From assembly GCF_000025225.2 (NCBI RefSeq), contig NC_013895.2:1178001-1242000 (forward strand): DNA of 64,000 nucleotides. Direction: 5' to 3'. Numbering within the stretch: the first letter of the stretch is position 1; each line of letters opens with the position of its first letter. The notes beneath the pieces were generated by a model. The model saw only the letters and a list, made by a program, of their open reading frames with translations. It did no database searches and was not told the origin of the DNA. This DNA is from Mageeibacillus indolicus UPII9-5 (GTDB lineage Bacteria; Bacillota; Clostridia; Saccharofermentanales; Fastidiosipilaceae). A program made the position numbers and the translations under genes. Below, piece after piece: positions 1-64,000 of the stretch.

Positions 1-2374
1 CACCGATAAAACTGTTTAAAATCGCCGCCATAAACTCCGTAGGATAATATAGGCGCAGCCAAGCCGTATAATAGGCGACAATCGCATAAGATGCCGCGTG
101 CGGTTTATTAAATGCATAACCAGCAAAAGCTAAAACTTCGTTGAATATCTTGCGGCCGACGTTTTCTTCAACCCCATTAGCTATGCAGCCCGGAACCTTA
201 TTTCCTTTGAAATCATGTCCGCCGAATAAAAACAAGCCTTCATAAGTGGCCAGCTCTTTCGGCTTCTTTTTGGCCATGGCACGGCGAACGATGTCAGCCA
301 TCCCCATGGAAAAACCAGCCAAATCCCGCACAATTTGCATAACCTGTTCCTGATATACGATACAACCATAAGTAACTTGCAGAATAGGCCGCAACAACGG
401 GTGGTCATAAGATATCAAAGCAGGATTATGCCGAGCCGCCACATAACGTGGAATCTGCTCCATAGGGCCAGGACGATATAAGGATATACCGGCTATTATG
501 TCTTCCAAAGAAGTCGGACGCAACTCTTTGATGAAAGAGGTCATGCCAGAGCTTTCCAATTGAAACACCCCGTCCGTTTCGCCACGCCCTAACATATTGA
601 AAACTTTTTCATCTGCCAAATCTAACTGATCAAAGTCAATTTCCCGGCCGTAATTTACCTTAATCGCCGCTGCCGCATCTCGCAGGACCGTGAGAGTACG
701 CAAACCCAAAAAATCAAATTTCAATAAACCGATGCTTTCAATATAATTTTTGGTATATTGCACGACCAAAGCTTCGTCATTTTTGGCCAGCGGTGCATAA
801 TTAACTACCGGCTCCCCACAAATTATCACCCCGGCCGCATGAGTTGAGGCGTGTCGCGGCAAACCTTCTAAAATTTGAGCATAGTCGATCAGCTGCCTTA
901 CCTGCGGATCTTTCTCATATAGCATTTTTAGGTCGGCATTTATATTTAAGGCTTTTTTCAAGGTCATACCTAAAACACCGGGGATCATTTTGGCAAGCTT
1001 ATCAGTTTCCGGCAATGGGTAGTCCAACACTCGGGCAACATCTCTGACCACAGCCTTGGCAGCCATTGTCCCGAAAGTTATCACCTGGCAAACCCGCTCC
1101 GTACCATATTTGCGATAAACATAATCAATCACTTCTTGGCGACGTTCAAAGCAAAAGTCGATATCAAAGTCCGGCATACTTACACGTTCGGCATTCAAAA
1201 ATCTTTCAAAAATCAGATTATAGCGCAAGGGGTCGATATTGGTTATCCCCAAACAAAAGGCAGCTAATGAACCTGCGCCCGATCCACGCCCAGGTCCGAC
1301 AAAAATCCCGTTGCGCTTGGCATAATCAATAAAATCCCAAACAATAAGGTAATAATCCGTATAGCCCATTGAATTAATAACGGACAATTCATATTTCAGG
1401 CGTTCTTCATAAGTTTCCCGCGGAGCAAAAGCAGCTTGGGCAAGTCTTCGTTCCAGTCCTGCACGGCATTTGGTCGTCAAATAAGCTACCGAATCGGAGA
1501 ACTCCTCCGGTTGCTTGAATTTAGGCAGGTGTAAAACGCCGAACTCGAACTCCGCCTTACAGCGTTCGGCAATACGCACGGTATTGGCCAGAGCTTCCGG
1601 CAAATCAGGAAAAGCAGCAGCCATCTCGGACGGACTTTTGATGTACAACTGATCGGAACCAATACGAGGGCGATGCTCATCGTTAAGCTTTTTACCTGTT
1701 TTAATACAAAGCAATATTTCGTGTGCCGTAGCATCAGTTTGCTGCATGTAATGACAATCATTGGTGGCAACCGGTGGAATACCAAGTTTTTTGGCTATGC
1801 GGATCAAACCACTGTTAACCATATTCTGCTCCGGCAGCCCAGTCGCCTGCATTTCCAAAAAGAAATTTTCCGACCCGAAAATATCTTGATACTGCCGCGC
1901 CAGCTCACAGGCTCCAGCAAAGTCACCGCGCCGCAGTGCAAGTGGTATCTCTCCCTCGATACAACCTGAAAGAGCTATCAAGCCCTCGTGATAGAGTGCC
2001 AAAAGCTCATGATCTACCCGTGGTTTACCATAAAAGCCTTCCGTATAGCTGAGCGTAACCAACTTATTTAAATTTCGCAAGCCGCAGTTATTTTCTGCCA
2101 ATAAAATAAGATGCGCCGTCCGGCGATCAGCCACTCCGTCTTTGGCCAATCGCCCGTTCAGCGCAACATAAACTTCACAGCCGATAATCGGCTTTATATT
2201 TTCTTTACGACAAGCCTGATAAAATTCTAAGGCTCCGTACATAACTCCATGGTCGGTAATGGCACAGGCTGACATGCCAAGTTCAGCAATGCGGCGCGGC
2301 AGTTCGCTGATTCGATTAGCCCCGCTGAGCAGGCTGTACTCCGTATGCATATGCAAATGAACAAAATCTGCCAT
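1..2374 (-). CDS. dnaE: DNA polymerase III alpha subunit, C-terminus beyond window
   Basis: This is the replicative polymerase catalytic subunit of the DnaE type. The reading frame opens at an ATG at 2374 and stays open to the window edge, giving about 791 codons of a family usually 1,100-1,200 long, so the tau-binding and OB regions are missing. The N-terminal PHP domain starts within a few residues (HLHMHTEYS, then ITDHGVMYG and NDCHYM), so the metal-binding histidines of that domain look retained. The palm contains PDFDIDF, which carries two of the catalytic aspartates. No N-terminal 3'-5' exonuclease domain is inserted, so this is not PolC. The gene lies 15 bp downstream of the phosphoglucomutase stop and is probably co-transcribed with it. 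The only purine-rich site upstream is a weak GGGTCGGGG run. Confidence 0.95.
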   Translation of the reverse strand, partial: MADFVHLHMHTEYSLLSGANRISELPRRIAELGMSACAITDHGVMYGALEFYQACRKENIKPIIGCEVYVALNGRLAKDGVADRRTAHLILLAENNCGLRNLNKLVTLSYTEGFYGKPRVDHELLALYHEGLIALSGCIEGEIPLALRRGDFAGACELARQYQDIFGSENFFLEMQATGLPEQNMVNSGLIRIAKKLGIPPVATNDCHYMQQTDATAHEILLCIKTGKKLNDEHRPRIGSDQLYIKSPSEMAAAFPDLPEALANTVRIAERCKAEFEFGVLHLPKFKQPEEFSDSVAYLTTKCRAGLERRLAQAAFAPRETYEERLKYELSVINSMGYTDYYLIVWDFIDYAKRNGIFVGPGRGSGAGSLAAFCLGITNIDPLRYNLIFERFLNAERVSMPDFDIDFCFERRQEVIDYVYRKYGTERVCQVITFGTMAAKAVVRDVARVLDYPLPETDKLAKMIPGVLGMTLKKALNINADLKMLYEKDPQVRQLIDYAQILEGLPRHASTHAAGVIICGEPVVNYAPLAKNDEALVVQYTKNYIESIGLLKFDFLGLRTLTVLRDAAAAIKVNYGREIDFDQLDLADEKVFNMLGRGETDGVFQLESSGMTSFIKELRPTSLEDIIAGISLYRPGPMEQIPRYVAARHNPALISYDHPLLRPILQVTYGCIVYQEQVMQIVRDLAGFSMGMADIVRRAMAKKKPKELATYEGLFLFGGHDFKGNKVPGCIANGVEENVGRKIFNEVLAFAGYAFNKPHAASYAIVAYYTAWLRLYYPTEFMAAILNSFIG

Positions 2375-2389
2375 GCCCCGACCCGTGAA

Positions 2390-4132
2390 TTAAAGTTCGG
2401 CTTCTATAGCCGCTTTTATTTTGGCCGCTCGTACTGCTAAACGCTCCTGTACCATGGCTTTATCAGTTCCATAGCAACCGCAATATATTTTAAGTTTTGG
2501 CTCAGTACCTGACGGACGAACACAAGCCCAATCCAAACCGTCAAATTCATAAAGCAATACATTTGACTGAGGCAAAGTAAGGTCTTCTTGCCACAGCTTG
2601 CCGTCACGGTAACCACAACGTACTCTGAGCTGATAGTCGCGGCGCGCCGTCAGAGGGTAACCAGCGAATTCGTTAACCGGTTGTTTACGCAATTTGTCTA
2701 AAGCATTTTTTATTTTTTCAATACCGGCAAGACCTTCCAAAGTAATGGAAACCGTCTTTTCCTCGCCATAACCATATTTGGCATAACAATCATTCAAACG
2801 GTCTGCCAAGGTTTGACCGGCCTCGGCAGCGGTAACAGCCAATTCCGCCAAAAGCATCGCGCCGACAACGGCATCTTTGTCCCGCACCTCGGTTTCAGCC
2901 AAATAACCGTAACTTTCCTCAAAGCCGAATTGGAAATGAGCGTCACCGTTTTCGTCCAAATTCTTGATCAATTCGCCAATGTATTTGAATCCGGTAAGCA
3001 CTTCATAGAGTTTTACACCGAAATGAGCTGCTACCTGATGCGCCAAACGCGTTGAAACAATGGTCGTCGCTACGAATGAGTTCTTCGGCAAAGTTCCACG
3101 TGCCTGACGAGCGGACAAGACATAGTCCATCAGCAACATGCCGATTTGGTTGCCAGTCAGCACCTGATACTCACCGTTGGCTAACCGGACACAGCAGCCG
3201 GTGCGATCACTGTCCGGGTCAGTCGCAATAACTATATCCGCTTTTTCTTTGGCGGCTAAATCTATCGCCAATTGCAGAGCCGCTCTTTCCTCAGGATTAG
3301 GGTAAGAGCAGGTCTTAAATTCCGGATCAGGCAGCTCCTGTTCCGGCACGACAATAATGTTTTTAAAGCCCATCTTCTTCCAGATGGCACGCACCGGCTT
3401 ATTACCGGCTCCGTTTAACGGGGTATAGACAATTTTCATGTCCTTGTGCTTGGCCACCAAATCGCCGTTAATGCTGATCTTAAGCAGCATATCGAAATAT
3501 GCTTCATCCATTTTCGGAGTGATGTATTCAAACAACCCGGCCGCTTTTGCCGCTGCCTTATCCATTGGCTTAATGTCACGGATATCTTTGATCTTATTCA
3601 TTGCGGCAATAACTACATCGGCCGCTGCCGGGGGCAACTGTCCGCCGTCCTCGCCGTAAGCCTTATATCCATTATATTTGCCGGGATTGTGGGAAGCGGT
3701 AATCATTACACCGGCGGCCGCTTTAAAGTAGCGCACGGCGTACGACAGCATAGGCGTTGGGTGCAATTCGCTGAATAAACGTGCTTTAATCCCGTGAGCA
3801 GCAAAAACCAAGCCGGTAATCTCGGCAAATTCCTGTGAGTGTTTGCGGCTGTCGTAAGAAATGCAAACTCCGGCTGCTTTGGCGGCTTCACCGCGTTGAG
3901 AGATGTATTCGGCAAAGGCCTCGGTCGCCAAGGCCACCGTATACTTATTCATATAGTTCGTGCCGGCACCGATGATGCCGCGCAGCCCACCGGTACCAAA
4001 TTCAAGATACCGGTAAAAACGTTCTTTTATCGCCGTTTCATCACCGGCAATATCCTTTAATTCTGCATGAGTTTCCGCATCAAAATACGGATCGTTAGCC
4101 CAAATCTGATAAAGTTCATGATAGTTAGCCAT
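2390..4132 (-). CDS. pgcA: Phosphoglucomutase / phosphomannomutase
   Basis: This is a 580-residue alpha-D-phosphohexomutase that interconverts hexose 1- and 6-phosphates in the cytoplasm. The four family signatures appear in order: the phosphoserine loop TASHNPGKYNGYK, the Mg-binding loop DPDSDRTG, the sugar-binding loop GFEESYGYL and the C-terminal phosphate-binding RPSGTEPKLKIY. Length and motif spacing fit the longer PgcA/PGM2-like branch, so phosphoglucomutase is more likely than phosphomannomutase, but specificity cannot be read from sequence alone. The start is an ATG with GAGGAG seven bases upstream. It sits between uvrB (53 bp gap) and dnaE (15 bp gap) on the same strand. Confidence 0.93.
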   Translation of the reverse strand: MANYHELYQIWANDPYFDAETHAELKDIAGDETAIKERFYRYLEFGTGGLRGIIGAGTNYMNKYTVALATEAFAEYISQRGEAAKAAGVCISYDSRKHSQEFAEITGLVFAAHGIKARLFSELHPTPMLSYAVRYFKAAAGVMITASHNPGKYNGYKAYGEDGGQLPPAAADVVIAAMNKIKDIRDIKPMDKAAAKAAGLFEYITPKMDEAYFDMLLKISINGDLVAKHKDMKIVYTPLNGAGNKPVRAIWKKMGFKNIIVVPEQELPDPEFKTCSYPNPEERAALQLAIDLAAKEKADIVIATDPDSDRTGCCVRLANGEYQVLTGNQIGMLLMDYVLSARQARGTLPKNSFVATTIVSTRLAHQVAAHFGVKLYEVLTGFKYIGELIKNLDENGDAHFQFGFEESYGYLAETEVRDKDAVVGAMLLAELAVTAAEAGQTLADRLNDCYAKYGYGEEKTVSITLEGLAGIEKIKNALDKLRKQPVNEFAGYPLTARRDYQLRVRCGYRDGKLWQEDLTLPQSNVLLYEFDGLDWACVRPSGTEPKLKIYCGCYGTDKAMVQERLAVRAAKIKAAIEAEL

Positions 4133-4185
4133 AGTATCTCCTCATAGGTCGTTAAGCCTAAGCATTTATATTTATCGGAATTATT

Positions 4186-6417
4186 TTAACACATTAAACT
4201 TTGAATAGCATCTCGGTAAACCGCGGCCTGTTCATATTCGGTTCGCGTTGCCGACTGACGCATCAGTTTTTGCAATTGTTTCAACAATTTAGCTTTTTCT
4301 TTAGGCGATAAAACGCAAGCTGATTTTTCAAAGTGCTTTAAGTCGCCTCGGCGCAAAAATTCAGTCAACTCGGCAAAAGTAGGAGCTTGGGAAGTGGCTG
4401 ACGGTTTAGCTGTAGGTTTAGTTGACGGCTTAGCTGTAGGTTTGGCTGTAGATGCGGCAGTTGCCCCATCAATAACACTGGTTACCGCTGCTGCGGCCGT
4501 TTTTGCCACAGCCTTATGGAGATAAGGATTCGTATCCGGTTCGTTCATCGCCGATTCGTTCATCGCCGGTTCACTCATCGCCGCACGCTCATGTTCCCGC
4601 TGTGACGCCTTCGGAGATGTAACTGAATAAGTGTCCGGCAACTCTCTGATTTCCTTAACTACTGTATGCGGCGTTATATTATGGATCTGATTATAAGTAG
4701 CTTGAATACGCCGCCGACGATTGGTTTCATCGACAGCATTCTGCATGGCCGCAGTAATACTGTCTGCGTACATAATAACTTTTCCGTTGACATTTCTGGC
4801 AACTCTACCGATGATCTGAATCAAGGATGTGGCCGAGCGCAAAAAGCCCTCTTTATCCGCATCCAAAATTGCCAGCAAGCCTACTTCCGGCAAATCAATA
4901 CCTTCCCTCAGGAGGTTGATTCCGACCAGAACGTCAAACTCTCCCTCCCGCAATTCTTTCAAGATTCGCAAACGCTCTTCGTTAGCTATATCGGAATGAA
5001 GATACTTAACTTTTAACCCGGCAGAACTAAAAAATTCCGTTAAATCTTCCGACATTTTTTTGGTCAAAGTAAGAACCAAAGTTCGTTCACCGACCGCCGT
5101 TTTTTTCTTGATAGCCGCCAACATATCTTCTATTTGACCGTCAACCGGATGTATCTCGATCGGAGGATCCAGCAAGCCTGTCGGACGAATAACCTGTTCT
5201 TGCACAAATTCGCTGTGTTGCGCCTCGTATTTTCCAGGAGTAGCCGAAACGAAAAGAGTCTGCCCCATTTTACGCTCGAATTCGTTAAATTTTAGCGGAC
5301 GATTATCAAATGCGGCGGGCAGCCGAAAACCGTAGTCCACCAGAGCTTCTTTACGTGAGCGATCTCCGGCATACATCGCGCCAATCTGCGGCACAGTAAC
5401 GTGAGATTCATCGATCATAAGTAAATAATCTTCGGGAAAGAAATCCAGCAAAGTATAGGGAGGCACACCAGGTTTACGCCCATCCAAAAAACGCGAATAG
5501 TTCTCTATACCTTTAACGAAACCGGTTTCCAAAAGCATGTCCATGTCATATCGCGTTCTTTGTTCTAAACGATAGGCCTCCATGATTTTGCCTTCCGCTC
5601 GCAGTTCCTTAACCCGTGCCGTAAGTTCCTGCTCAATGTCCGATAAAGCTCCCATAATTTTGGCGCGTGAAGTGGCATAATGACTAGCAGGATATATAAG
5701 CACATAGTTGCGCAGAGCCAGCGTTTTACCAGTCAATGCATCCACTTCGGCAATCCGATCGATTTCATCATCAAAAAAAGAAATCCGCAAAATTATTTTA
5801 TCTGATGAAATAGGATAGATATCAAGGCTATCGCCGCGCACGCGAAATGTGCCACGCCGGCAGTCATAATCGTTGCGCTGATACTGAATATCAACCAATT
5901 CCCGGATCACTTCGTCACGATTTTTTGTCGCACCTTCGCGCAAATGCACCATTAAATGCTTATAGGTATACGGATCACCAAGGCCGTAAATGCAGGAAAC
6001 TGACGCCACAACGATTACATCGCGACGTTCTAGCAATGACGCGGTGGCTGAATGACGCATCCGATCAATCTCATCATTTATCGCCGAATCCTTTTCGATA
6101 TACGTGTCCGTGGCGGCAATATAAGCTTCCGGCTGGTAAAAATCATAGTAACTGACAAAATATTCAACTGCATTTTCCGGGAAGAAAGCTTTAAACTCCG
6201 CACAAAGCTGGCCGCTCAAAGTTTTGTTGGGAGCCAGCACGAGCGTGGGACGTTGCAGACGAGCAATAATATTAGCCATGGTGAAAGTTTTGCCGGATCC
6301 GGTAACGCCGAGTAAAGTTTGAGCCCGGCGGCCGGCGGTGAAACCGGCCGTCAAGGCTTCAATAGCCGCAGGCTGATCACCTGTCGGCTGAAACGGCGCA
6401 TGTAACTTAAATTCCAT
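4186..6417 (-). CDS. uvrB: Excinuclease ABC subunit B with long C-terminal linker
   Basis: UvrB is the damage-verification helicase of nucleotide excision repair and works with UvrA and UvrC, neither of which is in this window. Walker A (GVTGSGKT) is at residues 37-44, followed by the beta-hairpin region [15 protein letters not shown] and the DESHV box. The C-terminal UVR motif that contacts UvrC lies at about 710-740. At 743 residues it is longer than the usual 650-680. The excess is a linker at residues 601-679 made of short repeats ([13 protein letters not shown], then [16 protein letters not shown]) between the helicase core and the UVR motif. The start is an ATG eight bases after the htpG stop, and the htpG stop codon overlaps the AGAGG ribosome site, which suggests coupling. 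Confidence 0.96.
4381..4617 (-). repeat. Low-complexity repeat tract inside uvrB
   Basis: This stretch encodes the non-conserved UvrB linker (residues 601-679). At DNA level it contains short imperfect tandem units, one encoding SEPAMNE-like repeats near 4540-4590 and one encoding TAKP/STKP units near 4390-4455. Such tracts usually expand and contract by slippage, and the reading frame is kept here. Confidence 0.7.
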
Positions 6418-6425
6418 GCCAACCT

Positions 6426-8384
6426 CTATTCAGCAAGTTTTTTAAGCAGAACATCGCTGCGTTGCAGGAAAGCGGTAAGTTCATTGCCCTTTAATATGCC
6501 ATAATTAAGCTTGGCCAAGTCGTAAAGTTGCGCGATCAGTTCCGCCTTAGTTTCTGCATCGGACAAATTGAGCAATTTAGTCCAGATGGCATTGTCGGTG
6601 TTAAACACCAATTTATTCTTTGCTTGCATCATGCCGTTCAAATTGGGATCATTTAAATCCTGCCCCATTTGCTTGAACATTTCCCGCATTTGTTTGGCCC
6701 GCTTACCGTCCTCGGTTTCCATCAAAACCGCCGGCAAAGCATCGACGCCCAAAGCCGCAACGCCGAAATCAACATCTGCGGCATAGGCAGAAAAGGCCTC
6801 TTGCAGACGCGGTAAAATCTCTGAATCACCGGCCTCATTATTATTTTCCGCCTCGACTGCAATGAAATGCGTATCCGGACGTTTGTACTCAAGGAAATTG
6901 ATGAAGGGAGCGTCAATCTCCTTACCTAGGCAAACCACCTCGTGTTTACGAGAAATCGCCAAATCGACATAGTATGCCTGCTTTTCTTTGTCCACCGTAT
7001 AATAAATCTCCTTCGGTGCTTCCGCCCAGTGCAACCAAGTGTCATCCGTTTTGCGGAAAATCAAAGCTGAATTAGCCTTTTCGTAAAACTTTTCATCGCG
7101 CATCATCCCGTATTTGACGAAAGTAGATATGCTGTCCCAAGATTTTTCGTAAGCCGGTAAATCCTTACGGAAAATTTCATTTAATTTATCCGCCACCTTT
7201 TTGACGATGTGTGCGCTCAATTTTTGGACATAAGCATCATGTTGCAAGAAGCTGCGTGAGACGTTGAGCGGTAAATCCGGACAGTCGATGCAACCTCGCA
7301 ATAAGAATAGGAAATCAGGGATGACTTCTTTTATATTGTCGGCAACAAATACCTGATTGCTATACAGTTTTATACGACCATCCAAAGTGGCGATTTTTTC
7401 CTCGTTTTGTTTAGGGAAATACAGTATGCCCTTTAAATTGAACGGGTAATCCATATTCAAATGAATCCAGAACAGTGGCGGATTGAAATCTTGGAAAGCT
7501 TCGCGGTAGAAAGCCAAATATTCTTCGTCTGTACATTCGCTCGGTTTTTTAAGCCATAACGGCGAAGTATTGTTCAGCGGCTGCGGTGCCGTCGATCTTT
7601 TTTGGGCTGTGTCCGTAGCAGCTTCGTCCGTTGCGGGAGTGTCGCCCGAACCAGCAGCGGCTTCATTCGTTGCGGCCGTCTCGTCCTTCTTCGCTTTAGC
7701 GGTGGCGGCAGCGGACTCACGCGCAGATTCCTCCGCCTCCTCTTTTACGGAAGTGAAAAAAATCGGCTGCGGCATAAAGTAGCAATACTTGTGCAAAGTT
7801 GCACGCACAAAACCGGCGTTGACAAATTTCTGCGCTTCATCGGACAAAGTAATGATTATCTCCGTCCCGACCTCGGCTTTTTCGCATTCTGAAAGTGTAT
7901 AGGAAACGCCATCTTCGCTCAGCCAATGCGCCGCCTTTGCCCCCGGTAGATAAGATAGGCTGAATATTTCCACCTTTTCCGCCGGCATGAAAGCCGAATA
8001 AAAGCCTAAGCCAAAATGTCCGATAATTCCGTCGGCCGACTTGCTGTCTTCCTGATATTTAGCCAAAAAATCAACTGCTCCGGAAAATGCAACCCGATTG
8101 ATATATTTGTCTATTTCTTCAGCGGTCATACCGATGCCGTTATCTGAGAATTTGAGCTGTCGAGCATTTTCATCTAGCGTAACTTGAATCCGCGGGGTAA
8201 ACTCAACCGCGCTCTCCCCGAGTCGAACTAAACTTTGCCGTTTAGTAATCGCATCACAGGCGTTGGAAATCAGCTCACGGATAAAAATATCCTGATCCGA
8301 ATAAAGCCATTGCCTGATTATCGGAAAAATATTATCTATATCAACCGATAAACGTCCACTTTGATCACGTAATTTTTCTGCCAT
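6426..8384 (-). CDS. htpG: Hsp90-family chaperone HtpG with an inserted linker
   Basis: This is a 652-residue cytosolic ATP-dependent chaperone. The GHKL ATPase domain is at the N-terminus, with the ELISNACDA helix (residues 37-45), DNGIGMT (81-87) and GHFGLGFYS (122-130). The middle and C-terminal dimerisation regions follow. Between the N and middle domains, residues 214-271 form an Ala/Thr/Glu/Lys-rich low-complexity stretch. It occupies the position of the charged linker of eukaryotic Hsp90, which is short or missing in well-known bacterial HtpG. The start is an ATG with GGAGG six bases upstream. The stop (TAG) is used inside the uvrB ribosome site. Confidence 0.95.
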
Positions 8385-8440
8385 ATTTACCTCCGTTATG
8401 TTTCATTACACCAGTTATCACATATATTTTTGAAAATCAT

Positions 8441-8965
8441 TCATATTATTTTTGTACTTATTGTTAAAATACACGAGGCCATTGCCAACTCAGCGGTATG
8501 AGTCAAACTGAGTTTCAGACATGGAGCCGCTTTAAAAATTGCTTCGCCCTTCCCCTTCTGCAGTTTCAGTACATCGACCTCAGTGGACACAGGGAATTTC
8601 ATAGATACGACGTACTCCATCAACGCGGCATAGCCGTTTTCGGACAAGTAAACCTCCGGTTGACCGCTTTTCCCTGTTCTGATGTCCATATCAGCCCAAG
8701 CCAGCTTCCGCCCGATGCCGCACCCTAAAGTTTTGGCAATAGCTTCTTTGGCCGCAAACCTACCAGCTACCCACTCATAAAAACGAGCATTACGCGTGGG
8801 AGGTAGAGCCTCGATTTCGCACGCAGTAAGTATCCGGCACAAAAAATCTCCATCAAAACGTGACAAGGCCTGTTTAATTCTCCCTATTTCGACCAAATCG
8901 ATCCCATGTGCATAAATTCCACCCAGATCATCGCCCCAGTCGATATTTTCACCCACTTCAGTCAA
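8441..8965 (-). CDS. acpS: Holo-[acyl-carrier-protein] synthase
   Basis: AcpS transfers 4'-phosphopantetheine from CoA to the acyl carrier protein. The family signatures are HGIDLVEIGRI (Mg-binding Asp) near residue 20, FAAKEAIAKTLG in the middle (Glu and Lys of the active site) and LSLTHTAELAMA near the C-terminus. At 174 residues it is longer than typical 120-130 residue AcpS because of about 18 extra N-terminal residues and a longer middle loop. The likely start is TTG at 8965, which overlaps the upstream helicase-loader stop (TTGA) and has AAAGAGG five bases before it. GTG at 8956 is the only other candidate near the conserved N-terminus and is placed worse relative to the ribosome site. 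There is no ATG in this stretch. Confidence 0.9.
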   Translation of the reverse strand: MTEVGENIDWGDDLGGIYAHGIDLVEIGRIKQALSRFDGDFLCRILTACEIEALPPTRNARFYEWVAGRFAAKEAIAKTLGCGIGRKLAWADMDIRTGKSGQPEVYLSENGYAALMEYVVSMKFPVSTEVDVLKLQKGKGEAIFKAAPCLKLSLTHTAELAMASCILTISTKII

Positions 8966-10017
8966 AACTGCCTCTTTCTCACCAGATCCCGCATATCCGC
9001 ACCAATTAAGTGCAAATATAGAAAATTATTGCGTAAACGAGAGGTGACACGCTCGTCGTAAGCCGATTGTAACTGTTCCAAAGTTAAGTTTGAGGTGACC
9101 ATTGTACGACATCTGGGTGGACGACGTTCATTCAAAAGCTTGAGTAAGGTTACTACCGCCTGGGGGGCAGCGGCTGCCTCCGTACCTAAGTCATCCAAAA
9201 CCAAGAAATCACACTGCAGATAAGCATCAGTCAATTCTCGCAGTTCAGCCAACCTTTGCTGGTCAGGCGAAAAAGCCTGCCGCAGCAATCTCAGTTCATT
9301 GAAATCGCTTAATATACGTTCCGCACTGACAAATATTGTTACCCGTCCTGATCTGCGAATTGCATGCACCGCACAACCGGCTAAAAATGTTTTGCCAGTT
9401 CCGGTTTGACCGGCAAGCAGCAAATTCTTGAAACCTGGGTTCGACCAGCCTTGCGCCAGTTGGGTTATCCAAGCGTAAGCAATAGCGATAGGTTGCGAAG
9501 TATAGTCTTTATTGCCGGACGCGGTGCTTGCAATCTCCGGCATATTAACCGAATTAAGTCCAGCTGCAGTCAATGATTCGCCGACCAAAGCCCAATCAAA
9601 TTCACTCAGCTCAGCGGCAGCGATGACCGTTTCTTCTTCGGGCAGGCTACTTTGGGCAACCCGCATCGCTTGATAGCAATGGCAGAGTTCGGCCGGCTGT
9701 TTCAAACTGTGTCCGGTGTCATGACATAATTGGCAAGTATATTGCGGCGACATAAAGTCGGCCGGAACACCGGCCGCGGCCAATTCCGTCTGCCAAAGAT
9801 TTTCAATATAGAACAATTTTTGTTTACAGGCACCCATGGCATCCGCTTTGCCGTTCAAGGTCGCCTGTAAAACAGCCAATCTCGCCCGTTGCAGCTCTGT
9901 CATGAGCTGTTTTAGATTTGGGTGGGCATGAAAAATTCGGTGAATATATAGGTCACGTTTCTTTTCCGCCGCCTGCCGGTTGGCTGCATAAGCCCGGATT
10001 ATTTGATTCTCAAACAT
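8962..10017 (-). CDS. dnaI: DnaI/DnaC-like replicative helicase loader
   Basis: This is a 351-residue AAA+ ATPase of the DnaC/DnaI/IstB group, expected to load the DnaB-type helicase at origins. The N-terminal part has a cysteine cluster (YTCQLCHDTGH and LCHCY), like the zinc-binding helicase-interaction domain of DnaI. The ATPase domain has Walker A (AGQTGTGKT), Walker B (FLVLDDLGTE) and a sensor/arginine region (TSNLTLEQ, DERVTSRL). It follows a DnaD-like gene by 20 bp, the usual primosome pairing in Firmicutes, and its stop overlaps the acpS start. An IstB transposition helper is unlikely because no transposase is nearby and the zinc domain is present. Confidence 0.88.
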   Translation of the reverse strand: MFENQIIRAYAANRQAAEKKRDLYIHRIFHAHPNLKQLMTELQRARLAVLQATLNGKADAMGACKQKLFYIENLWQTELAAAGVPADFMSPQYTCQLCHDTGHSLKQPAELCHCYQAMRVAQSSLPEEETVIAAAELSEFDWALVGESLTAAGLNSVNMPEIASTASGNKDYTSQPIAIAYAWITQLAQGWSNPGFKNLLLAGQTGTGKTFLAGCAVHAIRRSGRVTIFVSAERILSDFNELRLLRQAFSPDQQRLAELRELTDAYLQCDFLVLDDLGTEAAAAPQAVVTLLKLLNERRPPRCRTMVTSNLTLEQLQSAYDERVTSRLRNNFLYLHLIGADMRDLVRKRQF

Positions 10018-10037
10018 AATTAAATTTCAACCTCAAA

Positions 10038-11336
10038 CTATTCCTGCGTGTCGGCATTGCTGCTAACCGCTGTACCAGCTTCAGCACCTGTCCCACCTTC
10101 AGCACCTGCCCCAGCTTCAGAGCCTACCCCAGCCATACCGCCGCTCTGAGCTGCGGAACCTCCCTGGCCAACGTTTGCCGCTTTTCCCTTCGCAGTAGGT
10201 GGAAGAAAACTCTGTGGCAAATCTGCCTTAGCAGCAGCATTACCAAGCAGCGCATTAATAAACGCCGCATCCGCTTTGCCGTCATAACTGAAAGGACGTT
10301 CGGTAAATTTCTTTACACCTTTTGCGTTCCGGGCAGCTCCTGCTCTGCCTGAACGCCCCGAACCGGTAAATGATGCACTCATCCCCCCGGAAGACGCTGA
10401 AATTGCAGATGAAGCGGAAGTTACGGATGTTCCAGAAGTCAAACGTCTATACTCGGCCTGTTCGAAAGCCTCAATAGCCGCCAGATCGGCCAGTCCCGCT
10501 TCCACCCACTTTTTGACAATTGTATTTAAAGCTGTAATTGTCGGATTACGCAAATTTGGCGTTTTTTGTAAAAGATATTCCAATACATCGGTCTTATAGC
10601 CGTGTTTGAAAATCCAATCTCCGATTATCTCCTCATCAGCCGCGGTTACGGTTCGCCGCAGCGATTTCCCCACCAACCGAGAGGCCACCCGCAATAAACT
10701 CAACTTATCCTGATCACGAATCAAGTCGTTGTAGGTAATGATGCCACGTTCTGACCAACTCTTCGCAACTGACTTTAAATAAAAATAATTTCGCAAATTA
10801 CCCCGCTCGGAACATTCGCGTACCAGACAATACATTACCTGACGATCAAAGTGGTACTGATCAATTATCGTTTCGATCATGTGATACCATGTAGGCGTCA
10901 TACCACCGTGGAAAAAAGTTTTGTTTATGTCCTGCATATAACGCTCAAAAGAATTTTTAGCCGCACGATTGTCGGTGGCGTTACCTTCACCAGCCACCCT
11001 AGCCTTGCCGCCAGCCGCCGCTTCAGACATTTGCAGTAAATTCTTCAATTCAGCCAATTTGAGGTCGGTAAATTCATATCGATTTCCGTCCGGTGCCAAA
11101 TCAATCAAACCGGCAATAGCCAGACTCGTCATGGCTTTCTTAATCTCATTGTCCGAACATCCCAATATATTGGCCAGTTCCGACGAAGTATTATGCTCAT
11201 GCTTTTTGAAATCATACAGCAACCGCAGATACAGTTTGAGCGGAATAAGCGACAAACTAAACATTTTATCAACAATGAACAAATCAGGTACGGGTGTATC
11301 CTGTAGTATCAATTCATATGAATTTTCCCAGAGCAT
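10038..11336 (-). CDS. DnaD-like primosome / replication initiation protein
   Basis: This protein of about 432 residues has an N-terminal winged-helix-like segment and a DnaD/DnaB C-terminal domain (NYFYLKSVAKSWSERGI, then NPTITALNTIVKKWVEAGL). Its place directly before the helicase loader supports a primosome role. The region after the conserved domain is low complexity: a Ser/Ala/Gly tract near 10330-10440 and a Gly/Ala/Glu tail at 10038-10170. I place the start at the ATG at 11336 because GGAGG lies five bases upstream. A longer frame opens at a TTG at 11348, but that TTG lies inside the ribosome site and is unlikely to be used. Confidence 0.8.
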   Translation of the reverse strand: MLWENSYELILQDTPVPDLFIVDKMFSLSLIPLKLYLRLLYDFKKHEHNTSSELANILGCSDNEIKKAMTSLAIAGLIDLAPDGNRYEFTDLKLAELKNLLQMSEAAAGGKARVAGEGNATDNRAAKNSFERYMQDINKTFFHGGMTPTWYHMIETIIDQYHFDRQVMYCLVRECSERGNLRNYFYLKSVAKSWSERGIITYNDLIRDQDKLSLLRVASRLVGKSLRRTVTAADEEIIGDWIFKHGYKTDVLEYLLQKTPNLRNPTITALNTIVKKWVEAGLADLAAIEAFEQAEYRRLTSGTSVTSASSAISASSGGMSASFTGSGRSGRAGAARNAKGVKKFTERPFSYDGKADAAFINALLGNAAAKADLPQSFLPPTAKGKAANVGQGGSAAQSGGMAGVGSEAGAGAEGGTGAEAGTAVSSNADTQE

Positions 11337-11486
11337 AAATACCTCCAATTCTTTTAATTATACCACCCAAGTTTTACAACTGCATAGCTCGCCGGCTATT
11401 CACCCATTCCACAAAAACTCACCTTCACAAAATAACTCATCTCAAACTCGTCTTCACAAAATACCGCACCAAAAAACAACATACGA

Positions 11487-11510
11487 AAACCCCCGTAAAA
11501 ACGGGGGTTC
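11487..11510 (-). terminator. Terminator of the pyruvate:ferredoxin oxidoreductase gene
   Basis: A GC-rich hairpin has arms CCCCCGT and ACGGGGG around a four-base loop, extended by AA/TT. On the minus strand it is followed by TTTT. It lies about 75 bp beyond the oxidoreductase stop. Confidence 0.8.
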
Positions 11511-11582
11511 GCAAATTTCATTCAATATTCGTAAAGCAATCAGCAATCCTTGCAGCGTTATTACGCGCAACAACTTGCCAGC

Positions 11583-14500
11583 TTATTCCGCATAAGATTC
11601 CTGGGACTTACGCACATAAGATTTGTAGCGTTCGGCCGCATTCTGTTCGGCCAAGGCAAAAACCGCTTCGACATGTTCCGGCGGGTACTTTTTGGCCAAA
11701 GAGCTGTAACGAACCTCAGTCGTAAGATAGTCGTGGAACTTAGACAAGTCAGGTGCTTTGGAATCAAGTACGAACGGATTCTTACCTTCTTTAGCTAATA
11801 GCGGATTGAAACGGTACAGATGCCAATAGCCACACTCCACTGCTTGTTTCTCACGGGCTTGAGATCTGGTCATTCCGCCTTTGATACCATGGTTGATACA
11901 AGGCGAGTAAGCAATGATCAATGACGGGCCGTGATAAGCTTCCGCCTCGGCTATAGCTTTCAAGGTTTGAGCTTGGTTGGCACCCATAGCGATCTGAGCA
12001 ACATATACATAACCATAACTCATAGCCATCATGCCCAGATCCTTCTTCTTAACCGACTTACCACCGGCAGCAAACTGAGCAATAGCACCCATAGGAGTTG
12101 ATTTAGAAGCCTGACCACCTGTATTGGAATAAACTTCTGTATCGAAGACTAGAACGTTAATATCTTCACCGGTTGAAAGGACATGATCCAAACCGCCGTA
12201 ACCGATATCATATGCCCATCCGTCGCCGCCGAATATCCAGGTAGAACGTTTGCTTAAGTAATCCTTGTTTTCCATGATGTCGGCGATAAGTTTTTGTTCA
12301 TCCGGATTGTCCGTATGATAATTGCTGAGTGCTTCGACCAAGGATTGAGCCGATTCAATCGTTCCTTCAGTCTTGGCCATGTTGTCTAACCAATTGGCAC
12401 CGGCAACTTTTACCGCTTCATCAGTGACAGTACGGTTCAATTCCATCAATTTTTCTTTAAGACGGTTACGCAACTGTTTTGCACCGAGCAACATTCCTAA
12501 GCCATGTTCAGCGTTATCCTCAAACAAGCTGTTTGCCCATGAAGGACCGCGGCCATGTTCATCGGTTGTATAAGGTTGGGAAGGTGCCGAGCCACCCCAA
12601 ATCGAAGAACAACCAGTAGCGTTAGAAATCATCATCTTATCACCAAATAGTTGAGTTACCAACTTGGCATAAGGAGTCTCACCACACCCGGCGCAAGCAC
12701 CGGAAAATTCGAAGTACGGCATATTGAATTGCGTACCTTTGACGATGTTGCTCTTCATCGGATTAGGCTTTTTGGTGACTTTTTCGGTCAAATAAGTCCA
12801 GTGTTCACTCTGTTGCATATTCTCGCCGATAGGTTGCATTACCAAAGCCTTGTTCTTGGCCGGGCAAACCTGGGCACAGGATCCGCAACCGGTGCAGTCC
12901 AAAACTGACGGCTGAATGATGAATTTATAACCGTCATAAGGTTTGGTACCCTTAATGGTAGTCATCGTAGCCGGAGCCTTAGCCGCCTCTTCTTCGGTAA
13001 CCAAGAAAGGACGAATTACGCCGTGCGGGCAAACATACGAGCATTGGTTACATTGGATACAATTTTCCGGAATCCAGTGCGGCACATCAACGGCGATACC
13101 ACGTTTTTCGTATTTGCTCGTACCTTGTGGCAAAGTACCATCTTCCATACCAAGGAAGGTCGAAACCGGCAAGCTATCGCCGTTCTGAGCATTGGTGACA
13201 TCAGCAATCTTAGAAACGAATTCAGGCACGTTACGTAATTTAGCCGGGCCGTCAACTGCGTTCGCCCAATCGGCCGGATATTTGACTTCATGAATTTTTT
13301 CGCAACCGGCATCTACAGCGCCGTAATTCATCTTAACAATTTCATCGCCCTTTTTGCTGTAGGATTTAACGATAGCTTTTTTCATGTATTCGACAGCTTC
13401 TTCAATCGGAATGATATTACTCAGCTTAAAGAATGCTGCCTGCATTACGGTGTTGGTACGGCCGCCGAGCCCGAGGCCCTTGGCAATTTCAACCGCATCG
13501 ATAGTGTAGAAACGGATTTTCTTGGTCGCAATAGCCCGTTTCATTGAAGCCGGCAGGAAGGTATTTAATTCTTCATCCGTCCACAAGGTATTCAGCAGGA
13601 AAACCCCGTTATCTTTCAATGATGAAAGCATATCGTACTTGTCGACGTAAGATTGTTGCGAGCAGGAAGCAAAATCAGCCATATCAATCAAGTAGGTGGA
13701 GTGAATTGGCGATTTACCAAAACGCAGGTCGGAAATTGTTATACCACCTGACTTTTTAGAGTCATAGCTGAAGTAGGCTTGTGCGTACATGTCAGTATGA
13801 TCACCGATAATCTTAATCGAGTTTTTGTTGGCACCTACCGTACCATCAGAACCAAGACCCCAGAAACGGCAGGAAACTGTACCGGCCGGCACTGTGTTAA
13901 TACCTTTAATCGGAGCCAAAGACAGGTTGCTGACATCATCAATAATGCCAATTGTAAAGTTATGACGCGGTTTATCTTCATTAAGATGTTTGAATACGGC
14001 CAAGAAATCACCCGGAGTAGTGTTCTTTGAACCTAAACCGTAACGTCCGCCCACAATAATCGGCGGATTCTCGTGGCCATAATAAGCAGTAACAACGTCT
14101 TGGAATAGCGGCTCGCCTTGCGCACCGGGTTCTTTCGTACGATCCAGAACAGCGATTTTCTTAGTCGTCTTCGGCAAAGCGTCAACAAAGCGCTTGGTAT
14201 CGAACGGACGGAACAGGTGAACATTCAGCACACCAACTTTTTCGCCCTTTGCCGTCAAGAAGTCGACGGTTTCTTTCAACGCTTCCACGGCTGAGCCCAT
14301 GCAAACAACAACTCTTTCAGCTTCCGGATCACCGTAGTAATCGTAAAGTTTGTAGTTGGTGCCGGCTAATTTGTTGATTTCATTCATATAATGTTCAACA
14401 ATATCAGGCAACTCATTGTAGAAACGATTGGAAGCCTCGCGAACCTGGAAGAAAATATCAGGGTTCATCGCCGAACCACGCAAGGTCGGGTGATTAGGTG

Positions 14501-15131
14501 ATAGAGCTCTTTCACGGAATTCCTTAACCGCCTCATAATCAACCAGCTCAGCCAAGTCATCATATTCCGGTACTTGAATCTTTTGAATTTCGTGCGAAGT
14601 ACGGAAACCGTCAAAGATATCCATGAACGGAACCCGACTCTTAATAGCCGATAAATGAGCTACACAGGCCATCCATACAACTTCCTGCACGCTGCTGCCG
14701 AACAACATAGCGAAACCTGTTTGTCTTGCAGCCATTACATCGGAATGGTCACCGAAAATTGACAAGGCGTGCGTCGCCAATGTACGAGCTGAAATATGGA
14801 AAACGCATGGTAGCAATTCACCGGCGATTTTATACATATTAGGAATCATCAGGAGCAAGCCTTGTGAAGCGGTGTAAGTGGTGGTCAAAGCACCGGCGGC
14901 AAGGGAACCATGCACGACACCGGAAGCACCCCCTTCAGATTGCATTTCAATAACGTTTACCGTTTGCCCGAAAATGTTTTTACGACCCGCTTGCGCCCAC
15001 TGGTCAACATAGTCTGCCATCGGTGATGAAGGGGTAATCGGATAGATACCGGCCACTTCAGTAAATGCATATGAGGCATAGGCGGCTGCCGTGTTACCGT
15101 CACATGTCATGTACTTCAACTTCTTTGTCAT
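11583..15131 (-). CDS. nifJ: Pyruvate:ferredoxin (flavodoxin) oxidoreductase
   Basis: This is a single-chain homodimeric oxidoreductase of 1,182 residues that converts pyruvate and CoA to acetyl-CoA, CO2 and reduced ferredoxin. N-terminal pyrimidine-binding and transketolase-like domains come first. A two-cluster ferredoxin domain follows (CIQCNQCSYVCPH, then CTGCGSCAQVCPAKN), and then the thiamine-binding region with GACAGCGETPYAKL, which coordinates the third cluster. Length and domain order match the family. The start is an ATG with AAGGAG eight bases upstream. The gene stands alone between its own promoter (extended -10) and terminator, as expected for a highly expressed central enzyme of an anaerobe. 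It also supplies the reduced ferredoxin that the dehydratase activator at 47-48 kb would need. Confidence 0.97.
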   Translation of the reverse strand: MTKKLKYMTCDGNTAAAYASYAFTEVAGIYPITPSSPMADYVDQWAQAGRKNIFGQTVNVIEMQSEGGASGVVHGSLAAGALTTTYTASQGLLLMIPNMYKIAGELLPCVFHISARTLATHALSIFGDHSDVMAARQTGFAMLFGSSVQEVVWMACVAHLSAIKSRVPFMDIFDGFRTSHEIQKIQVPEYDDLAELVDYEAVKEFRERALSPNHPTLRGSAMNPDIFFQVREASNRFYNELPDIVEHYMNEINKLAGTNYKLYDYYGDPEAERVVVCMGSAVEALKETVDFLTAKGEKVGVLNVHLFRPFDTKRFVDALPKTTKKIAVLDRTKEPGAQGEPLFQDVVTAYYGHENPPIIVGGRYGLGSKNTTPGDFLAVFKHLNEDKPRHNFTIGIIDDVSNLSLAPIKGINTVPAGTVSCRFWGLGSDGTVGANKNSIKIIGDHTDMYAQAYFSYDSKKSGGITISDLRFGKSPIHSTYLIDMADFASCSQQSYVDKYDMLSSLKDNGVFLLNTLWTDEELNTFLPASMKRAIATKKIRFYTIDAVEIAKGLGLGGRTNTVMQAAFFKLSNIIPIEEAVEYMKKAIVKSYSKKGDEIVKMNYGAVDAGCEKIHEVKYPADWANAVDGPAKLRNVPEFVSKIADVTNAQNGDSLPVSTFLGMEDGTLPQGTSKYEKRGIAVDVPHWIPENCIQCNQCSYVCPHGVIRPFLVTEEEAAKAPATMTTIKGTKPYDGYKFIIQPSVLDCTGCGSCAQVCPAKNKALVMQPIGENMQQSEHWTYLTEKVTKKPNPMKSNIVKGTQFNMPYFEFSGACAGCGETPYAKLVTQLFGDKMMISNATGCSSIWGGSAPSQPYTTDEHGRGPSWANSLFEDNAEHGLGMLLGAKQLRNRLKEKLMELNRTVTDEAVKVAGANWLDNMAKTEGTIESAQSLVEALSNYHTDNPDEQKLIADIMENKDYLSKRSTWIFGGDGWAYDIGYGGLDHVLSTGEDINVLVFDTEVYSNTGGQASKSTPMGAIAQFAAGGKSVKKKDLGMMAMSYGYVYVAQIAMGANQAQTLKAIAEAEAYHGPSLIIAYSPCINHGIKGGMTRSQAREKQAVECGYWHLYRFNPLLAKEGKNPFVLDSKAPDLSKFHDYLTTEVRYSSLAKKYPPEHVEAVFALAEQNAAERYKSYVRKSQESYAE

Positions 15132-15188
15132 AGACGTCTCTCCTTTATTAGATTTTGTCTTTTGTTTTGTTCCAATAGATCAACTAAA

Positions 15189-15215
15189 ATTATAGCATAA
15201 TATAGTGGCTTACAA
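15189..15215 (-). promoter_or_regulatory. Promoter of the pyruvate:ferredoxin oxidoreductase gene
   Basis: On the minus strand a perfect TATAAT preceded by TGC (extended -10) lies at 15189-15194, with TTGTAA at 15210-15215 as a possible -35. The 15-base spacing is short, so the extended -10 probably carries most of the activity. It lies about 58 bp upstream of the start codon. Confidence 0.6.
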
Positions 15216-15437
15216 GGGTTTTTGCAGTGATTTCATTTGATATATTGTATTTTTTATCACAGTTTGTGTATAATCATGCATATTTTTGACGCTTTCGGGA
15301 CATTTTGCCGCTTGGATATATCTCACATAAATTTAGCCTAAGCTAACATCATAATGTACACTCTGCACAAATATCGCATTAACCCTGCAAAAAATTATTC
15401 CATTAGCGCGAAAAATAAATCTCTTGCACGCAAAAAA
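15216..15437. other. Non-coding stretch between oxidoreductase promoter and PGK-TIM terminator
   Basis: This AT-rich spacer is bounded by the promoter of one minus-strand gene and the terminator of the next. I see no open frame with a ribosome site and no convincing riboswitch fold or small RNA. Confidence 0.5.
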
Positions 15438-15468
15438 GTACTCCGATCGCCGCAGCAATCGGAGTACT
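15438..15468 (-). terminator. Terminator of the PGK-TIM gene
   Basis: An 11-bp perfect stem (AGTACTCCGAT / ATCGGAGTACT) encloses a nine-base loop and is followed on the minus strand by TTTTTT. A smaller hairpin (CAGGT/ACCTG) lies closer to the stop codon at about 15508-15522. Confidence 0.9.
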
Positions 15469-15550
15469 AATTTTGTTTGATAAAACTTTATGGTCATGTA
15501 AGGCAGCCAGGTTCACGACCTGAATCCGGCCTCACTGATTAAAGAGCTAT

Positions 15551-17506
15551 TTATGCGTGGTAGGTGTTGCAAATCACCGCGAAATCGGCCGATTTCAGAG
15601 AAGCACCTCCGACAAGCCCGCCGTCAATATCCTTTTGGGCATATAATCCCGCGACATTTTTGGCATTTACGCTACCGCCGTACAGTATTCTCACCTTATC
15701 AGCATCCGCGGCAGTATACAGTTCAGCGATGAGCTTGCGAACATATTCACAAACTTCCTGTGCCTGGGCGTCTGTGGCGGTTTTTCCGGTACCGATTGCC
15801 CAGATCGGCTCATAAGCAACAGTTACCAAATGCAGCTTGTTTGCCGGTACGCCGGACAAGGCAGCGGTAATCTGTTCTTTGATCCAAGCGAATGTTTCGC
15901 CACTTTCACGTTGGGCTAAAGTTTCACCGCAGCAGATGATCGGGCGAACGCCCCAACTCAAAGCCGCCAAAACCTTCTTATTTACGCTTTCATTGGTTTC
16001 AGCATAATATTCTCTTCTCTCGCTGTGCCCGATAATGACATAAGGCACACCCATTTCTGCCAGCATGCGCACGGCAACCTCACCGGTGAACGCACCCTTT
16101 TCTTCATAATGGCAGTTTTGAGCGGCAATTTTAATATTTGAATAAGCCGTAGCTTCCAAAGCGGCACTTAAGGCAGTAAACGGAACGCCAACAACGATCT
16201 CCGCTTCCGCCCCGGCGACTGCCGGCTTAAGCTCATTAAGCAGTTTTACCGCTTGGGAAGGTACCCCGAGGTTCATCTTCCAGTTACCGGCCGACAGATT
16301 GCGGTGATTGTCGCTGTTCATCAGGCAATCAATGCCGGGCAAAACCTTGCCTTCAAGGAATTCCAAAGAAGCTCCGCCACCGGTAGAAATATGGGTAACT
16401 TTATCCGCGAAACCGAGCTTCTCAATGGCAGCCGCTGAATCACCGCCGCCGATAATTGAAATTGCCCCGGACTCGGAAACTGCTTGGGCAATAGCACGAG
16501 TACCAACAGCAAAGGCATCAAATTCAAAAACCCCCATAGGTCCATTCCAAATTACCGTACCGGCATCTGCAATGGCAGCCTTGAAGAGTTTAACACTTTC
16601 AGGACCAATATCCATACCCATTTGGTCAGCAGGAATGGCATCGGAAGCAACAACGGTCGCAGCAGCATCAGCTTTAAATTCTTTGACAACTACGGTATCA
16701 ACTGGCAACAGGAGCTTGACTCCTTTGTCTTCAGCCTTGGCCAATAAGCCTTTAGCTAATTCGATTTTGTCAGCCTCCAGCAAAGACTTGCCGACTTCAT
16801 ACCCTTTGGCGGCAAAGAATGTATAAGCCATACCACCACCGATAATTAAGGTGTCCACTTTTGCGATCAGGTTTTCAATAACACCGATCTTGTCCGAAAC
16901 TTTGGCTCCACCCAAAATGGCAACCAAAGGACGCTTCGGATTGTTGATGGCATCACCCATGATCTTCAATTCTTTTTGGATCAGGAAACCGCATACCGAC
17001 GGAAGATAGTTAGCCAGACCGGCGGTTGAAGCGTGGGCGCGATGAGCGGTACCGAACGCATCGTTAACGAAAATTTCAGCCAAAGAAGCCAACTCCCGGG
17101 CAAAAGCAGGATTATTTTTGGTTTCTTCTTTGTGGAAACGGACATTTTCCAACATAACGACATCGCCGTCATGCATGGCGGCAATTTTTGCCTTGGCATC
17201 ATCGCCAATGACATCCTTCGCCAAAGTAACTTCCTTGCCTAGCAATTCACTTAACCTAGCGGCAACTGGACGCATGGAAAACTTGTCTTCCGGTCCGTTC
17301 TTAGGCCGTCCCAAATGGGAAACCAAGATAAGTTTTGCGCCATGATCGATCAAATATTGAATAGTCGGCAAGGCGGCCCGGATACGTTTGTCATCTGTGA
17401 TCGCGCCGGTGGCCTTGTCCTGTGGTACGTTAAAGTCTACCCGAGCAATCACACGCTTGCCGGTTACCTCAATGTCTTCAATGCTTTTTTTTAATAATTT
17501 AGCCAT
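15551..17506 (-). CDS. pgk-tpiA: Fused phosphoglycerate kinase - triosephosphate isomerase
   Basis: One 651-residue frame contains two complete glycolytic enzymes. Residues 1-395 are phosphoglycerate kinase: N-terminal [11 protein letters not shown], and the C-terminal [11 protein letters not shown] nucleotide loop with [14 protein letters not shown]. Residues from about 400 are triosephosphate isomerase: NWKMN with catalytic Lys410, GHSERR with His494 and [10 protein letters not shown] with Glu566. All TIM catalytic residues are present. No stop or frameshift separates them, and the Met396 at the junction has no ribosome site before it, so a separate TIM start is unlikely. Similar fusions are known in Thermotoga and some other bacteria. 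The start is an ATG with CAGGAG upstream, and the gene has its own terminator. Confidence 0.95.
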
Positions 17507-17668
17507 AATTCTTCTCCTGTCTTAAGATATTACAAACATATTGAATCTATCCCATAACATTATTATTTTACCATTTTCCGTATGCCAACTCCAGCAGTAT
17601 TGTTATATTGTGATATACTGATGAATAAAAATTGCTTTTTTTGGCAAAGTGGCAAAAGGAGGAGAGCC

Positions 17669-18256
17669 ATGCCTTCACTACTCCTAATTATAAATATTAT
17701 TCTTGTTGTTATAGCTATAATTATCTGGCTTAACGGATACAAAGCCATACGCTTATTCCTTATCGTATCGGGTGGGTTTTGCGGTTATATCGCTGCCGCC
17801 TACATAAATCGACTTCTTATGTTCAATGATCTTAAACTGCTGATTTTAACAGTTGCAGCAGTAGCTATCGGAGCTGCGCTGTTTAACTTTGCCTATCACG
17901 CTGCCTTCGTCTTGGGCGGCGGTTTTATTGGTGTTTATTTCGTCTTCCGGTATAGTCAAATGCTGGGGCAGGCGTCAACAGTAGAAAGATATTTGATCGG
18001 AGCGGCGGTCGGAATAATTTTGGGGGTATTGTTGCGTAAATCTTTCATTATTTTTGGAACAGCTTGGGTGGGAAGTGTCGGCGTCGTTTTCTACGCCTTG
18101 AAGTTATTAAGACTTTCAGACATAAATATTGGCGCATATCTGCCGCAGATTATCAGGGAGAACTTCACTATCTTCTTGCTTCTGCTGCCCCTGCCGCTTA
18201 CCTTGATCGGAGCCAAAGTTCAGTATAATTCACTACGTGGCAAACATAATGACTAA
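17669..18256 (+). CDS. Small polytopic membrane protein, function unknown
   Basis: This 195-residue protein is almost entirely hydrophobic, with about six predicted membrane segments and glycines in several of them (GGGFIGVYF, GAAVGIILGV). The general pattern recalls TMEM198/DUF4203-type proteins, but I cannot assign the family firmly. The start is set by a very strong AAAGGAGGAGAG ending two bases before the ATG at 17669. A longer frame from 17582 has no such site. Its stop overlaps the start of the next gene, so the two are probably translationally linked. Confidence 0.7.
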   Translation: MPSLLLIINIILVVIAIIIWLNGYKAIRLFLIVSGGFCGYIAAAYINRLLMFNDLKLLILTVAAVAIGAALFNFAYHAAFVLGGGFIGVYFVFRYSQMLGQASTVERYLIGAAVGIILGVLLRKSFIIFGTAWVGSVGVVFYALKLLRLSDINIGAYLPQIIRENFTIFLLLLPLPLTLIGAKVQYNSLRGKHND

Positions 18257-18932
18257 ATTTAATCTCCATTCAAAGCAAACTTTAGAATCTTCAGCCAAAC
18301 GTTCAAAGCCTCGTAGGCGACCTAGCTTGAACCAAATCATCGTCTGTTCGGGGTTGGTTTTATGTTTGCTGTTTTTGGCCGTACCACTTTGGATGGGGTT
18401 GGCAGTAAAAGGACGCCAGATCAGCAATGCTGATGACATACCCAAAGCTGAGTGTATTATGGTTTTGGGCGCTAGAGTTTACAAAGATCGGCCGAGTCAT
18501 ATGCTTGAGGGACGACTTGAAGCAGCAATCTCGTTATATTTCAAACAAAAAGCACCGCAGATTTTAGTTTCGGGTGGCGGAGCCGGAACTGATTTCGATG
18601 AGGCAATAGTTATGCGCCGTTATCTGATTTCACGCGGGGTGCCGGCGGAGTCTATTATCATGGATCATGCTGGTATAAACACCTACCAAAGCTGCTATAA
18701 CGCAACCTTCAAATTCGGCTACAAGAAGATTTTAATTGCCACTACTGAATACCATATGCAACGTTCCTTGTTTCTGGCCACCAAGCTCGGGTTGGATTGT
18801 TACGGTTACGCTTCGCCCGACAAACTTGCTTACGGTATGCCTTTCAACTACGGACGTGAGGCTTTAGCTAAATTAAAAGCGATTTATAACATTTACCTTC
18901 ACGCTCCGATAAGCGCAGTTCAAACAGATTAA
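18249..18932 (+). CDS. SanA/YdcF (DUF218) family membrane-associated protein
   Basis: This protein of about 227 residues has an N-terminal basic segment, one membrane helix (about residues 30-50) and a DUF218 domain. Family features are IMVLGARVY at the domain start, MLEGRLEAAISLY, ILVSGGG, the INTYQSCYN segment and TTEYHMQRSLFLA. DUF218 proteins (SanA, ElyC, YdcF) are linked to envelope integrity and undecaprenyl-phosphate or peptidoglycan metabolism. The ATG at 18249 overlaps the preceding stop, and an in-frame GTG at 18237 is possible. It converges on the penicillin-binding protein gene with three bases between the stops. Confidence 0.8.
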   Translation: MTKFNLHSKQTLESSAKRSKPRRRPSLNQIIVCSGLVLCLLFLAVPLWMGLAVKGRQISNADDIPKAECIMVLGARVYKDRPSHMLEGRLEAAISLYFKQKAPQILVSGGGAGTDFDEAIVMRRYLISRGVPAESIIMDHAGINTYQSCYNATFKFGYKKILIATTEYHMQRSLFLATKLGLDCYGYASPDKLAYGMPFNYGREALAKLKAIYNIYLHAPISAVQTD

Positions 18933-18935
18933 TTC

Positions 18936-20351
18936 TTATTTAATTCCATTCGGATACAGAGCGATACTGTTAACTAAAAGCTGCCTCGCCACTTGCAAAG
19001 GTACGCCCGCACCAGCACCGCAGTTTTCTAAAATTACCGCCACGGCTAAAGGATAAGCATCATTCTTTACATAAGCGGCAATCAAGCCGGTTGCCGCTTG
19101 GCCTGCAACCTCAGCAGTACCGGATTTGGCTCCGACCTCAAGGCCACGGATGTCAATAGCTCGAACAAAACCGGTGGCGACAGCGTGTTCCATCAGCTTT
19201 CGCTCCAATCCGGCCTGTTCCGGGCTCATCACCGTCTTGGTCGAGTTTGTTGTGGATATGATGTGATAAACCTTGCCGGTAGGGTCGCGGCGCGCAGCTA
19301 TGATATGAGGTTCAGGCTTTTCCCCATCATTGGCAACGGTAGCCGCCTGTAGCGCCAATTGCAACGGCGTAACTTGTAAAATTATGTCGCCGACAGGCTG
19401 TCCAATTGATGCCCAGGTCAATATTGCCTCATCATGTTCGGGACAGCTGAACCGGCTTGTATTAACTCGCAGGCGATCAAGGCTGAGCGGCGAATTCCAT
19501 CCCCAAGTTTCGGCCATTTGCTGCAACTCGCCCAGACCTACCTTACGCCCTACTTCCCCGAAAAAAATATTGCAAGAATTGGCAAAACCGTCCGTTAAGT
19601 TCATAATTCCGTGGCCGTGGCCGTAAATCTCTTTGGCGGCAGCGTTAAACAGCGGTGCTCCCGTACACTTTACGGTGAAATTCGGGTCATACCGCTCAGA
19701 TTTTATGAATGAGGCGGCAGTTATCATTTTAAAAGTTGAGCCGGGGGGAAACACCCCATTTATCGCCCGATTAAGCAAAGCGGTATCCGGAATATTTTTA
19801 TAATTTATAACATTTACCGGAGCAGTTGATGGAGTTGAGGTCATCGCCAAAACTTCTCCCGTTTTGTAGTTAAGCAAAACAGCTGCACCTTTATAGCCTT
19901 GCATGGCCGTGTAAGCTATTTTGTTTAACCGACTGTCAATAGTAAGTTGCAGGTCATCTCCCCGCAATCCTTCGCCGGTAAAATCAAGGCGCACGCGTCG
20001 GAATATATTGCGTTCGTTTCCCATCAATTCCGGCTGATAGGCAGCTTCGATCGTGTTACCCATTATATGGGTATAATCGCCGACCAACTGCAGGACAGAC
20101 GCTGCTAATACCGGATCGGACGAATATTGCCGCCCGCCCTGTTCACTCGTCGCCAAGGTTATATTATCGCGAGTATAAATTGAACCAGCCAACGCATAAA
20201 GGGAACGCAAAGTATGCTTGTTTTCTCCGGCGGCCGCCCACAAGCTAGATTGGCTGCGGTGTTGTTGCCATATCAGGCCGGTTAACAGGCCGACGCTAAG
20301 CAGCACAAAAATAACAAAAAATATTTTAATGTTTTTAAGAAAACTTTTCAT
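18936..20351 (-). CDS. pbpA: Class B penicillin-binding protein (transpeptidase)
   Basis: This 471-residue peptidoglycan transpeptidase crosslinks septal or lateral wall. It has one N-terminal membrane helix and then a short PBP dimer-type region. The catalytic domain has SxxK as PGSTFK, SxN as NSCN and KTG as GAKSGTAEVAG. The size fits the small PbpA type of actinobacteria and Clostridia rather than the larger FtsI/PBP2 proteins. It follows the FtsW/RodA-like gene by nine bases with AGGAG before its ATG, so the glycosyltransferase and transpeptidase of one wall-synthesis complex are co-expressed. Confidence 0.9.
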   Translation of the reverse strand: MKSFLKNIKIFFVIFVLLSVGLLTGLIWQQHRSQSSLWAAAGENKHTLRSLYALAGSIYTRDNITLATSEQGGRQYSSDPVLAASVLQLVGDYTHIMGNTIEAAYQPELMGNERNIFRRVRLDFTGEGLRGDDLQLTIDSRLNKIAYTAMQGYKGAAVLLNYKTGEVLAMTSTPSTAPVNVINYKNIPDTALLNRAINGVFPPGSTFKMITAASFIKSERYDPNFTVKCTGAPLFNAAAKEIYGHGHGIMNLTDGFANSCNIFFGEVGRKVGLGELQQMAETWGWNSPLSLDRLRVNTSRFSCPEHDEAILTWASIGQPVGDIILQVTPLQLALQAATVANDGEKPEPHIIAARRDPTGKVYHIISTTNSTKTVMSPEQAGLERKLMEHAVATGFVRAIDIRGLEVGAKSGTAEVAGQAATGLIAAYVKNDAYPLAVAVILENCGAGAGVPLQVARQLLVNSIALYPNGIK

Positions 20352-20360
20352 GTATGCTCC

Positions 20361-22304
20361 TCAAGCCCCATTATAACGATTACGTCGACCGGCTAAGCCC
20401 AAAAAAATCGCCGACATGATCAGTTTAGCCAAAACGGAACTACCTCCTTTAGCTATAAAAGGTAAGGTCGCCCCGGTCAGCGGTATTAGTCCGGTTGAAC
20501 CACCGATAACAATCATCGCCTCAAAAAATAGCAAGGTCGCTATTCCCAAAACCATGCTGCCGGTGAAACCGTCTTCTGAGTCCGCAGCCACCAAAATCGA
20601 GCGCAACCAAATTATTAAAAATAGTATAACGACGAATAGCCCCACCAACAGCCCCCATTCTTCACATAAAACACTGAAAACCATATCACCTGAGGCCTCA
20701 GGTATACCAGCCGGGCTGCCATTGCCGATTCCCCTTCCCCACAGACCACCACGCGCGACCGCCTGCAGGCCGAAGACAATCTGCTCATTGCCGGGATTTA
20801 TTTCCGTCCACAGACTTTGCCAACCGTACAGACGCTTACGCACATAAGGGAATAACCGATAAGCGATAACGCTCATGGCCGACCCACCAAGCAGCAAAAC
20901 ACCGGCTCGCCAATATTCCGAGGTCATTATGATATAAACTACCAAAGTAGTCGGCAAAAGCATCATTACCGAGCCTAAATCAGGCAACATCATTATTAGA
21001 AAAAAGTTCAGGCCGGCCCAGGCGGCAAAAAACAATTGTTGTCTCAGGCGTGGCCTGATTTTAAAGAAACCGGCCAAAACGATCAAATAAGTTATTTTGG
21101 CAAATTCGGAAAGTTGCAGGCTGACACCGCCTAAACTTAGCCACAGACCGGCACCGTGGCCGCCAGTGTCTCGCCCCAAAATCAGCGTTGCCAAGTATAA
21201 TAGCGGGGTTATCGCCAAACAAAAAGGCATTACGCTTTCCAAAATTCTGGTGTGACTTACCAAAATATAAATAATCGGCAGCAAAACCAGACCCAAAATT
21301 AAAGCTGTCACCTGGGTTCGATATTCCTTGACCACATAGTCAATCAGTTCGGCAAAAACCCGGTGGTCACCGGCCAACTTGGCCGCTACAATCTGAGAAC
21401 GGTTGATCAGGGCCAGTCGGAACTGCACCACGTTTCCCAACAAAATTAACTGAGCCATGGTCAAAAAGCTGCAGCGGTCAAAATTGGCACTGGTAAGTGG
21501 CAGCAGCAAGAAATACCCATTTAAAAGCACGGCAATGATTATCTCGTAAGCGGCCACCGCTTTAACGATGGAAAGATCATTGGTTGGGAAAAGCATATAC
21601 ATGACCATATAGCTAAGCAAAATGAAAAAGTTCATACCGAGCCAAGGCAACCACGGTCCTTTATCCCCCAAAATATCGGCCAAACCGGTCATTTCCTCAG
21701 CAGTAGTTGCAACTTTTTGTAAGGCTTGAAAATTACCTGACTGACGGTCAGCTAAACTTTCATCATAGGTAAAACCGGCACGAATAGTTTCTTCCCGTTC
21801 ATCGACGAAGGTCAATTCCAGACCGTTAAAGCCTATTTTGTCTCGGCTGACTAAAATATGGGGACCGGTCAGGCTATCTCCGTTTAAAGTTACATTGGTA
21901 TGTCCGGTAGGGCGTACATACCAATTGCCGTCGAACCGATAAACGATTACAGCTCGCCGCTCCATATGAGGAATACTGAAAACCAGATCACAGGCGGCTG
22001 ATCTTCCTATGACGGTAGTCGAATAAAGCGGCAATGCTATCGCCGTCTTTCCGGCTTGAGAACGCAGCTGCCCTTGGGTCGGCCAATCTTTAGGCATCAA
22101 ATTGAGTTGTGACCAGGATGCAAGCCCGTGAGCAGGCGAGGGAGTCGGAAAAAGGAAGAGAAAAAAGCCGGGCATGGCCGCCGAACGCAACTTGATCCGG
22201 GCGCGCACTTGTTTCAAAGCAAAGCGAGCCAGGTGAAACGTCACAAATCCTATTATGAGTATGAATATATATCTGGAAAGGTATGCCAACCTTGCGGCGT
22301 CCAT
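20361..22304 (-). CDS. FtsW/RodA/SpoVE-family glycosyltransferase with N-terminal FHA-like domain
   Basis: This protein of about 647 residues joins a short N-terminal membrane helix, an FHA-like domain at about residues 91-169 and a ten-helix SEDS domain. SEDS proteins polymerise glycan strands from lipid II with a partner class B PBP, encoded directly downstream here. SEDS features include GLWLSLGGVSLQLSEFAK, PDLGSVMM and GNGSPAGIPEASGDMVFSV. The FHA part shows VIGRSAACDLVF and TNVTLNG, but the usual Ser-Arg-x-x-His patch reads MERRAVIV, so phosphothreonine binding may be altered. The start is the ATG at 22304, with ATAGGAGG four bases upstream. A longer frame from 22352 has no ribosome site. 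Confidence 0.88.
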   Translation of the reverse strand: MDAARLAYLSRYIFILIIGFVTFHLARFALKQVRARIKLRSAAMPGFFLFLFPTPSPAHGLASWSQLNLMPKDWPTQGQLRSQAGKTAIALPLYSTTVIGRSAACDLVFSIPHMERRAVIVYRFDGNWYVRPTGHTNVTLNGDSLTGPHILVSRDKIGFNGLELTFVDEREETIRAGFTYDESLADRQSGNFQALQKVATTAEEMTGLADILGDKGPWLPWLGMNFFILLSYMVMYMLFPTNDLSIVKAVAAYEIIIAVLLNGYFLLLPLTSANFDRCSFLTMAQLILLGNVVQFRLALINRSQIVAAKLAGDHRVFAELIDYVVKEYRTQVTALILGLVLLPIIYILVSHTRILESVMPFCLAITPLLYLATLILGRDTGGHGAGLWLSLGGVSLQLSEFAKITYLIVLAGFFKIRPRLRQQLFFAAWAGLNFFLIMMLPDLGSVMMLLPTTLVVYIIMTSEYWRAGVLLLGGSAMSVIAYRLFPYVRKRLYGWQSLWTEINPGNEQIVFGLQAVARGGLWGRGIGNGSPAGIPEASGDMVFSVLCEEWGLLVGLFVVILFLIIWLRSILVAADSEDGFTGSMVLGIATLLFFEAMIVIGGSTGLIPLTGATLPFIAKGGSSVLAKLIMSAIFLGLAGRRNRYNGA

Positions 22305-22467
22305 TTTGCCTCCTATTTCGCGGGTGAGCAGCCGAGATGAATATCGGATCATAAATTAAGCGGATTAGCGGATAGTTTTGCGGATAACTTTCCGTATTTC
22401 ATCGGCAAATTAACCTAGTTGTAATGACATTGTAATATTGTTACGGCATGGTCACATGTCCACCTGT

Positions 22468-22528
22468 ATTTTACCACACTTCTTACCTCGGCCGCATTAC
22501 TTACAGTTCTCCTCATTTGTGGTAAAAT
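22468..22528. promoter_or_regulatory. Divergent promoters with identical extended -10 boxes
   Basis: An 11-bp perfect inverted repeat, ATTTTACCACA (22468-22478) and TGTGGTAAAAT (22518-22528), places an extended -10 (TGG-TAAAAT) facing each way. On the plus strand TTACAG at 22501-22506 gives a 16-base spacing to TAAAAT for the gene at 22585. On the minus strand the FtsW-like gene gets the same -10 without an obvious -35. Confidence 0.55.
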
Positions 22529-22584
22529 CTCATTGTCGCTCTTAGAAAGAGCAGCTATTATGAACTGCCCATTGAGGTGATATT

Positions 22585-23439
22585 ATGCCCTTTCACATGT
22601 ATAAACGTCAAGGTGATTCGCAATCGAAGAAGGCAAAAACAGTTACAGATTTCGCATCCACTTCTTATGCTTCGTCGGCTGATTCGAATTCGTCCGGTTC
22701 GACCACGTCCACGCCGGCTGCGTCAAAGTCGGCTGCATCCACATCGGCTGCATCCACATCGGCCGCATCCACATCAGCCAAGTCTACCCCAACTAGGGCC
22801 AAGCTCGCCAAACGACCGGCGGTTTATGGCAAATACGGCAGCTCAGCCTCGGCCCAACCTTGTCAACGCCAACCCATCATAGCAGCTCCACGGCGTTTTT
22901 TCCTTCTCTGCCTGCCGTTATGTATATTTTTGCTAATTGCATACATATACACAGAGCGTGATATAACCTATCGACAAGCTGCTTTGCATTCTACAGTTAC
23001 TAACGGGGTGTACGGGAAATATCTGTATGTCAATTATAAAGTAAACAAGCTTTTAAGCGACAAAAGCCGCGTTGATGAATATTATTATCGCTTGGTCGAG
23101 ATCGAAAATCAGAGCGTACCGTATGTCATCTTATCTTACAGAGTAGATGAAGCAGCTTCACTTGAGCCAGAACTAGCTCATCTGCCCCGCCGTTTTACCG
23201 GACGAATCGACACTGCCGGCGGTGAAGACCATGAATTAATAAAAAAATATCTTGTTCGTCCCGCGCTTCAACAAGGCTATCCCTCCTCCCTCGCCGCCAA
23301 CATGTACTATGTATTCAACATCAGCCGCTTTACTTATGCATATCGCTATCGCAACGCCGTGATACTAATCATCATCATTATATTGGCTGCTTTACCGATT
23401 ACAGACAATTATCTCCGCCGCCGCCAGCGCAACATGTAA
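22585..23439 (+). CDS. Unknown bitopic membrane protein with Ser/Ala/Thr repeats
   Basis: I do not recognise this 284-residue protein. The first 75 residues are Ser/Ala/Thr-rich, with a SAAST unit repeated in tandem around residues 47-64, and would lie in the cytoplasm. A membrane helix follows (FFLLCLPLCIFLLIAYIY), then an extracytoplasmic region of about 130 residues with many Tyr and charged residues, a second helix (NAVILIIIIILAALPI) and a basic tail. The ATG has TTGAGGTG seven bases upstream. It is transcribed divergently from the FtsW-like gene from a mirrored promoter, so an envelope role is possible but unproven. Confidence 0.7.
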   Translation: MPFHMYKRQGDSQSKKAKTVTDFASTSYASSADSNSSGSTTSTPAASKSAASTSAASTSAASTSAKSTPTRAKLAKRPAVYGKYGSSASAQPCQRQPIIAAPRRFFLLCLPLCIFLLIAYIYTERDITYRQAALHSTVTNGVYGKYLYVNYKVNKLLSDKSRVDEYYYRLVEIENQSVPYVILSYRVDEAASLEPELAHLPRRFTGRIDTAGGEDHELIKKYLVRPALQQGYPSSLAANMYYVFNISRFTYAYRYRNAVILIIIIILAALPITDNYLRRRQRNM

Positions 23440-23467
23440 ACAAGCTGACAACGGCATCCACGATCCT

Positions 23468-23509
23468 ACAATTACGGTAATTGTTAAGTGATTTTTAAGA
23501 TAGTATAAT
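23468..23509 (+). promoter_or_regulatory. trkA promoter with overlapping palindromic operator
   Basis: TTGTTA (23481-23486) and a perfect TATAAT (23504-23509) are 17 bases apart. A palindrome ACAATTAC-G-GTAATTGT (23468-23484, eight-base arms) overlaps the -35, so a bound repressor would block polymerase. The start codon is about 57 bp downstream. Confidence 0.75.
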
Positions 23510-23566
23510 TCCATAAAGCAGACCGATGATCAGTCATCACTTTTAATATGCGGTTAGGAGGCCGGA

Positions 23567-24922
23567 ATGAAAATCACCATCGTCGGGGCGGGTAAAGTAG
23601 GCGAAAAACTTTGTATCGACTTAGCATCTGAAGGCCATGATATCGTCCTCATCGAAAAAAATGAAAAAACCCTTAACCGAATCATTGCCCAAGCAGATAT
23701 TGCCGGAGTTGTCGGCAACGGAGCGCTTTACGAAACCCAAGTGGCCGCCGGAGTCGGCGAAAGCGACATATTCATTGCGGTAACACCCCAAGATGAAACC
23801 AACATAATAGCCGCAATCACCGCCAAGGTACTTAACCATCGCACCACAATCGCCCGTGTACGTGACCCAGATTACACCACACAAATGAACTTCCTTCGCC
23901 GCAAAATGGGCATCGGCCTGATGATCAACCCCGAACAGCAAGCAGCCCGTTCAATTATTCAAATGATCCAGTTTCCAGAAGCGATAGCTGTTGACCAATT
24001 TGCCAATGGGCGAGTTTACGTAGTACAGTTTCTGGTTAACGCCGGCAGTCCCTTGGTCGGCTTAAAAATGAAAGATCTGCGCCCCAAATTCAGCGATGTC
24101 CTAGTTGGAATTATCGAACGTACCGACGGACAGGTTTTGATTCCTTCCGGCTACATTGAAATTCGTGCCGGCGACATCATCCATGTTACTGGGGAAATGA
24201 AACAACTGATCAAATTTTACAACTGTTTAGGCGGCCATTCCGAAAAAATACGCTCGGCCATGATCATTGGTGGCGGTCGTATAACAAGATACCTCATCCC
24301 TGCTCTGTTACGCTATGGCATCAAGTTGAAGGTGATCGAAAAATCCCTTGAACCGGCTAATTACCTGGCCGGAATGTACAGTGACATATCTGTAGTCAAC
24401 GGAGATGGGACCAGCCAGGCAACCCTGCTGGAACAACGAATTCAAGACTATGATGCGGTTATTTCTTTAACCGGTATAGACGAAGAAAACCTGCTGATCG
24501 GCCTGTTTGCCGAAACCCAGAAAGTGCCCAAAATCATTTCCAAAGTCAACCGGATAAATTTGCTTGATCTCCTGCACTCACAGGCAATTCAATCGATTGT
24601 AACCCCTAAAGAATTAGTAGCTGATGAAATTATTCGTCTGGTACGCGCCAAAGCCAACTCAGAAGGTTCAAAAGTGGAATCGCTGTATCGTTTAGCCCGA
24701 GGCAAAGTAGAAGCTTTACAATTCACCGTAACTGCCAAAAGTAAAAGCATCAACGTTCCGCTGCAAGATTTGCCCATCCGTCCAGAAACGATTATCACTT
24801 ACATTCTACGCGATCGTGATCTTATCTTCCCGACTGGCCAGGATTGCATTCTGCCGGAAGATCGGGTAATTGTATTTACAACTTACAAAAACTTCGATGA
24901 CTTGGACGACATTTTGCAATAA
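23567..24922 (+). CDS. trkA: Potassium uptake regulatory subunit TrkA
   Basis: This 451-residue cytoplasmic NAD(H)-binding protein gates the Trk potassium channel. It has two tandem RCK repeats, each with a Rossmann RCK_N part and a RCK_C part. The first begins ITIVGAGKVGEKL with the dinucleotide glycines and a downstream Asp/Glu (VLIEKNEKTL). The second begins SAMIIGGGRITRYL near residue 225. Length matches full TrkA rather than the single-repeat KtrA. The start is an ATG with TTAGGAGG upstream. trkH follows after 47 bp. Confidence 0.95.
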   Translation: MKITIVGAGKVGEKLCIDLASEGHDIVLIEKNEKTLNRIIAQADIAGVVGNGALYETQVAAGVGESDIFIAVTPQDETNIIAAITAKVLNHRTTIARVRDPDYTTQMNFLRRKMGIGLMINPEQQAARSIIQMIQFPEAIAVDQFANGRVYVVQFLVNAGSPLVGLKMKDLRPKFSDVLVGIIERTDGQVLIPSGYIEIRAGDIIHVTGEMKQLIKFYNCLGGHSEKIRSAMIIGGGRITRYLIPALLRYGIKLKVIEKSLEPANYLAGMYSDISVVNGDGTSQATLLEQRIQDYDAVISLTGIDEENLLIGLFAETQKVPKIISKVNRINLLDLLHSQAIQSIVTPKELVADEIIRLVRAKANSEGSKVESLYRLARGKVEALQFTVTAKSKSINVPLQDLPIRPETIITYILRDRDLIFPTGQDCILPEDRVIVFTTYKNFDDLDDILQ

Positions 24923-24969
24923 TTTGCGTCTGAAAGCTGCCAGCAAGGGCGGAAAACTTAGGAGTAAGA

Positions 24970-26427
24970 ATGAACTTAGGAATTATTCGGCTTATGTTGG
25001 GCCGATTGTTATGGATAATCGCCGGACTGATGGTTTTTCCACTGTTCGTAGCACTTTTTTACCAAGAAAGTTGGCATAATCTGCTGGCCTTGTCGGGAAG
25101 CATCGTCTTAGCCTTGCTCGGCGGGCTAGTACTGCGTATCAAAATGCCGACAAACAAACAAATGTTTGCACGCGAAGGTTTTATCCTTTGTGCTCTGTCG
25201 TGGCTAGCACTATCAATTTTCGGAGCGTTGCCTTTCTATTTCAGCGGCGCCGTCCCGTCTTATGTCGACGCGTTATTTGAAACAGCCAGCGGCTTCACCA
25301 CTACCGGAGCAAGTGTTTTGACAAATGTGGAGGCCTTGCCAAAAAGCATGGCCTTTTGGCGCAGTTTCACTCACCTCATCGGGGGAATGGGAGTTTTAGT
25401 CTTTATTCTGGCCATTTTGCCGGCTAACGAACGGCACTCTTCCTCAATCTATCTGATGAAAGCCGAGGTTCCAGGGCCTACCTTCGATAAATTATTGTCC
25501 AAAATCAAAGACACCTCACGTATTTTATACCAAATATATTTGGCAATGACCATGGTTTTGATTCTTCTGCTCATGGCCGGCGGAATGTCGTTGTTTGACG
25601 CGTGCATTCATGCTTTCGGGACAGCGGGAACCGGCGGTTTCAGCAATTACGCGGCCGGGGTCGGATCTTTTCACTCACCATATATAGAATATGTTTTAGG
25701 TGTTGGGATGTTGCTTTTTGGAATAAATTTCAACCTGTATTATCTGCTTCTTTTAAAACAGTTTAAGTCTGTTTTCAAGGATGAAGAACTGCGCTGGTTC
25801 TTAAGCATTGTCGGTATTGCTGTGCTTTTAATTTCTGGCAGCCTCTGGTCCAGCTATACAGATCATTGGCGGATGTTCCGTGATGTGTTTTTTACGGTCA
25901 GCTCGGTCATATCGACTACGGGATTTGCCACCGTCAATTTTGGTGCCTGGCCGTTATTTGCACAGGTCATTTTGCTCGGGCTCATGTTTTTCGGCAGTTG
26001 TGCCGGATCCACAGCTGGCGGTTTAAAGATATCTCGCGTGGCCTTGATTTTCAAATCTTTCAGTGCTGAAATTAAATCTACTTTGAACCCTAATCGTATT
26101 GTACGTTTAAAATTCAATGCCAAACCGGTGCCAGCTGAAACGGTTCACGGAATTCACAGTTATTTCGTGCTGTATATAATTATTTTTGCCGCTGCCGTTC
26201 TTTTGGTAAGTCCATACTGCAATTCTTTGTTAACCGCCGTGAGCTCAGTTGCCGCCACTTTGAACAACATCGGTCCGGGGTTAGATGCGGTAGGTCCGAG
26301 TGCTAACTTTGCCTTTTTCCCAACTTGGCCCAAATTGTTGCTAACCTTAACTATGATTATCGGACGTTTGGAAATACTGCCGGTAATTCTTCTATTCTCC
26401 CCGCGAGCTTGGAAAAAAGGGTGCTAG
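24970..26427 (+). CDS. trkH: Potassium uptake channel subunit TrkH
   Basis: This 485-residue membrane protein of the TrkH/KtrB superfamily is the pore partner of TrkA. The four pore-loop segments with their selectivity glycines are visible: SGFTTTGASVL, GTAGTGGFSNY, SSVISTTGFATVNF and the late LNNIGPGLDAVG region. The intracellular gate region CAGSTAGGLKISR is present. The size fits TrkH. The ATG has TTAGGAG about five bases upstream. Its stop shares the palindrome CTAG with the stop of the convergent mgtE gene, so there is no space for a terminator between them. Confidence 0.94.
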   Translation: MNLGIIRLMLGRLLWIIAGLMVFPLFVALFYQESWHNLLALSGSIVLALLGGLVLRIKMPTNKQMFAREGFILCALSWLALSIFGALPFYFSGAVPSYVDALFETASGFTTTGASVLTNVEALPKSMAFWRSFTHLIGGMGVLVFILAILPANERHSSSIYLMKAEVPGPTFDKLLSKIKDTSRILYQIYLAMTMVLILLLMAGGMSLFDACIHAFGTAGTGGFSNYAAGVGSFHSPYIEYVLGVGMLLFGINFNLYYLLLLKQFKSVFKDEELRWFLSIVGIAVLLISGSLWSSYTDHWRMFRDVFFTVSSVISTTGFATVNFGAWPLFAQVILLGLMFFGSCAGSTAGGLKISRVALIFKSFSAEIKSTLNPNRIVRLKFNAKPVPAETVHGIHSYFVLYIIIFAAAVLLVSPYCNSLLTAVSSVAATLNNIGPGLDAVGPSANFAFFPTWPKLLLTLTMIIGRLEILPVILLFSPRAWKKGC

Positions 26428-27785
26428 GGTTGTCCCAAAATTGCAACCGCTACATTGAAGTAAACAATCAATGATAATGCGTCCACCACAGTCGTAATTA
26501 TAGGCGTGGCCATGATAGCCGGATCCATCTTACAAAGTTTGGCCAGCAGCGGCAAAGCACCGCCGACCAGTTTTGAAACGATTACCGTACACAACATCGC
26601 CAAAGAAACAATAATACCAACAGTCACATTGTGATTATAGAAAAAATAGATGCGGATAAAGTTCACCATTGACAGTGGAACACCGACCAACAAAGCAACC
26701 CGCAGTTCCGTCCACAGGACGATGCCCATGTCCTTATAACTCAACTCATCCAAGGCAATACCACGGATCATAAGTCCGCTTGATTGGGATCCAGCATTCC
26801 CGCCGGTGTCGGTCAGCATCGGAATAAAGCTTACCAGCAGAGGCAGCGACAGGAACGCCGCCTCATAATGTTGTAGTATACTTCCGTTGATCATGCCGGA
26901 GATCATCAGCAGTAATAGCCAACCCAACCGCCGCTTAGCATGTTCAAAAACCCCGGTTTTCAAATATGATTTTTCGGATGGCTGAACGGCCGCCATGATG
27001 GACAAATCTTCTGTTGTCTCATCGCGAAGAACATCAACCGCATCATCAACCGTGATAATACCGACAAGTCTTCGCTCTTGATCTACCACCGGAACAGCTA
27101 ACAGGTCATAGTGCTGGATGGCATTGGCCGCCACTTCTTGATCATCTGTAGTATAAACGGAAACTACGCTGGTTTCCATTATATCTTCGATCATCGCGTC
27201 GTCGGACGCGGCTAATATTTCTCTGACCGTCGTCACACCTTCCAAAATTCGATCGGCAGTGGTGACATAGCAAGTATAGATCATTTCAAATTCGTCAGCC
27301 TTGGTGCGTAAACGTTTCAAGGCCTCAGCTACGGTCATTTTCTTTCGCAAATGGACATATTCGGTAGTCATTTTCGAGCCGGCAGAATCTTCCGGATATT
27401 GTAATATCTTGTTGACGATGGCTCGCTTTTGCGGCGGCGTGTTACGCAGGACGCGCTTAGCGACAGTGGCCGGCAATTCTTCCAAAAAATCCACCAAGTC
27501 GTCGACAAAAAGTTCTTCGATCAGCTCCTGCATTTCCAAATCACTATAAGCCGTCACCAACTTTTCCTGCAGTTCACCTGAAAAATACGCAAATACTTCT
27601 ATACCTATATCTTTAGGTAGCGTGCGAAAGATCAGCGCAGCTTTGGTGGTGTCGACACTGTCCAAAAACTCCGCTATATCAGCTGGTTGCATTTCAATTA
27701 AAATATTGCGTAGCGGGATATACTGACCCTCAGCCGATAAGGCCTGCATTTCTTCCCATTTCTCCGGATTAGACTCTCTGATCAT
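26424..27785 (-). CDS. mgtE: Magnesium transporter MgtE
   Basis: This 453-residue magnesium channel has the full MgtE layout. An N-terminal superhelical domain (about 20-130) includes the IEELFVDDLVDFLEELP type repeats. A CBS pair follows (about 135-255, with DIMETSVVSVYTTD and LVGIITVDDAVDVL), then a plug helix and five membrane helices with the family region PMLTDTGGNAGSQSSGL. The N and CBS domains sense cytoplasmic Mg2+. It is convergent with trkH with a four-base overlap, and the ATG follows ACAGGA. Confidence 0.95.
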   Translation of the reverse strand: MIRESNPEKWEEMQALSAEGQYIPLRNILIEMQPADIAEFLDSVDTTKAALIFRTLPKDIGIEVFAYFSGELQEKLVTAYSDLEMQELIEELFVDDLVDFLEELPATVAKRVLRNTPPQKRAIVNKILQYPEDSAGSKMTTEYVHLRKKMTVAEALKRLRTKADEFEMIYTCYVTTADRILEGVTTVREILAASDDAMIEDIMETSVVSVYTTDDQEVAANAIQHYDLLAVPVVDQERRLVGIITVDDAVDVLRDETTEDLSIMAAVQPSEKSYLKTGVFEHAKRRLGWLLLLMISGMINGSILQHYEAAFLSLPLLVSFIPMLTDTGGNAGSQSSGLMIRGIALDELSYKDMGIVLWTELRVALLVGVPLSMVNFIRIYFFYNHNVTVGIIVSLAMLCTVIVSKLVGGALPLLAKLCKMDPAIMATPIITTVVDALSLIVYFNVAVAILGQP

Positions 27786-28035
27786 GCTAACATCCTGTCC
27801 GCGTAAGCCGCTTATAAATTAACCACATGTCGGAAGATGGTAACTTATATTTTAACTTATTAGGCGTTCAAAGCAAAGCAGAATTTAATTTTTGCCCAAA
27901 TATATGATGGAACAAAACATATAGGACAAATATAGTATGGGTATGGAGTAAGCGGACGGGTATGAAGAAAAATAAAAATATAACTTGTACCGTTTTCAAA
28001 TAACATGTAAGCTGTTAAGCGAGGTGTACGAACAC
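27786..28035. other. Divergent intergenic region between mgtE and oxidoreductase genes
   Basis: This AT-rich stretch should hold the promoters of two divergent genes. I see a degenerate direct repeat (ACATATAGGACA / ACAAATATAGTA near 27917-27935) but no clear -35/-10 pair and no small gene with a good ribosome site. Confidence 0.35.
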
Positions 28036-29220
28036 ATGTCTAAAACAGCTGATTTTACTTTTCCTATATCCTGTGGCTTAATCGGTCTCGGCCGGGTAGG
28101 TATTAAGCACTTACGCGCTATAAAAAGTTTGAAGACCTTTCGTCTGGTTTTGGTCATAACTCGCCGTCCCGAGCGTGCGAAAGCAATTGTAACCCGGGTG
28201 CTCGGCAGTGTCGCCGCTGAAAAGGTAGAATTTTTAACTTCCATCGAAGCAATTAAAACTTGGCCGCGGATTTTCGCCATTGCCACGCCTTCCGGGGAAC
28301 ACTATTTTGCCGCCAAAGCAGCTTTAATCAATCACTGCCACCTTATTTTGGAAAAACCGATGGCCTTAAAGCTTGCCGAATGTCGTGAATTATGCGAATT
28401 GGCGAAGCAAAATCAGTGTCACATCGTAATGTGTCATATTTATCGTTACTTTCCTCTAATGGCAGATTTGCAGCAAAACATTGTCGCAGAAAAATATGGC
28501 CGTCTACTGCACATAAACTGTCAGCTTGCTTGGGGACATGATGCTGCATACTACCGACAAGCTTGGCGTGGTACTTGGCAAAATGACGGCGGAGCTTTAA
28601 TGAATCAGGGTATTCACGCTTGCGATCTGGCCGTCTGGTTAAGTGGCAGTAGGCCGGTCTCTGTTCAAGCTTATACAAGCAAATTTGTCCACACCGATTT
28701 GGAAGCGGAAGACACCGCCTGTATGCAAGGGTATTGCCTAAACGGCACGACTTTTCAAATTTGGAGCAGCACAGCAACCAATCCTAAGGCACCTACCGCT
28801 CAGATAAACCTTTATTTCACCCACGGAGAAATTTCCGTCAGTCTGAAGAATGGCCGTCCTTGGCTAAAAATTACCGGCACAGCGAATGGCGCACCCAAGC
28901 GAAGGAACTATGTTGGTGCACTGATAAAAAAAGTTTTGTCGCCTTCAAAATGCAAATTTAAAGAGCGGCTGGGCATTGTACTGCATCCACATCAAGGGAT
29001 ATATGCAGATATGGCTGATCTTTGCCGTGAGGATAATGGGGCGGCAGCCTACTCGCTGCGGCGCGGAGCTTTAGCCGGAGATAAAGACGGCTACAATGCG
29101 GTGGAACTGGTAATTGCCGCTTATTTGAGCAGTCGCAATCATAATCTGCCCGTTGCTCTACCGCTCGACCCGGCGGCGGCCGAACCATATAATAATGAAC
29201 CGACCGTATACAATAAATGA
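28036..29220 (+). CDS. Gfo/Idh/MocA-family NAD(P)-dependent oxidoreductase
   Basis: This 394-residue protein has a Rossmann fold starting CGLIGLGRVGIKHL, the family EKP motif (ILEKPMAL) and the C-terminal domain signature GGALMNQGIHACDLAVWL, whose His/Asp pair contributes to catalysis. The family oxidises or reduces sugars, inositols and related polyols. The substrate cannot be told from this context, because no sugar transporter or kinase is adjacent. I chose the ATG at 28036 because GAGGTG lies ten bases upstream and the Rossmann strand begins soon after. A longer frame starts at a TTG at 27985 without a ribosome site. Confidence 0.85.
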   Translation: MSKTADFTFPISCGLIGLGRVGIKHLRAIKSLKTFRLVLVITRRPERAKAIVTRVLGSVAAEKVEFLTSIEAIKTWPRIFAIATPSGEHYFAAKAALINHCHLILEKPMALKLAECRELCELAKQNQCHIVMCHIYRYFPLMADLQQNIVAEKYGRLLHINCQLAWGHDAAYYRQAWRGTWQNDGGALMNQGIHACDLAVWLSGSRPVSVQAYTSKFVHTDLEAEDTACMQGYCLNGTTFQIWSSTATNPKAPTAQINLYFTHGEISVSLKNGRPWLKITGTANGAPKRRNYVGALIKKVLSPSKCKFKERLGIVLHPHQGIYADMADLCREDNGAAAYSLRRGALAGDKDGYNAVELVIAAYLSSRNHNLPVALPLDPAAAEPYNNEPTVYNK

Positions 29221-29240
29221 TAACTAAAGCTATCACCCCG

Positions 29241-29287
29241 GCTGCGCTGCCGCAGCAACTTAGTGGCAAATAAACTTTGTCACTAAG
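29241..29287. terminator. Tandem hairpins between convergent genes
   Basis: Two adjacent inverted repeats lie between convergent stops: GCTGCG-ctgc-CGCAGC (29241-29256) and CTTAGTGGCAAA-taaac-TTTGTCACTAAG (29259-29287, 12 pairs counting one G-T). Neither is followed by a T-run, so a bidirectional transcript-end role is only probable. Confidence 0.45.
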
Positions 29288-29330
29288 CTCTACGCATTGA
29301 GCCATCAGCACTGACCAAATAGCTTAAGGA

Positions 29331-30635
29331 CTAAGCCACAAGCTTACGCCAATGTAGGGATTTGTTCAGCCGATCTTGACCACAAAAATATAAATCATCA
29401 CCTATTTTCGCAAAAACGTGGGTCAAACAATCTTGCAAACCTTCAAACTTTATTTGACTTAATTCATAGGTCAAACCTTCATTAACTTTGACTTTTATTT
29501 TTAAAATATAATATAATGCTTGATGCGACTCAGAATCTCGGCCTACCAACAGAAGCCTATCAGACGCGACTGTTACGCTATAAAAAGTTTCCAGGCGGGA
29601 AGTAAGCTCAGGAATCGGAAAAACGCTCTCCGTTTTGCTATCTACATAGTAGTAATCATAGTAAAACATCCGTGCATTCGGGACAAGGAGAATCGCATCA
29701 TCACCGCAAGGAAACAGTCTGTCACCTTGTTTCAAATCGAGCTTATCAATATAAGATAATTCTTCCACTTTATTTTCGGCCGGATAAATTCCATGCAACT
29801 TCTCATCCGCACTCAAATAGCTCAAAATAGCCGTATCATTATACGACAAATTCAGCAAAGACGGCATAAACGGACGAGCAGCAAGCGTTTTTAAGGTTTT
29901 TATATTGTCTTTATTAAGCTGTAAAATTTCTGTCTGCGTATTCTTTTTGCTCAACCAAATTCCCATAACTTGTTGGCCTTTTCGCCATAGTTCCGGGGTA
30001 AACATCAAGTTAAATATCTTATCATCTGAAACCTTATTGATGGTTATTTTTTGTTTCTCAAGGTCAAACCGCCCGATAAAGCCGTTAATTCCGGCCTCGC
30101 CGGCCAGATCACTAATGCCGCTGAGCCAAACCGCATCGTCAGTTTCAACGGCACTTTTGATTTCCGCCCCGTTTAAGCCGAGTTTCTTTATATCAATTGT
30201 TTTTTCGACCGCACCTGAGCTGAAATCATATTTTATCAATTTCAATGTTTCATTAGTCGGATATTTATATAACTCGTCAACTTTAAGCCATATCGCTGAC
30301 CCTGTTTGACTTAGCAGGTAAACGGCAACTTTATTGCGATCAATTCCAGGCTCAAAGTCCAAGCCATCCAAAAGTGATTTTGCCGCCATATCAACTTTAT
30401 CCGGTAAATTTACATTTTTCGTATCAGAGCTTTTGTTTTCAGCTGTCTGCTTATCACGCTGTCCCGACTTCTCTGCTATTTTTCCGGCGGCTTCTTGTGC
30501 AGGCATTTGTTGTTTTTCGCTCGAGCAGCCGGCCAAGCTAGCCAATAAAGATATGGTTATACTTACAACGCATATACACGCAAAGAATTTCGCCGATTTT
30601 GTCGCGCACTTATAGACGAGCATATATATTTTCAT
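29331..30635 (-). CDS. Secreted lipoprotein, function unknown
   Basis: This 434-residue predicted lipoprotein has a basic start, a hydrophobic stretch and the lipobox LAGC (SLAGCSS) at about residue 38. The mature part begins with a Lys/Glu/Gln-rich spacer. Many short beta-type segments with Trp, Gly and Asp follow, a pattern that would fit a beta-propeller, but I recognise no family. The start is the ATG at 30635, with GCGAGG seven bases upstream. A longer frame to 30734 would bury the signal peptide behind 33 extra residues. No enzymatic motif is visible. Confidence 0.7.
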   Translation of the reverse strand: MKIYMLVYKCATKSAKFFACICVVSITISLLASLAGCSSEKQQMPAQEAAGKIAEKSGQRDKQTAENKSSDTKNVNLPDKVDMAAKSLLDGLDFEPGIDRNKVAVYLLSQTGSAIWLKVDELYKYPTNETLKLIKYDFSSGAVEKTIDIKKLGLNGAEIKSAVETDDAVWLSGISDLAGEAGINGFIGRFDLEKQKITINKVSDDKIFNLMFTPELWRKGQQVMGIWLSKKNTQTEILQLNKDNIKTLKTLAARPFMPSLLNLSYNDTAILSYLSADEKLHGIYPAENKVEELSYIDKLDLKQGDRLFPCGDDAILLVPNARMFYYDYYYVDSKTESVFPIPELTSRLETFYSVTVASDRLLLVGRDSESHQALYYILKIKVKVNEGLTYELSQIKFEGLQDCLTHVFAKIGDDLYFCGQDRLNKSLHWRKLVA

Positions 30636-30722
30636 GGATGAACCTCGCTTAAAGCATGTAGAGTCAGATTGTTTAATGCAAACAGTACGACTAAAGCTAT
30701 AGCTTAGGGATAATAAGACAAA

Positions 30723-30756
30723 TGACCCGAGCAAGGCGAAGACCGAACCCGGGTCA
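30723..30756 (-). terminator. Terminator after the C39-like gene
   Basis: The stem TGACCCG/CGGGTCA encloses a 20-base loop. On the minus strand it is followed by TTTGTCTTATT; on the plus strand it is followed by CTTTTTTC. It lies 16 bp past the minus-strand stop at 30772. Confidence 0.55.
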
Positions 30757-30771
30757 AACTTTTTTCAATTT

Positions 30772-31596
30772 TTAAGCGATATAACAACCTGAGTAGCTAT
30801 GTTGGACAGCCTTGATAAAATCATTGATATCCATATATTTCAAACCGCCCCAATAAAAGTCTTGGCGAGACTGGTCAGGATCCAGGAAATATATGCGCCC
30901 GATATTGGCCGGACTATTTTGCTGCGTCTGATCATCCATTAGCTTAGCAATACGGTAACCTATGCCTAAAACATATTTTGATCCCGTAGCCCCCGGATAA
31001 AGGTAAGAGGCATCAACGTGATAAATAATCGGGTAACCGTCAATTACATTCTGTTTAAGCATAGAGCGAAAACGATTCGGCTCCGTCTCACTGTTCATAT
31101 TGTACAAGAAGTATCCGGGATCATAATTGCTGTCGGGCGTGGCATAGCCGAACAAATGACTGTTAACGCTTTCTTTAACCTTACTTATGTCAGTTGGCTT
31201 GCTCATTGCTGCCTGAGTATATGCCCCGTTGAGTTCAGTCGCAAGCTGCTCTTGAGATAAATCAACGCGACGATATTTAAGCAACATTTGAACGGCGGCC
31301 TGCGCTCCGTCAGCCCCGTAATAGTCTGAAGTCAGCGTCCTGATCGGCAAGATATTTTTACATATTTCCGGAATGTTGATCATGGGCGGCTTGTAGTTCT
31401 TGTCGCCGGCCAACCAACTGCGAATGCTTATACCCTCGGTAACGCCAAGCTTTTTTTGCAGCTCTGTCTGATACTGAACTTTTGCGTTATAGCCGTATGC
31501 AACCGGTGTCGAAAAGGTGGCAGCGGATAAGGCAACTACTGACAGGGACGCCAAAATAACTGATCTGATCTGAACTGAACTAAGTAATCGTTTCAT
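30772..31596 (-). CDS. Secreted C39-like protein lacking catalytic residues
   Basis: This 274-residue exported protein has a clear signal peptide (residues 1 to about 35). The rest resembles the papain-like C39_2 peptidase fold: a conserved helix after residue 91 (YYGADGAQAAVQM), a strand KYVLGIGYR near 207-215 and IYFLDPD near 235-241. In active members the helix contains YYCGPAS with the nucleophile, and the strand begins with the catalytic His. Here the Cys position is replaced and Lys207 stands where His is expected, while the late Asp is kept. The only cysteines are at about 79 and 271. I infer an inactive, possibly binding, derivative. The start has GGAGG six bases before the ATG. Confidence 0.65.
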   Translation of the reverse strand: MKRLLSSVQIRSVILASLSVVALSAATFSTPVAYGYNAKVQYQTELQKKLGVTEGISIRSWLAGDKNYKPPMINIPEICKNILPIRTLTSDYYGADGAQAAVQMLLKYRRVDLSQEQLATELNGAYTQAAMSKPTDISKVKESVNSHLFGYATPDSNYDPGYFLYNMNSETEPNRFRSMLKQNVIDGYPIIYHVDASYLYPGATGSKYVLGIGYRIAKLMDDQTQQNSPANIGRIYFLDPDQSRQDFYWGGLKYMDINDFIKAVQHSYSGCYIA

Positions 31597-31791
31597 TGTT
31601 TCACCTCCGTAACATCTTTATATTTTTATTATAACCTTCAATTTTTCCGATCTCCACTGTAAATTTGCACAATATTCATTTATAGAACTTATGCACATTC
31701 ACTATGTGCATGCAAAAAAGCTATCATAATTAGCATATATATCTATAATAGCTATACTTTTCTCCTGAAGTTACGGTTACCAACTTTAAAC

Positions 31792-33318
31792 TCATTCATC
31801 TGTGGTAAAAAGCACCGCATTCACCGCCCGATGCCAGCCATGCATAAGTTCATTTCGTCTCGCTTCCGTGCATTTAGGAACAAAAGCAATGTCGCGATGC
31901 CACAACTTGGCCACTTCCGAAATATTTTGCCAAAGACCTACCCCTAAACCGGCCATCAAGGCCGAACCAAGCGCGGTTGTTTCAACTACTTGCGGACGTT
32001 CAACCGTCGCATCAATCAAATCAGCCTGCAACTGCAGCATAATATCGCTGACTGCCGCACCGCCGTCCACCCGCATCACCCGCTTTTCGCCGATTTTCCA
32101 TACCCCGGCCTCAACACAATCACGGCTTATGCATGAATATACATCGGCCACCTGATAAGCAATTGATTCTAAAGCCGCCCTACATAATTGTGCGCGATTA
32201 ACCCCACGGGTAAGGCCAAAAATAGCCCCCCTAGCTTCCATATTCCAGTACGGAGCGCCGAGTCCAGTAAAGGCCGGCACAATCACCGGATTTCCCTGAC
32301 CCTCAGCCCGCCGTGCCAAAATTTCAACCTCATCCATTGTCTGGATCAGGCCTAGCTCATCTTTCAGCCACTGCAAAGTAGATCCGGCATTAAAAACTGA
32401 ACCTTCCAAAGCATATTGCACCCCATCGCCAACATTCCACGCTACGGTAGTCAAAAGTCGATGCTGTGATTTTACAGGCGTTTTCCCGGTCTGAGCCAAA
32501 ATAAAGCCGCCAGTGCCATAGGTTGATTTGATTGTGCCTATATTAAAACACGCCTGCCCGAACAAAGCCGCCTGTTGGTCTCCTGCCATCCCCGCAATCG
32601 GCACTTCGCGCCAATCCGTGTCGCCGAAATTTTCATCAAGCACATAGCCAAATATGTGGGCATTAGGCTTAACTTCAGGCAAAAGGCAGCGTGGAATATC
32701 TAGCATCGACAGAAGCTCATCGTCCCAAGTTAAAGAATGAATGTTGAAAAGCATAGTTCTGGCGGCATTGCTATAATCCGTAGCATGCACCGTCCCGGCG
32801 GTAAGTTTCCAAAGCAACCATGCATCAATCGTACCGGCCAGCAGCTCCCCTTTTTCAGCTCTTATTCTGACATTCGGTACATTATCTAAAATCCATCTTA
32901 TTTTGCTGCCAGAAAAATAAGCATCCGCCACCAAACCAGTCTTCGCCCTGATCATATCTTCACAACCGTTTTTTACCAATTCATAGCAGAGATCGGCCGT
33001 GCGGCGACATTGCCAAACAATGGCGGGATAAACCGGTTTGCCGGTATTTTTGTCCCAAACGACCACGGTCTCCCGTTGGTTAGTTATCGAAACGGCTAAG
33101 ATTTCAGCGGCGGTTATATTTTCTTTGGCCATAGCCAGCTGTATCGACTGACATACGGTCAAATATATCTCTTCCGGATCATGCTCGACATAGCCCGGCT
33201 CTGGATAATACTGTTTAAAAGGTATTTTTGCCTGAGCAACTATTTTACCCTTATCATCAAATATTATTGTACGCGAGCTGGTTGTTCCCTGATCAATCGC
33301 TAAAATATATTTTTTCAT
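31792..33318 (-). CDS. glpK: Glycerol kinase
   Basis: This 508-residue FGGY kinase forms glycerol 3-phosphate from glycerol and ATP. N-terminal AIDQGTTSSRTI is the phosphate-binding loop. GMAGDQQAALFGQ and GTGGFILAQTGKTP in the second half, with VDGGAAVSDIMLQLQAD in the FGGY C-terminal domain, match glycerol kinases closely. The length is typical. No glpF, glpD or regulator is adjacent, so it stands alone here. The start ATG has AAGGA seven bases upstream. Confidence 0.95.
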   Translation of the reverse strand: MKKYILAIDQGTTSSRTIIFDDKGKIVAQAKIPFKQYYPEPGYVEHDPEEIYLTVCQSIQLAMAKENITAAEILAVSITNQRETVVVWDKNTGKPVYPAIVWQCRRTADLCYELVKNGCEDMIRAKTGLVADAYFSGSKIRWILDNVPNVRIRAEKGELLAGTIDAWLLWKLTAGTVHATDYSNAARTMLFNIHSLTWDDELLSMLDIPRCLLPEVKPNAHIFGYVLDENFGDTDWREVPIAGMAGDQQAALFGQACFNIGTIKSTYGTGGFILAQTGKTPVKSQHRLLTTVAWNVGDGVQYALEGSVFNAGSTLQWLKDELGLIQTMDEVEILARRAEGQGNPVIVPAFTGLGAPYWNMEARGAIFGLTRGVNRAQLCRAALESIAYQVADVYSCISRDCVEAGVWKIGEKRVMRVDGGAAVSDIMLQLQADLIDATVERPQVVETTALGSALMAGLGVGLWQNISEVAKLWHRDIAFVPKCTEARRNELMHGWHRAVNAVLFTTDE

Positions 33319-33610
33319 TGCGTTTCCTTATCCATTTCTGCTGAATCGCTTGTTGTGAATAAATTACCTGTTGTCGGGTGACATTGTTTATCGGTGGTAA
33401 TCATTGAAAAAATTTGAAAAATACTACAGTTGCATTTTCGCACTTTTTCTCCATTTATGCAAGTTGCACAACCGATTCGCGGTAAAATCAGGGTAAAAAC
33501 CAGATAAACATACAAATCAAGTGCGAATAAACCGACTTAATTTTACGCCCGCGCCCGCGCCGTGCCAACCTCACATTTGTAAAAAATGACATAAAGCAGC
33601 ATAAAATTAA
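33319..33610. other. Non-coding region upstream of glpK
   Basis: This region of about 290 bp should contain the glpK promoter. I see no convincing -35/-10 pair. It includes a short GC-rich run near 33545-33565 and no open frame with a ribosome site. Confidence 0.35.
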
Positions 33611-33637
33611 GGCTGTGAGCGGTTCAAGCTCACAGCC
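33611..33637. terminator. Strong hairpin terminator after the LPXTG protein gene
   Basis: A 10-bp perfect stem GGCTGTGAGC/GCTCACAGCC has a seven-base loop. The T7 run is on the plus strand side; on the minus strand the hairpin is preceded by A7 and followed by TTAATTTTAT. The neighbouring genes are both on the minus strand, so it probably ends the transcript from 35343 and may work in both directions. Confidence 0.75.
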
Positions 33638-33735
33638 TTTTTTTGGCAACAAAACCCACTGAATTAGTTTGCTAATTTGCCTATCAGCCCCCTGTATAGA
33701 ACAAGCGGATGCAACAGGCTGGATACCTGCCAAGA

Positions 33736-35343
33736 TTACTTACTCGCTTCTAAAATTCTCCTTTTTATCCAAACCGAAATCAGGACAATAGAAAATCCTA
33801 ATGCTGAAAGCATGGTGCTATATGAGTCGGTCTCCCCGGTTTTAGGTATAGTGTTATCAATTTTACCTGCCTGTGGCTTTCTTGACTGTTTTACTGCTTG
33901 CTGCTTTCCTAAATTCATGCGGTCATTAGTAGGTTGCTCCGCAACAAGCTGCGCCTGTGTGTTAGAACTGTAATTCGGCGCTAACCATGGAAAAGCTGCC
34001 GGAGTATGATGGTCGCCGCCCGGTCCCGGCTGAACATTGTCAGATTTCTTTTCCCATACAGCCTGCAAAGTTATATCAGGGTTATCAGAACTAATTTTTA
34101 ATTCGTCTCCCGGTTGATAAATTTTATCGGCAGTTGGATCTTTCCAGCCCTTAAACACAAATCCGTCTTTTTCAACGGCTGCGGCCACATTAATAGTTCC
34201 CGAGTCTGTATTCGGTTGAAGTGTGTATAAATTTACGCCAAAAGTCCCGGTAAGATCAGCTGTAGTTGTTTTACCGCCATCCGCATTATATTTAAGGCAG
34301 TATTCTTTATCCCAGAGTGCGGTAAGAGTTTTCGTTTGACCATTTTCACTTGTTTGCATGTCCAGAGCCGTAAGTAGTTTTAATCCAGTTACGTTATATC
34401 GAGTGGTATCCGTCTTCGCCCAGTCTTTGTTATAAGCGTTTTTCGTCTTTGGATATTCATCCTTGTCATACCAGAAGACAAATTTATAACCCTGCCTTGT
34501 AGGCAACTTATCCGTTATGTTTACGTGGACCATTTTATTATCGTTGTCTGAAGTCTGAGCGCCGGCCTTATCGTCAAAGGTAGGACCAATTCCTTCAAAA
34601 TTGCCGCCGTTGGCGTCATAACTTAAATGCGCCGAATATTCTTTAGGCTGCTGCGGTTGCGGTTTAGGAATTACTTTAATCTTGTAGCCCAAGTAACCAA
34701 AGCGAGTTATCTCCTGTCCATTGTCAGCCTTGCCACGGATAGAATAATGGTAGTACAAATAGATGTATTTGTCGTTGGTTGATTCTTTGCCTGTAAATGA
34801 GTAGATTATTGGCTTTCCCTTCCCACTTGCAAAATCGTAATTTACCTCTTGAGCAGATGCATTAGCCGAAGGAGAATCACCTAGATATTTGGTTAAACCT
34901 GCTACTTCGCTAGGATTATTTTGGCAGTCATGATACTTACCGTCAAAAAACCAACCGCTAATTGACGTACTAAAGGTGACCGTACCGTATTTTAATTTAC
35001 CTACAGCAACTTCATCAGTCACAAAAGTATTAATATTACCCTTATCGGTGGCTTTTCCTCCCATTAACCAGAAAACCTTTTCGCCGAATTTAACAGACTT
35101 ACCTGCGGTAAGAATGATTTCACCCACACTATTATCATCTACTTTTCCTGTAGGTTTATCTTTTAAAGTTTTAGCACTTTCCAACGTGCCGTCCGAGCTG
35201 AAAATGCTTGTCACAACTTTATTTCCATCTTGTGCGTCTTGCGTTCCTTCTGTTTCTTGCGCATGTACATTAACACCCATAAGAGAGACAAAAACAAGCG
35301 TAAGAGCCAATAAAGACGAACAAATTCCAAAAACTTTTTTCAT
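33736..35343 (-). CDS. Sortase-anchored surface protein with InlB-type repeats
   Basis: This 535-residue cell-wall protein has an N-terminal signal peptide ending around VNVHAQE. A domain of about 200 residues that I do not recognise follows. Then come at least two Listeria-Bacteroides (Flg_new/InlB B-type) repeats, recognisable by HLSYDANGGNF and LKYNADGGKT starts and FVFKGWKDP and TLQAVWEKK ends. The C-terminus is a sorting signal: IPKTGE, a hydrophobic helix and KRR. A sortase is not encoded in the window. The start is the ATG at 35343, with ATAGGAGG seven bases upstream. Confidence 0.85.
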   Translation of the reverse strand: MKKVFGICSSLLALTLVFVSLMGVNVHAQETEGTQDAQDGNKVVTSIFSSDGTLESAKTLKDKPTGKVDDNSVGEIILTAGKSVKFGEKVFWLMGGKATDKGNINTFVTDEVAVGKLKYGTVTFSTSISGWFFDGKYHDCQNNPSEVAGLTKYLGDSPSANASAQEVNYDFASGKGKPIIYSFTGKESTNDKYIYLYYHYSIRGKADNGQEITRFGYLGYKIKVIPKPQPQQPKEYSAHLSYDANGGNFEGIGPTFDDKAGAQTSDNDNKMVHVNITDKLPTRQGYKFVFWYDKDEYPKTKNAYNKDWAKTDTTRYNVTGLKLLTALDMQTSENGQTKTLTALWDKEYCLKYNADGGKTTTADLTGTFGVNLYTLQPNTDSGTINVAAAVEKDGFVFKGWKDPTADKIYQPGDELKISSDNPDITLQAVWEKKSDNVQPGPGGDHHTPAAFPWLAPNYSSNTQAQLVAEQPTNDRMNLGKQQAVKQSRKPQAGKIDNTIPKTGETDSYSTMLSALGFSIVLISVWIKRRILEASK

Positions 35344-35374
35344 ACTGCTTCCTCCTATGCGCAACGTTATATAT

Positions 35375-35404
35375 AATATGATATGTTACATAAAAAAATG
35401 TCAA
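35375..35404 (-). promoter_or_regulatory. Promoter of the surface protein gene
   Basis: On the minus strand a consensus TTGACA (35399-35404) is followed after 17-18 bases by TCATAT/CATATT (35375-35381). The upstream side has AT-rich direct repeats (ATGTAAAA twice), which could act as an UP element. Confidence 0.55.
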
Positions 35405-35507
35405 CAATTTTTACATTTTTACATTTTATTATAATTAATATCAAACGCAAGAGAGTGAAACGAACTTCAAGCAACACAGCTGAAAAATAATCACCGTCAA
35501 ACAATCT

Positions 35508-36299
35508 TTAACCTATAGACTTATCTCGAGAAAAATAAAGACCATCATCCTCCGTAAATCCCCAACCGGACCAAAAATAAGTATGTGATTCTCCCACCGT
35601 GCGATGAAAATCGTTCTTATATTCCCCTTCAACAGTCTCCAAAACTGCCTGCGAGGCTATTTGATCCGGCTTACCTGGCCGTAAACACCAGGTGTAAAGC
35701 GGACGTGGCAAATTGGAAGAACACCATAACGGCTTAAGCCGGCCGCAGCGAACCGTGTATAAAAACAGATGATTTCTCACCGCCGGAGAATCCGGCTTTC
35801 CGCTGCCTTCATAAAAGCTGTAAGACTTCCACAACGAAAAAAGACAATCCATATCTCCGTCGCCGTTAACATCCTGTAACGCAAACGAATCCACGAACCA
35901 ATACGGGCTGCTTCGCCAAATTTCTTTACCGTTATCGCCGACAAACCTGAGCACTCCGTCATGCAAAGAAACCGTCAACTGACCGATGGCCCCTGTTTTG
36001 TTCACACTAATGCCGCCAACTTCTAATGGCCGAGCTTTTTTCTCGGCAAAAAAAGCACGAAATTCAAGTGTATCACCATATTCGCCATGCCGGCACGTCA
36101 AGCAACTACCTAATCCGGCGGCCGTGCCAAGAGCAATAACCGCTATAAGCAACCCGGCTACCCATCGTTTCCACTTTACCAGCGCATTAAATTTTTGTAC
36201 AACAACAACAAAGCCCAAAGACAACCAACGGCCAGCGGATTTTACCGACTCATTGAACCAAGTTTTCTTTAGTACAGACATAATCTTGCCATACAGCAT
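35508..36299 (-). CDS. Membrane-anchored protein with a calcium-loop-like motif
   Basis: I do not recognise this protein of about 263 residues. It has a basic cytoplasmic N-terminus, one membrane helix (WVAGLLIAVIALGTAAGLG, residues 46-64) and an outside domain of about 200 residues. That domain has DVNGDGDMD at 143-151, which has the Dx[DN]xDxD spacing of calcium loops in FG-GAP or dockerin-like repeats. The frame overlaps the 3' end of the DUF3160 gene by 50 bp. An ATG at 36281 is an alternative start, and neither start has a good ribosome site, so translation may depend on the upstream gene. Confidence 0.6.
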   Translation of the reverse strand: MLYGKIMSVLKKTWFNESVKSAGRWLSLGFVVVVQKFNALVKWKRWVAGLLIAVIALGTAAGLGSCLTCRHGEYGDTLEFRAFFAEKKARPLEVGGISVNKTGAIGQLTVSLHDGVLRFVGDNGKEIWRSSPYWFVDSFALQDVNGDGDMDCLFSLWKSYSFYEGSGKPDSPAVRNHLFLYTVRCGRLKPLWCSSNLPRPLYTWCLRPGKPDQIASQAVLETVEGEYKNDFHRTVGESHTYFWSGWGFTEDDGLYFSRDKSIG

Positions 36300-38487
36300 A
36301 ATATTTGTTCAGTTCGGTCTGCGAAGCTTCTCGCAGTAATTTATGCCATTCATTAATCGTCATCCTTTGACTTAGTGGCACAGTAAACTCGAACTGGCTG
36401 TACACGGCTCCTCGCCCCAATACCACCTTGCCATCACGTGGAAAAGCGACCACGATATTATCGGCAAAGCCGGTAGCTTCCTGCAAAACTTCTCCGTTCG
36501 GGTCGGTAGCCACGTCCGCTACTACCCCGTCGGGATGGAACTCCTGAAATCTGGCCGGATCCAAATCCAAACTATCCATCTCATCTTTTTTGGCCGTCTT
36601 CCAAAAATGCTCCAATTCCGCCCCGTACTGCCTGATAAATTCATACTCTTCCAAACTGCGTGGCGTGTTGGCCAATTCTTTTGTCGCTATATCACCCAGA
36701 CGATCGGCGATATTGTTAAGCTTGTTGAAATGAGTCTGCAACTCAGCCGTGCTTAGTCCCAAAGCCTCAAGTCCGGCAGCAGTTTGCCGTGTCAAAGCGG
36801 CCATGCGCTTATACAAGGTCGGGTTCGGTTCAACATAGCCCCGATCGTCCGGCGGTGGCATATTTCCAGCACTTGCCCCACCCATTTCAGCTATCGGCGG
36901 TTTGCTGTAAAGAGCCGTAGTATATTTCAATTCCGTCCAACTAGCCAAAAATGTGGTGAGCTCTTTGCGTCGCCAGGCATCGTTTTGCATGAAGAACGGG
37001 AAGCCTTTCCGGTCCGCATTATCGGCCAGCGGGCGCAGCATATTAATCCACGACCAATACAGATTGGAGGTCCATACATCTTCCTTCAAATTTTGCATAT
37101 AGTCACGGCACAGCTTCAAATTAGCTGCATATGCAGGATATTTTTTTACGTCAAAGTTTTGTTTCAATATTTTTTCCGCCTCAGCTGAGCCAAGCGCCGC
37201 CGGTATATCCAGACCCTTAGGCAACATCCTTCCTTTCACGGCACGATCCATAAGTTTCTGAAAAATGGCCGCGTCAACGGTGAATCGCTGTCCCATAAAA
37301 CGAAAACCTTTGACGGCTTTTACCTGATCCGGCTGAATTTCTTCCTTATAAATGGGAACTGAATTAACTGCTGGGGGCGGCAATTTGTTGATTAGTTTAA
37401 TTGCCTTGCTCAATTTACCACTGTCGGTAACCTTGTCTTCCGTCATTTCGCCTTGATACACTTCACGCAAAGCAGACTCATAATCAAGCGCGGTTATATC
37501 ATCGCACTCACCAACAAAAAAGTTGATTGTATTAAAAATAGTCTGCCACATTTTTTTGATTTCCGGTTTAACGGTATTTGCTGCCATCAAAAGAGATGAT
37601 TTTAACTCATCTTCAACTGCAGCCCGAAATGTAACTTGCCCGTACCACATGTTCGCTTTAAAGTAGCGTTTCATTCCCTCGGAAAAGATATAATGTCCCC
37701 GCACCTTGAACTGCGAGTAATCCTGCTGGTAGAGATCCGTATCACTTTTAGCCTTGCTACCCAAATTGACAACCGGAGATGGCGCGATGCCGTTGGCTGC
37801 TTCGATTAAACTCATTTCTTGCGCAACCGTCTCGGCAACCTCTTCCGGCGGCTCAAAATTCGGGAATAAAAGTTTGTACGCCACCGCAAAATAAGCTAGG
37901 TTTCGCCGCGCGGCATTGGCAAAATTCCCACCTTTCAGCCGTTCATACTGCTCGGCCGAGGTTCTGAACATTGAGCTGGTCAAATCTTTCAAAGTTTTAT
38001 CCAACGTTTGCCGCTCCACATCCTTCAGGACATAGTCGTACATCAAATAAAATGTGTGCAGCACCGAGTCAGTCGTGATGAAACTCGGTACAGCATTATA
38101 ACGGTTGGTTTCATAAGTATCGTAAAAAGTACTTTTATGCGACGGCAAGACGACAAAACCGTTGCGCTCAATATATTTGGCGGCATCGGGCAAAATATTG
38201 ATGGCAAAATAAAAATCGCCCTGCTCATCGGTGCCGGCGCGGAACTGATTGAGATTGAAAATATTTTTTAGATCCGACTCAACCGCATAAGCCGGAACAG
38301 CCGCCGGACCTTTATATTCGGCGACCTTGCTCACAGCAAAAGCCGGATCGGTGTGAGGTTTGATTGCGATCGGATTGCTCGGATTGCTCGGATTATCGCT
38401 GCGGGCGGAGCCTCCAGGCGTTTCGGTACAAGAGCTTAGCTGGAAAAGTAAAGCTGTAATAAGTAAGAGTGCAAGTGTTTTTTTCAT
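36250..38487 (-). CDS. DUF3160-family lipoprotein
   Basis: This protein of about 745 residues has a lipoprotein signal (MKKTLALLLITALLFQLSSC, with the lipobox LSSC). It contains a long DUF3160 domain, recognisable by FVVLPSHKSTFYDTYETNRY and VPSFITTDSVLHTFYLMYDY. The family is widespread in secreted proteins of bacteria and archaea, and its function is not established. The start at 38487 has CAGGAGG five bases upstream. The longer frame to 38619 adds an unlikely hydrophobic leader. It overlaps the membrane protein gene downstream, so the two form a unit. Confidence 0.85.
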   Translation of the reverse strand: MKKTLALLLITALLFQLSSCTETPGGSARSDNPSNPSNPIAIKPHTDPAFAVSKVAEYKGPAAVPAYAVESDLKNIFNLNQFRAGTDEQGDFYFAINILPDAAKYIERNGFVVLPSHKSTFYDTYETNRYNAVPSFITTDSVLHTFYLMYDYVLKDVERQTLDKTLKDLTSSMFRTSAEQYERLKGGNFANAARRNLAYFAVAYKLLFPNFEPPEEVAETVAQEMSLIEAANGIAPSPVVNLGSKAKSDTDLYQQDYSQFKVRGHYIFSEGMKRYFKANMWYGQVTFRAAVEDELKSSLLMAANTVKPEIKKMWQTIFNTINFFVGECDDITALDYESALREVYQGEMTEDKVTDSGKLSKAIKLINKLPPPAVNSVPIYKEEIQPDQVKAVKGFRFMGQRFTVDAAIFQKLMDRAVKGRMLPKGLDIPAALGSAEAEKILKQNFDVKKYPAYAANLKLCRDYMQNLKEDVWTSNLYWSWINMLRPLADNADRKGFPFFMQNDAWRRKELTTFLASWTELKYTTALYSKPPIAEMGGASAGNMPPPDDRGYVEPNPTLYKRMAALTRQTAAGLEALGLSTAELQTHFNKLNNIADRLGDIATKELANTPRSLEEYEFIRQYGAELEHFWKTAKKDEMDSLDLDPARFQEFHPDGVVADVATDPNGEVLQEATGFADNIVVAFPRDGKVVLGRGAVYSQFEFTVPLSQRMTINEWHKLLREASQTELNKYYAVWQDYVCTKENLVQ

Positions 38488-38673
38488 AGCCGCCTCCTGT
38501 CGCGAACAAAAAATTGCCCTCAAAAATATAATAACCAATATAGCTAATATAACACTATAGAAATACGCTATGGGCATTTTATCATATTTTAAACCAAGCA
38601 TGCCAGCATCATATTTCATTTTTATATTTCAGTTTAATATTTCAATTTAACTTTTCTCCTCCGCAAAAAACAA

Positions 38674-38697
38674 GCGCAGCCGGTAACCGGACTGCGC
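38674..38697 (-). terminator. Terminator of the 2-hydroxyacid gene cluster
   Basis: The hairpin GCGCAGTCCGG-tta-CCGGCTGCGC on the minus strand has one bulge and is followed by TTGTTTTTTG. It lies 70 bp after the CoA-transferase stop. It is the only strong terminator I find between 52.4 and 38.7 kb on this strand. Confidence 0.85.
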
Positions 38698-38767
38698 CAT
38701 AGATCTAACAGTATATATTTTTGTAGACTTTTACAAGTTTTTAGCAAACAGCCTATGCGCTAGCTTC

Positions 38768-40015
38768 TTACTTTTTAAAGTCATCCGGATTCCAGAAGTA
38801 AACTACGCCTTCCGCCTTAATACGATTGATTTCCGCTTCGGAATATCCCAGCTCGGCCAGTACTTCTGCACTTTGTTCACCGATGAACGGCCCACGTTCG
38901 TATTTCGGCACGCCCATCTCCTCAAATTTAACCGGCTGATGCACCAGAGTGCGCTCGTTGCCGTTCGGGTATTTCATCTTATAGAAACAATCATTAGCCC
39001 AAGCTTGCTTGTCCACCAGAATTTCTTCCCAGTTTTGCGCCAAGCTGAAGGGGATATCGGCCTCTGTGAAAATTTTGCTCCACTCCGCCACCGTCTTGGT
39101 GCCGAATGCCGCCATGACAATGTCATAAACTTCACTTGAAGCCTTATTCTTTTGCAAGTTTTGGACCGGGAAATATCTCTCACTGTCAACCAAATCCGCC
39201 CTGCCTATGGCAGTTATGAAACGTTTGTAATACGTGTTGTAATCCGGTGTGCAGGTTTGAATGTAACGGTCATCAGCGGTGTGCCAACAGGCCAGAAGCG
39301 GGTTGTCGGCCTCACGGATATTAATAGGATATTTCGCACCGGTTTCAGTATACTGAGCTGACTGAACCATCATGCCCATGTTGAAAATCGCACTTTCAAA
39401 CAACGACGTTTCAACTTTCTCACCTTTACCGGTCATTTTGGCATGGTAAAGAGCCGCCAGCAAGCCGGCTGCCAAATTCAAGCCTACGTTGTGATCGCCG
39501 ACGCCAGGAACAACATTCATCGGCACGGAATCACGTTGCCGCAACATTTCCAAGTATCCACCACGGGCAAAGAAGGCAGTAAAGTCAAATCCCGGCAAGT
39601 CCTTGTCCGGGCCCTTTTCACCATAACCGGTGACCATGCCATAGACAAGTTTAGGGAAGCGAGTTTTCAGTGACTCATAGTCAAGGCCGGCTCTTTGTAA
39701 CGCACCAACCCGCCAGTTGGTGATCAAGATGTCGGCACCATCCAGCAGTTTAAATAAAATTTCCTTACCTTCCTCAGACTTGGTATTGATAGAAATATTA
39801 CGTTTATTAGCATTTTCCAACTCCCAAGTCGTGTTCTCAAACATGTCGAGCGGACGGCCTTCGGAAGGTGCGGTATAACGCAACGGATCACCGCGCGAAC
39901 TTTCAACTTTAATTACATCAGCTCCCAGATCGGCAAAAAAACGGCCGGCCGTCGCAGCGGCTATAAAGTTGGCAAGCTCCACGACCTTTACTCCCTCTAA
40001 TAGCTTCTTTGACAT
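38768..40015 (-). CDS. Class III (CaiB/BaiF) CoA-transferase, HadA/FldA-like
   Basis: This 415-residue family III CoA-transferase moves CoA from the pathway's product acyl-CoA to the incoming 2-hydroxyacid. The N-terminal LLEGVKVVELANFIAAATAGR and the GADVIKVESSRGDPLRY segment are typical. The catalytic aspartate is expected in LPGFDFTAFFARGG (Asp144). It is the last gene of the cluster, 25 bp after EtfA, with AGGAGG before the ATG. Its family separates it from the class I propionate CoA-transferase of the classical acrylate pathway and fits the had/fld type of reductive amino-acid pathway. The exact acyl group cannot be told from sequence. Confidence 0.88.
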   Translation of the reverse strand: MSKKLLEGVKVVELANFIAAATAGRFFADLGADVIKVESSRGDPLRYTAPSEGRPLDMFENTTWELENANKRNISINTKSEEGKEILFKLLDGADILITNWRVGALQRAGLDYESLKTRFPKLVYGMVTGYGEKGPDKDLPGFDFTAFFARGGYLEMLRQRDSVPMNVVPGVGDHNVGLNLAAGLLAALYHAKMTGKGEKVETSLFESAIFNMGMMVQSAQYTETGAKYPINIREADNPLLACWHTADDRYIQTCTPDYNTYYKRFITAIGRADLVDSERYFPVQNLQKNKASSEVYDIVMAAFGTKTVAEWSKIFTEADIPFSLAQNWEEILVDKQAWANDCFYKMKYPNGNERTLVHQPVKFEEMGVPKYERGPFIGEQSAEVLAELGYSEAEINRIKAEGVVYFWNPDDFKK

Positions 40016-40040
40016 TTTACTACCTCCTATATTTTAAAAA

Positions 40041-41069
40041 TTATTCAGCTTGTTTGGCGGCATGTTGATCAATAGCATCAATTATCGCCGGAATCACCGC
40101 GTACAAATCTCCTACAATACCGTAATCGGCCACTTCAAAAATAGGTGCCTCGGCATTCTTATTGATGGCAACGATTATATCCGAACTCTTCATGCCAGCT
40201 AAATGCTGGATAGCGCCGGAGATACCACAGGCAAAGTAAATAACCGGCTTGACGGTTGTACCTGTTTGCCCAACTTGATATGAATGTTCAATCCAACCGG
40301 CGTCTACGGCCGCTCGGGAAGCCGCAATTGTGCCGCCTAACCGATCCGCCAATTTTTGCAACAGTTTAAAGCCTTCCGCATTGCCTAAGCCCATACCGCC
40401 GGAGACAATATATTTAGCGTCGACGAGAGAAACCTGTTTGCCGATATTTTTGACTACCTCTTCAACCGTTAAACGCAAGTTGGCCGGGGTCAAATCAACC
40501 TTCAGTTCAACAACTTCCGCCTTTCTATCGGGAGCAAATTCAGTTTTGCTCATGACACCGGGGCGAACGGTCGACATTTGCGGCCGATTATCTTGGCAAA
40601 TGATAGTGGCCATCAGGTTACCGCCGAAAGCCGGACGCGTCTGGAGTAATTTTTTATCTTTCGGATCAATTTCCAGCTTAGTGCAGTCTGCGGTCAAACC
40701 AGTGTTGACATCGACTGCCAAGCAAGGGCCAAGGTCGCGGCCGATGTGTGTTGCGCCGAGCAAGACAATTTCCGGTTTATATACTTGAATAGCATCACCA
40801 ATTACTTTGGCATAGGCATCATTAGTGTATTGCTGCAAACGGGGATCGCGTGCCACGTATACTTTGTCAGCACCCCAGCCGGCTAATTCAGCAGTCAGCT
40901 CATCGACATTTTTGTCGCCGAGTAAAACTGCGGCCAATTCTGTTCCGATCTCTTTGGCCAACTTTTGACCTTCCCCCAGCAACTCAGCCACTACCGGGGT
41001 TAGTTTGCCGTCACGTTGTTCAGCAAAAACCCAAACGCCGTGATAATCTTGTATGTTTAAAGTTTTCAT
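40041..41069 (-). CDS. etfA: Electron transfer flavoprotein alpha subunit
   Basis: This 342-residue FAD-binding subunit shows the C-terminal signature [21 protein letters not shown] and, before it, [14 protein letters not shown] and [18 protein letters not shown]. With EtfB it carries electrons between the acyl-CoA dehydrogenase and NADH/ferredoxin. In Clostridia such pairs can bifurcate electrons, but sequence alone does not prove it here. I set the start at the ATG at 41069, with GAGGAGG six bases upstream. A longer frame to 41117 lacks a ribosome site. Confidence 0.93.
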
Positions 41070-41085
41070 AAAATTCCTCCTCGAC

Positions 41086-41871
41086 TCAGATAATGTGCTT
41101 AGCCGCCAGTTTTTCAACCAGAGTTTCCGCCATTGATTTCACACTGCCTTCCAACATTTCACCGGCGCCCTTGAGCGGCGGGGTAAAGGAGCGGAATACC
41201 CGAGTCGGCGATGCTTTCAGCCCGCATTCGTCTGGATTGACTTCAACATTTGTATGATCCCAAACCGTGATTTCAGTCTCATATGCTTTAAAAATGCGAG
41301 CCAGATTCATGTAGCGAGGAGTGTTTAATTCTTTAACCATTGTCAGCAAACAAGGTGTCTTGACGCTGACTACTTCATAACCGTCTTCCAGTTGACGATG
41401 AACTTTTACTTCACCATCTTTGAGTTCGCATTTTTCAACATAAGATACAAAAGGAAGACCAAGTCGACGGGCAACCTGCGGTCCAACCTGAGCGGTATCC
41501 CCATCTATGGCCTGCCGACCGGCAAAAATAATGTCATAATCGGCAATTTTACGAATTCCGGCTGCAATCGTCGTTGAGGTAGCGCAAGTATCGGCTCCAC
41601 CGAAAACACGATCGCTCAACAGGTAAGCGTTGTCGGCGCCCATAGCCAAGCATTCGCGCAACATGGTCATAGCTTGCGGCGGCCCCATGGTAATAACATC
41701 TACCACAACATCTTCATTTTCATCTTTTATACGTAGAGCCTCTTCCAAGGCATTGGCATCATCCGGGTTCAAAATACTCGGCACACCGTCACGAATCAAA
41801 GTTCCCTTTACCGGGTCAATCTTAACCTCATTGGTATTAGGTACCTGCTTTACACAAACTACTATTTTCAT
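41086..41871 (-). CDS. etfB: Electron transfer flavoprotein beta subunit
   Basis: This 261-residue partner of EtfA begins [13 protein letters not shown] and contains the AMP/FAD loop region [16 protein letters not shown] and the ETF-beta segment [10 protein letters not shown]. It sits between the acyl-CoA dehydrogenase (nine bases upstream) and etfA (16 bases downstream). The ATG at 41871 follows GTGAGGTG by four bases. The longer frame starts at a TTG in the ribosome site itself. Confidence 0.93.
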
Positions 41872-41879
41872 CTTGCACC

Positions 41880-43019
41880 TCACTTCAATAAACTGTTGCT
41901 GATAACGATTTGTTGTACCTGAGAAGTTCCCTCATAAATCGTAAAGACACGGCAGTCACGATACATACGCTCAACTTTATAGTCTTTGATAAAGCCATAA
42001 CCACCATGGATTTGCACTGCTTTAGCACAAATTTCGTTGCAAACTTCCGAAGCGAACAATTTGGCCATCGAGCAATAGCGCCCGGCATTCTTATCGTTGC
42101 GATCCTTGAGTTCCGCGGCGTGATAAGTCAGCTGCCGAGCTGCTTCCAGTTTGGTTGCCATCTCAGCCAACATAAAACTTATCGCTTGGAACTTGGCAAT
42201 CGGTTTGCCGAATTGCTTACGTTCCTTGGCATATTGAATGCTTAATTCCAAAGCTCCACCGGCAACACCGATAGATTGTGCAGCAACCCCTAAACGTCCT
42301 ACGTCAAGAGTTTTCATAGCATTGATAAAGCCCATTCCTTCGGCGCCAAGACGGTCTTCCACCGGTACTTTGACATCTTCAAAAATAATGTCTGAAGTAG
42401 CACAACCGATGATTCCCATTTTGTCTTCAGGTTTACCACAAGTAACGCCAGGTGCCTTCATATCCACCACGAAAGCAGTGATTCCTTTGACACCCTTAGT
42501 AGCATCGGTGCGGGCATAGACAACTGCATAATCAGCGAGCGGCGCTTGAGTGATGAAGCACTTGCGGCCGTTGAGTACATAGTGATCGCCATCCAATACG
42601 GCTGAAGTAGTCATTGAATTAGGATCAGAACCGGCTCCAGGTTCAGTCAAAGCAAAGCAAACCTTTTTTTCACCCGAGGCTATCGGCAATAAGTATTTTT
42701 GTATTTGATCTTTCGTGCCTGAAATCAGCAAAGGACCGCTGGACAAAGAGTTGGCGGTAGATACATATATGCTGGCAATCGCGCTTATTTTGGATATTTC
42801 TTCCATAACCATCATATAGGTTACATTGTTGCCGCCGGCACCGCCCAAATCGCGGGGTACTTTAATTGCAAACAGTCCTGCTTTGGCAAATTTCCGCAAA
42901 ATTTCTTCCGGGAAAACGCCGCTTGCCTCTACTTCATCGAGGACTTCTTTAGTCAGTTCCTGCTCAGCAATTTGTCGAGCTAACTGTCTAATCATTTCTT
43001 GTTGTTCCGTAAAAATCAT
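41880..43019 (-). CDS. Acyl-CoA dehydrogenase (enoyl-CoA reductase of the cluster)
   Basis: This 379-residue FAD enzyme has the family signatures CFALTEPGAGSDPNSM, QFGKPIAKFQ and QIHGGYGFIKDY, with the catalytic glutamate in TIYEGTSQVQQIVIS near the C-terminus, as in short-chain butyryl-type enzymes. In the cluster it should reduce the 2-enoyl-CoA made by the dehydratase, with the adjacent EtfAB as electron donor. It is equivalent in role to AcdB/AcdA of Clostridium had/fld clusters. The ATG follows AGGAGG, and that site overlaps the stop of the ligase gene. Confidence 0.93.
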   Translation of the reverse strand: MIFTEQQEMIRQLARQIAEQELTKEVLDEVEASGVFPEEILRKFAKAGLFAIKVPRDLGGAGGNNVTYMMVMEEISKISAIASIYVSTANSLSSGPLLISGTKDQIQKYLLPIASGEKKVCFALTEPGAGSDPNSMTTSAVLDGDHYVLNGRKCFITQAPLADYAVVYARTDATKGVKGITAFVVDMKAPGVTCGKPEDKMGIIGCATSDIIFEDVKVPVEDRLGAEGMGFINAMKTLDVGRLGVAAQSIGVAGGALELSIQYAKERKQFGKPIAKFQAISFMLAEMATKLEAARQLTYHAAELKDRNDKNAGRYCSMAKLFASEVCNEICAKAVQIHGGYGFIKDYKVERMYRDCRVFTIYEGTSQVQQIVISNSLLK

Positions 43020-43030
43020 TACGCTACCTC

Positions 43031-44584
43031 CTAGCTTTTATTAACAGCGGCCAACCGTTCTTGGGCTTGCCGATGTATTTTCTTCAAATCAACTTTTCCG
43101 CTTGCCAAGCAAGGAAATTCATCAAAAAATAGTATATATTTAGGTATTTTGTATCCAGCCAAATGTTCAACCAAATCAGCTCTAATTATTTCAGCAGTGT
43201 AATTTGCTGTCTTTTGAGGCACGATGCATGCACAAATTTCCTCCTGCAGAATCGGATCTGGCACCCCGAACACGCTCACAGCGGCAATTCCCGGTAAAGC
43301 AGAAATCGCCTTCTCAATCTCCACCGGCGAAATATTCTCGCCGCCGCGAATAATAATCGTTTTACTTCGCCCGGTCATAACCAAATTGCCATCTTGGTCA
43401 AACTCGCCGAGATCACCGGTGTCGAGCCAGCCATCGGCGGTAAAGGCAGCAAGCGTTTCCTCAGGCTGATTATAATATCCCTGCATGACATTATATCCGC
43501 GCACTTGAATCTTTCCGCTCTCGCCACGGGTAACCGGATAGCCGTCATTATCAACGATTCGCATCTCGACTCCGTCGATAGGAACACCTACATTGTCCGC
43601 CGTAGCTACCTTGCCATTGCACCGCGGCACAATGGTACAACAAGGTGATGTTTCCGTCTGCCCGTATGAGGGTTGAATCGCACAGCCGTCCGCAAACATT
43701 GATTTTACTTTTATAAAATCTTGCTGGTAAATTGGTGATCCAGCAATAATTCCACTGCGAACACTAGATAAATCGTAGTCTCGCCGCGCCGGATTGGCGT
43801 ACATCGACAAGTACATTGAAGGTACACCGTTCAAGACCGTGCATTTGTAGGATTGGATTTTTGCGAAAGCCGGCACACTGCGGAACCTTGGTAAAACGAC
43901 CAAGGTCATCCCGGTATGAAGAGCTGTCAAAATACAGCCAGTCAAGCCGAAGCAGTGAAAAAACGGCACGGTCACACATACCAGATCATCCTTTCCCCAC
44001 TGCATAGCGTCTACCATAGCTTTAGCATTGTTTACCAAGCTGTAATGACTCAGTTGAACCGCCTTAGGCAACTGAGTGCTGCCGGATGTACACATAATCA
44101 GTGCAGTACTGTTCGGTCGGGCAAAATCTACGAACGGCGGCCTGTGCAAATATTGGTCAGCCTCGTCGCTTATATTTGCCATTGACAAAAGATTTAAATT
44201 TCCGGACCGACAATTTACTTGATTAAGGGTCCCGGCAAAAAGACATCCTTTATAGCCTTCGCCGTATATCAGAAAGTCAATTTCAACCCGGTCGCACAGG
44301 GAAATCAGTTCTTCATCCGACAAAGCCGTATTCAAAAGCACCGGCACTGCGCCGATACGGCACAATGCAAGTAAGGTCAATAAATATTCACCCGAGTTTA
44401 TACTCCATACACCTATACGCCGACCTGCGGTTATTCCCTGTTGGAGGAAGTAGTAACACCGGGCATCAACTTTGCGATCAATTTCTCCCCAAGATAAGGT
44501 GAAATCATCCGCGATCACTCCAATTTTTTCCGGATACATTGCTGCAACCTGACGCAATAACCGGCTAATAGTAAGTACAATCAA
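43031..44584 (-). CDS. Acyl-CoA ligase (AMP-forming)
   Basis: This ANL-superfamily ligase of about 517 residues activates a carboxylic acid to its CoA ester with ATP. The P-loop reads CTSGSTQLPKAVQLSHYS. The hinge and C-terminal motifs are DGWLDTGDLGEFD, MTGRSKTIIIRGGENISP and the catalytic lysine in ASGKVDLKKI. In the cluster it would prime the CoA cycle that the CoA-transferase then maintains. I prefer a TTG at 44584, preceded by AAGAGG. The ATG at 44644 has AAAAGGA directly against it, too close to work well, so the N-terminus is uncertain by 20 residues. Confidence 0.88.
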   Translation of the reverse strand: MIVLTISRLLRQVAAMYPEKIGVIADDFTLSWGEIDRKVDARCYYFLQQGITAGRRIGVWSINSGEYLLTLLALCRIGAVPVLLNTALSDEELISLCDRVEIDFLIYGEGYKGCLFAGTLNQVNCRSGNLNLLSMANISDEADQYLHRPPFVDFARPNSTALIMCTSGSTQLPKAVQLSHYSLVNNAKAMVDAMQWGKDDLVCVTVPFFHCFGLTGCILTALHTGMTLVVLPRFRSVPAFAKIQSYKCTVLNGVPSMYLSMYANPARRDYDLSSVRSGIIAGSPIYQQDFIKVKSMFADGCAIQPSYGQTETSPCCTIVPRCNGKVATADNVGVPIDGVEMRIVDNDGYPVTRGESGKIQVRGYNVMQGYYNQPEETLAAFTADGWLDTGDLGEFDQDGNLVMTGRSKTIIIRGGENISPVEIEKAISALPGIAAVSVFGVPDPILQEEICACIVPQKTANYTAEIIRADLVEHLAGYKIPKYILFFDEFPCLASGKVDLKKIHRQAQERLAAVNKS

Positions 44585-44688
44585 TCCATTACCTCTTAAA
44601 ATCGGCTGGGCAACGGCAATTGTTCGTTGCCCGTACCGACACATTCCTTTTGTAAATAATTTTGGTGCGCCTTTCAGCTGACCTATTG

Positions 44689-44729
44689 TGAGCCGCTAGG
44701 CTCATAAAACTCTACCGAGTCAGTCTCGG
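44689..44729 (-). other. Two short hairpins between dehydratase and ligase genes
   Basis: TGAGCC-gcta-GGCTCA (44689-44704) and CCGAG-tcagt-CTCGG (44715-44729) lie in the 164-bp gap between the hadC-like stop and the ligase start. No T-run follows either, so partial attenuation or RNA processing is more likely than full termination. Confidence 0.4.
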
Positions 44730-44748
44730 ATTTTGAACTGAATTGTTC

Positions 44749-45870
44749 TCAGCTCAAAAGATCGACAAATGTTTCAATAGCCGTCTGGGCCTGATCAAAA
44801 CGATCCATTTGGCTATCAATTTCAATTAACAGAACAGGTATTCCGGCCGCTTGCAAAGCCCTGCGTAACGGAACATAATCGAATTCTTCTGGATCGCTGA
44901 ATTTGGTCAGGAAGACAATAACGCCACCGGCCTTAGTCTTTTGAGCCAAGTCAACCAACATCGGACCGCGCTTTTTGTCTTTATCATACAACAATGAGCA
45001 GTAATCCATCCGGGCAAACTTATCCACCAATTTTTCGATAGCTGTTGAACCTTCCGTAGCGTCAACGCGGTACTGACGGGACTCATGCAAAACGTCATCG
45101 GCAACAATATTTATGTTGTTATCTTCCAAGATCTGCAAAAGATTATTGTTATCAACGATGATGCCTGAAGTAATAATTCGCAATTTTTTGTGTTCAACCG
45201 GTTGGTTCACCAGCTCATCCAATAACGCCCGCACCAACTTAGTGTGATCTTCTTTGCGCATGAACCAGGCACTCTTGAAAACGTCACGCCGGCGGCATGG
45301 GGTAAGGCAATCGTATTTCGCGCAGGCAGCGGCGAAATCACGCATAGCCGCATTATGAGCGTTGTATATTTCAATCGATGCCGCCAATTTTTCATCGGTA
45401 AGAACAGCACCGGTCAATTCATTCAGTCGCTTTTCAATACGCTTATATGCAGCTTTGGTGAACTCACGACCGCAAGGTATGGCGCGGTTTTGCGGATAAA
45501 CGGCCGGAATAAACGGAACATTTTTGACAGCGTATTTCCAGTTCTCTCCCAAGGCTTTCAAGCTATCGCTTAAAGAAGGGATAACGATTGCAGTCATACC
45601 GTCATACTTACCTTTAATCCCCAGTTCAAGCATAGTTTGCAGCAAAGAAGGAATGAAAGCCGGGAAATAAGCTTTAGCATCTTCAACTTGCATATAAGCA
45701 CCCCAAACGCCGAACGGAACGAAGCCCATCGCATGTATAACTTCTTCCGGGGTATAGCCAGGAGCACAACCAACGACCTTTTCACCAGCATCTAAAAACT
45801 TTTTGAATTGGACAGCCGGAGTTTCGGCGATCTCGTGAAATTGATTGAATAGTGTTTGTAAATCCGCCAT
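44749..45870 (-). CDS. hadC: 2-hydroxyacyl-CoA dehydratase, beta subunit lacking cluster cysteines
   Basis: This 373-residue protein matches HadC/FldC/LcdB along its length: GYTPEEVIHAMGFVPFGVWG, YPQNR, RKEDHTKLV, ADDVLHESRQYRVD and CSLLYDKDKKRG. The dehydratase removes water from (R)-2-hydroxyacyl-CoA by a ketyl-radical mechanism. Characterised beta subunits have cysteines in PAFACS, MCDTL and KFCDPEE. Here these read PAFIPS (Pro74), LSDSL (Ser101) and KFSDPEE (Ser325), while Cys291 (DYCSLLYD) remains. The beta [4Fe-4S] cluster is therefore probably absent or changed. The frame is intact and the start has AAGGAGG upstream. It is two bases downstream of the alpha subunit gene. Confidence 0.9.
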   Translation of the reverse strand: MADLQTLFNQFHEIAETPAVQFKKFLDAGEKVVGCAPGYTPEEVIHAMGFVPFGVWGAYMQVEDAKAYFPAFIPSLLQTMLELGIKGKYDGMTAIVIPSLSDSLKALGENWKYAVKNVPFIPAVYPQNRAIPCGREFTKAAYKRIEKRLNELTGAVLTDEKLAASIEIYNAHNAAMRDFAAACAKYDCLTPCRRRDVFKSAWFMRKEDHTKLVRALLDELVNQPVEHKKLRIITSGIIVDNNNLLQILEDNNINIVADDVLHESRQYRVDATEGSTAIEKLVDKFARMDYCSLLYDKDKKRGPMLVDLAQKTKAGGVIVFLTKFSDPEEFDYVPLRRALQAAGIPVLLIEIDSQMDRFDQAQTAIETFVDLLS

Positions 45871-45872
45871 GA

Positions 45873-47141
45873 TTAAGCCTCCTTAGCTGATGCTTTGCGG
45901 TCGGCCATAATTTCAGCCAAACCCTGTACCCGGGTATCATACTGTGCTTCTGAGAAGTTACGCGGATCAGCCTGGTCACCATCAAAGCTGACTACAGGTA
46001 TATCGCAGGCTTCACCGATTTGGCGACTCATTTCATACATGAATCCGCTCCACAGTTTGCACGAACGGTTGGTGTGTACCAAAATACCTTCAGCTTTGGT
46101 ACGCTTGACTATCGCAATACGATTATCGCGCGCTTTTTCCAAATTGCAGCAGTTAGGCACTTGACAATAGCACCGAATAAGGCCATCAAAATCATCGTAC
46201 AGCATGCCGAAAGCGTCAGCATAGATAGTCGCAACCATGTTAATACCACGAGATTTCAAGCCGGTCGAAGTGACACGCAAATGCGGCCAGCACGCGATAC
46301 CTTCAAACATGATACGATGAACCTCTTCAGCTCTGAAAGTACTCGTTCCGTTTTTAACTGCTTCAGCATATTCTTTGGTCAAAGCTTCAAACGCTTCAGC
46401 CGCTTCAATTCGGCCGCGGGCACATACTGCAACCGCCATGTGATTGAGTAAATCAAAGCCATTTAGCGGTGACGGTTGGAATCTGGTATAGCCGGTAGCT
46501 TCGAGCCAAGCCTTAGAAGTACGATTGGAAATTTTCATTACTTCCTTGAAACGCTCATCTGACCATTTTTTACCGGTAATTTCTTCCAGCTGATGGATGG
46601 CATCCAAGAATTGTCCCTTGACATAGGCAATGTGCTCAGGGCTCACATCATAGTCAGGATTGAAGGGGATGTCGATCAATATCATAGGAATATTCAATTC
46701 TTTCGAAATATTCTCATACCATTTGATCATACAGTTACAAATATTGTTGCAGCACAGGACAAAATCCGGCAAAGGCATATCCTGCTCCGGCGCACTCTTG
46801 GTTTTCATGTAGGCCAGACTGATTCTGGCGTAAGCACAAATATCGTTGGAATAACCGTCATCCTCGGCTATCTCACACATTTTTGTACCCGCACCACGCG
46901 CCGATATAGCTGCCGCCTGATTCTCAGGATAGCAGACCTTCAGTCCCAAGGTTTCAAAAATTTCCTCGGGGAAGTTGCTTGCACACCAGCCGATTTTTTC
47001 GCCCCGTTCTTTAGCCTCGAATACCTCGCGATAGTGTTTGACTATCACCTGGCCGAGCTTGTACTTGGCGGAATTTGTGTCAATTACTTTCGGCTTCTTT
47101 ACTTCCGGTTTTGCTGCTTCTGTCTTAACTTCTTCTGCCAT
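45873..47141 (-). CDS. hadB: 2-hydroxyacyl-CoA dehydratase, alpha subunit
   Basis: This 422-residue catalytic subunit binds the substrate CoA ester at its [4Fe-4S] cluster. The three cluster ligands expected from HadB/LcdA are present in the DICAYAR, CCNNICN and HTNRSCKLWS segments. Other family landmarks are KWYENISKELNIP, SPLNGFDLLNH and FDGDQADPRNFSEAQYDTR. Unlike its beta partner it has lost none of them. It lies between the activator gene (92 bp upstream) and the beta subunit, with GGAGG eight bases before the ATG. The substrate is not determined by sequence; lactate, phenyllactate, indolelactate and isocaproate-type acids are all possible. Confidence 0.93.
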   Translation of the reverse strand: MAEEVKTEAAKPEVKKPKVIDTNSAKYKLGQVIVKHYREVFEAKERGEKIGWCASNFPEEIFETLGLKVCYPENQAAAISARGAGTKMCEIAEDDGYSNDICAYARISLAYMKTKSAPEQDMPLPDFVLCCNNICNCMIKWYENISKELNIPMILIDIPFNPDYDVSPEHIAYVKGQFLDAIHQLEEITGKKWSDERFKEVMKISNRTSKAWLEATGYTRFQPSPLNGFDLLNHMAVAVCARGRIEAAEAFEALTKEYAEAVKNGTSTFRAEEVHRIMFEGIACWPHLRVTSTGLKSRGINMVATIYADAFGMLYDDFDGLIRCYCQVPNCCNLEKARDNRIAIVKRTKAEGILVHTNRSCKLWSGFMYEMSRQIGEACDIPVVSFDGDQADPRNFSEAQYDTRVQGLAEIMADRKASAKEA

Positions 47142-47233
47142 TTCCTACCTCCTGTTTTTGTTTCCGTATTTAGTCCAATTATTAATCAACTTATAAATAA
47201 GTTAAATCAAATCGGATTTTTTTCGCGCCTGCT

Positions 47234-48013
47234 TCAGCTTGCTGAACGCATTTCATATGCAAACAGCGCTGCTCCGAAAGCCCCCATAAATTGGGCGTCC
47301 GGCGAATAATGAATAGTTACCCCAAGTTGGCGTTCCAAGGCTCGTCTGACTCCCCCGTTACGTGCTACTCCGCCGCTCATGCATACTTCTTCTCTTATCC
47401 CAACGCGTTTGGCCAGCGAAGCCACCCGCGCCGCAACCGAATCACAAATTCCAGCTATCACATCTTCCCGCTTATTACCCGATGCCAGCTGCGAAATAAC
47501 TTCAGATTCCGCAAACACCGTACAAGTGCTGGAAATACTAACCGATTTTTCAGCTTTGAAAGCTTCCTTTTCTAAGTCGCTTATGTCAAGTTTTAAGATA
47601 TTTGCCATAACATCGAGGAAACGCCCAGTGCCAGCCGCACACTTATCATTCATCAAAAAATTAACCAATTTGCCTGATTCGTTTACGGACATAACTTTCG
47701 CATCCTGACCGCCAATATCGATTATCGTCCGTGCGGCCGGAAAAACATAGCTTACACCTTTGGCATGGCAAGACAATTCGCTCATTTGCTTGTCAGCGCC
47801 TTGAAAAATTTTACGCCCATAGCCGGTAGCTACAATAAAAGCTATATCTTCACGCTTAATCTTCGCTTCCTGTAACAACTGACTCATAACTTGCTCCGGT
47901 CCGTCCGTTCCAATACCGGCAATCATCAGTGTTTTGGAGTACTCTTTACCGTTTTCATCCAACAAAACACATTTTGATGTCGTTGAACCGATGTCAATTC
48001 CAAGATAGTACAT
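47234..48013 (-). CDS. hadI: 2-hydroxyacyl-CoA dehydratase activator (ATPase)
   Basis: This 259-residue actin-fold ATPase (BadF/BcrA/HgdC family) holds one [4Fe-4S] cluster between two monomers and injects one high-energy electron into the dehydratase using ATP. The phosphate loop is LGIDIGSTTSK. The cluster cysteines are Cys125 (KCAAGTG) and Cys164 (STCTVFAES). The second ATP loop is MSGGVARNGGV. It precedes the dehydratase genes as in had and fld clusters. No strong ribosome site is visible at the chosen ATG. Confidence 0.93.
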   Translation of the reverse strand: MYYLGIDIGSTTSKCVLLDENGKEYSKTLMIAGIGTDGPEQVMSQLLQEAKIKREDIAFIVATGYGRKIFQGADKQMSELSCHAKGVSYVFPAARTIIDIGGQDAKVMSVNESGKLVNFLMNDKCAAGTGRFLDVMANILKLDISDLEKEAFKAEKSVSISSTCTVFAESEVISQLASGNKREDVIAGICDSVAARVASLAKRVGIREEVCMSGGVARNGGVRRALERQLGVTIHYSPDAQFMGAFGAALFAYEMRSAS

Positions 48014-48184
48014 AATTAAAGCTTCATCCCTGTTCTTTAATGTTCTATAAAACTTTGTTTATTTTGAATATCGACCCTGCTAAGATTTCTATCTTTTCAG
48101 AAGCCGACGCACCGCGCAAATCCTGCACTGGTAGCTGTTGATTTAAGCCGTATCTCGCAATCGCTATGCTGAGATTATGGCGAT

Positions 48185-48214
48185 AAGCAGCCTCAGCACA
48201 AACTGCGGCTGCTT
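48185..48214. other. Hairpin between transporter and activator genes
   Basis: AAGCAGCC-t-CAG-cacaaa-CTG-c-GGCTGCTT is an eight-base stem with an inner three-base stem. A T6 run follows about ten bases later on the plus strand only, so this is not a standard terminator for the minus-strand transcript. It could mark an RNA end or processing site in the 242-bp gap. Confidence 0.35.
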
Positions 48215-48255
48215 GTAAACCTATTTTTTAATCGCTTTGACAAACGATATATTTC

Positions 48256-49416
48256 CTACTTATTGGCAAATGCTTTAATCTTTTTGTGGCCGATGATAAT
48301 AGTCGGAATGATAACCACAACAATACAAGCATAGGCCAGATATTTATACCCTTTAGCCACAAGAGCATCTAACCCGATCAAAGACACGAAACCGCAAATT
48401 ATAAGCAATACTACAACAACTGCCAAGTCGCGCCCTACACCAGGCTTCATCGGTATAAATTTGCTGTATCTAGCAATAACGGCAAATGCGAAGCTTACCA
48501 AAGTAGTAATAATGGCCAGCAACAGAATCAGCACGTACAAATACCGCAGAACGTCGATTCCTAAATAATTGGCAACTTCCAAATTAGGAATGAAGGTTTT
48601 GGAGGCACGGTTAGGATTGAAGAATTCGCCCAGAATATTCGGATAAGCGAACAGAAGGAAGGCAACGCCGTAAATTAGCAGTGCATTAGTAACTATGCCC
48701 CACATGGTAGCTTTCACTGAATCTTTGCGAGTTTGAATACCTTTAGCAACCGAAACCACATTGGCCATGTTACCAGCTGATTGGAAACCGGCATACAAGA
48801 TAGCTGACCAGATTGCCGGGATTAACAGGCTGCCGCTGAACTTAGGCAACGTGGCCGGCAGATCGGCACTCATTGCCCAGTGTCCGGCAAAATTTGCTTT
48901 GGCGGAAACGAGGCCGACAACGATAACAACACCTACGGCAAGCAAAATCACCAAGGACATGAATGTCGAAGAAGCGCGCACGACGGCAGACCCGAATATC
49001 GTCAAGACAACCGTTATGATACAAAGTAATGCTATGCCGAAATTAATGCTCCAGCCGAACTGTTGGTTGAGGGCTTTAGCTCCCATGGCAATGCACGAAC
49101 CGACTACAATAAAAACAGTCATCACATAGACGAATTCAAAGAATGTAGAGAAAAACTTCTCATACGGGGCAAAAAAGCTGTTGGCAAAAGACTTGAAGTC
49201 GTAAGTCTTGGCTAAGCGAGCATATTCAACCGAATAGTAAACGCACATGCCCAAAATAATCATTGCGATTAAGCCGGTGAACAATCCCCAAATGCTGAAT
49301 TTGCTGTAGAATGCCGCGATCTGATTGCCAGAAGCTGCACCAGGACCGCAGTGAGCACCGAACCATACCGCAGCTACCCCCAAATATACAGGGAGCCCCT
49401 TTTTACTACTACCCAT
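48256..49416 (-). CDS. YkvI-type membrane transporter, copy 1
   Basis: This 386-residue integral membrane protein has about ten helices. It resembles the YkvI family, which is related to the APC superfamily and has no settled substrate. The N-terminal VWFGAHCGPGAASGNQ is a broken helix with small residues, as expected for a substrate site. It is clearly a paralogue of the protein at 51191-52357, identical over most of its length. Lying between the LarA-like racemase and the dehydratase activator, it may import the 2-hydroxyacid or export the reduced acid. The ATG follows TTGGAGG by six bases. Confidence 0.8.
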   Translation of the reverse strand: MGSSKKGLPVYLGVAAVWFGAHCGPGAASGNQIAAFYSKFSIWGLFTGLIAMIILGMCVYYSVEYARLAKTYDFKSFANSFFAPYEKFFSTFFEFVYVMTVFIVVGSCIAMGAKALNQQFGWSINFGIALLCIITVVLTIFGSAVVRASSTFMSLVILLAVGVVIVVGLVSAKANFAGHWAMSADLPATLPKFSGSLLIPAIWSAILYAGFQSAGNMANVVSVAKGIQTRKDSVKATMWGIVTNALLIYGVAFLLFAYPNILGEFFNPNRASKTFIPNLEVANYLGIDVLRYLYVLILLLAIITTLVSFAFAVIARYSKFIPMKPGVGRDLAVVVVLLIICGFVSLIGLDALVAKGYKYLAYACIVVVIIPTIIIGHKKIKAFANK

Positions 49417-49431
49417 AACACACCTCCAATT

Positions 49432-49479
49432 TTGTTTCCTTACGTAACAAGATTCTTAAGTTCTGATGTCTGCATTATA
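49432..49479 (-). promoter_or_regulatory. Leader of transporter 1: -10 box and TTGTTxC dyad
   Basis: On the minus strand TATAAT (49474-49479) has no good -35. Downstream, TTGTTACGTAAGGAAACAA (49432-49450) is an imperfect dyad with seven-base arms (one mismatch). It matches the leader of the paralogous transporter at 52419-52437 in 15 of 19 positions. Confidence 0.45.
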
Positions 49480-49718
49480 TCGCAAGAACTTGGTGTTTTG
49501 AGGCCAATTATGTATAAATGGCAATAATATAACATTTATCAGAGGTAACAATATATGCATTTCCGCCAAAAACACTATAATAACAGCTTATGCTGTAAAT
49601 ACTTTTTATAATTAAATAGTATAAGCAGCCAAAGACCGATGACAATTTTTTATAACTTTTTGCGGTTGCTTTTTCTAATCGTTACCTGTGAACTTATACC
49701 TTCCGTATCCGTTTTTTC

Positions 49719-49775
49719 ATAAGTCACAAGATACGCATTCGCACTTAAACTTCGGCAAATACGCATCTTATGACT
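49719..49775. repeat. Imperfect inverted repeat between larA-like gene and transporter 1
   Basis: AGTCACAAGAT (49722-49732) and ATCTTATGACT (49765-49775) are inverted copies with one mismatch. Both are flanked inside by a direct ATACGCAT. The 373-bp gap around it has no gene. A T-run after the stem is missing on the minus strand. Confidence 0.5.
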
Positions 49776-49789
49776 ACATGCAGCACCTT

Positions 49790-51091
49790 TTACAAATTAT
49801 TAATCAAGAAATTGTCTTTATCGAATTTTAGATCATACGGTTCGGATATCAATTCCACGTCACTACGATCTTTTATGGTCTCCCAATAAGGCAGCGAAAC
49901 CTCAATTTCTTGCATGTGTAAAGTGTTAATTATATGGGCTATTTTCGCTTGAGTATAATCTATGCCGAGGCAGGTGCGAATACATACTTTTATAGCATCC
50001 AAATCAGTCTCGACAAACATCGGAATAACCCCGCCAGTCAAAATATTAACTGTCGCCACGTTCGTCCAGGTAGCTTGGAAATCAATGTCGTTCAAGCACC
50101 TCCTGGTAGTGATATCAGCACCGCGAATCCCGGCACCGTTGTGGTGGCTTGCCTCAGAAATACCACGAATGAATATTTTTTGGCAGTTCAGCTCTTTTTC
50201 GAATCCCGGTGAGTTACTCCGTCCGGTGATATTGGGGTCATGGCCGTTACCACTGATATTCTTGCCGATTTCATCGATTATCAGCAGATCAAGATTAGGA
50301 TTTTTAAATTTGGCGATTCGGCGTTTGGCAATTTCCAATAGAGCAGCATCTCGTTCCAAGAATTTTTCCGGCTTGATCACCTCAAGTTCGCTTATGTCAT
50401 CATAGGCGTTTTGCACAATGCCGACACCGAAAGCTACCGGTGCTTTTTCAAGAAACAGACGGCAAACCTTCGGGATTCGCTCGCCGAAGCTTTGGAACCC
50501 CATACGATGGAACATTGACGCACCCTTGTGGTTGGCGATTCCTATTGCCATCATTTTCGCCAAGCCGCTTTCGTGAGCAGCGCGGAAATCAGTGTGTGGC
50601 TTAATTTTGTTCATGATAATAATGCCATCTGATTCATAAGCGTAACGATCGCAAAACACCGGTGTTCCGTCATCCAATTTGCCTAACTCGACCACATCCA
50701 TCGTTGCCTTTATCGGGACTCCCATAGCAGCTTCGGTAATCCCATAACCTTCAAGGATTTCCAGCTGACCGGCAACGGAGGCCGCACCGTGGCTACCCAT
50801 GGAAGGAATGATGAAAGGTTCCGCGCCTAGTTCCTGCAAACATTCTATCAACGTCCGCACCATAGTTCCCAGCCCGGGAATCCCGCGGCTGCCGACCGTG
50901 ATGCAAAGTTTTTTGCCCCGCCACTTAGTTTCACCGGCAAATTTTTCATGCATTTCACGGCGCAAATGCTCCGCCAAATCAGCGATATAATCAGACTCAT
51001 AGATCTGCCTTATTCTGACAAACTTAGGTATTTTAACTTCGTCCAATCCTGGAATGGCAAAATCTATTTTGTCAAACGATAAAAACTGCAT
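49790..51091 (-). CDS. LarA-family (DUF2088) nickel-pincer hydroxyacid racemase
   Basis: This 433-residue protein is related to lactate racemase LarA, whose family racemises or epimerises 2-hydroxyacids with a nickel-pincer cofactor. The LarA catalytic set has plausible matches at near-identical spacing: Arg69 (GSRGIP), His101 (GSHGAAS), His166 (KIKPH), Lys179 (SGLAK, the cofactor-linking lysine) and His195 (SMFH). The usual D-x-T-R-P start of that loop reads VGSRGIP here, so it belongs to a divergent subgroup. No LarB/LarC/LarE maturation gene is in the window. Its place between two transporters and the dehydratase genes suggests it converts the L-hydroxyacid to the (R)-isomer the dehydratase uses. 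The ATG follows AAAGGGGG. Confidence 0.82.
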   Translation of the reverse strand: MQFLSFDKIDFAIPGLDEVKIPKFVRIRQIYESDYIADLAEHLRREMHEKFAGETKWRGKKLCITVGSRGIPGLGTMVRTLIECLQELGAEPFIIPSMGSHGAASVAGQLEILEGYGITEAAMGVPIKATMDVVELGKLDDGTPVFCDRYAYESDGIIIMNKIKPHTDFRAAHESGLAKMMAIGIANHKGASMFHRMGFQSFGERIPKVCRLFLEKAPVAFGVGIVQNAYDDISELEVIKPEKFLERDAALLEIAKRRIAKFKNPNLDLLIIDEIGKNISGNGHDPNITGRSNSPGFEKELNCQKIFIRGISEASHHNGAGIRGADITTRRCLNDIDFQATWTNVATVNILTGGVIPMFVETDLDAIKVCIRTCLGIDYTQAKIAHIINTLHMQEIEVSLPYWETIKDRSDVELISEPYDLKFDKDNFLINNL

Positions 51092-51115
51092 TAAACTGCC
51101 CCCTTTATTCCGATA

Positions 51116-51139
51116 GCCGCAACCTGAATCGGTTGCGGC
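51116..51139. other. Stable hairpin in the larA-like gene leader
   Basis: GCCGCAACC-tgaatc-GGTTGCGGC is a nine-base perfect stem between the transporter 2 stop and the racemase start, 25 bp before the ATG. There is no T-run, so it more likely protects or processes the mRNA than ends it. Confidence 0.5.
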
Positions 51140-51190
51140 CGGTAAAGATATCTACTATATTTGTACTTTCAACCGATTTTGTAAATATTT

Positions 51191-52357
51191 CTAGCAATTT
51201 TCATTTAATTTTTTAATCTTTTTATGGCCGATCACTATCGTCGGAATAATTACAACGACTATGCAAGCGTATGCCAGATATTTAAAGCCTTTGGAAACGA
51301 TGGCATCGAGGCCGATCAAAGAGACTAAACCGCAAAGGATCAAAAGACAAATGACAACAATAAGATCACGTACTACACCATTGGTTACCGGAACATATTT
51401 TCCATAACGCGCTATGACAGCAAAAGCGAAACCGACCAAAGTGGTTATTATCGCGAGCAGCAGAACCAATAAATAAAGGTACTGCAGAGTGGTATTGCCG
51501 ATCGAATTTACCACTTCCAAATTAGGAATAAAGCTTTTTGAGGTGCGGTTGGGATTAAAGAATTCGCCCAAAATATTTGGATAGGCAAACAGCATAAAAG
51601 CAACTCCATATATAAGTACAGCATTGCTCATTATACCAGCCACGGTAGCTTTGACCGAATCTTTCCTGCTGCGCATGCCTTCAGCAACCGAAACTGCGTT
51701 GGCCATATTGCCGGCCGATTGGAATCCTGCATACAAAATAGCTGACCAGATAGCAGGCCACAGCAAATCAACACTGAAATGCGGCAAAGTTGCAGGCAAA
51801 TCCGCCACCTGATGCCAATGATCTGCGAACCGGCTTTGTGAAGATGCCAAGCCAGCGATAATTATAATCCCGATAGCGGCAAGAATCATTACAGTCATCA
51901 CTGTTGAGGAAGCCCGAACCACCGCCGACCCGAAAATGGTCAAAACTACGGTCAAAGCAGCAAGCAGCAGTATACCCAAGTACAAGTGCCAGCCGAATTG
52001 TTGGTTAAGAGCTTTAGCACCGGTAGCAATACACGAGCCTAAAACCAGCAGTACTGTTACAACATAAGTAAATTCAAAGAATGTGGCGAAAAATTTCTGA
52101 TACGGAGCGAAAAAGCTGTCCGCGAAATCTTTAAAGTTGAATGTTTTGGCCAAACGGGAATATTCTACCGAATAATAAATGCACAAGCCGAGTAAAACCA
52201 TAGCTAAAATGCCGGTGAACAACCCCCATATGCTGAACTTGCTGTAATATGTTGCCACCTGATTACCTGATGCCACGCCTGGACCGCAATGCGCTCCAAA
52301 CCAAACGGAAGCCACTCCTAAATAGACTGGCAGACCTTTCTTGCCGTTACTCCTCAT
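51191..52357 (-). CDS. YkvI-type membrane transporter, copy 2
   Basis: This 388-residue polytopic protein is the paralogue of the transporter at 48256-49416. It shares the VWFGAHCGPG segment, the GEFFNPNR loop and the C-terminal GHKKIK. Differences cluster in the loop near residue 170 (SSQSRFADHWHQ here, SAKANFAGHWAM in copy 1) and at the extreme termini. It is the first gene of the 2-hydroxyacid cluster. I chose the ATG at 52357, with TATGGAGG five bases upstream, over the frame start at 52369. Its leader carries three consecutive hairpins. Confidence 0.8.
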   Translation of the reverse strand: MRSNGKKGLPVYLGVASVWFGAHCGPGVASGNQVATYYSKFSIWGLFTGILAMVLLGLCIYYSVEYSRLAKTFNFKDFADSFFAPYQKFFATFFEFTYVVTVLLVLGSCIATGAKALNQQFGWHLYLGILLLAALTVVLTIFGSAVVRASSTVMTVMILAAIGIIIIAGLASSQSRFADHWHQVADLPATLPHFSVDLLWPAIWSAILYAGFQSAGNMANAVSVAEGMRSRKDSVKATVAGIMSNAVLIYGVAFMLFAYPNILGEFFNPNRTSKSFIPNLEVVNSIGNTTLQYLYLLVLLLAIITTLVGFAFAVIARYGKYVPVTNGVVRDLIVVICLLILCGLVSLIGLDAIVSKGFKYLAYACIVVVIIPTIVIGHKKIKKLNENC

Positions 52358-52388
52358 AACTACCTCCATAAAGTGAAAATATGATCTT

Positions 52389-52437
52389 GCTTCTACCTGA
52401 AGCCACCTCTTCGTGAGGTTGTTTCTTCATGAAACAA
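52389..52437 (-). promoter_or_regulatory. Three tandem mini-hairpins in the transporter 2 leader
   Basis: Three back-to-back stems have five-base loops: GCTTC-tacct-GAAGC (52389-52403), ACCTC-ttcgt-GAGGT (52405-52419) and TTGTTTC-ttcat-GAAACAA (52419-52437). All lie 30-80 bases upstream of the start codon. The third is a perfect 19-bp dyad that recurs imperfectly before transporter 1. Confidence 0.6.
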
Positions 52438-52673
52438 GTTTATTTTAACTCATTTCGGTAAAGCGCGGATGCTTTTTGTGCAAAATAGCAACAATTGACG
52501 ATGTAACTCCGGTTAACTTTAGCTAACAACAATAAAACAATATTCATCTAATTTGTTATTTTCCGGACGTGCAAAATATTTTAACTCTCAATAATTTTTT
52601 ATCAACTTATGTCATACAATTAACTGTAGCAATTCGAAAGCAAAATTTTAAACAAAGGTATAAAAGGCAAAAA
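52438..52673. other. Non-coding region upstream of the 2-hydroxyacid cluster
   Basis: This AT-rich region should hold the cluster promoter. TAAAAT at 52442-52447 (minus) is a possible -10, with no clear -35. I see no gene with a ribosome site. Confidence 0.35.
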
Positions 52674-52709
52674 ATCTGCCGTGACCGAGCGAATACGGCC
52701 GCGACAGAT
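52674..52709 (-). terminator. Terminator of the uracil permease gene
   Basis: On the minus strand ATCTGTCGCGGCCG and CGGTCACGGCAGAT form a 14-base stem (one mismatch, two G-T pairs) followed by TTTTTT. It lies 72 bp beyond the permease stop. Confidence 0.8.
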
Positions 52710-52780
52710 CTTTTAATGCCTAGCAATTTCGGACATACCAATTCACTGTATACCAATTTCGGTGTATGCCAATTTCAGAA

Positions 52781-54088
52781 TTATGCTTCGCTGTTGCTCA
52801 ATTTAAATTTATCAAACAGCGCAAAAACCAAACTTATTATTACCGCCACGACACTGGCCAAAACCATGCCGGAAAATTCAACCGCGCCAAGGCGCAAAAC
52901 CACTTGGCTTAAGCCGGTTACAAAGACCACTGAAGTGATGACTAAGTTTTTGTTGTTGCTGTAATCAACCTTTTTATCCACCAACAGTCTGATACCTGAA
53001 GCCCCGATCATACCATAGAGCAAGAATGTAACCCCACCAATTACATTACCGGGAATTGTTGAAATTAAAGCCGCCAACGGACCGATAAAGGCCATAAATA
53101 TGGAGATTACGGCCGCGCCTCCAATTACGTAGACCGAATAAACGCCGGTAATAGCCATGACACCGATATTTTCACCATACGTGGTTGTCGGAACACCACC
53201 GACCATTCCGGAAAGTGCGGTGGAAAAGTTGTCGGCGAAAATTGTCCGATGCAAACCAGGATCTTTCAACAAATCACGTCCTATTATGTTGCTAGTAACT
53301 ACCTGATGACTTATATGTTCAGCAGTAATAACCAGCAAAGCCGGAACCATCGTGGCAATCGCCCCAGGAGCAAAGTGCGGCAGCTGGAAATGCGGCAAAG
53401 TAAAGAGGCGTGCGTTAAGCACCGGAGTAATGTCCACCTGTCCCAGAAGTGCCGCCGTAATATATCCGGCGATTATAGCCAACAAAATCGGAATCGTTCC
53501 CCAAAATTTACGGAATAGAATGCTGCCGAAAACGGCCACGCAAAGCGTCACACCAAAAATTATTACATCATTTCCGGTAGCAACTAACTTACCGTTATGC
53601 ATAATATGCGCACCAATCTCGCCGGCCAGACCGGTATTCCCGTTTACCGTGCTCATCGCCAATTGGAAACCGATCAGTGAAACAACCGAGCCCATAGCCG
53701 CTGGGGGCAGACACACGTCAATCCATTTAACTCCGAATTTATAAATAATCAGAGCCAGCACGCACCCGGCTAAACCGGTAACTACGAATGCTCCTTGGGC
53801 ATATTGAAAACCGAGGTTGCCTCCGCCGTATCCGGCTATAATCAGCGCCCCCGGTCCCAAAAACGCGAAGCTTGAGCCCAAATATGCAGGAGCTCGCATC
53901 TTTCCGATACATAAGAACAACAATGTTCCAACACCATTCATTAATAAAACAATGCCCGGATCAATACCGAATAATAATGGTACTAAAACCGAGGCACCGA
54001 ACATTGCGAATGTGTGTTGTATACTGAGCGGAATCAATAATTTATTGGGGACCCGCTCATCCACTTGAATGATTCTTTTCTGGCTCAT
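52781..54088 (-). CDS. uraA: Uracil permease (nucleobase:cation symporter 2)
   Basis: This 435-residue NCS2 transporter has about 14 membrane segments. Family landmarks are IQHTFAMFGASVLVPLLFG at the N-terminus, the TAEHISHQVVTSNIIG stretch with the substrate-binding Glu-His, and GGVPTTTYGENIGVMAIT. The last motif is typical of uracil rather than xanthine carriers. No pyrimidine operon is adjacent, so regulation cannot be inferred. AGGAGG precedes the ATG. Confidence 0.92.
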   Translation of the reverse strand: MSQKRIIQVDERVPNKLLIPLSIQHTFAMFGASVLVPLLFGIDPGIVLLMNGVGTLLFLCIGKMRAPAYLGSSFAFLGPGALIIAGYGGGNLGFQYAQGAFVVTGLAGCVLALIIYKFGVKWIDVCLPPAAMGSVVSLIGFQLAMSTVNGNTGLAGEIGAHIMHNGKLVATGNDVIIFGVTLCVAVFGSILFRKFWGTIPILLAIIAGYITAALLGQVDITPVLNARLFTLPHFQLPHFAPGAIATMVPALLVITAEHISHQVVTSNIIGRDLLKDPGLHRTIFADNFSTALSGMVGGVPTTTYGENIGVMAITGVYSVYVIGGAAVISIFMAFIGPLAALISTIPGNVIGGVTFLLYGMIGASGIRLLVDKKVDYSNNKNLVITSVVFVTGLSQVVLRLGAVEFSGMVLASVVAVIISLVFALFDKFKLSNSEA

Positions 54089-54161
54089 ATTTCCCTCCTA
54101 AAATGTACTTCCAGAATTATACACTCGTAATTAGTATCATACAATAGGGAAAAATGTCCTT

Positions 54162-55046
54162 TTATTCACAAGCACGACAACCGTCACAGGCTGTCGCTTT
54201 AAAAATCGGTGCCGTTGCCGTTCCGCCCAAGGCCGTCTCCCGCAGTTCGACACTAATGCTCTGGCCTACACGATACATAATCGGAATCATTTGTTCCAAA
54301 GGCGCCGGCGCCCCAATACCACTTAGCGCAAGTTCCGCAGCTGTCAATGCGGTAACTGCGCCCTGCGCATTGCGCAATTGGCACGGCAACTCTACCAGAC
54401 CACGCACCGGATCGCATACAAGACCCAACATATTGGTAAGGGATATCGAAGCGGCGTCCATGCTCTTTTCAGGCGGCCCCCCCAAAAGCTGAACCGTGGC
54501 GGCAGCGGCCATCGCGGCAGCCGAACCAACTTCAGCCTGACAGCCTCCTTCGGCCCCGGCCAAAGTAGCCGATTGATTAATCAAGAAACCAACACAACCA
54601 GCAGCAAACAACGCATCAATCATTGCCTCGTCTTCAAAACCATACTCTTCTTTTAAGCTCAATAATACCCCCGGCAGCACTCCGGCCGATCCTGCAGTAG
54701 GCGTGGCCACGATCAGCCCCATAGATGCATTGACTTCCATAACACTCATCGCGTAAGTCACTGCCCGTCTGGCCAAACCTGACAGAGCCATACGCTCGCG
54801 CTTGGCCGTCTGAGCAAGTTTCTGAGCTTCGCCGCCGATAAGACCGCCCATGGACTTGATCGGATGTCCAACCGCCGCCTTGGCCGCCTCTTGCATTATC
54901 CGCCAGGACTTTGCCATACGTGCCAAATGTTCCGCTGCCGGCACGCTTTGCAGTTCAACTTCACGCTCGAGCATGACCTGCCCTATCGTCAGATTACCTT
55001 CAGCGCAGCGTGCCAATACTGTTTTTGTATCAATGATAATACTCAT
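54162..55046 (-). CDS. sdaAA: L-serine dehydratase, iron-sulfur alpha subunit
   Basis: This 294-residue catalytic subunit converts L-serine to pyruvate and ammonia using a [4Fe-4S] cluster. GLVCDPVRGLVELPC and the C-terminal CDGCRACE supply the cluster cysteines. ATPTAGSAGVLPG and EAQAEVG-type stretches are family landmarks. It starts four bases after the beta subunit stop, with CGGAGA overlapping that stop. The pair feeds pyruvate to the oxidoreductase at 11.6 kb, an oxidative counterpart to the reductive cluster. Confidence 0.95.
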   Translation of the reverse strand: MSIIIDTKTVLARCAEGNLTIGQVMLEREVELQSVPAAEHLARMAKSWRIMQEAAKAAVGHPIKSMGGLIGGEAQKLAQTAKRERMALSGLARRAVTYAMSVMEVNASMGLIVATPTAGSAGVLPGVLLSLKEEYGFEDEAMIDALFAAGCVGFLINQSATLAGAEGGCQAEVGSAAAMAAAATVQLLGGPPEKSMDAASISLTNMLGLVCDPVRGLVELPCQLRNAQGAVTALTAAELALSGIGAPAPLEQMIPIMYRVGQSISVELRETALGGTATAPIFKATACDGCRACE

Positions 55047-55050
55047 AAAT

Positions 55051-55746
55051 TCAAATCTCCGTTTTGCGGATCAAAATAACTTTTATTACACCCTTATCCG
55101 CGGCTATTGTATCGACAATTTCGCGCGGTATACGTTCATCAGCCTCAATGATAGCGAAAGCATTAAGGCCCTTGCTTTCACGATATAATTTCAAGGCAGC
55201 AATATTGATTCTTTGCTTACTTAGATGAGCCGTTATTTTTGCCAGTGCACCTGGGCGATCCAAATGTTGCACCATCAGGGAATCATATTGCCCGGAAAGT
55301 TCAATATCAACCCCGTTTATGGCCGTTATCACCGCCTGCCCACCCCCGATAGATATTCCCTGCACAGTCATGACTTCGTCCGTCGCAGTTTCAATTATGA
55401 TATCTACCGTATTCGGGTGTGGAGCGGCCGACTCGGTATCGGGAATGAACTCATAGCGCAATCCCGCCTCGTCAGCCAAACGATATGAATCACGAATTCG
55501 CATGTCATCCGATTTAAAGCCCAAAATTCCGGCCAGTAAAGCTTTATCCGTACCATGGCCTTTGTAGGTATGGGCAAAAGAGCCATACAAAATAAAGGTA
55601 ACTTTTCGGATAGAAGCTTCTACAAAGCTACGGGCCATTAAACTGATACGCAAGGCACCGGCCGTGTGTGAGCTTGACGGGCCTACCATATTTGGACCGA
55701 TAATATCAAAAACGCTGGCATTTTGTTTGCGATTGAGTTGGCTCAT
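55051..55746 (-). CDS. sdaAB: L-serine dehydratase, beta subunit
   Basis: This 231-residue partner of the catalytic subunit begins with SVFDIIGPNMVGPSSSHTAGA, the conserved start of the family. It ends with an ACT domain (about 155-225: DRPGALAKITAHLSKQRINI). The split alpha/beta form is typical of Clostridia and Bacilli, while proteobacterial enzymes are single chains. The start has GGGGGAG upstream. Confidence 0.95.
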   Translation of the reverse strand: MSQLNRKQNASVFDIIGPNMVGPSSSHTAGALRISLMARSFVEASIRKVTFILYGSFAHTYKGHGTDKALLAGILGFKSDDMRIRDSYRLADEAGLRYEFIPDTESAAPHPNTVDIIIETATDEVMTVQGISIGGGQAVITAINGVDIELSGQYDSLMVQHLDRPGALAKITAHLSKQRINIAALKLYRESKGLNAFAIIEADERIPREIVDTIAADKGVIKVILIRKTEI

Positions 55747-55993
55747 CCTGTGTACTCCCCCTACGGATCTTTTTGCCGGTCAGACCTCCGGCCCAGCCGT
55801 ACGTTGTCTGTACCGCAACCGATGTCTTTTGCCATTCTTATAATTATACAATCCGGCAGTTGCTTAAACAATATTTAATTTTCTGCGCTACGTGTTTTCT
55901 TTGCTCTCAATCTCCGCGTGCTCATTTTCCGCGTGCTCGATCTCCGTTTAAACGATGCAGCCCTCCCAACATGCAAAATTGTCCCGAATGGTA
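55747..55993. other. Divergent intergenic region with a 15-base-period repeat
   Basis: Two copies of CCGCGTGCTC (55914-55923, 55929-55938) are spaced 15 bases apart. The promoter of the serine dehydratase genes must also lie here, but I see no clear -35/-10. Confidence 0.4.
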
Positions 55994-56041
55994 TATAATC
56001 TTTTCAGCCTAACATGTCAATTCGTTACATGTCCATTCGTT
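55994..56041 (+). promoter_or_regulatory. SGNH esterase promoter and tandem 15-bp repeat
   Basis: A TATAAT box (55994-55999) is followed by two abutting 15-base repeats, ACATGTCAATTCGTT and ACATGTCCATTCGTT (56012-56041), one mismatch apart. The -35 is weak. The repeat falls in the early transcribed region. Confidence 0.5.
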
Positions 56042-56075
56042 AATTTTAATTTTAATTAAAGTTAGGAGTCCATTC

Positions 56076-57521
56076 ATGCGTGTGTGTCACCTACGAGCGA
56101 CATCAACAATACTTAAACGTCTGATCTCTTTTACTTTGGTTTTACTGCTAGCCGAGGGAATAAATTCCGATACTAAGCCAATCGCCGCCTTCGAACATAA
56201 GTTTGCGGTTCACACCTCGGATGAAGCGGCCACAGCAAGCAAAATTGCAGTACACGGCCGTTCACCGTATACCGATAAAGGGCTAAAACTGATTCATCCC
56301 GCATCTGGAATTACCTTTGCCGGAGAAATGCAAGGTGACGTTGAGTTAGAGTTGCAAATCAAATTTAAAGGCAATTACAATCACATGTATTTTACGGTTT
56401 TGGTCGATGGGCAAAGACAAGGACAGGGACGAGAAAACTCTTTAGAACTGACCGATGGTAAGCAAAATTCCGACGGCAATTTTAAAATTAAGTTGGCAAG
56501 CAATCTGCCACGCGGGCGGCATAAAATTTCATTTTTTCGACAAAATGAAATCGGCTTCGGCGATATATTTTTAAAAAAATTAAAATTCGACGGTAGCTTA
56601 AGCGTCTTGCCGCCACAAACCCGTATCGAATTTGTCGGCGACTCCATCACCGCTGGTTTCGGGATATACCCGCCCTCGAAAGACTATGCGATGGGGGATC
56701 CTTATCAGCAAGATGCTACTGGTAGCTATGCTTTTTTGACGTCCCAAAAGCTAAATTTAGACTGCTCGCTGCTGGCTATTTCCGGCTACGGGTTGATCAG
56801 CGGTTGGGGAAATGATCACACCATGCCTAAATTATATCCATTCACTGATTGGTTCAAGGATGCAACGGCGAGCGGTTTATACCACTTTAAACCGGCGGCA
56901 GATGTGGTTTGCGTAAACCTCGGAACCAACGACTGGAACACCCGCAGTACTGAGCATACGATAAAAGAAAGTTCTAGTAATTTTTATATGGGCGTAGTCA
57001 ACTTCACGAATTTGATCAGGCAGTACAATCCCCAGGCAAAAATCGTTTGGCTCTACGGCATGATGATTGAAGTCAACCCCTTTGAGTATCAAATTGAAGC
57101 CGCTGTGCGTCAGTTGGGCGGCGATGCTGCCAATGTATATTCGTTACGTCTGCCCAGCGGTCGCAACGGCCTCTTAGGGCATCCGGATGAGACCGAACAG
57201 CGGGCAGCGGCAGACAAGCTGGCAGAATTTTTGCAAGAAATAGGGGTTACTTCCGGCACACTGTCTCCGGCCGGCAGAAAAGATCCACGTGTAGAGGCCG
57301 GCGCGGCGGAATCTTTAACCAATGTTTTACCCGAACTCACTGAAACTGAACTTGGCGCAGCAAATGACATAACGCCGGATCTCACGACCTCCGCCTTCAA
57401 GCGCAAAGCAGTCATCTCTATTTCCTTGCTCATATTAATTTTGCTTTTAATCATCGTAATCATCTTAGTAGTTGAAAAAAGCACCAAAAAACAAAAACGC
57501 CACTGCAAATTGCCGCGCTGA
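56076..57521 (+). CDS. Membrane-anchored SGNH esterase (CE2-like)
   Basis: This 481-residue exported protein has a signal peptide (about 1-30), a beta-rich N-terminal domain (40-175) and an SGNH/GDSL hydrolase domain. It contains VGDSITAGFG (Ser190), NLGTNDWNT (Asn of block III) and the late GHPDET with the probable catalytic His. The order jelly-roll then SGNH resembles carbohydrate esterase family 2 acetylxylan esterases. The C-terminus is a spacer, a membrane helix (ISLLILILLLIIVIILVV) and a basic tail, without an LPXTG motif, so it is probably anchored by the helix itself. TTAGGAG precedes the ATG. Confidence 0.82.
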   Translation: MRVCHLRATSTILKRLISFTLVLLLAEGINSDTKPIAAFEHKFAVHTSDEAATASKIAVHGRSPYTDKGLKLIHPASGITFAGEMQGDVELELQIKFKGNYNHMYFTVLVDGQRQGQGRENSLELTDGKQNSDGNFKIKLASNLPRGRHKISFFRQNEIGFGDIFLKKLKFDGSLSVLPPQTRIEFVGDSITAGFGIYPPSKDYAMGDPYQQDATGSYAFLTSQKLNLDCSLLAISGYGLISGWGNDHTMPKLYPFTDWFKDATASGLYHFKPAADVVCVNLGTNDWNTRSTEHTIKESSSNFYMGVVNFTNLIRQYNPQAKIVWLYGMMIEVNPFEYQIEAAVRQLGGDAANVYSLRLPSGRNGLLGHPDETEQRAAADKLAEFLQEIGVTSGTLSPAGRKDPRVEAGAAESLTNVLPELTETELGAANDITPDLTTSAFKRKAVISISLLILILLLIIVIILVVEKSTKKQKRHCKLPR

Positions 57522-57550
57522 TTTAAAAGCTTGGCAGGCGGCAGAGAACG

Positions 57551-57607
57551 AAACAGAGGAAATCCCTTACGGCAGTTTTTGCACCGCTTTCGTAATTTCC
57601 TCTGTTT
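57551..57607. terminator. Long-stem hairpin between convergent esterase and nagB genes
   Basis: AAACAGAGGAAAT (57551-57563) and ATTTCCTCTGTTT (57595-57607) form a 13-base perfect stem. An inner TTACG/CGTAA is also present. No long T-run follows, but the position between two convergent stops suggests a bidirectional transcript end. Confidence 0.6.
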
Positions 57608-57684
57608 GAATAAAAAATTTCTATTATTATCTTTTTTTGATCCAGCTAGCACCAGATCCAGCTAATACATCATTCCACCTCGAC

Positions 57685-58407
57685 TTATTCTTCCCAAGCC
57701 GCCACATCGGCAATAACCAAAACATCAGGATGGAACTGCAATATACTGGCAGGAACTTGCGGGGTTACCGGCCCGAAGAGTGCCTTATGCAAAATCTCAT
57801 GTTTGTCTTTACCGCTGACTAAAAGAAGAATTTTGGCTGCACGCATGATAGTGCCAATACCCTGAGTGTAAGCGTGAGTAGGAACTTCTTCAAGCGATTT
57901 AAAGAACCGCTTATTGGCCAACCTAGTTCTCTCATCCAGCTTAACCGCATGAGTAACATCAGGGAAATAGTCCGTTGGTTCGTTAAACCCGATGTGGCCA
58001 TCATGACCAATCCCTAGGACTTGAATATCTACTCCGCCTAAATCGGCAATGTTTTTTTCGTAAGCTTCACACATTGCTTCAAGATCGGTACCGGTGGTTT
58101 CCGGGACAAACGTATTTTCCGGTAAGATATTGACGTGGTTAAATAAATGTTTCTGCATAAAAAAGCGGTAACTTTGTTCATGCTTACCGTCCAAACCGGC
58201 ATACTCATCCAGATTAACCGTCCTCAAGCCGGAAAAATCAAGACCGTCTTCCTGATGACGACGCACTAATTCCGCATACATCCCTTCGGGGGTAGATCCG
58301 GTGGCCAAGCCGAGAACGCTGTCTGGCTTGCTCAATATCTGTGCCGCCATAACTGTTGCTGCAGCCTTGCTCATTGCCGCATAATCTTTAGTTAATAATA
58401 CTCGCAT
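57685..58407 (-). CDS. nagB: Glucosamine-6-phosphate deaminase
   Basis: This 240-residue enzyme converts glucosamine 6-phosphate to fructose 6-phosphate and ammonia. The family residues are in place: GLATGSTPEGMY phosphate loop, Asp67 (NLDEY), Asp136 and His138 (GIGHDGHIGFNEP) and Glu143. The length matches the short Bacillus-type enzyme without the allosteric C-terminal extension of E. coli. No nagA is adjacent. GGAGAG precedes the ATG. Confidence 0.95.
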   Translation of the reverse strand: MRVLLTKDYAAMSKAAATVMAAQILSKPDSVLGLATGSTPEGMYAELVRRHQEDGLDFSGLRTVNLDEYAGLDGKHEQSYRFFMQKHLFNHVNILPENTFVPETTGTDLEAMCEAYEKNIADLGGVDIQVLGIGHDGHIGFNEPTDYFPDVTHAVKLDERTRLANKRFFKSLEEVPTHAYTQGIGTIMRAAKILLLVSGKDKHEILHKALFGPVTPQVPASILQFHPDVLVIADVAAWEE

Positions 58408-58476
58408 ATTCTCTCCTTTTCTGCCAACTATATTGTTAGATATTTTACCACATTATAAACGAATCTGCATTTGTAA

Positions 58477-60120
58477 TTAATTTTGCCTTTTTTCCGTCGC
58501 GCCGTCAATGCTCAAAACCTGCTTCAAACGTTCACAGGCCTCGGCAATATTTGCCGGCGAAGTTGCCAAATTAATTCTAATCCAAGTACCGTAAGCTTCG
58601 CCAAAAGAGTCACCGTAATTGACCGCCAAATGACACTTATTCTCCACCAGATCAGCCATCGCGTCATGCATCTCAACATTTTTCGCCGCAGCAGATATAA
58701 GCGGCAAATAGGCACCTAAGTCCATAAAAGATAAGTAAGTACCTTCTAGGGGGGCCAACCGTATGTTTCGTAAAGTGTTTGCCAATTTTCTCAGTTGAAG
58801 ATAATTATATCTAACTGTCAAAAGGAGCTTATCAAGCCATGGTTGTCCCACCTCATACGCATATTCCGTTCCCAGCAAACTCAACACATTCAGCCCACCG
58901 TGGCAGCATTTTTCCCTTACCTCCGACACTTTGTCCCGCAAGCGGCTATTAGGAATAATAATATTTGAATGGGCCAATCCGGCCATGTTAAAAGTTTTGG
59001 AAATTGAGTGCGCAACACAGATACGATCCGCATAACGGCCGTCGTCAATTGCCAAAATTGATTTTTGCTTATGACCAGGCATAACAATATCTTGGTGAAT
59101 TTCATCAGCTATGACCAAACAATCATATTTTACCGCTAGCTGCAAAATAACCCGCAACTCATCTTCCTGCCAAATGCGTCCGATCGGATTGTGCGGAGAA
59201 CAAATGATTATTGCCTTGGGAGCGGCTTCACGCCATTCTTTTTCCAATTTTATCGGGTCGAAAGTAAAACGTCCGGCAGCGTCACAGTCCAGCTCAAATT
59301 CTACTTTTTTTCTTCCATCCATAGCTGCCACCTTACGGATCGGCGGATAGACAGGGGTAAAAACAGCGATTGAATCCTGAGGTTCAGTCAAAGCCTGTAT
59401 GATCCAGCTAAGTCCACTGACTACCCCCGGCGAAAACAAAAACCATTCCGGCCACGGTTTATAGCCATAATGTTCCTCCAACCACTTGCCTACAGTGTCA
59501 TAATAGCTTGCACTGACCACGGGGTAGCCTAAGGCACCGTGCCGCACTCTATCTGACAGACGATCCGCAAAACTCGGCTCAAAAGCGAAATCCATATCGG
59601 CAATCCAAAGCGGCAGCAAATCCGTCGTGCCGTAAGTTGCCGCCAAGTCATCCCATTTGCGGCAATCGGTTCCGCGCCGATCAACGTAATATTTATCGAC
59701 AAAAGAATTAACAGCTTCTATTTCCTTTTCATTTAAATTAGCCAAATCGCGCCTAACAGCAGCTACATTAGCTGCGTCAGCTGTATCAGCTAAATCCGCC
59801 GCACACATGTTTGTATCAGCATTATTTCCCATACTCTGCCTCATTCTCTTCCCTTCGCCACTTGCCACTTCCGGCGCGGCGTGCATTGCTTTAACGGCGT
59901 CCTGCAATCGCCGATTAAATGTTTCGATCAACCCGGCATATATTTTTTCACCGGCCCCAGCGTCGGTTGCGGCGGCGGAAGCCATGGGTTGCCCAGTTGT
60001 CTTGACCCAATTTTGCAGTTCAGCCAAAGTGCTTAAATTATTCGCATTTGGCAGCGGCGGACACTCAGCATCTCGAGGCCTCCCGTCCGTTTTTTCGATC
60101 ATCTGCTTGTTTTCATCCAT
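58477..60120 (-). CDS. MalY/PatB-type C-S lyase with N-terminal extension
   Basis: This 547-residue PLP enzyme (fold type I) has a conserved part that begins near residue 143 (VDRRGTDCRKWD, then LWIADMDF). It contains SPHNPIGR (Asn311), IADEIHQD (Asp339) and the PLP lysine Lys375 in HSISKTFNMAGLAHS. MalY/PatB enzymes cleave cystathionine or cysteine conjugates and may act as aminotransferases. The first 142 residues have no counterpart in the family: they are Ala/Asp/Asn-rich with no membrane helix. The long start is supported by AAGGTG six bases before the ATG at 60120. Confidence 0.85.
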   Translation of the reverse strand: MDENKQMIEKTDGRPRDAECPPLPNANNLSTLAELQNWVKTTGQPMASAAATDAGAGEKIYAGLIETFNRRLQDAVKAMHAAPEVASGEGKRMRQSMGNNADTNMCAADLADTADAANVAAVRRDLANLNEKEIEAVNSFVDKYYVDRRGTDCRKWDDLAATYGTTDLLPLWIADMDFAFEPSFADRLSDRVRHGALGYPVVSASYYDTVGKWLEEHYGYKPWPEWFLFSPGVVSGLSWIIQALTEPQDSIAVFTPVYPPIRKVAAMDGRKKVEFELDCDAAGRFTFDPIKLEKEWREAAPKAIIICSPHNPIGRIWQEDELRVILQLAVKYDCLVIADEIHQDIVMPGHKQKSILAIDDGRYADRICVAHSISKTFNMAGLAHSNIIIPNSRLRDKVSEVREKCCHGGLNVLSLLGTEYAYEVGQPWLDKLLLTVRYNYLQLRKLANTLRNIRLAPLEGTYLSFMDLGAYLPLISAAAKNVEMHDAMADLVENKCHLAVNYGDSFGEAYGTWIRINLATSPANIAEACERLKQVLSIDGATEKRQN

Positions 60121-60159
60121 TTTATCACCTTATTTCAACAACTGACGTCTTCCGTACAA

Positions 60160-61683
60160 TCAGCCTTGATAGGCAGCCAGCAAAGCACGAAGAAATTGCC
60201 AGATTCTACCGGCCGAACTTATGCTCAAATGTTCATTAAACGTATGTACATCGTATAAATTAGGGCCACAACTCAGCATATCGGCGCCGGGGATTTTTTC
60301 GGTCAGCAGCCCGCATTCAAGCCCCGCATGTATCCCGGTAACGACCGGATCCTTACCAGTCAACTCGTGATGAATTTTACACGCCAAATCGCGTAAAGGT
60401 GACTTAGGCGCATACTCCCAAGCTGGATAGTCAGTAGTGATGTCAGCAGTAAAGCCGCACAGTTCAGCCGATAGAATTAATTTATTGCGTATGTATTCTT
60501 TTTGTGAGGCCAAGCTGCTGCGAATGGAAATCAGCAGGCTGATCACGTCATTTTCGCAATGCAAAACACCCAGATTCAGGCTTGTTCGCACCATGCCTTC
60601 AATTTCCGGACTTATTTCCTGCACACCATGCGGCAAAAGATAGAGAAGATCAATTATATCCTTGCTTAAATCCGGCGTAAAAGTTGCAGTTACCGTCGCC
60701 CCGACCTCACAGGTTAATTCGACTTGCGGATCGGCACTCGCCAGCTCAAGCTTAAAAGCGGCATTCAACTCGGCCACTTCGTTAGCAATCATATTCAGCA
60801 GGTCAGTGCTATTGCGCTTAGAGCCATCACTAATCAAGGTAAATTCAGCTGCCGCGGTGGCCGCAATGGCATTGTGCTTGCTGCCTCCTTCAACCGAGGT
60901 CAGCAGCAGCCCGAACTTTTTATTTAAGCAGTATAAAGCCCGCCCCAAAAGTTGAATCGCATTTCCCCGTTGTTTATCAATTTCCGCCCCGGAATGTCCG
61001 CTTTGTAAGCCGGAAACATTTAATCTAAACGCTTGCTCAGCCGGGCATTTAATTCTTTGCAACGGACGATGTAAGGAAACATTACTACCGCCGGCACAGG
61101 AGGCTAAAAATATTCCTTCCCATTCGGAGTCGAGGTTGAGCAAAGTCTTACCGTGCAAAGCCTTGCCGTCCAATTCCGTCGCCCCACCCATACCGGTTTC
61201 TTCCGAAGTTGTCAGTAAAATTTCTAGCGGCGGATGTGGAAGATTTTGGGATGCCAAAACTGCCATAATATAAGCCACAGCTATTCCATCGTCGCCGCCT
61301 AAAGTAGTACCGTCAGCGTACAAGTAATCTCCTTCTACCCGCCATTTGATGGGATCACGGCGGAAATCATGCTTTGACTCCGGTCTTTTTACGCACACCA
61401 TGTCCAAATGCCCCTGTAAAATCAGAGGCGGCAAATTTTCTCGGCCAGCCGTACCCGGTTTACGAATAATCACATTATTTACTTTGTCACGTTGAGCCTC
61501 TAAGCCCAGATTGTGCGCAAAATCAAGCATAAATTCGGCGATTGCTTCCTCATGCCCTGACTCACGCGGCACGGCACTTACCGCCGCAAATTGCTCAAAC
61601 ACCTCGCGCGGTTCGGGAATTATCGGATATAGTTCCGGCGAATATTTTAGTCTCGCAGATAGCGAAGTTGAATTTGAAACCAT
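60160..61683 (-). CDS. pepD: Aminoacyl-histidine dipeptidase (PepD, M20 family)
   Basis: This 507-residue zinc dipeptidase hydrolyses Xaa-His dipeptides in the cytoplasm. The metal ligands and catalytic residues of M20 are visible in LQGHLDMVCV, TTLGGDDGIAVAY, TTSEETGMGGA (catalytic Glu) and GIHAGLECGLL. The size and the inserted dimerisation domain match PepD rather than the shorter PepT/PepV. The start at 61683 has GGGAGG about 12 bases upstream, slightly distant. Confidence 0.93.
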   Translation of the reverse strand: MVSNSTSLSARLKYSPELYPIIPEPREVFEQFAAVSAVPRESGHEEAIAEFMLDFAHNLGLEAQRDKVNNVIIRKPGTAGRENLPPLILQGHLDMVCVKRPESKHDFRRDPIKWRVEGDYLYADGTTLGGDDGIAVAYIMAVLASQNLPHPPLEILLTTSEETGMGGATELDGKALHGKTLLNLDSEWEGIFLASCAGGSNVSLHRPLQRIKCPAEQAFRLNVSGLQSGHSGAEIDKQRGNAIQLLGRALYCLNKKFGLLLTSVEGGSKHNAIAATAAAEFTLISDGSKRNSTDLLNMIANEVAELNAAFKLELASADPQVELTCEVGATVTATFTPDLSKDIIDLLYLLPHGVQEISPEIEGMVRTSLNLGVLHCENDVISLLISIRSSLASQKEYIRNKLILSAELCGFTADITTDYPAWEYAPKSPLRDLACKIHHELTGKDPVVTGIHAGLECGLLTEKIPGADMLSCGPNLYDVHTFNEHLSISSAGRIWQFLRALLAAYQG

Positions 61684-61838
61684 CTATATTAAGCCTCCCT
61701 AAAAATCATTTTATTCTAATTATATACGAGCCGACAGTTTAAGTCACGAAGCCCAAAGATGGCCTAAAGGTGCCAACAGCCGTACCCAAGTGAGCCAATA
61801 AGTGATAAAATCAACGTATTCTATCTGTGAGGTGACTT

Positions 61839-62957
61839 ATGGCGCAAAAAATTTTGTCCAAACTTTTGAAGATCGTTTTAAGCCTTGTGATCATTGTGCT
61901 TTTGGTCGTGATCGGAGGTATAGGCTATCTGGCTTTGACCGAATTTTCTCCGGATCCCGTAGAACAGACGCGTATAATTCAAACACCTAATCCGCGCCAA
62001 ATCAAAGCTGACAGCGAGCTCAGTTTTCTATCCTACAACATTGGCTACGCCGGCTTAGGTGAAGAGCAAGATTTCTTCATGGACGGAGGTAAAATGGTGC
62101 GGCCTGATTCAATCAATGACGTTCACAAAAATTTGCACGGTATCAGCAAACAGCTGCAACTTTTGCCGGCCGATTTTTATTTTCTGCAAGAAGTGGACGA
62201 GGATTCGCACCGTAGTTACAACGTCGAACAGACTGCCTATTTGAGTAAAGCTTTGGATCTAGGCTACAGTTTCGCTTACAACTTCAAGTGCAATTATATT
62301 CCCTACCCTTGGCCACCCATCGGCCAAGTTGCCAGCGGACTGCAAACCCTATCCACCTACGAAATTTCAGGAGCCGAACGGATAGCTTTACCAGTGCCGT
62401 TTAAATGGCCGGTACGCTTGGTCAACCTGAAACGCTGTCTACTGGTTAACCGCTATCCTATCGAAAAATCTGATCACCAGCTGGTGGCAGTTAACTTGCA
62501 TTTAGAGGCCTATGATAACGGTGAAGGTAAGACGGCACAAAGTAAAATGTTGCAAGAATTTTTGCAAAAAGAATATGAAAAAGGTAATTACGTAGTAGCT
62601 GGCGGTGATTGGAACCAAGTTTTGCCCGGAGCACCGGACATTCCGGTAAAAAACACTAATTTTTGGCATCCACCCAAACTTGCGGCCGATGACTTCGCGC
62701 CGGACTGGAAATTTGCAGTCGATACAAAAAAATACACCAATCGGCTCAACGATCAGCCAATTAAAGGCCGAGAAAATGATGCACAGTATTTTTCACTGGA
62801 TGGCTTTTTAGTTTCTCCCAACGTGGAAATCGTCGATGTTGCCGTTGCCGATGTTGGCTTCAAATATGCCGACCATTTACCGGTCCGCCTGGTAATAAAA
62901 TTGAAAAATCCTGCGGTAAGTAAGCAGAGCCAAACTAAAAGCGGGCAAGGGCAATAA
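61839..62957 (+). CDS. Membrane-anchored endonuclease/exonuclease/phosphatase-fold protein
   Basis: This 372-residue protein has an N-terminal signal anchor (IVLSLVIIVLLVVIGGIGYLA) followed by an EEP domain outside. Motifs are LSYNIGYAG, FLQEVDEDSHRSY (Glu), VNLHLEAYDNG, VAGGDWNQ (Asp) and YADHLPVRL (Asp-His). The family includes nucleases, sphingomyelinases and inositol phosphatases, and the substrate is not clear. GTGAGGTG precedes the ATG. It ends before a hairpin at 63056-63083 and is convergent with rpmB. Confidence 0.85.
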   Translation: MAQKILSKLLKIVLSLVIIVLLVVIGGIGYLALTEFSPDPVEQTRIIQTPNPRQIKADSELSFLSYNIGYAGLGEEQDFFMDGGKMVRPDSINDVHKNLHGISKQLQLLPADFYFLQEVDEDSHRSYNVEQTAYLSKALDLGYSFAYNFKCNYIPYPWPPIGQVASGLQTLSTYEISGAERIALPVPFKWPVRLVNLKRCLLVNRYPIEKSDHQLVAVNLHLEAYDNGEGKTAQSKMLQEFLQKEYEKGNYVVAGGDWNQVLPGAPDIPVKNTNFWHPPKLAADDFAPDWKFAVDTKKYTNRLNDQPIKGRENDAQYFSLDGFLVSPNVEIVDVAVADVGFKYADHLPVRLVIKLKNPAVSKQSQTKSGQGQ

Positions 62958-63055
62958 GACAAGCGGTATAGTCAACCTCGAATCAATAAAACTAAAACCA
63001 AAACCAGCAAACAGACTCACATTCAGGCCAGGCAATGGCCGAACGCATACGCAAA

Positions 63056-63083
63056 ACGGCGCCGATCTTGAGATTGGCGTCGT
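63056..63083 (+). terminator. Terminator after the EEP-fold gene
   Basis: ACGGCGCCGATC-ttga-GATTGGCGTCGT forms a 12-base stem with two G-T pairs and is followed by CTTATATTTAT on the plus strand. Confidence 0.6.
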
Positions 63084-63099
63084 CTTATATTTATAAACA

Positions 63100-63126
63100 A
63101 AAAAGCTTGTCCGCAGACAAGCTTTC
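63100..63126 (-). terminator. Terminator of rpmB
   Basis: AAAGCTTGTC-cgca-GACAAGCTTT is a ten-base perfect stem followed on the minus strand by TTTTTTG (the run begins within the stem). It lies about 40 bp past the rpmB stop. Confidence 0.85.
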
Positions 63127-63165
63127 AAATATCAGTCGAATTTGTCCGAAAACGGTCAACTCGCC

Positions 63166-63363
63166 TCAAGCTCTCGTTACCGCACCGGAACGGAGGCACC
63201 GAGTGCAAACATACTTGGTGCATGGTGTGCCGTTAACCACAACCTTCACTCTGCGAACATTGGGTTTTTGCTTGGCCAAAGCACGTCTTGAAACCTGTGA
63301 ACGCGTAATGCTAATCTTACGACCGAATAAAATATCTTTTTGACACAATTCACATTTTGCCAT
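63166..63363 (-). CDS. rpmB: Large-subunit ribosomal protein bL28
   Basis: This 65-residue basic protein begins MAKCELCQKD and ends CLRSGAVTRA. The pairs Cys4/Cys7 and the CTKYVCTRC cysteines indicate the zinc-binding (C+) form. The central RALAKQKPNVRRV is typical of L28. The start has GAGGAGG upstream of an ATG. It has its own promoter and terminator, as is usual for this monocistronic gene. Confidence 0.95.
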   Translation of the reverse strand: MAKCELCQKDILFGRKISITRSQVSRRALAKQKPNVRRVKVVVNGTPCTKYVCTRCLRSGAVTRA

Positions 63364-63399
63364 CTGTTACACCTCCTCTTTTGCATAAGCGCAAGGTCG

Positions 63400-63428
63400 A
63401 TTCTACCATAATTTTCGATCACTTGCAA
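63400..63428 (-). promoter_or_regulatory. rpmB promoter
   Basis: On the minus strand TTGCAA (63423-63428) and TAGAAT (63400-63405) are 17 bases apart, with TGG before the -10. The start codon is 36 bp downstream. Confidence 0.8.
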
Positions 63429-63553
63429 GAGCCTAATTCACGTAGACCGCGTCAATTTATTGTAGTTTTTGGGAACCCAAGAACCGATATAAAGTCAATA
63501 CTTGTAACCCCGTCTGTTATAGATTTACTAATATATACAATGAATCCCGCTTA

Positions 63554-63715
63554 CTACTTTGAAAAACGGCAGTAGCAAGATTTGTTCCGTTTAAAGCTAT
63601 ACACAGCATTGTAAATAAGTTCTATATGCTGCGGTTCATTGCCTGAAACTTTTATCACTTCTCTTTCGCCGTATATCTCGTGTTCTTTTGCTGTCAGCTT
63701 TTTGCAAAGAAACAT
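63554..63715 (-). CDS. Possible small ORF, 53 residues
   Basis: An ATG-started frame encodes a 53-residue Lys/Tyr/Cys-containing peptide (starts MFLCKKLTAKEH, ends KSCYCRFSK). It lies in the 350-bp gap between rpmB and the ABC transporter end. There is no clear ribosome site and I recognise no family. It may be a remnant of a longer gene or not a gene at all. Confidence 0.3.
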   Translation of the reverse strand: MFLCKKLTAKEHEIYGEREVIKVSGNEPQHIELIYNAVYSFKRNKSCYCRFSK

Positions 63716-63779
63716 GATCTATCATCGCACTGGTGATTTGGGAAGTGTGAAATAAGAACGAAACTATAAAATGAGCATT

Positions 63780-64000
63780 TCATAAGAGTGCTGCCGCCTT
63801 CTTTGCACGATAGCTCTGCCAATCCTGCGTTTTTCCATCAAAGATGATTTTTCCATTTGCCAACTCGATCACCCGATCTGCCTCCAAAATGGTTGAGAGT
63901 CGATGGGCAACTGTAAGGATGGTTCTACCTTGCTTCATCTGTCTTAAAGCCTGATGGAAGTTCTTTTCATTCTCCGCATCAAGATTGGAGACGGCTTCAT
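63780..64000 (-). CDS. ABC transporter ATP-binding subunit, C-terminal end only
   Basis: The last 73 codons of an ABC ATPase run from the right window edge to a TGA at 63780. The D-loop region (SNLDAENE) and the switch histidine loop (TVAHRLSTI) are visible, followed by the usual ADRVIEL and a short C-terminal tail. The sequence style fits an exporter-type (membrane-fused) ABC protein, but the membrane part and P-loop lie outside the window. Confidence 0.85.
   Translation of the reverse strand, partial: EAVSNLDAENEKNFHQALRQMKQGRTILTVAHRLSTILEADRVIELANGKIIFDGKTQDWQSYRAKKAAALL

Follow-up and report, generated by a model that had tools for sequence, protein, structure and literature searches.

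Does a 2-hydroxyacyl-CoA dehydratase, whose accepted mechanism passes an electron through two iron-sulfur clusters, need both of them? The question was raised by a gene pair in the 64,000-nucleotide stretch of the Mageeibacillus indolicus UPII9-5 genome analyzed here (the window; contig NC_013895.2, positions 1,178,001 to 1,242,000). A prior sequence-only reading had claimed that the beta subunit of this enzyme has lost three conserved cluster cysteines whereas the alpha subunit keeps its own. We have first verified this observation, and it proved correct. The beta ORF (44749-45870, minus strand) encodes 373 aa in an intact frame and matches the HGD-D family (PF06050, 242 bits), with HadC (3o3m_B) as the closest solved structure. 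In the alignment with HadC, Pro74 (CCT, 45649-45651), Ser101 (AGC, 45568-45570) and Ser325 (AGC, 44896-44898), all on the minus strand, occupy the positions of the cysteines of FPAFACS, MCDTL and KFCDPEE that hold the relay [4Fe-4S] cluster. BzdN, MbdN and DCCP also have cysteine at these sites and, because these are more distant family members, the change is a loss and not an ancestral state. The 23 nearest relatives fetched by homology from named genomes (48-57% identical) keep the cysteines, one of them (locus L025) ending at its contig edge before the third site.

The alpha subunit (45873-47141, minus strand, 422 aa) also carries the PF06050 domain (247 bits), matches the HadB model with 508 bits and retains the substrate-cluster cysteines C102, C135 and C361, which are invariant and correspond to BzdO Cys95/128/380. 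The activase (archerase) gene (47234-48013, minus strand; TIGR00241, 283 bits over cutoff) encodes C125 and C164, the two candidate cluster ligands, which are conserved. The beta subunit scored 414.5 bits against the HadC equivalog NF052456, below its curated cutoff of 700. The genome is a single contig of 1,809,746 bases with only one PF06050 pair and one activase, so that no second copy can cover for a broken enzyme.

The surrounding genes, all on the minus strand, make a lactate-to-propionate route through acryloyl-CoA likely, although the substrate is inferred. The beta gene follows alpha and the activase, and the three genes cluster with an AMP-forming acyl-CoA ligase (43031-44644, PF00501), an acyl-CoA dehydrogenase whose best match is the acryloyl-CoA reductase model (41880-43019; NF042972, 428 bits, below the cutoff of 640), EtfB-like (41086-41883) and EtfA-like (40041-41117) genes, assigned from position and homologues in related operons, and a family III CoA-transferase (38768-40015; PF02515, 286 bits). 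A nickel-pincer-cofactor isomerase group 22 gene (49790-51091; NF052515, 475 bits over the cutoff of 400) lies beside the cluster. The intact (Cys-Cys-Cys) cluster L118 has the same gene set, including a 57% homologue of this isomerase, suggestive of a racemase or epimerase feeding the pathway. The window pair is nested with acrylate-pathway operons, its alpha subunit being 77-79% identical to those of the lactyl-CoA dehydratase-type loci L031, L033, L004 and L032, whose beta subunits keep Cys-Cys-Cys. Of these, L031 and L033 lie in the same kind of gene cluster (activase, acyl-CoA dehydrogenase, Etf, CoA ligase and CoA-transferase). Among the other genomes of the window's family and order that were searched, only four weak matches (22-24% identity) were found, so the cluster was probably acquired horizontally or lost in the relatives.

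We have then investigated whether the loss is peculiar to this enzyme by extending the search to the class, the phylum and two families (families f34 and f60 of the sample were taken to be Peptoniphilaceae and Peptostreptococcaceae). This gave 104 non-redundant alpha/beta pairs, of which 78 have Cys-Cys-Cys, 13 Tyr-Asp-Asn, 10 Ala-Ser-Ser, one Pro-Thr-Ser and one, that of the window, Pro-Ser-Ser, while one is truncated at a contig end. Among the 103 full-length pairs the trio is thus either complete (78) or entirely lost (25), and none has lost only one or two cysteines, as expected if the three residues act as one unit, the cluster site. No close relative with Pro-Ser-Ser was found in the samples from the window's order, class or phylum.

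Regarding INDEPENDENCE, the alpha tree, which does not contain the trait, requires four changes between complete and lost, all forced by branches with SH-aLRT of at least 95, and the beta tree built with the ligand segments removed gave the same result, although both are quick trees with SH-aLRT support only. The four losses correspond to the window, inside a clade with 25 intact lactyl-type pairs; to nine Ala-Ser-Ser pairs of lactyl type; to thirteen Tyr-Asp-Asn pairs, which share a starred clade with intact L050, L101, L104 and others; and to L088 with L089, among intact HadBC-type pairs. Holding the window and the Ala-Ser-Ser clade together was rejected (p-AU 9e-5). The suggestion of the sequence-only reading that the loss may mark a new subfamily is therefore not right as stated, since the window pattern is a singleton nested among Cys-Cys-Cys enzymes and the loss is convergent. 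The same reading had named close homologues all having cysteine as a sign of sequencing error; the nearest relatives do have these cysteines, but this does not refute the finding, because separate lineages show the same loss.

The loss lineages are found in coherent pathway operons with their own activase. The Tyr-Asp-Asn pairs, 2-hydroxyglutaryl-CoA dehydratase-type (for example L044, L112, L121 and L123), lie with an activase, a CoA-transferase pair and the alpha, beta and biotin-carrier subunits of a Na+-translocating decarboxylase, the gene set expected for the 2-hydroxyglutarate route of glutamate fermentation; one of the four losses thus lies next to genes of an energy-conserving decarboxylase pathway. 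The Ala-Ser-Ser and L088/L089 pairs lie with activase and CoA-transferase III, and with acyl-CoA dehydrogenase and Etf genes in most of the loci fetched. One genome (G880) carries two different dehydratase systems (L115 and L116), and both beta subunits lack all three cluster cysteines.

We have next examined what changed together with the cysteines. In beta, positions 74, 101 and 325 are the only columns that changed from a conserved sister residue in all four lineages, whereas 78, 124, 327 and 336 changed in three. Alpha C102, C135 and C361 are cysteine in all 25 loss pairs, and the activase cysteines are kept. Alpha position 128 (46758-46760 in the window), next to the alpha cluster loop, is Val in 25/25 loss pairs against 20/78 intact pairs, possibly a compensation, but with only four independent comparisons this is not significant. 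Activase position 224 (47342-47344) is Arg in every loss operon examined and first looked like a perfect marker with four intact examples. However, although intact activases mostly have Asn, Lys, Asp or His, Arg also occurs in several of them, and the residue is only a lead. Beta is more diverged than alpha predicts in the window and in the Ala-Ser-Ser and L088/L089 lineages, less so in Tyr-Asp-Asn. Even so, dN/dS of beta in the loss clades was 0.04-0.13, similar to 0.03-0.16 in intact betas, so they are under purifying selection and maintained as functional proteins; the window, lacking a close relative with its pattern, does not contribute to these values.

Structure prediction with AlphaFold2 using 24 homologues gave a beta model with pLDDT 88.9 and pTM 0.90, whereas a prediction without an alignment was uninformative (pLDDT 35). 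The best match was HadC, with a TM of 0.95 (3o3n_B). In the model, the three lost-ligand positions lie just before the N-termini of helices 75-85, 102-114 and 328-341, so the scaffold of the pocket is kept without its ligands. Compared with HadBC (PDB 3o3m/3o3n), the enzyme shares the alpha/beta fold, the alpha cluster cysteines and an activase gene, but has replaced all three cysteines with which HadC holds the relay cluster. Class I benzoyl-CoA reductase BzdNO and the double-cubane protein DCCP share the superfamily fold and carry an [8Fe-9S] double cubane where the window beta has no cysteine ligands.

According to the published model, the activase sends an electron to the beta cluster, from which it moves to the alpha cluster and the substrate, beta storing it between turnovers (PMC11574389; PMC8473912, which letters the subunits differently). 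Both reviews agree with the premise of the sequence-only reading that both subunits of characterized enzymes carry a cluster. Its interpretation is partly supported: the proposal that this enzyme may work with the alpha cluster only is the best-supported reading, and on stronger grounds than the window alone could provide, given the complete loss in four lineages with intact operons and purifying selection. In our view, which we hold with fair confidence, this is a 2-hydroxyacyl-CoA dehydratase, probably of lactyl-CoA type, working with a single [4Fe-4S] cluster. What the sequences establish is the loss of all three beta ligands, its all-or-none recurrence at least four times, the maintained selection and the intact partners. 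The absence of a cluster in beta, catalytic activity, direct ATP-driven transfer from the activase to the alpha cluster at the substrate, the resting of the electron there between turnovers and a structural and docking role for beta are inferred. Direct transfer is geometrically plausible by analogy with BzdNO, whose substrate cluster is reported to be solvent accessible and covered by the activase (PMC11971306), but it departs from the current reviews. If so, the relay cluster would be dispensable for the ketyl-radical reaction, although its loss may cost activation rate or lifetime of the active state. It is more likely than not that these enzymes form a natural, repeatedly evolved class of one-cluster dehydratases, which would overturn electron transfer from activase to beta cluster as a requirement of the mechanism. 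They would extend by one more step the family's known trend of losing cluster parts (double cubane to single cluster), and they provide natural variants to find out what the relay cluster is for: activation rate, electron storage or oxygen tolerance. A text search of open papers, which did not extend to subscription articles, found no report of dehydratases lacking the beta cluster, and PMC11971306 describes the second HAD subunit as hosting a [4Fe-5S] remnant of the double cubane. Early analyses of Acidaminococcus 2-hydroxyglutaryl-CoA dehydratase reportedly found about one cluster per heterodimer.

Other explanations appear unlikely. The beta cluster could still be present, held by oxygen ligands (Ser101 and Ser325 here; Asp101 and Tyr74 or Asn325 elsewhere) plus an exogenous thiol. 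Oxygen ligands can bind Fe-S clusters, Ser and Asp are listed as possible cluster ligands (PMC11574389), three of the four lineages have Ser or Thr at 101 and Ser at 325, and C291 is kept in the window. However, position 74 became Pro or Ala in three lineages and cannot ligate, the four lineages use different residue sets, C291 is lost in the Ala-Ser-Ser and HadBC-type losses and Ser, one base away from Cys, is also the cheapest mutation. A metal site relocated to new cysteines seems no more likely. The window has beta C183, C188 and C192 (CAKYDCLTPC, 45295-45324, minus strand) and C133 (45472-45474), and alpha C324, C331 and C332 (CYCQVPNCC, 46146-46172, minus strand), which are absent from the intact sister enzymes except for C188 in L007 and L008. 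Three of the beta cysteines form C-x4-C-x3-C and lie at a helix end, loop and next helix start in the predicted model. Yet, although clustered in sequence, the private cysteines are only mildly numerous (beta rank 7 and alpha rank 5 of 104), and the other loss lineages do not share the set, apart from C133 in L088 and L089.

Decay of the window beta into an inactive dehydratase is similarly doubtful. Window beta is less similar to its sisters than alpha predicts (mean z -1.33), but the intact relative L033 is almost as divergent (z -1.07), the frame, conserved motifs and predicted fold are intact, alpha is 66-79% identical to lactyl-type relatives, the operon is complete and the other loss clades are under strong purifying selection. 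A sequencing or assembly error, to which the singleton pattern might point, is not credible, since it would require at least four base changes hitting exactly the three ligand codons in a complete single-contig genome, with the same trio lost in 24 other pairs. Chance is not credible either, the trio being all present or all absent across the 103 full-length pairs.

Other features were recorded around the cluster, all on the minus strand. A DUF3160 protein of unknown function (36250-38619, 739 bits) is encoded next to the CoA-transferase end. A 386 aa protein without a Pfam match (48256-49416) is probably a membrane transporter, and its homologues lie beside dehydratase operons in L117 and L119. 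Finally, a consensus scan alone indicated terminator-like hairpins inside the CoA ligase gene (44338-44368).
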